Source: a virus
Direction: 5' to 3' (one strand)
Length of the DNA stretch: 21,068 nucleotides
Virus record (IMG/VR): IMGVR_UViG_3300020201_000105
Location: 1-21,068 of that record
This document shows, piece after piece, positions 1-21,068 of this stretch. Numbering within the stretch: position 1 is the stretch's first letter; every line of letters starts with the position of its first letter. A model generated the notes under the pieces. The model saw only the letters and a program-made list of their open reading frames with translations, ran no database searches and was not told the origin of the DNA. The position numbers and the translations under genes are program-made.

Positions 1-2417
1 GCCTGTCCGCTCCAAATCGCCATATCGCCAACAACAACCGTAAATGCCGGGGCTGAACTGAGCGTTAAGTCTGTTGCTGTCGTGCCAACCGCAATCGTTT
101 TAGAGGCGTCATATGAAATCTGATAGATTTCAAACGGAGCAACATAGTCCGCCGTAGTTTGAGTTACAGCTGGGTTAATGGTAGATATGGCCAATGCAGA
201 GGATTCTTCAAACGCATCCGTAATTTTACCACGGAATAGCATTGATATAAGATCGTCGTTAGAGCCAGTGCCACTCGACACTGCACCGCCACCTGCGCCT
301 GATCCGAATCTTACTATGTCGGCATTTTCAATGAGTGGGGAAGCAGACGAGGCAGTTCGCCATTGGGTTGCTGAAAAATATTGCAAAAACACGTACCCAA
401 TCGGCGAGTTTGTTTTTGGGAAAAGAGCGCCGATAACGGCAGGATCTTGTAGTGTTACTAATGCTGCTTCGGCATCTGAGAAAAGAACTTCTATTTTGCC
501 CTCACCATTTAAACTAAAAGACGCAACATAGTAAAAAGTATTCGTTGGTGTTATTGCCCCTATTTCAAAATCGGAAGGAGCTACGCCCACTGGCTGAGCT
601 AGAGCAAAATTAATAGAAGATGTGGGTATATTATACCAAACAGATCCCTGTATGGGTCCAACAGTTTTGTCTGTTCCATCGGCACCCAAAACAGATGAGC
701 TTTCAAAATAAAGACTTTGATCCGCAGCCCCAACATTTGCCCGTGGTCTTAAAGGAGAGTTTGCCTCGGTGTCTAGGGTTTTGATTGCCCTAGTCAGAGA
801 ACCGTCGTTTTCAACAAAACTGTTCCCAGTAGTTGGGTCCATTGGCGATTGAATCGAATACTCTGGAGTCGAATCGGCAGGAGAAGTAGCTCCCATGTAA
901 GCAAGATTTTGGTTTGAGATCCCTTCTCCGATTTCTTGGCTTTCTCCTAGCACCAACTCTTCGCCAAAAAACCTAGCGTAAACGCTGGTATCGGACCTTA
1001 AAAATAACCAGTAAGTACTAGAATCGCTAGGAACTGAGCCCCTAAGAGCCACCTGTACGTGTCTGTCAGTAGAAGGAGCGGCGTTGGTCTGATAGGTCCC
1101 AAAAGCGTAAAAAGAAGCGTCCCCTGTTGCTGGGGAGGTTGCTCCTGAAAAGGCAGCAGTAAGAGTCACCTGAGATATTGAGTTAACTGCGGCAATTTCA
1201 TAATAAGCGTCATCGCCTAGTACTGCAATTCTAATAAAGTCGCCAGCCAAAAGAAGTGAGGTCCAAGAGGCCGCACCTACAGAAGTTACCACTGTGCTGC
1301 CGTTTGTCCATATCAGGTTTGAAGATACGGGCTCATCTCTCACTAGGTTTAGATAGGCGACTTCGTTGGCCGCAAGAGTTATATCAGTTGTTGCATTATT
1401 TGCCAAAATCTTATATGTAAGTGCGCTGCCTACCACCTTCAGGTTAATAGCCGAATCCCAGTTCATCTGACCAGTGACGACAAGAGACGCTCCGCCGTGG
1501 GTTACCGACCCTGTTCCTGTTACTACAGTGTTAACAGCGTCCTCTCTTAAATGTACAACTGAGCCACCACCGCCGCCGCCACCGCTAGCTGAAGACCAAT
1601 AGGCAGTTCCCTTAATTTCCTTAATAGCCGAAAGCATTGCATTTATAAGTTCTTTTAGAGAGCCGATCGACTTGTCACCGCCAACAAACACGTTTGTGCT
1701 AGAGTTGGAGCTGTTTTCTGTGGTTCCGTTTGGAGCCCTGCCTTGAGACCAAGGGTAAGTATATGAAAGATCGGGGGTTTGACCGCCTTCTCCTAGTCCA
1801 AACATGAGGGGTCTTGAGTCGGTTATTGAGACAACACTGTTGTTTACGTCAGTGACCACCTGAGCGATGGGGCAGATTCTCGCTTGAGCTGGGTCTGTGA
1901 AGGGTAGTGTTGATATTGTAATGACGAAATTTAAGGTCCGAGCCAAAGGGACGACTCTGGAAAATTGAGAGTCTGATGCAACGTCGTAAAAATACACGAT
2001 GTCTTCTGTCGTAGGGTCTAAAGTTCTTGAGTAGTCTATTCCAATATAGTTGGTCGTACCTGCGGCAAACGTCCCAGTTACAACACCTGAGTTTAGATTT
2101 CCGTCCAAAACCTCATTTGGGGCATCAAATTCGGTAAGATAAAAGGTTCCTGATGTAACAGAGGCTCCCTGAAAGATCCCTGCGTTAGCTACAATCATCG
2201 CCAAGGCGCTTGCAGGATTGCCTATAACTCCTGTGTGTACGATTGAGAACCCTCTTAGGACGTAAGGGATAGCTATGCCGCTGCTTGGGTCTACATTTGT
2301 TGCAAAAGCGGACAGAAGGGCATTAAAATCCTCTTGAACTGCTGAGTCAACGGCCTTCAGGGTATCCGTATTCACTCTAGACTGACTAAAATATGAATTT
2401 GATCTTATGTTTGCCAT
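1..2417 (-). CDS. Large fibre-like / baseplate appendage protein, N-terminal 805 residues (3' end outside window)
   Basis: The minus strand is open without a stop from an ATG at 2417 to the left edge. The start (MANIRSNSYF) follows AGGA (plus-strand 2425-2428) by 7 bases. The first 278 residues form a separate module ending in a SITDSRPLMFGLGEG segment. Seven consecutive glycines follow (residues 279-285, plus-strand 1563-1583), probably a hinge. Next come Thr/Ser/Val-rich beta segments, including one of the 'GDFIRI...YYEIAAV' type also found in the J protein, and a second Gly-rich stretch (GSGAGGGAVSSG) near residue 705. There is no signal peptide or membrane helix. The composition and position, downstream of the wedge genes, suggest a fibre, fibre adaptor or other virion appendage. 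I recognise no named family, and the product could instead be a structural collar or whisker protein. The coding call is firm; the role is inferred. Confidence 0.8.
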   Translation of the reverse strand, partial: MANIRSNSYFSQSRVNTDTLKAVDSAVQEDFNALLSAFATNVDPSSGIAIPYVLRGFSIVHTGVIGNPASALAMIVANAGIFQGASVTSGTFYLTEFDAPNEVLDGNLNSGVVTGTFAAGTTNYIGIDYSRTLDPTTEDIVYFYDVASDSQFSRVVPLARTLNFVITISTLPFTDPAQARICPIAQVVTDVNNSVVSITDSRPLMFGLGEGGQTPDLSYTYPWSQGRAPNGTTENSSNSSTNVFVGGDKSIGSLKELINAMLSAIKEIKGTAYWSSASGGGGGGGSVVHLREDAVNTVVTGTGSVTHGGASLVVTGQMNWDSAINLKVVGSALTYKILANNATTDITLAANEVAYLNLVRDEPVSSNLIWTNGSTVVTSVGAASWTSLLLAGDFIRIAVLGDDAYYEIAAVNSISQVTLTAAFSGATSPATGDASFYAFGTYQTNAAPSTDRHVQVALRGSVPSDSSTYWLFLRSDTSVYARFFGEELVLGESQEIGEGISNQNLAYMGATSPADSTPEYSIQSPMDPTTGNSFVENDGSLTRAIKTLDTEANSPLRPRANVGAADQSLYFESSSVLGADGTDKTVGPIQGSVWYNIPTSSINFALAQPVGVAPSDFEIGAITPTNTFYYVASFSLNGEGKIEVLFSDAEAALVTLQDPAVIGALFPKTNSPIGYVFLQYFSATQWRTASSASPLIENADIVRFGSGAGGGAVSSGTGSNDDLISMLFRGKITDAFEESSALAISTINPAVTQTTADYVAPFEIYQISYDASKTIAVGTTATDLTLSSAPAFTVVVGDMAIWSGQ

Positions 2418-2424
2418 TCGGTGT

Positions 2425-2428
2425 TCCT
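2425..2428 (-). promoter_or_regulatory. Ribosome binding site of the fibre-like gene
   Basis: Read on the minus strand this is AGGA, 7 bases before the ATG at 2417. It supports that start for the left-edge gene. Confidence 0.55.
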
Positions 2429-2435
2429 GTATGAC

Positions 2436-2453
2436 GCTTTTGCTGTTAAAAGC
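2436..2453. repeat. Short inverted repeat (hairpin) in the divergent intergenic region
   Basis: GCTTTT and AAAAGC flank a 6-base loop (GCTGTT), giving a perfect 6-bp stem. The 8-mer GCTTTTGC at 2436-2443 also has its reverse complement GCAAAAGC at 2499-2506, touching the -35 box of the rightward promoter. This could be an operator pair between divergent promoters. The arms are short and AT-rich, so chance is a real alternative. Confidence 0.3.
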
Positions 2454-2472
2454 AGAATATCTCTCATGTAAA
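2445..2472 (-). promoter_or_regulatory. Candidate leftward promoter for the fibre-like gene
   Basis: On the minus strand TTTACA (plus-strand 2467-2472) and TTTAAC (2445-2450) are 16 bases apart. They match the sigma70 consensus at 5 of 6 and 4 of 6 positions. Transcription would begin near 2438, leaving a leader of about 20 bases with the AGGA site. The -10 box sits inside the inverted repeat at 2436-2453. This is a weak candidate: a late phage gene might instead use a phage-specific promoter or read-through. Confidence 0.3.
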
Positions 2473-2496
2473 GAAGATTACGGTTTTTCGTTTGGG

Positions 2497-2525
2497 TTGC
2501 AAAAGCTAATTAGGGATGATATATT
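2497..2525 (+). promoter_or_regulatory. Sigma70-type promoter for the plus-strand gene block
   Basis: TTGCAA (2497-2502) and TATATT (2520-2525) are separated by exactly 17 bases. They match the sigma70 consensus at 4 of 6 and 5 of 6 positions. The predicted start near 2532 gives a leader of about 24 bases containing AAGGG (2541-2545) before the ATG at 2556. It faces the only plus-strand genes of the window. A host-type promoter would let these genes be expressed independently of the late structural operon. Confidence 0.6.
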
Positions 2526-2555
2526 CACAATAGAAGCAGAAAGGGAAAATCATCG

Positions 2556-2861
2556 ATGGGCAAAAAGAAATTCAACAAAGAAGATGACAGATATCAGAAA
2601 ATGTTTAATGAAAACAAGGAGTTAAAAAGAGAGCTTTCTATTGCAAAAAATCAAATAGAAAGATCTAAAAAGCCCTGCTCTTGCGAACGGCCCCCGAAAA
2701 AGGAAAAAGCAAAAGAGCCCGACCTGATTGTAGAAAAAAGTGAGATCTGTGAAAAATGCGGACTAGAGATGGCTGTAGTCGAATACTCTAAGATAGGGGA
2801 AAGCTGGTTTTTCCTTCGATGTCCTGCAAAACACAGAACTCACGGAAAGAAAATGCCATGA
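2556..2861 (+). CDS. Small coiled-coil / zinc-ribbon protein
   Basis: The product has 101 residues. AAGGG at 2541-2545 precedes the ATG by 10 bases. Residues 1-38 are Lys/Glu/Asn-rich and predicted helical, probably a short coiled coil. A CSC pair lies at 41-43. A Lys/Pro-rich linker is followed by a zinc-ribbon-like half, with C65-x2-C68-G and then C89-x3-H93 (H96 as an alternative ligand). The basic ends and metal-binding knuckle suggest nucleic-acid or protein binding. No enzyme motif is visible and I recognise no named family. It is the first gene of the plus-strand block and its TGA overlaps the exonuclease start as ATGA (2858-2861), so the two are probably translated together. The gene is well supported; the zinc-site reading is inference from Cys/His spacing. 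Confidence 0.75.
   Translation: MGKKKFNKEDDRYQKMFNENKELKRELSIAKNQIERSKKPCSCERPPKKEKAKEPDLIVEKSEICEKCGLEMAVVEYSKIGESWFFLRCPAKHRTHGKKMP
2844..2849 (+). promoter_or_regulatory. Ribosome binding site fixing the exonuclease start
   Basis: GGAAAG lies 8 bases before the ATG at 2858. The alternative in-frame ATG at 2819 has only pyrimidine-rich sequence before it and would overlap the previous gene by 43 bases. This supports 2858 as the start. Confidence 0.5.
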
Positions 2862-3475
2862 ATGTAGTTTCAATAGACCTCGAAATGAATAATCCGACAT
2901 ATGAGCAAAAGATTATCTCCGTAGGCGTTACAGTAGGCAGTCTATATGACAGAACTATTTTGACATCTAAGGACTTTTTTGTGAACCCCAGGGAGCCGCT
3001 GACAGAGTTTATCAAGAAGCTGTGTAATATTAGTCAGGAAACTGTTGATAATGCAAAAGAGCTTCAGGATGTATATCTCGATATATTAAGTTTCATTAAG
3101 CCCTATAGCGCACATAAGACGATCATAGAGTGGGGCACGGGAGACTGCTATACTTTGAGACGCCAGCTTTCTGCTACCGACAGGCCCTACGAGTGGTTTG
3201 GGAGCAGGTCATCGATGAACGTAAAGAACTTAGTACAGGCGCATATGTACGCTGTACAGAGAAAAGCTAAGGGAGGGCTTGAAAAGTCCTTATTGCAATT
3301 TGGCGAATCTTTTGATGGAACGCCGCATTCAAGTGAGGATGACTCTAGAAACACAATGGCTATGTTTTTCAGATACCTAGAGGTACTAGATAAAACCAGG
3401 CTAAAGTCTCAGCAGACTCTTTTGACCTACTACAAGTTTTTAGACTTAGTGAAAGAAATAGACCCAAAATGTTAA
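2858..3475 (+). CDS. DEDDh-family 3'-5' exonuclease (RNase T/DnaQ-like fold)
   Basis: The product has 205 residues, counted from the ATG at 2858 that overlaps the upstream stop as ATGA. All exonuclease motifs are visible. Motif I is SIDLEMN (D7, E9), motif II is WGTGDCYTL (D96), and motif III is H157-x4-D162 within TPHSSEDDSRNT, which defines the DEDDh subtype. The segment around residues 42-63 (FVNPREPLT...NISQETV) matches the usual strand/helix between motifs I and II. Family members remove nucleotides from DNA or RNA 3' ends using two metal ions. No polymerase or helicase domain is attached and the length fits a stand-alone exonuclease. In phages such enzymes serve in proofreading, repair, RNA turnover or nucleotide salvage; the sequence does not decide which. 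It is the second gene of the plus-strand block. Confidence 0.88.
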   Translation: MNVVSIDLEMNNPTYEQKIISVGVTVGSLYDRTILTSKDFFVNPREPLTEFIKKLCNISQETVDNAKELQDVYLDILSFIKPYSAHKTIIEWGTGDCYTLRRQLSATDRPYEWFGSRSSMNVKNLVQAHMYAVQRKAKGGLEKSLLQFGESFDGTPHSSEDDSRNTMAMFFRYLEVLDKTRLKSQQTLLTYYKFLDLVKEIDPKC

Positions 3476-3503
3476 CTATAAACAGCAAGACTAAGAGAAG
3501 TGT

Positions 3504-3716
3504 ATGACTCAGAATAGCGATTTTCCCTTAGAGGTGTTAGAAAAAGCAAAAGATATGGCCCTTAAAATGGTAGGGGAGCCTGTTGAGATTTCAAGTGACG
3601 GCACCCTTTCTTTGGATGGGCTAACTATCGGCATGATTGACTCATATAGCTTAAAAATGGACGACACTGGCGTCGAAGCTTCTGTTTCGATAGAATGGGA
3701 TATCCATGCAAGATAG
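3504..3716 (+). CDS. Small protein of unknown function
   Basis: The product has 70 acidic residues, starting 28 bases after the exonuclease stop. The purine stretch AAGAGAAG just before the ATG may be a weak ribosome binding site. An N-terminal helix (about residues 8-22) is followed by short beta-like stretches (DGTLSLDGLTIG, then GVEASVSIEW). There are no cysteines, signal peptide or membrane segment, and I do not recognise it. It overlaps the next gene by 11 bases in another frame, which supports both as genes of one unit. It does not resemble the RES-type toxins that partner the antitoxin-like domain of its neighbour. Confidence 0.6.
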   Translation: MTQNSDFPLEVLEKAKDMALKMVGEPVEISSDGTLSLDGLTIGMIDSYSLKMDDTGVEASVSIEWDIHAR

Positions 3717-3957
3717 CCCAGAGTTTCTATCATTTTGTCATGCACATAGAATCAAGCCAATTGACGTAAAAGCCCTGCGTATAATGTGGAATAAGATCAA
3801 AAAAACAATGGAATGGGAGGATGAAAAGATTTCGCTTTGGATGGAGTCTGAAAATCCACTACTTGGAGGACTAACCCCCGTGCATCTAATTAGTATCAAC
3901 AGGATTCATAAGCTCGCTAAATTTGTAACCATATGCGTTGAGGAAAATCAAGCCTAA
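3706..3957 (+). CDS. Antitoxin-like small protein, resembles MbcA/ParS/Xre toxin-binding domain (DUF2384)
   Basis: The product has 83 residues. Residues 40-73 match the hallmark of the MbcA/ParS/Xre antitoxin toxin-binding domain: a helix ending in W45, then N50-P51-L52-L53-G54-G55, then T57-P58 and a following helix. In known systems this domain clamps a RES-type NAD-degrading toxin and usually follows an Xre-like helix-turn-helix. Here only about 40 helical residues precede it, too few for a normal DNA-binding half, and no toxin gene lies nearby. It may be an orphan toxin-neutralising domain or a relative with another use. The start overlaps the 70-residue gene by 11 bases. Its TAA (3955-3957) overlaps the TAG of the converging structural gene. 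The gene is well supported; the family call is from motif memory and moderately sure. Confidence 0.65.
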   Translation: MQDSPEFLSFCHAHRIKPIDVKALRIMWNKIKKTMEWEDEKISLWMESENPLLGGLTPVHLISINRIHKLAKFVTICVEENQA

Positions 3958-4373
3958 ACTTCATCCAAGACTTCAAATCCTGCGATTCCTTCAAAATTAA
4001 ATGAAACCCGTAGTATACCTCTAGCGGCGACCGAGTAGCTTCTATCTCCGATAACAGCCTTTGGGATAAAAAGAAGGCTTTCTGCGGTAAATCTATTGTA
4101 GATCCGTATTGAGATATACGGGGCTGAGAAAAAAGCCGTAGCCAAAGGAATGGCTTCGATTCCTTGAAGGCCGCCCGAGAAATTAAGGGTGACGCCTGAC
4201 AAGCTTCCGGATACTCCGTCTGTTGTTTCAATAATCTCCATGGGGACGGGACTGTCAACTCCGTATATTTTTTTAATAGAGTTGCCCATCGTCCAAGACG
4301 CTGCCTGACATTCGTTGTATATTTTTCCGTTGATCTTAATTACAATTAAGGCCCCGTGTACTGTTTGACTCAT
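3954..4373 (-). CDS. Small beta-rich tail/baseplate structural protein
   Basis: The product has 139 residues. I start it at the ATG at 4373, which overlaps the upstream stop as ATGA and has GGGAG 7 bases before it. The longer in-frame reading from 4397 adds 8 residues inside the upstream gene and lacks such support. The sequence alternates short beta strands: an N-terminal ALIVIKINGKIYNE, then MEIIETTDGVSGSLSG, LRVSFNFEG and others, without helices, membrane segments or cysteine pairs. This style is usual for tail-tube-like or baseplate beta-barrel proteins such as the gp19/XkdM class. I infer a tail-tube-like fold, possibly a tube initiator or baseplate adaptor, because a true tube gene would normally sit before the tape measure. 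It is the last gene of the uninterrupted right-to-left operon. Confidence 0.75.
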   Translation of the reverse strand: MSQTVHGALIVIKINGKIYNECQAASWTMGNSIKKIYGVDSPVPMEIIETTDGVSGSLSGVTLNFSGGLQGIEAIPLATAFFSAPYISIRIYNRFTAESLLFIPKAVIGDRSYSVAARGILRVSFNFEGIAGFEVLDEV

Positions 4374-6025
4374 TCGTCTACTCCCGTTTCGCCCCAAACC
4401 CAGAATTTAGAGGAATCTTTTAGACCTTTGGTGCCCGGGTATACGACCGTAACCACAATATTTAGCCCAGCTGCCACAATTTTTTCAATTAATTCGATAG
4501 CAAAAATTCTTCCTGCTGCTGTGGTTGTTACATACCCCTGGTAATCAAAGCCATCAGTTCTTGGTATTACATTTTGCTTTAACGCAAGAGAAACATTTGA
4601 TCCTACAGCGTGGTTTTTTTGAAGAATATAGGCAGGACTAAGCAAAATGCTGCTGTCACTTGGAATATTTAAGTATGGGACTGGACCTTCTTGCTGTACA
4701 GTTCCAAAATCAAGCATCACAAATCCTTCAGTGTCTGGGAAGTCTTCGGTAGAGCTAACAAATAGAATTTGGCCAGTCGAGGAATTAGCCGTCAATTCTA
4801 AAGATCCGTTTGGAGCCAAAAGAGTAAAGTTCTGGCTCTGATCATAGATATACGGCCCAAGCTCATCTTCGGCCACATCGGCTTGATCGTTTAAATACAT
4901 GGCCCCTACACGGTCCCGTCTTATGATCTGACTTGTGGCTGGGATTATAATTTCAAGAAGGTTGGCTTGCGACTGATAAACCGATGCGAATCGAAACTTA
5001 GAAACTATTGTCTTTTTAACAGATTTGTAAAAAAGTACGCTATCTACAGAGGTCTGGACGGCTGAGACGGGAGAGGTAGTTAAATCTATTTTCTCAGATA
5101 GAAAGTTAGTAACAACAAAATAGGCATCTCCAGCGGTATCTGATGGCTGTATCTCTTTAATAGTAAATGTTCCCTGATTCGTATTATTGCTACCGCTTGC
5201 AACGGTTGAGTCGAAGACTGGGTCGTAAATATTAACATAGTCGCCCACTCTTACTCGGCTTAAGTCGGGAAATGCTCCAGAAACCCAAGTGTATTTTGCT
5301 CCGCCATCTACAACGGGATCTACAGACCATCCTGTTCCGACAGACGGGGAAGTGTTAATAATAGAAGAAAATCTTAAAGAGTTTTGAGCCCGACCGCCCA
5401 GTACTTCCACCTGACTTGAAGGACCTAGGGTGTCGCTCTGAAGAATAACAAGGTCTCCAGTTCCATCATTTGAGAGATATGCAAACCCTGTCGTGCCTTG
5501 CTCCCTAAGTCCTTTCACTATCGCATCCGCCACTTCTTGGGCGGTTGCTGCGGCAATGTTTGTAAATTGCCCTGTTGTGAACACGACAGTAATAGGAGCC
5601 TGACCATCAAAGGAAAGGATTAAAGTGTCACCATCTCGCAGTAGATAGGTAGAATAGGCTCCAGAATTCGATGTAGCCGCTGTTGCCTCTGCTCCAAAAA
5701 CAACAGACAAAATCTCAAGTATTAAAGACCTGATCTGTTTTTGATTAATAACAGATATTCCAAGCTCCCTAAATAGCTCGTCAGACAAACCGATCGATGG
5801 AGGTCTTGAGATACCGTACTCGGACATTTTCTGATCAAGATAGTCACCTGACGCGGTAATCAGATAAAACTGGTCATGAATGCTTTCTAGTAAATTAACA
5901 AGAGGAACGGCAACAGACTTGGCTAGGGCTCTTAGAATGATATCTACGTTCCGGCCATTAATGGCTGGAGTAAGATATTTTCTTAGTCTTTCGTACTGCT
6001 CTTGTTCTGTTGTGGACCGAGACAT
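4370..6025 (-). CDS. Baseplate wedge protein, probable partner of the J protein
   Basis: The product has 551 residues. AGGGG (plus-strand 6033-6037) precedes the ATG, and the gene begins 10 bases after the J stop. Residues 1-110 are helical and contain TASGDYLDQKMSEYGISRPP (57-76), a motif typical of proteins encoded next to baseplate J genes. Residues 130-220 form a beta repeat (DGDTLILSFDGQ ... LGGRAQNSLRF) of the kind also found in J. Residues 259-306 form a GDYVNIYDP...TNQGTFTI segment of the second repeat type. The C-terminal 50 residues (ELIEKIVAAG LNIVVTVVYP) resemble the J C-terminal module in style. By position it corresponds to the P2 gpI or Mu gp48 slot, but it is much longer than gpI and I see no convincing gpI motif. 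It probably binds J in the wedge. The role rests on context plus shared repeats. Confidence 0.75.
   Translation of the reverse strand: MSRSTTEQEQYERLRKYLTPAINGRNVDIILRALAKSVAVPLVNLLESIHDQFYLITASGDYLDQKMSEYGISRPPSIGLSDELFRELGISVINQKQIRSLILEILSVVFGAEATAATSNSGAYSTYLLRDGDTLILSFDGQAPITVVFTTGQFTNIAAATAQEVADAIVKGLREQGTTGFAYLSNDGTGDLVILQSDTLGPSSQVEVLGGRAQNSLRFSSIINTSPSVGTGWSVDPVVDGGAKYTWVSGAFPDLSRVRVGDYVNIYDPVFDSTVASGSNNTNQGTFTIKEIQPSDTAGDAYFVVTNFLSEKIDLTTSPVSAVQTSVDSVLFYKSVKKTIVSKFRFASVYQSQANLLEIIIPATSQIIRRDRVGAMYLNDQADVAEDELGPYIYDQSQNFTLLAPNGSLELTANSSTGQILFVSSTEDFPDTEGFVMLDFGTVQQEGPVPYLNIPSDSSILLSPAYILQKNHAVGSNVSLALKQNVIPRTDGFDYQGYVTTTAAGRIFAIELIEKIVAAGLNIVVTVVYPGTKGLKDSSKFWVWGETGVDE
4381..4385 (-). 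promoter_or_regulatory. Ribosome binding site fixing the start of the 139-residue gene
   Basis: GGGAG on the minus strand lies 7 bases before the ATG at 4373, inside the 3' end of the upstream gene. It supports 4373 over the longer reading from 4397. Confidence 0.6.
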
Positions 6026-6035
6026 CTACATACCC

Positions 6036-9000
6036 CTATATTGCGCTAACACTGATATCATTTAGATTTAAGATTCGAGCTTTCTCAGCAGGTCCGATGA
6101 AAATGGTACTGTTAAGAGCATTATAAAGCGGAGACGAAATTGCCACGGCCCTGACGCCTGGTATGCTGTTGACCGCTGATATAATTGAGCTAATAGCAAT
6201 CGGAGATCCAATTGGATTAGAATTAATAACGGAAGCTACGCCTGTTCTGACTCGCTGAACCATGTTGGCAAAACTAACCCCTGTATTAATAGCGACATCA
6301 ATTGACATAGAGACTCTTCTATCTAAAGGAGGCTTTATGTAAATCTCGGCACCTGCGGCTGCCACTCCCGGGTAGGTTAAAACATCTCTTGGATCACCGT
6401 ACACGATTCTATTGCACTCAGCAAGTAGTCCCGTGTTGTACTGATAGCTATCAATTCCATACTTAATAACGGTGTTGAAACCCATTTTATTAGTAGGTGC
6501 GACAACTATATTTGCAATAGCGTTAATCTTGTCTGCCTGATACCGTGTATCAAATACCAAAACCCCTTCTTGGTTTGAATTAGGGTTTGTAGTAACAAGC
6601 AATGTTTTCTTGTAGCCGACGTAGGCCGTGCTTTCGATTACATTAAAGTTAGAAGTATTTTGAGCCAAGGTCACAGAGGAGGCGGCTAGAACCTGTTGAA
6701 TCATAATAGTGTTTTTGCTTAAAACCCGAGACACTCCCCATATTCCTCTGTTGGCCTGAGTTAAGAAATTGCTAGAGATAGATAGAACGTCTCCATCATT
6801 TGTAGCGTTGTATTCAGTACAAGTGATCGTGTTTCTGTGGATTCTCATGTTTGTTCCGGTCACAGTTACAGGGTTTGACTCTGTTACGGCTTCGGGATTC
6901 ATTAGAATTAGAGAGGAAGTTGCTGTGTCAATTCCAACAATTATGTAACTGCCCGTGTTGGATGGAAAGTTACCTGCCCCAAGAATAACTTCGTCGCCAA
7001 CCGACACTATTTGGGCAGCGGCCTGATCTGTTGGGTCGGTAGCTCCAGACAGATATTCTAAAACTAAATAGTTGTCTACGTTCGTTGCGTTGAAGTCAGC
7101 TCCAGCTCCATTATATATAAAGTCGTCTTGGATCGTCAGAGTCTCTTCAAGGGTATTTGCGTTGTAGTAGTAAAGTGAATTCCCAAATCTTCTGATTACT
7201 CGAAAGTCTCCGAGATTCTGAACAGAAAATGAAGGAATCGAGATATTGCTACTAGCCCTAATTGACATAGTGTCCCCTTCCTGAATAGCTTTTTCTATTA
7301 CAAAGTCAGAGGCGACAAATTCAAAATTTGCAAGGAAACCAGAAGCAGGAAGGACATCGACTCTAATAGTATCCTCGGAAGCGGCTATTGCAAAAGTAGA
7401 AGCCCCAGCGTTTCCTTCAACGTAAACAAAGGGATTGGCAAGCGATACGCCGTAGGTAGAGGTCACTCCTGCGATAAGCCCGATTGCTACGGAAAGACTT
7501 TGAGCAGACTCAGCTACAGTTCCGCCGACCGCAAAATCAGTATCAGCAACCAAGACTGTTGCGTTTATTGTAAAGGTATCTCCAGTCTGAATATTTGCAG
7601 TCAACTCAAAAGATCCGCTTGGAAACTGATCAGTAGCTAAAGGGTTTGCAACCTGTAGAATTTGACCGTCGTCTGAAACACCAGTTACTAAAAATGTACC
7701 GTTGTTGTTTGACTCTGGCATGCTGGCTATCGTAACTAAGTCCCCGATATCCACTTCCGTGAAATTGGTCGTTCCTGTAATTACGTAGTTTGCGCTAGAG
7801 CCCACTTTTTCAACATAGACTGTGTCCCCAACCGTAAAGTCAATCTCAGCGGTTGTGCTAAATAGTGGACTAGTTCCGCTTATTCCATCCCAGCTCAAAC
7901 ATGAAAGTAGACCCTGTTTCTCAATCTTAAAAGATCTTCCTCTTGTTCTCTGGTTTGTTCTCTGAATGCCGAATCTTCTTTCTGTTATTGAACTAGAAAC
8001 ACCGAGCGTAACACTTGAATAGCCTGCGATCGGAGAATTTGGGGTAATAGTAACCAATTCGTCGCCAGCCAGTAGCATTGATTTATTTTGCTTGTTCTGG
8101 GCAGTAAGCTTCACAAGCTGATTGCTTGTAAATCCAAGTAAATTTGGATTGCCAATGTACGTGTTAATAAATTGATTGTCAACTACTTGTGACGTATTTA
8201 AAACAGAACCAGAAGCAGAATTTGCAGTTCCTCCGACAATCTGGACGGCTCCTTGGCCCCCTAGAATGTTTGTCGCAAGCTCAATTTTTTTAGTGTTATC
8301 GGACAGACTTACTGTTCCGACACTTGTGATGCCTGAAACCGCCAATATATTAGACAACTCATTTACTTGATTTACATCTGTAGGAACTAGCTTAAGTGGC
8401 TCAGCGGCAAAAAAATTATAACCGACTGCCGAAATTAATGCTAAAGGTCGTTTCAATATAAACTGGGGGACAGGGGATATAGCATCTAGGTCACTACTAA
8501 GAATCCAGTTCACACCATCTTTTAAATATAAAGTATAGTAAGCAAAGGCCGATCCGTCATAAGTAGATCTAGAAATGATTCCAGCTCCAGAAGTTCCATT
8601 GTCATTGACTAGCGTTGCAGAAACTACAGAAGAAACGGAAACAGTTGACGTAACATATGTCACGATTTCCGCAGCTGTGGTGTCCACCGCTCCGTAAAAA
8701 ATAATCGCCCCACCTTCTCTATCGAATTCTTCTTGCCCGTCTCCAGTCGTCCTGTCTACAGAAAAAGAGGTAACTCCTGACGCTGTGACTAGGTAGATTC
8801 CATCGTTTATAAGAGACAGCTCAGATGCTGTAGGGATATTGACATAGTGTCCAACCAAAGCAGGAAGCGTTGGAGCCGACCCCGATGAGTAAGTGTATGT
8901 TAGTCTGTCTGTCCCAACTACTGGAGTATTTGAAGACCTTGTCACTGTCCATCTTGTAGTTGGAAGCAGACCGGGCGTAACATCAAGAGGACCGCTTTTA

Positions 9001-12000
9001 AGACTGATTAGAATTTCTACATTGTCAGAAACGCTTGAAACGCTTGAGATTGCTGCGTTTGCTGTAGATGGATATGTGTAACCTACGTTAACATACTCAC
9101 CAGACTGATCCCATTGCACTGCTCTAAACAGTATAGCAGTTTCGTCAACTGAAGGCACCGTTTGTTTTAGAACTTCTTTGGCTTGCATCAGGACTTTGAA
9201 ATTGTTGAAGCTAAAATCAGCAGGAAACTGGCCGCCAGTTCCAGAAAAAGGAGATGTTGGGGAATTTTCAGAGTCATAGGCATTAAACTGTGTCGTGCTT
9301 GAAGGGACTCCAGAGTTTGTGGCTGCCCCTCTATACATAGGCATAACAAAAGTTTTGTTTACAGCGTCGTTGTCCAAAACTACGACCAATTTATCAGCAG
9401 GTCCAAAGCTAAGGGGCTCTGCAATATAAAATCTGTCGGCTCCGCCGCCTAACGATGCTACTCTAAGTCTTTTGACAAAAATATCGTCTTCTAAAGTAAG
9501 GCCGCTAGCTAAATAGTCATTTAAGAAAGTTTGTTCGTTTGGAGATAGTGTATCTAGGATAGCTCCATATGGCTCAAGCATTCCAATCGTGTAGTTTGGA
9601 TGTAGGTCCAATGTAGATAGGTTTATGGCAGAGGTCATCTGGTTTACGCCATCAATATATGAGACAGGAGGACTGGCAACTGCTCCCAGTGTTATAAAAT
9701 TAGAGTGAATAAAAGCAGGGTATACCCCATCTTCGTAGTCAGACTGATAAAACGCAACTAGGGATTCAGTATTTTCAGCTTTCTGGCCTGTCAAGAAACC
9801 TAGTGGTCCCATGTTTGAGGCAACGGCTGCGATTAAAATTGACCCTGATATAGATCGGGTAAGGGTTGTGACTGTTAGGTATGTGTTGTCAATAACCGAG
9901 AAGTTGACTCCATATGTCTCAGAATTAAGAAGGGCGGCTGCTGCCGACAATGTAGCAATAGTTCCTGCTGGAAGCCTGAATCTTTCAGGCACGTTTGACG
10001 TTCTGATGAAGGTAATACCTGCCTGATACGGGGATTGTGCGCCCGTGACAGCGGCGGTAAACTCAGCAGCGGTTACGGTTATTTCAAACCAGTTAAACGT
10101 GGCATCAACAGCCGAGACTCTTGCTTCAAATCTGTTCGTTAGGTCTAATTCGTAAGACCAAAGAATCACGTAATCGCCCATTAAAATATTGCTAAAATTA
10201 CCAAGTCCTGTTTCATACCTAATAGTGTTCGCTACGGGCTTAGACACAGTAATGACAGCATTGCCTACGATATTGCCTGCAATCACCTCAGCGTTTAAAT
10301 CATCTGCAACTATCCATAAACTTTGAGACAGACTTCCAGCCGTACTTCCGATGTTTACTATTCCACCAGAAATAAGAGAACCGATCACGGTGGCTTCAGT
10401 TTGAAAAATACCGGCAGACAAAGAGTCCCCAGCAACTAGAGGTTCGGTTAATGTTATTTGGGCAGTATTTCTTGAAAGAGTATAGTCAGACGTTCTTCCT
10501 TGAGCGAAAAGATCTTCGTTGTCAAAAAGACCCTTAGTTACTAATGTAGAAGAAACAGAAACTTGAACACTGGCCTGATCACTGAAGCCCCTGTTTGAAG
10601 TAAACTGAATAGAAGAGCCTAGTTGTGAAGCTGTGACTCCTGCTATCCGTGAATTAAAAACATTGATCCATGACTGTAGGGAATTTGAAGAAGAGACCGT
10701 GGAGTAAGTTCCCTCGTTTATAAAATCTTGGTTTGTAATAATGTAAGTGACCGAAGGAGTTCCGTCAACTGCTAAAATAACAGTGTCTCCTGTTACGATT
10801 GCACTACTCCAGTCAGCCTGTGGGTTCCCCACAATTTCTGCTAAAAACCCATCTTTTATTAAAAGCTCATCGTTCTTATAGAGTCTGAGTGTTTCTGCTA
10901 AATTGGACGGGAATCCTAAAATAGGTGCTGCATCCACGCCTGTCGTTGGTGAAATTTCAATATAGTCAAAGCTTTCGGCCTTGGCTTTAATAACAACCTT
11001 AGTTCCACCAGAGGCCGTAGTCGCTTCATATAGAAGTGGATTGTCAGCGTTAATAGAAGAAACAACTTCGTATGCCGTTGCTCCTCCTGCGCTTAGAAAA
11101 TTAGAAGAAGAAAAAGCATGAGTCGATACGATACCGCCGACAACAACGGAAAGGTTCTCCCCGCCAAAAAGAGCAAAAGGAGAAAGTAGGCTTGTTTGAA
11201 GATAGGCTTTTGTAATAGAGGTCTGTCTGCCGCCGCACTGAAGTTGAAAATTTCTCTCGCCGCCGTAAGCTGAATCGACTAGATCTTCAATTCCTACCCC
11301 TGCGTTTTTTTCTTCGTAAGTAGCGCCATTGTCAATATAAAGAGTTGTTACTCCTGCTGCTGTGATGATCGAATCAGCGACAACAGTTTCGGACTCGTCA
11401 ACAGGAGAAGCTCCAATAACTGAAGCCTTGATAGCCGTAGCCGTTCCTAGTCCTATTGATTGACGAGCTAGCTTTATTCTCGCTCTAAGTTGATCGTCTG
11501 TCTCAGTGGATCTTCCGTCTGTGAAAGGTAGGGGGTTAGTAACAGTAAGGTTTGCACTGGGAGGATTGACAAATAGCTTGATCGCTCCAGCAGGGGCGTT
11601 TCCTTGCAATCCAATCTCTGAACAAGCAACTTGGACACCTGTAACCGTGGTCTCTCCATCTAGGATGATAGCTTGAGGAGAAACACTAAAGTTTACTTCG
11701 GCAGAAGCTCCCGAAGCAGGGGCTTGAACTACCGTATTAACAGGAATAGTTCTGACGCCACCCTGAGCAAGAATCACGCTTTCGTTGTTATTGTGGTATC
11801 TGGTTGTTGGGTTGGCAGGATTTAGGGTAAGCACCCAGTAAGATCCCTGCTCTACTTTTGAGATGTATGCAAGTGGACCTTCTGAGTTTGAAGTACCTCT
11901 TCCTAAGTAAACCGATCCAGTAGCAGTAAATAAAGAAGCGTCTGAAACGTATATGATTGTAGACCCAATGTTTGGGGCAGACTGTCCTGAGTAAATTTTA

Positions 12001-12320
12001 GTTGATTTTTTGGTAAAGCTTGTGTCAACAATTGTGATATTTCCGCTAGCGACTTTTGCGGAAACTAATCTTAGATTCTCATCTGCCGCAATTCTTTGCA
12101 GCGAATCTGAAGTCGCCCTGTCAACAGAGTTGTCTTTTAGAATTTGGATGGCATCACCAGACGCTCTGGCAGTAGTCAAGGCAACAGTTTCAAAAAAAGA
12201 TGTAACAGCAGACCCAACATTTAGATCATTGATCCCAGTTCCAGAAAGGTATGCCGCTAAAAGGTCACCTAAATATTGATCATAACTTTGAAGGACTGGT
12301 ACATTGTTTTCGTTTGGCAT
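6036..12320 (-). CDS. Giant baseplate J-like protein with a beta-repeat expansion
   Basis: The product has 2094 residues; ordinary baseplate J proteins have roughly 350-500. AAAGGA (plus-strand 12325-12330) precedes the ATG by 4 bases and overlaps the previous stop. The N-terminal core (about 1-330) has the J signature TNPLPFTDGRSTETDDQL at 261-278, followed by RARI. The C-terminal core (about 1960-2094) has the other J hallmark: GAEIYIKPP, a VSMSIDVAIN strand, a helix, then SSIISAVNSIPGVRAV. Roughly 1600 beta-rich residues separate the two halves. They contain at least two repeated motifs. One is 'GD.V.I ... NNGTFLV.GV ... NP' (about 715, 1157, 1525, 1775, 1842). The other is 'GD...V.G......F......A......I' ending in LGF or similar (about 388-473, 510-597, 1303-1396, 1570-1650). 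J proteins build the wedge ring around the hub and control sheath contraction. No internal stop or frameshift was found. Confidence 0.92.
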   Translation of the reverse strand: MPNENNVPVLQSYDQYLGDLLAAYLSGTGINDLNVGSAVTSFFETVALTTARASGDAIQILKDNSVDRATSDSLQRIAADENLRLVSAKVASGNITIVDTSFTKKSTKIYSGQSAPNIGSTIIYVSDASLFTATGSVYLGRGTSNSEGPLAYISKVEQGSYWVLTLNPANPTTRYHNNNESVILAQGGVRTIPVNTVVQAPASGASAEVNFSVSPQAIILDGETTVTGVQVACSEIGLQGNAPAGAIKLFVNPPSANLTVTNPLPFTDGRSTETDDQLRARIKLARQSIGLGTATAIKASVIGASPVDESETVVADSIITAAGVTTLYIDNGATYEEKNAGVGIEDLVDSAYGGERNFQLQCGGRQTSITKAYLQTSLLSPFALFGGENLSVVVGGIVSTHAFSSSNFLSAGGATAYEVVSSINADNPLLYEATTASGGTKVVIKAKAESFDYIEISPTTGVDAAPILGFPSNLAETLRLYKNDELLIKDGFLAEIVGNPQADWSSAIVTGDTVILAVDGTPSVTYIITNQDFINEGTYSTVSSSNSLQSWINVFNSRIAGVTASQLGSSIQFTSNRGFSDQASVQVSVSSTLVTKGLFDNEDLFAQGRTSDYTLSRNTAQITLTEPLVAGDSLSAGIFQTEATVIGSLISGGIVNIGSTAGSLSQSLWIVADDLNAEVIAGNIVGNAVITVSKPVANTIRYETGLGNFSNILMGDYVILWSYELDLTNRFEARVSAVDATFNWFEITVTAAEFTAAVTGAQSPYQAGITFIRTSNVPERFRLPAGTIATLSAAAALLNSETYGVNFSVIDNTYLTVTTLTRSISGSILIAAVASNMGPLGFLTGQKAENTESLVAFYQSDYEDGVYPAFIHSNFITLGAVASPPVSYIDGVNQMTSAINLSTLDLHPNYTIGMLEPYGAILDTLSPNEQTFLNDYLASGLTLEDDIFVKRLRVASLGGGADRFYIAEPLSFGPADKLVVVLDNDAVNKTFVMPMYRGAATNSGVPSSTTQFNAYDSENSPTSPFSGTGGQFPADFSFNNFKVLMQAKEVLKQTVPSVDETAILFRAVQWDQSGEYVNVGYTYPSTANAAISSVSSVSDNVEILISLKSGPLDVTPGLLPTTRWTVTRSSNTPVVGTDRLTYTYSSGSAPTLPALVGHYVNIPTASELSLINDGIYLVTASGVTSFSVDRTTGDGQEEFDREGGAIIFYGAVDTTAAEIVTYVTSTVSVSSVVSATLVNDNGTSGAGIISRSTYDGSAFAYYTLYLKDGVNWILSSDLDAISPVPQFILKRPLALISAVGYNFFAAEPLKLVPTDVNQVNELSNILAVSGITSVGTVSLSDNTKKIELATNILGGQGAVQIVGGTANSASGSVLNTSQVVDNQFINTYIGNPNLLGFTSNQLVKLTAQNKQNKSMLLAGDELVTITPNSPIAGYSSVTLGVSSSITERRFGIQRTNQRTRGRSFKIEKQGLLSCLSWDGISGTSPLFSTTAEIDFTVGDTVYVEKVGSSANYVITGTTNFTEVDIGDLVTIASMPESNNNGTFLVTGVSDDGQILQVANPLATDQFPSGSFELTANIQTGDTFTINATVLVADTDFAVGGTVAESAQSLSVAIGLIAGVTSTYGVSLANPFVYVEGNAGASTFAIAASEDTIRVDVLPASGFLANFEFVASDFVIEKAIQEGDTMSIRASSNISIPSFSVQNLGDFRVIRRFGNSLYYYNANTLEETLTIQDDFIYNGAGADFNATNVDNYLVLEYLSGATDPTDQAAAQIVSVGDEVILGAGNFPSNTGSYIIVGIDTATSSLILMNPEAVTESNPVTVTGTNMRIHRNTITCTEYNATNDGDVLSISSNFLTQANRGIWGVSRVLSKNTIMIQQVLAASSVTLAQNTSNFNVIESTAYVGYKKTLLVTTNPNSNQEGVLVFDTRYQADKINAIANIVVAPTNKMGFNTVIKYGIDSYQYNTGLLAECNRIVYGDPRDVLTYPGVAAAGAEIYIKPPLDRRVSMSIDVAINTGVSFANMVQRVRTGVASVINSNPIGSPIAISSIISAVNSIPGVRAVAISSPLYNALNSTIFIGPAEKARILNLNDISVSAI

Positions 12321-12328
12321 TGTTTCCT

Positions 12329-15043
12329 TTATATACTGATATTAAAATTGATCGGAAGAACTCCACTTCCATTTGCAATTGTTACTGCTAAGTTTATGTT
12401 CAAAGTGTTCCCAACAAAATCTATCTGAAGTCTTTTGATTGACCCAAACCGTGGATCTGCTAAAATGGATGTCGCTATTTTAGAATACAAAGACCTCGAC
12501 TCAATATCCGAAACATTCATTCCAACACTAATTCCAGCCCCAAAAGTCGGATTCATCAAATTTGTTGCAAAAGGTTGGGCAAACTTCAACTTTAGGGCTT
12601 GAATGAGGTTATTTAATCCTCCTGCAAGCCTAAAATCTCCGTAGGCGTCCAGCGCAATGTCTCCGCCGTCATCTAGTAGCCAGTCAATTTTAGAAAGTCC
12701 TACTAAATCGTCGCCTGTAAACCGAGGAACAGGTCGTGTTCTTAGGTCATTTGGCGCTACGATATCAGATGGAATATAGATCTGCATTTGACTGTTGACC
12801 GTTCCAGACAGGTAAGCTTTCATTCTAGCTTGTCTAGCTGTCGTATATATGTCTAGATTATCGTTCCCGTCGAGAGTGACGAGGACGTTAAGAGGGCCTA
12901 TTTTTTCAATCTGTGTGATTTTTCTGGTTGTAGAAGGGACGGTCTGAGCCATTATGACAACGGACTGCCCAACATATAGGTTTTCGTTGCTACTTACGTT
13001 TATAAGTCTGCCGCTCGCATTTGAAAGAAGGAGTCTGATGAAGCCACTTTCGTCAATATACGGCTCCTGAAGGTCGTTAAGGGCCGCAAGCTCAACCCAT
13101 CGGTTCGGATCTCCAAGATATCGGGCCGCAATTTGCTCAATTGTTAGACCAAACGGCACTGGAGCCCTAACTTTAGACTGACCTAGCACAAAGGGGATTC
13201 CATTTGTTAGAGCAACCTGAGCCTCATAGCCAAGAGAGCTTTGGATGCGCCCATCATCAATCTGCTGAGTTGCAGTTAAAAGGTTTATTGACTGAATTAG
13301 TTCATAAAATGCGTCCAATGAGTCAAATTGCTCAATTGTCAGAGGTGTTGACGTTATATTTGCAGGAGGGGTCTTATAAATATATGCGTAGGTTTCATTT
13401 CCCTTTCCGTAGTAGTTCGCAAGCAGACTGGCAAGATTAATTAAGTAGGCTTTTGCCTCTAGTAGGTCTTGAATCGTTATGAGAGATCCGCTTGCTAGAT
13501 AATTGTTCACCTGCGTTCTTTGGTTCGGGGTAAGAACTAGGTTATCTACAGATATTGACTCAAAAAATTCGGGATATAAATCTGGGTTGCTAAACACAAC
13601 ATTTGATGGGTCATTCCCCTGAAGATTTTGGGCTTGTTGTCCTAGGTTTCCTTCTGCAACTGAATGAATTGACAATCCTTCGCTTGAAGTGTACGTTCCG
13701 CCAACTACTTGATTTGCGGCAAGAAGATTTTCCTCAGGAGAAGTAGAGTACGGGGAGCTAAGTGCCGTTGAGCTAAAAGAGGATACCTGACCAATAGGAA
13801 CGGTAGACCCCACATAGGCAGGAGAGTTTGACGAAAAGGCTCCGTCAATGGTTGCGGCGGCGGCAGCGAGAGCCGATTTTAGATCTCTTACTAAATTTGA
13901 CGACATGTCAGCGGCAGTGGCAGGGATTCCGGCGATTTCTTTAACCAAAAGAGAGATATTTCTAATAACATTGCCGACTTGACGAACATCTCCATTTACA
14001 GCTTGAATCGTAGACGATACTGCGGCAACCGTGGATCTTGCATTTGTTATCGCTCTATTGACTCTTTGAAGTATACTGGGAGTAACATTTGGAAGGACAG
14101 AGATGGGAGGAACATTCAGACCTGCTAGGTCTATTCTTTTCCATGCCTTTAATTGAAATTGGTATTTTATCTCGCCCGGGCTATCAATCGACTGACTCCA
14201 CGTAAACAAAACAGGGGTTACTATAAAAGATTGATTTTGCTTTGGAATGTCAAATACAAGCCTCCAGGCAGCCATGGCTGGGTTTCTCTTAGCTTCTGCA
14301 TACTGCTCCAAGAATTGATCAAGCAACAGGGCTTGGGCGTAGCCAGTTCCAGCAAACCCACCTTGCATATCCTCAGCCGTTACGCCTCCGTCTGTTGACG
14401 TAAATCCTCTTACTAGAGCGTTAGCCTGTGCAGCGATATTGGCGACATTTGAGATAGTCCCAGAGAAAAGACCCCCTAAGCTTCCAGTTATGTTTTCGCC
14501 GATTGATTTTCTGTACGGGGCGATACCCATGGTTCCAGAACAGTTAATCATTTTAAAACGTACCCCTCCGTGCTCTTCCACTATCCCAGTTAGCGTAGGG
14601 ATGGTTGTAATGGAAAATGGGGTAGATATTTGAATTTGCTGAGGAGATATAGGCAGGGGAAAGGCCCATTGAGTCATGGGAGTAAAAATTAAGCCGCCCT
14701 GTGGTGGGGCTAACGTCGTCTGAATTGAGTTAAAAATGGAAGAAACACCTTTTACTACCAAAGAGACGCCTGCTTTAGAAATATTGTCAAAAGACCCCGA
14801 AGACGTGCTGCCTCCAACTCCAGTCGGCGATTCTTTCACAATGGCGTTAGTGTTAATATCAATTACAAGTAGTCGGTAGGGATAGAGCTTATTCCATCTG
14901 TCAGGGTCAATGTCAATAGGGGGGAAAAAAGAGCCATTCTCTTTTCCTTGCTGGAAGTAACCCCACGGCTGTACGATCTTGGTGTTTAATCCTTCGACGG
15001 AGATGCCCGGTACTACAGGGGGTGTTATATTTCTAAGAAACAT
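12329..15043 (-). CDS. Fusion baseplate protein: XkdP-like N-domain, LysM-like domain, gp25/GpW wedge domain
   Basis: The product has 904 residues from the ATG at 15043; a TTG just before it (15046) would add one, and the codon before that is a stop. Residues 115-305 hold the LPISPQQIQIST / GIVEEHGGVRFKMINCSGTMG / TWSQSIDSPGEIKYQFQLKA pattern of tail proteins that bridge tape measure and hub. About residues 310-400 are a helical, Ala-rich linker. Residues 630-665 resemble a LysM unit (GLTIEQIAARYLGDPNRW, then ALNDLQ). Residues 785-905 match GpW/gp25: DDGGDIALDAYGDFRLAGG, NPTFG, a helix, then DPRFGSI (864-870) like the conserved EPR motif of gp25. In other phages gp25 is a separate gene of about 130 residues. 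It sits directly before J, its expected partner in the wedge core. There is no good Shine-Dalgarno site before the start. Confidence 0.85.
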   Translation of the reverse strand: MFLRNITPPVVPGISVEGLNTKIVQPWGYFQQGKENGSFFPPIDIDPDRWNKLYPYRLLVIDINTNAIVKESPTGVGGSTSSGSFDNISKAGVSLVVKGVSSIFNSIQTTLAPPQGGLIFTPMTQWAFPLPISPQQIQISTPFSITTIPTLTGIVEEHGGVRFKMINCSGTMGIAPYRKSIGENITGSLGGLFSGTISNVANIAAQANALVRGFTSTDGGVTAEDMQGGFAGTGYAQALLLDQFLEQYAEAKRNPAMAAWRLVFDIPKQNQSFIVTPVLFTWSQSIDSPGEIKYQFQLKAWKRIDLAGLNVPPISVLPNVTPSILQRVNRAITNARSTVAAVSSTIQAVNGDVRQVGNVIRNISLLVKEIAGIPATAADMSSNLVRDLKSALAAAAATIDGAFSSNSPAYVGSTVPIGQVSSFSSTALSSPYSTSPEENLLAANQVVGGTYTSSEGLSIHSVAEGNLGQQAQNLQGNDPSNVVFSNPDLYPEFFESISVDNLVLTPNQRTQVNNYLASGSLITIQDLLEAKAYLINLASLLANYYGKGNETYAYIYKTPPANITSTPLTIEQFDSLDAFYELIQSINLLTATQQIDDGRIQSSLGYEAQVALTNGIPFVLGQSKVRAPVPFGLTIEQIAARYLGDPNRWVELAALNDLQEPYIDESGFIRLLLSNASGRLINVSSNENLYVGQSVVIMAQTVPSTTRKITQIEKIGPLNVLVTLDGNDNLDIYTTARQARMKAYLSGTVNSQMQIYIPSDIVAPNDLRTRPVPRFTGDDLVGLSKIDWLLDDGGDIALDAYGDFRLAGGLNNLIQALKLKFAQPFATNLMNPTFGAGISVGMNVSDIESRSLYSKIATSILADPRFGSIKRLQIDFVGNTLNINLAVTIANGSGVLPINFNISI

Positions 15044-15115
15044 CAATTATAAGATTACGAGTTTGAAAAAAGCCCTGCTAAGAAATGCAAAATAAAGGAT
15101 AACTATTTGTTTTAA
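15044..15115 (-). other. Intergenic gap inside the structural operon
   Basis: This is the only sizeable gap in the minus-strand operon and is AT-rich. On the minus strand it contains AGCAGGGC followed by six T, but no stable stem fits before the T-run, so I do not call a terminator. A TATAAT (plus-strand 15046-15051) lies only 2 bases before the next ATG, too close to act as a -10 for that start. No ribosome binding site is visible, so how the downstream gene is initiated is unclear. Confidence 0.4.
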
Positions 15116-16462
15116 TTACAGTTCTTTGTAGAGCCTAGAATACTCAGAAATTAGATATCGAGATGGGATCTTAATCGTAAGAACGAGCCTTTGTCCTTGT
15201 ATGTCTTGAATTGTGGCTCTAATTTCATCACAATTGTCTGAAACTAGGTAAATGCTGTCGCCGTCAGAGAAGAGAGATGAGTCTTTAACGCTAACCTGAT
15301 ATGTGTTTGTAGCGTCTGCGGCAAACGAAGAACAGGCCAAAAGAGTTGAGTAGACAGCGGCTTCATTTTTAATGGAAGCAATCTGAGAGTCTTGAGAATC
15401 CTTTCCACGAGTCATGTTGTTAACCGAAACTAAAGATCCAGTGGCAAGTCCTATTCTAAGCTGTAGAGCTTGAGCCCTTGAAAAGTAAAAATTAGGAGAA
15501 GTGCTTGTAACTGGCCCCCCTGTAGCCGTAATGACCCCAGTCGTTAGGCTTTGGGTAAGGCCGCCCATGTAATTTGTAAGTTGAGTTGTCCGTGTTGCTA
15601 GGGCGGCGCTCCTTGTCGTGATAGCCGCTTGAATTGCCGTTAGGTTGATAGGATTTAGCTTAGTCACATTAGTGGGATCAAGGCCAATTGGAGCAGGGGC
15701 GGCAGAACTAGCCGTGGCGGCATTAAACTGCACCTGAGTTAGGTTGCTTGCTTGTGTGTACGTAATCGTACTCGTTAGACCGACCCAGACGTCAATTGCA
15801 CTAATTGCAGCCAGTACACTTGTCCTCTCTGTCGTGTTCTGAGCTTGTCTAGCTGAATTTGTTTCTGCCGCTATTATTGCGTCAAGAGCAGTCTTCTCAG
15901 CCGAAAGAGCTGATCTTAGGCTCCCTATGTCAGAGATAGCAGCACTCATGGCAGCTGAAAATCCAGTTGTGGCCGTAAGGGAAACCCCGTTGACGCCACT
16001 TCCCCCGGCAGGACATGTCTGTCCAGTAATGCGATTGCTTTGGTTGCTCGGTGAGATTGCCAAAAGAGCGGCAAGGGATGCGTTAAATGTAGTAATTCTA
16101 GTGGGTTCACCGACAAAGGGTGAGGTCGATAGACCAAGTCCTCGGGCTAACTGATACGGAAGCTGAACTAGCCAAGTGGACGGATAGAAAATGTTTCCAG
16201 AAGTCAAATTTGAGGCCGCCACGACATCTGCGTCCGTATATGTAGTGTAAGAAAGTTGCGATAAATACTGCCTTTCTGTTTGATACAGATTCACAAGATT
16301 ATTTTGAGTATTCCAGATAGAAAAGTTGCCGTCTTCGAGAAGCTGAGACTTAGCGATCTCTGCCTGAAGCTGAACCTTTATACTTTCCACTGAAGCCACA
16401 CGGCTTGCAGATACAACTATTTTCTTAGAAAATGCAATACGGGAGGCTTGAGATAATGGCAT
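15116..16462 (-). CDS. Helical structural protein of unknown function
   Basis: The product has 448 residues. The start shares one base with the upstream stop (TAATG), with only a weak binding site, so reinitiation is likely. Residues 1-70 are helical, with coiled-coil-like segments around 25-65. Residues 165-215 and 270-300 are Ala/Ser/Thr-rich helices. The region between 75 and 165 is Gly/Ser/Asn-rich. A C-terminal beta module (about 388-440: VSVKDSSLFSDGDSIYLVSD ... LVLTIKIPSRY) resembles residues 121-178 of the J protein (YVSDASLFTATGSVYLGRG ... WVLTLNPANP). It carries no signal peptide or membrane helix. The family is not recognised. Position between spike and gp25-like genes points to a baseplate component, perhaps binding both hub and wedge. 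Confidence 0.72.
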   Translation of the reverse strand: MPLSQASRIAFSKKIVVSASRVASVESIKVQLQAEIAKSQLLEDGNFSIWNTQNNLVNLYQTERQYLSQLSYTTYTDADVVAASNLTSGNIFYPSTWLVQLPYQLARGLGLSTSPFVGEPTRITTFNASLAALLAISPSNQSNRITGQTCPAGGSGVNGVSLTATTGFSAAMSAAISDIGSLRSALSAEKTALDAIIAAETNSARQAQNTTERTSVLAAISAIDVWVGLTSTITYTQASNLTQVQFNAATASSAAPAPIGLDPTNVTKLNPINLTAIQAAITTRSAALATRTTQLTNYMGGLTQSLTTGVITATGGPVTSTSPNFYFSRAQALQLRIGLATGSLVSVNNMTRGKDSQDSQIASIKNEAAVYSTLLACSSFAADATNTYQVSVKDSSLFSDGDSIYLVSDNCDEIRATIQDIQGQRLVLTIKIPSRYLISEYSRLYKEL

Positions 16463-16734
16463 TAGTGTACTCGGAACGGCTGCTTGTATACGCTGATAAG
16501 CCCAGCCTGGGCCTCTATTTGCTCATCTAGATCATTTGGATGTTTAATGATCATTTGAAGATTTTTTATTAAATGTCTGTAGTTTTTATCAGCTTCAAAA
16601 CGAGTGTAAATAGGAGAGTCTCCAAAAACAACGTGTTGGTTGTTCATGACGATGCACCACTTATCGGCTTCAAATACCATTAGTCTGTCTAAATCTTCCT
16701 GGGTTTTTATGACTTGATCTTTTTTATTTTTCAT
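16462..16734 (-). CDS. Small protein between spike and helical structural gene, function unknown
   Basis: The product has 90 residues from the ATG at 16734, which overlaps the spike stop as ATGA. The longer reading from 16770 adds 12 residues inside the spike gene and is less likely. AAAGGT lies about 12 bases before the ATG. The protein is charged, starts MKNKKDQVIKTQEDLDRLMV, and is mostly helical after residue 45. It has a single cysteine (in KWCIVMNN), no membrane segment and no motif I can name. Its place in a tightly coupled baseplate operon suggests a small baseplate part or an assembly chaperone. Confidence 0.65.
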   Translation of the reverse strand: MKNKKDQVIKTQEDLDRLMVFEADKWCIVMNNQHVVFGDSPIYTRFEADKNYRHLIKNLQMIIKHPNDLDEQIEAQAGLISVYKQPFRVH

Positions 16735-17792
16735 GTTGCAAATACCTTTGTTGAAAAGCCGCTTATACAATTGCTCATAACAAGCCCCATGGCGCTCACG
16801 CCTAGGTACGTACTCACTAAGGTTGGGATAGGCAGTCCGGCCTTACCTCCAACGAAACATAGTCCGTCCATCGTAATCTGAGGAGCTTTGATTCCTGCCA
16901 TAATTTGAGCCTCCATCTCTATCTGCTGGGCCTTAATGGCAAGGCTATTGTTAACCTTAATGCTTCCTGAACTAGACTCTACTGTTAGATTTCCCTTGAT
17001 AGAACTAGCCAAGTCGCCCTTGGTCTTAACATTAAGAGTATCACCCGACGTGCTTAAAGTCACGCCTCCTTTGTTTGCAGACATGTTAATATTTTTATTA
17101 ACCGATAAGGTAGAGCTTCCTGACGCTGTGGTTGTGACATCTCCTGACTTCGCAATTATGTAAGTTGCCGCTTTGTTTTGGATCTTAAGCGTGCCCTCTT
17201 TATCTATCGAAACAGAAGTAGTACCCTGAGCTTTATCGACTGGCTTACCAAAGCTGTCTGTGGCTCCATTGAAACTAAAACCTAAAGCACCTTCGTTGTC
17301 AATTGAAAGCTTGACTCCGTTGTACTCAAAAAATAGTCCAAGCTCATCAGGCTTAAGGCTTGATGGTCTGTTTGGATGCCCGAGAGCGGAAACTATAATG
17401 CCTCGATCGCCCTGACCATTAATACATAGCATTAAAACTAAGGCTCCATCTTGACCGTAGCTATCAACGCCATTCCCCCCATTAAACTTAGTTTCTTGAC
17501 CTCTCAGTCCATATTCAAAATAGTCAGCTATTGATCCAAACCCCTGAGCTGTCGTGCAGTTTTTATATAGAGTGGGCGTTCCTCCAGCTTTTCCGTTTTG
17601 CTCGTACACAGTGACATTGTATTCTGGATAAACCTTATTGACAGACTTTGGGCTGTTAGATGGAATATACTCCGCAATAATTCCCACCCTTAGGGCGAAG
17701 TTTTTGTAATTTTTATCGTAAACATTGGTAGCCGAGTCTTCGGATAGACTGAACAGGGCGCTTGGGAATACGGTTCCATTAGGTAGCATCAT
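16731..17792 (-). CDS. Baseplate central spike protein (gpV/gp5-like)
   Basis: The product has 353 residues (a second ATG follows immediately). AAAGGAG (plus-strand 17803-17809) precedes the start by 10 bases and lies inside the hub gene, whose stop is 2 bases away. Residues 30-140 look like the OB-fold of gpV-type spikes, ending in GDRGIIVSALGHPN. Residues 150-310 are repetitive short strands (KLSIDNEG, VSIDKEGTLKIQNKA, NINMSANKGGVTLSTSGDTL, NLTVESSSGSIKV, IEMEAQIMAGIKAPQITMDG) typical of a trimeric beta-helix needle. No lysozyme domain is present, unlike T4 gp5. The last 45 residues are Gly/hydrophobic and less regular, with no clear PAAR or metal-binding His cluster. The spike sits on the hub and pierces the outer membrane when the sheath contracts. 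Confidence 0.85.
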   Translation of the reverse strand: MMLPNGTVFPSALFSLSEDSATNVYDKNYKNFALRVGIIAEYIPSNSPKSVNKVYPEYNVTVYEQNGKAGGTPTLYKNCTTAQGFGSIADYFEYGLRGQETKFNGGNGVDSYGQDGALVLMLCINGQGDRGIIVSALGHPNRPSSLKPDELGLFFEYNGVKLSIDNEGALGFSFNGATDSFGKPVDKAQGTTSVSIDKEGTLKIQNKAATYIIAKSGDVTTTASGSSTLSVNKNINMSANKGGVTLSTSGDTLNVKTKGDLASSIKGNLTVESSSGSIKVNNSLAIKAQQIEMEAQIMAGIKAPQITMDGLCFVGGKAGLPIPTLVSTYLGVSAMGLVMSNCISGFSTKVFAT

Positions 17793-17794
17793 AA

Positions 17795-19753
17795 CTATGA
17801 ATCTCCTTTATTTGACGATCTGTCGTTCGTAACACCGGGAAGTATCTTACCCCCAGAACTCGAATAGTCTGTTTCAAGCTCGTCTTTGTAAAGATCGTTA
17901 ATAGTATTCCCATATACAGTGTATTCATTGTTGCTGTCACTGTCAATTCCATGAGAAAGGTTGACGGTAGTGGTAAAAGTTTTCTGCCCATTGTTTTCAA
18001 GGGAGCATGAGTGACTGAGACCTTCTATGTGGTAAACGATTCCATCAAATTCTAGGTTATCGCCTAGCGCAATAGGATCTTGAATCCCAAAGCAAGTCAA
18101 CTGGCCACTGAGCTTCATCTGTCCGCCCATTAATGCGTCAGCTAAAAGTCTGGCCCACGTAGCTGACCGAAACCCGAACCCTGCATTGTAGTCCAGAGAG
18201 TTTTGGATCACATAGGGCCTTAGACCAGATCTTCTGATATCGCTACTGTCTATAACGGAGTTTTGCCCTGCTGCACTTTGTTGAGCGATAGGGGTCTCAG
18301 CATTTCCGTTGTATCCAAAAGGAATCCCGAACACTTGTACAAAATTCACTCTTAGAGCGTCATCTCTTCCTACGCTTAGGCTTTTAACCAAACTTGGGGA
18401 TACGATCCAGCGTGGAAGTGAAAGGAAGGGGGTACAATTATTACCCAGAGAGGCATAGTGATTAGAGCTAAAGGGGATCTGTCTGAATACCAAAATAGGC
18501 ATGATGTGCCCTTCTGGCGAAAGTCTGAAAGTTGTAAACATTTCATTTATGGGAGAGTTAGAATAGCCGTTGATTATAGACCAGCCTGAACTTTGATTGA
18601 AATATTCAGGTCTAACTGTAGTCGTGCCTTGAACTGAAGAGGGGCACAGGAAGAAATTCGCTTTATTAGGTTTAAACTCGGGGTTGTAAGCGTCAACATC
18701 AAAATCTTCATCAGCACTTGGGCTACTCGGAGAGCTGCTAGGGGAACGATTTTGTACTAAGGGAATATTTGACCCTTTTCTTTTTTTAGGAGAAGGAGAC
18801 CTATATGATCCGTATTTTTGAATACCTAAAAAGAACCTGTAGAAATTAGAAAAGGTCACAGCATTTGGTATCCCAAGTAATTCCCCCAGTCCTTTTGGAA
18901 CTAAGAACGCCTGATTTGGCGAAACAAGAACCCCAGAGGTGTCGGCCTTCTTAAGAGGAGCCCCGTTGACTGGAGTACTGCTTGGTGGGCCATCCTTGAG
19001 GGTCGGACCTCCGCCAAGGATCAGGCTTATAAAATTTTGAACAATGCTTTGTATGGGTCCAGCTAGGCCCGTCTTGCTTTGCATTGTCGCTCCAATGTTT
19101 GCTAAATACTTTAGATCCTGCTCTTCCCCAAAAGGCCTTGTTATATAGGGACTAAAATAAATAGAGTTTTCAAACTCTTGAAAAGACTTGCCTTCTAATA
19201 CATAGGCCAAAAACTTACGGCCAGATGCGTCAACTGAAAGTTCTTGGCGAACAGAAGTGACCTTGAAAACCCCTTTGAATCCGTCAGATATTAAATTGAT
19301 TGGCTTTAGTTTTTCAGCCCTAGTGACAAGTGAGTCTTCAGTTTGAGTGTCGTCAGTAATCTGTTGCTGATAGTCAAGCATGTTAGCTAGGACATAGTCG
19401 CCTGCCGAGATAGCGGCCATGTAATTTATATTACCAGGCATTAGGACAGTTCTTAAGGACCCGTGAGGAGAACTTTTTGAATGAGACACGGTAAGGTTTA
19501 TGCAGTCTGATGTGATTATCAAAGGTTTGTCGTTAGTGAGGGTTGATCCGCCTATTTGACTATTCCATTTTGGAGGTCTGCTTGCTGTAGCTCTGACAGA
19601 GGGTGTGGTCCCATACTCTGATGGTATCGGGTTTCGCAGTTCTGGGTTAATAAAACTTACGACAGTTAACATCCAACCGGGCGAAGTCTGGTGATTATTC
19701 CCATCGGATGATTTTACAGTTTGATTTACGGATTTTACATTAAAGTTGCTCAT
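17795..19753 (-). CDS. Baseplate hub protein (gp27/late-control gpD-like)
   Basis: The product has 652 residues. Its ATG shares one base with the upstream stop (TAATG). Residues 20-205 carry the N-terminal hub features: GDYVLANMLD (118-127), then DGFKGVFKVTSVRQELSVDA (157-176) and AYVLEGKSF. The C-terminal part (about 520-605) has MKLSGQLTCFGIQDPIALGD, then GIVYHIEGLSHSCSL and TVNLSHGI, matching gpD/gp27-type hub domains that hold the spike trimer. Between these is an unusual linker (about 318-354) rich in Ser, Pro and Lys, followed by an acidic DEDFDVD stretch. It is larger than T4 gp27 (391 residues). The hub trimer joins the tail tube to the spike. The order tape measure, hub, spike is the usual one. 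Confidence 0.85.
   Translation of the reverse strand: MSNFNVKSVNQTVKSSDGNNHQTSPGWMLTVVSFINPELRNPIPSEYGTTPSVRATASRPPKWNSQIGGSTLTNDKPLIITSDCINLTVSHSKSSPHGSLRTVLMPGNINYMAAISAGDYVLANMLDYQQQITDDTQTEDSLVTRAEKLKPINLISDGFKGVFKVTSVRQELSVDASGRKFLAYVLEGKSFQEFENSIYFSPYITRPFGEEQDLKYLANIGATMQSKTGLAGPIQSIVQNFISLILGGGPTLKDGPPSSTPVNGAPLKKADTSGVLVSPNQAFLVPKGLGELLGIPNAVTFSNFYRFFLGIQKYGSYRSPSPKKRKGSNIPLVQNRSPSSSPSSPSADEDFDVDAYNPEFKPNKANFFLCPSSVQGTTTVRPEYFNQSSGWSIINGYSNSPINEMFTTFRLSPEGHIMPILVFRQIPFSSNHYASLGNNCTPFLSLPRWIVSPSLVKSLSVGRDDALRVNFVQVFGIPFGYNGNAETPIAQQSAAGQNSVIDSSDIRRSGLRPYVIQNSLDYNAGFGFRSATWARLLADALMGGQMKLSGQLTCFGIQDPIALGDNLEFDGIVYHIEGLSHSCSLENNGQKTFTTTVNLSHGIDSDSNNEYTVYGNTINDLYKDELETDYSSSGGKILPGVTNDRSSNKGDS
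17803..17809 (-). promoter_or_regulatory. Strong ribosome binding site of the spike gene
   Basis: AAAGGAG on the minus strand, 10 bases before the first of two adjacent ATG codons. It lies within the final codons of the hub gene and is the clearest Shine-Dalgarno site in the operon. Confidence 0.7.
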
Positions 19754-21068
19754 TAGATCTTAGACCCTGGTAGTAAGGAGCGTGGCCCCGTATAGTAACC
19801 CGTCATCTTGCTTGCTCTTTCCATCTCATTTATGCGATCTGCTAAGGAGTCCAAGGATTTTGCAAGCTTTTCGGCAGCGGTATCTGCATTAATAAAGCCG
19901 CTTCCAGCAGCGATAGTTTCGTCCTCTGTCTCGCTCTTTAGCTCTGGCTCCTCTATGACTAACATTCGGGATTTTGGTCCACTTTGATTAGTGTTTAGCG
20001 TTGGATTATATTCGTTAACCAAATCCATAGCTGCTTGATTTCCTTGTTGCGCTCTGGGCATGGCCCCCGTTTCGGAGAATTGGGCTGCTACTCTGGCATC
20101 TATATCCTTATTAGAGAGCTTGTCGCCACGTATTGCGGCCTGCTCTATGACGGCCCTCTTCTGCAAATCACTGATCTGCTGTTCACTAAGGACACTTCCT
20201 TCAAAAGTTTTCTGATCTTCTGGGGACATAGCTAGATAGTTGTCTCTTTTTGCTCTCTCGGACTCTGCACGCCCCACAGCATTCCGAGCGGTTGGATTAA
20301 AAGCCAGGGTGGCCGAGTTTTTAATCTCTTTCCCGAGCCTTACAATTTCCTCGGGAGTCTTTCCAGATTCTTGCGCTACTAATTTAACAATCTCGTTATC
20401 AACATTAAGCTCTTCTGGCTTAAGCATCGCAAACTGACTGTTAAGCCCAACGCCACTCGTTAATATGCCTGCTTTTGAATACGCAGTATACTGAGCAGCA
20501 CCATATGCTCCACCAGACTGAGAGCCGAAACTAGAGACAAATTCATTTGCACTTACCCCAGCTTTTATTCCCACTTCGTTAGAAACATCGGCAAACCTAC
20601 TCATAAAGGTCTCGTTAAAAGATTTTGCCCCTGCGTCTGTGTAAACACCTCCAGCAATTTGACCGCTAGATAAAATGTTCACAAGCATTTTCATCTCTTT
20701 AGCGTTGACCGTTGCGTCCATACCGATCTTCGTTCCTTCGGCTATGTTCTTGACTATCATTTTTTGAGCATTTGCAGAATCAGTACCCGAAGACAAGATT
20801 CCTATTTCTTCGTTTGCAACGCCTCCATACCCAAGCTTATTTAAATTTGAGGCAAAGTCTCCTAATTCAAAGGTTCCCTGAGTACTACCCCTAGAGAACA
20901 TGGTCTCCATCATTGCCTTACGCACAGGGTCTTCGTTGATCTTTGCCATTTGGGCGTCGATCATACCTTGACTGGTTCTTCTCTCTAGCTCATCTCCGTA
21001 GTTCAAGGACGAAGGAGTAATTCTGTTTAGCAGTCGTCCTCCAAAAGCCATGGCCCCTACTCCACCTG
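19753..21068 (-). CDS. Probable C-terminal part of the tape-measure protein (5' end outside window)
   Basis: This frame is open to the right edge (GGVGA before the first Met). The product shown is at least 437 residues. I treat it as the end of a longer gene because the Gly/Ala stretch around the first Met looks like the hydrophobic part of tape-measure proteins and because it directly precedes the hub. However, a GGAG 8 bases before the ATG at 21051 could make this a complete 432-residue gene. The sequence is mostly helical and Ala/Glu/Lys-rich, with Gly/Ser breaks at 125-136 and 175-185. A predicted coiled coil lies near the end (AEKLAKSLDSLADRINEMER, 394-413). No peptidase or lysozyme motif was seen. 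The end shares one base with the hub start. Confidence 0.68.
   Translation of the reverse strand, partial: GGVGAMAFGGRLLNRITPSSLNYGDELERRTSQGMIDAQMAKINEDPVRKAMMETMFSRGSTQGTFELGDFASNLNKLGYGGVANEEIGILSSGTDSANAQKMIVKNIAEGTKIGMDATVNAKEMKMLVNILSSGQIAGGVYTDAGAKSFNETFMSRFADVSNEVGIKAGVSANEFVSSFGSQSGGAYGAAQYTAYSKAGILTSGVGLNSQFAMLKPEELNVDNEIVKLVAQESGKTPEEIVRLGKEIKNSATLAFNPTARNAVGRAESERAKRDNYLAMSPEDQKTFEGSVLSEQQISDLQKRAVIEQAAIRGDKLSNKDIDARVAAQFSETGAMPRAQQGNQAAMDLVNEYNPTLNTNQSGPKSRMLVIEEPELKSETEDETIAAGSGFINADTAAEKLAKSLDSLADRINEMERASKMTGYYTGPRSLLPGSKI

Follow-up and report, generated by a model that had tools for sequence, protein, structure and literature searches.

The present analysis identified a small block of four plus-strand genes, orfA-orfB-orfC-orfD, lying between the last gene of a baseplate run (g139) and a fibre-like gene in the viral record IMGVR_UViG_3300020201_000105 from IMG/VR, of which positions 1 to 21,068 were analysed (this whole stretch of 21,068 nucleotides is called the window below). 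The explanation that best accounts for the data, and that as a whole we consider probable, is that the block is a clade-specific, moron-like cargo island, which would be expressed as a unit from its own promoter, has orfA and orfB as its core, entered the lineage at the root of the clade of the window phage or close to it, and has since had genes added and lost, orfC and orfD being recent additions. The features on which the argument is based are as follows.

3-2417, minus strand: fibre-like gene, truncated by the window end; its N-terminal 278 aa are 37% identical to the product of Mx1 139197-141188
2474-2480, minus strand: TAATCTT, late-type element upstream of the fibre gene at a distance of 56 bp from its start codon
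2497-2525, plus strand: candidate sigma70-type promoter of the island, TTGCAA-17-TATATT with an extended -10 (TGATATATT); score 10
2556-3957, plus strand: the four-gene island
2556-2861, plus strand: orfA, 101 aa, N-terminal coiled coil and C-terminal zinc ribbon according to the family alignment
2858-3475, plus strand: orfB, 205 aa, predicted DEDDh 3'-5' exonuclease, Eri1/KapD-like
3504-3716, plus strand: orfC, 70 aa, gene-call score 15.7
3706-3957, plus strand: orfD, 83 aa, solitary domain resembling the toxin-binding domain of Xre/MbcA/ParS (RES-type) antitoxins
3954-4373, minus strand: g139, final gene of the baseplate run, homologue of Mx1 138748-139170 (27% over 131 aa, E 5e-14)
4370-6025, minus strand: baseplate wedge gene upstream of g139, 36% identical to Mx1 135800-138748 (PHROG baseplate wedge, 6e-5)
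6036-12320, minus strand: baseplate J-like gene, 35-41% identical to Mx1 baseplate J
15051-15057, minus strand: late-type element TAATCTT just upstream of the baseplate gene g905

The island is read in the opposite direction to all ten other gene calls in the window, which are on the minus strand (g432, g652, g353, g92, g448, g905, J of 2,094 aa, wedge, g139 and the fibre-like gene). The stop codon of orfA and the start codon of orfB overlap as ATGA, orfB and orfC are separated by 28 bp, orfC and orfD overlap by 11 bp, and orfD and g139 converge with overlapping stop codons at 3954-3957. The G+C content of the island (0.404) is lower than that of every other 1.4-kb segment (n = 334, minimum 0.418). 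Since the window contains antisense ORFs as long as 117 aa elsewhere, ORF length alone is weak evidence for genes; the presence of four plus-strand genes inside a minus-strand late operon, as originally noted, was confirmed by the ORFs together with the gene calls, the Pfam match of orfB, the family of orfA and a weak Pfam match of orfD (7e-4). The call of orfC comes from codon and RBS scoring only, and no match to it was found in phages, IMG/VR or the clade loci. Profile searches against Pfam, PHROG and NCBIfam gave a structural-type assignment for none of the four proteins, which bears out the expectation that the contents are non-structural, and an Rfam search found no RNA family.

The window phage is a large Mx1-like myovirus. 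Myxococcus phage Mx1 (OR576727.2) was the one annotated phage found to match most of the baseplate genes, and its late region has the same order of g905, J, wedge, g139 and fibre. Mx1 differs from the window in having no island between g139 and the fibre gene and in carrying 12 annotated genes on the opposite strand between g905 and J (123822-129929; L005); the annotations in this run include a nicotinamide phosphoribosyltransferase and a nicotinamide-nucleotide adenylyltransferase, an NAD+ rebuilding pair. As for g139, it is probably a tail-tube-like baseplate protein, because its profile additionally picks up the gene that follows the tail sheath, both in Mx1 (42239-42700; 5e-13) and in a second genome, G009.

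The baseplate J-like gene was used as the marker for finding and ordering relatives. Scanning with an alignment of four J sequences yielded 70 IMG/VR loci, and peptide-pattern scans with orfB, the wedge protein or a two-sequence J alignment yielded no viral relatives. Genes in the relatives were called with a simple script, which recovered most of the annotated Mx1 genes over the stretch used for comparison, missed some genes (e.g., exonucleases overlapping g139) and possibly misplaced some starts; many of the loci end before reaching the fibre gene. In Mx1, g139 and the fibre gene are adjacent, with a gap of 26 bp. A contiguous junction was also observed in L054, L058, L061-L065, L070 and L078, as well as in two contigs from bacterial bins, L010 and L011. 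The latter are Mx1-like contigs binned in Saccharibacteria and Elusimicrobia MAGs, and their host assignment is doubtful. The expectation that the flanking genes would be adjacent in island-free relatives was thus borne out in Mx1 and at least nine others, all outside the clade of the window phage.

In a tree of J (58 rows), the scored island carriers all fall in one clade of 36 rows with an SH-aLRT of 100, and L032 is the sole scored member of that clade without an island. Two changes explain the presence and absence of the island on this tree, a count to which L075, which was scored as empty but ends just after g139 and is really unscored, cannot add changes by its omission. As L032 lies inside the clade, a single gain followed by a loss accounts for the pattern as well as two separate gains do. 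Opposite-strand genes are rare at the other baseplate junctions (4/66 for g905/J, 3/64 for J/wedge and 0/52 for wedge/g139), some of these being single weak calls. Because the junction is empty outside the clade and filled inside it, the island appears to be an insertion inherited in one clade with changing contents, and it would have entered between g139 and the tail-fibre gene on the strand opposite to both.

When the island proteins of the relatives were clustered into families, they comprised the zinc ribbon (orfA), the DEDDh exonuclease (orfB), an SLT lytic transglycosylase, a metallophosphoesterase and many singletons, with DNA ligase, LAGLIDADG and HNH genes occurring once each. The core consists of orfA, usually together with orfB, and the remainder is variable; a fixed set of the same four genes in all relatives was not what we found, as orfC and orfD occur nowhere else. 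Several relatives have an additional late-strand gene of about 246 aa interposed at the island, and part of the island is inverted in L034. In a sister group without the orfA family, the same fibre-side position is occupied by another small protein, which ends in a C-terminal zinc-binding motif (L030 11987-12400, L031 17874-18218).

The long opposite-strand runs between late genes in Mx1 (the g905-J run and 80951-121310) suggest another origin, namely that the island is a piece of an opposite-strand early/middle gene set moved by rearrangement and not acquired cargo, which is possible but on balance unlikely. Ligase, phosphoesterase and exonuclease are all nucleic-acid genes, and in G009, outside the clade, a homologue of orfB lies on the opposite strand just past the fibre region (162783-163352, minus strand, in L164); this gene is also a possible source of the exonuclease of the island. 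However, the island is small and sits at one preferred junction, homologues of orfA and orfB were not found in Mx1, and the homing endonucleases and singletons in the island are typical of cargo.

For the preferred reading, a cargo island, morons provide the closest concept. They are inserted in an operon when relatives are compared, have variable gene sets and no function in morphogenesis or lysis, and are usually independently expressed (PMC2629481). The island is likewise inserted into an operon on comparison of relatives, and its gene sets vary; the SLT lytic transglycosylase in the islands of relatives bears on the absence of lysis functions. An own terminator is usual in classic morons; the definition in PMC2629481 does not demand one. 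No terminator bounds the island, and no plus-strand terminator-like site was found between 3957 and 5948. The original description of the block as a moron therefore holds for the insertion and the variable contents and does not extend to a terminator, and "moron-like" is a fair term since the flanks are adjacent in relatives and the contents vary.

A comparable case is the "ant moron" of P22-like phages, located between gene 16 and the tailspike gene 9 (PMC2629481). Both lie just before a tailspike or fibre gene at the end of a late operon, are absent in some relatives and replaced by other gene sets in others, plausibly after one ancestral insertion followed by changes; the ant moron takes no part in virion assembly, and the island genes of the window probably take none either. 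They differ in that the genome here is that of a large Mx1-like myovirus and not a temperate P22-like phage, in that the ant moron encodes repressors and an antirepressor whereas the island encodes a nuclease, a zinc ribbon and an antitoxin-like protein, and in that the island has one gene, orfA, conserved across the clade. In P22, late RNA polymerase running through the ant moron has been suggested to influence the tailspike level (PMC2629481), and a similar effect is possible in the window phage.

Concerning the exonuclease, orfB matches Pfam RNase_T with 41.7 bits (cut-off 24; 2e-10), and the catalytic residues D7, E9, D96, H157 and D162 are invariant in 13 aligned sequences. Its nearest solved relatives are ERI1 structures (profile match 2.7e-13), and its nearest NCBIfam family is KapD (7.6e-10, below the KapD cut-off). 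It shares all five DEDDh residues with the Eri1/KapD-like exonucleases and differs from them as a small single-domain phage version with predicted activity, whose role in the infected cell is probably to trim the ends of RNA or DNA. Homologues were detected in about 20 loci and not found in the clade genomes G001, G006 and G010. Relatives also occur in Synechococcus phage B23, LR756504 and Dolichospermum phage Dfl-JY45, where the other three island genes are not nearby.

The exonuclease had been proposed to form a functional pair with the antitoxin-like protein, for counter-defence or superinfection exclusion. A dedicated pairing is not supported by the relatives, in which about 20 loci have the exonuclease but not orfD, its neighbours there being genes for a ligase, a transglycosylase or a phosphoesterase. 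Superinfection exclusion proteins are usually membrane- or surface-located, and the four island proteins are without a membrane-like segment (highest 19-residue mean hydropathy 1.01), which speaks against that function.

Counter-defence as such is compatible with the preferred reading. In this proposal orfD would mimic an antitoxin, with no toxin of its own, and would neutralise RES-type (NAD+-degrading) toxins of the host by binding them during infection, with the other genes accessory; we regard it as rather unlikely, and as a lead that comes from orfD alone. The protein matches PF09722 over the toxin-binding core NPLLGG-TP that it shares with Xre/MbcA/ParS antitoxins (E 7e-4, 19.9 bits), nearly as well as does the protein it resembles in Stenotrophomonas phage S1, gp26 (2e-4, 21.9 bits), which is encoded upstream of a gene annotated as a RES family protein; both scores are below the cut-off of 24.5. 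A match to the NCBIfam Xre_ParS antitoxin family was also obtained (0.004). The orfD match, however, is below the curated cut-offs and covers 24 residues only. In contrast to Xre/MbcA/ParS antitoxins, orfD is without a helix-turn-helix (no HTH family match in Pfam or NCBIfam) and without an adjoining toxin gene: its neighbours are orfC and g139, and no toxin-like family match was obtained among the window proteins scanned. A fold search with its predicted model, a single-sequence model of low confidence (pLDDT 63), gave no significant match, and the antitoxin fold was not found. Relatives of orfD with which co-occurrence might be tested were absent from the IMG/VR scan, phages, clade loci and plasmids.

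Antitoxin mimics do exist in phages, as AdfB of phage ICP1 is an antitoxin-type protein with a demonstrated function in countering DarT (PMC11481870). It shares with orfD the idea of a phage-borne antitoxin without a toxin; orfD belongs to another family and is known from its sequence, whereas the function of AdfB was demonstrated. Being one of two window-only genes in a variable island would suit a counter-defence gene, and a broader proposal, that orfD blocks host NAD+-degrading RES toxins and that the g139/fibre junction is a general counter-defence swap site beside a conserved zinc-ribbon gene, appears quite improbable.

How the island is expressed was considered from its upstream sequences. 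The sigma70-type site at 2497-2525, the sole candidate for the host-type promoter that had been claimed, is well placed and contains TGATATA; by count it is not above chance, as 31 promoter-like sites were found in the window against 32.8 expected. TGATATA, which resembles a portion of an extended -10 promoter, is enriched upstream of the genes of relatives (e.g., 15 occurrences where 1.0 would be expected); the enrichment was observed upstream of several gene classes in G001, G002, G003, G007 and G010. Upstream of the transglycosylase sub-block in the relatives, sigma70-like promoters were found in 9/13 cases (0.3 in shuffles) and the late-type element in 0/13. In this phage the island is most likely one unit, transcribed separately from the late operon by means of the extended -10 promoter of the host sigma70 type.

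A second motif appears to serve the late genes. The AATCTT core has two intergenic copies only in the window, upstream of the fibre gene and of g905, both on the minus strand, and the latter element also precedes the g905 homologues in G007 and G010. Between the genes of relatives, CAATCTT is enriched (12 copies for 1.9 expected in one case, 13 for 2.3 in another) and is mostly oriented toward a nearby gene start. Across the family the element precedes virion genes (J, g905, fibre and sheath), and the nine sites in Mx1 are all on the late-gene strand. In Mx1-like phages the distance from the form [CT]AATCTT, after which T/A is often found, to the virion gene that it reads toward is roughly 4-60 bp. 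Based on its sequence context, this motif (YAATCTT) is likely a late-type promoter element. It was found upstream of the fibre gene in 15/18 scored regions, window included (shuffle mean 1.1), and in the window the fibre gene beyond the island is most likely restarted from its own element. As no terminator bounds the island, late antisense read-through would be expected, and late RNA may run antisense through the island genes.

The same element precedes orfA in 17/20 scored regions (shuffle mean 1.7), the window being one of the three exceptions, with a sigma70-like extended -10 site only. This indicates that orfA may be late in relatives, so that early expression should not be presumed throughout the family. 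Its protein has a predicted helix at 8-38 and a beta hairpin at 73-88, and its metal motif is CxxC ... C-x3-H in the window and CxxC ... CxxC in most relatives. The family is present once per record in 18/18 clade records, one of which has a second, very weak match, and no strong match was found in outgroup records. In this respect orfA is conserved like a core gene and unlike classic cargo, which counts against the cargo reading. Its near-universal presence, its promoter-proximal position at the fibre side, and the inverted late-type elements that face orfA and fibre in many relatives could mean that orfA is a zinc-ribbon coiled-coil regulator, that the divergent promoter region shared with fibre controls late or fibre expression, and that the remaining genes are passengers. 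We consider this very improbable, given that the window orfA is without the late-type element and that family and fold searches gave no known family and no significant structural match beyond the coiled coil. A role of orfA as sole reader of the element was rejected, since Mx1, G012 and G013 have no orfA and are nevertheless enriched in the element or close variants of it.

The island defines an insertion hotspot, with empty versions and more than 20 filled ones, in a large phage family with one annotated isolate, Mx1. Cargo sites of this kind are already known, and the present one adds a case from a phage family that has received little study. Accessory and host-interaction functions may well be sought among the genes at such sites, and the toxin-less, RES-antitoxin-like protein orfD is a candidate for assay. 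The family-wide late-type element YAATCTT would make the timing of gene expression testable throughout these phages.
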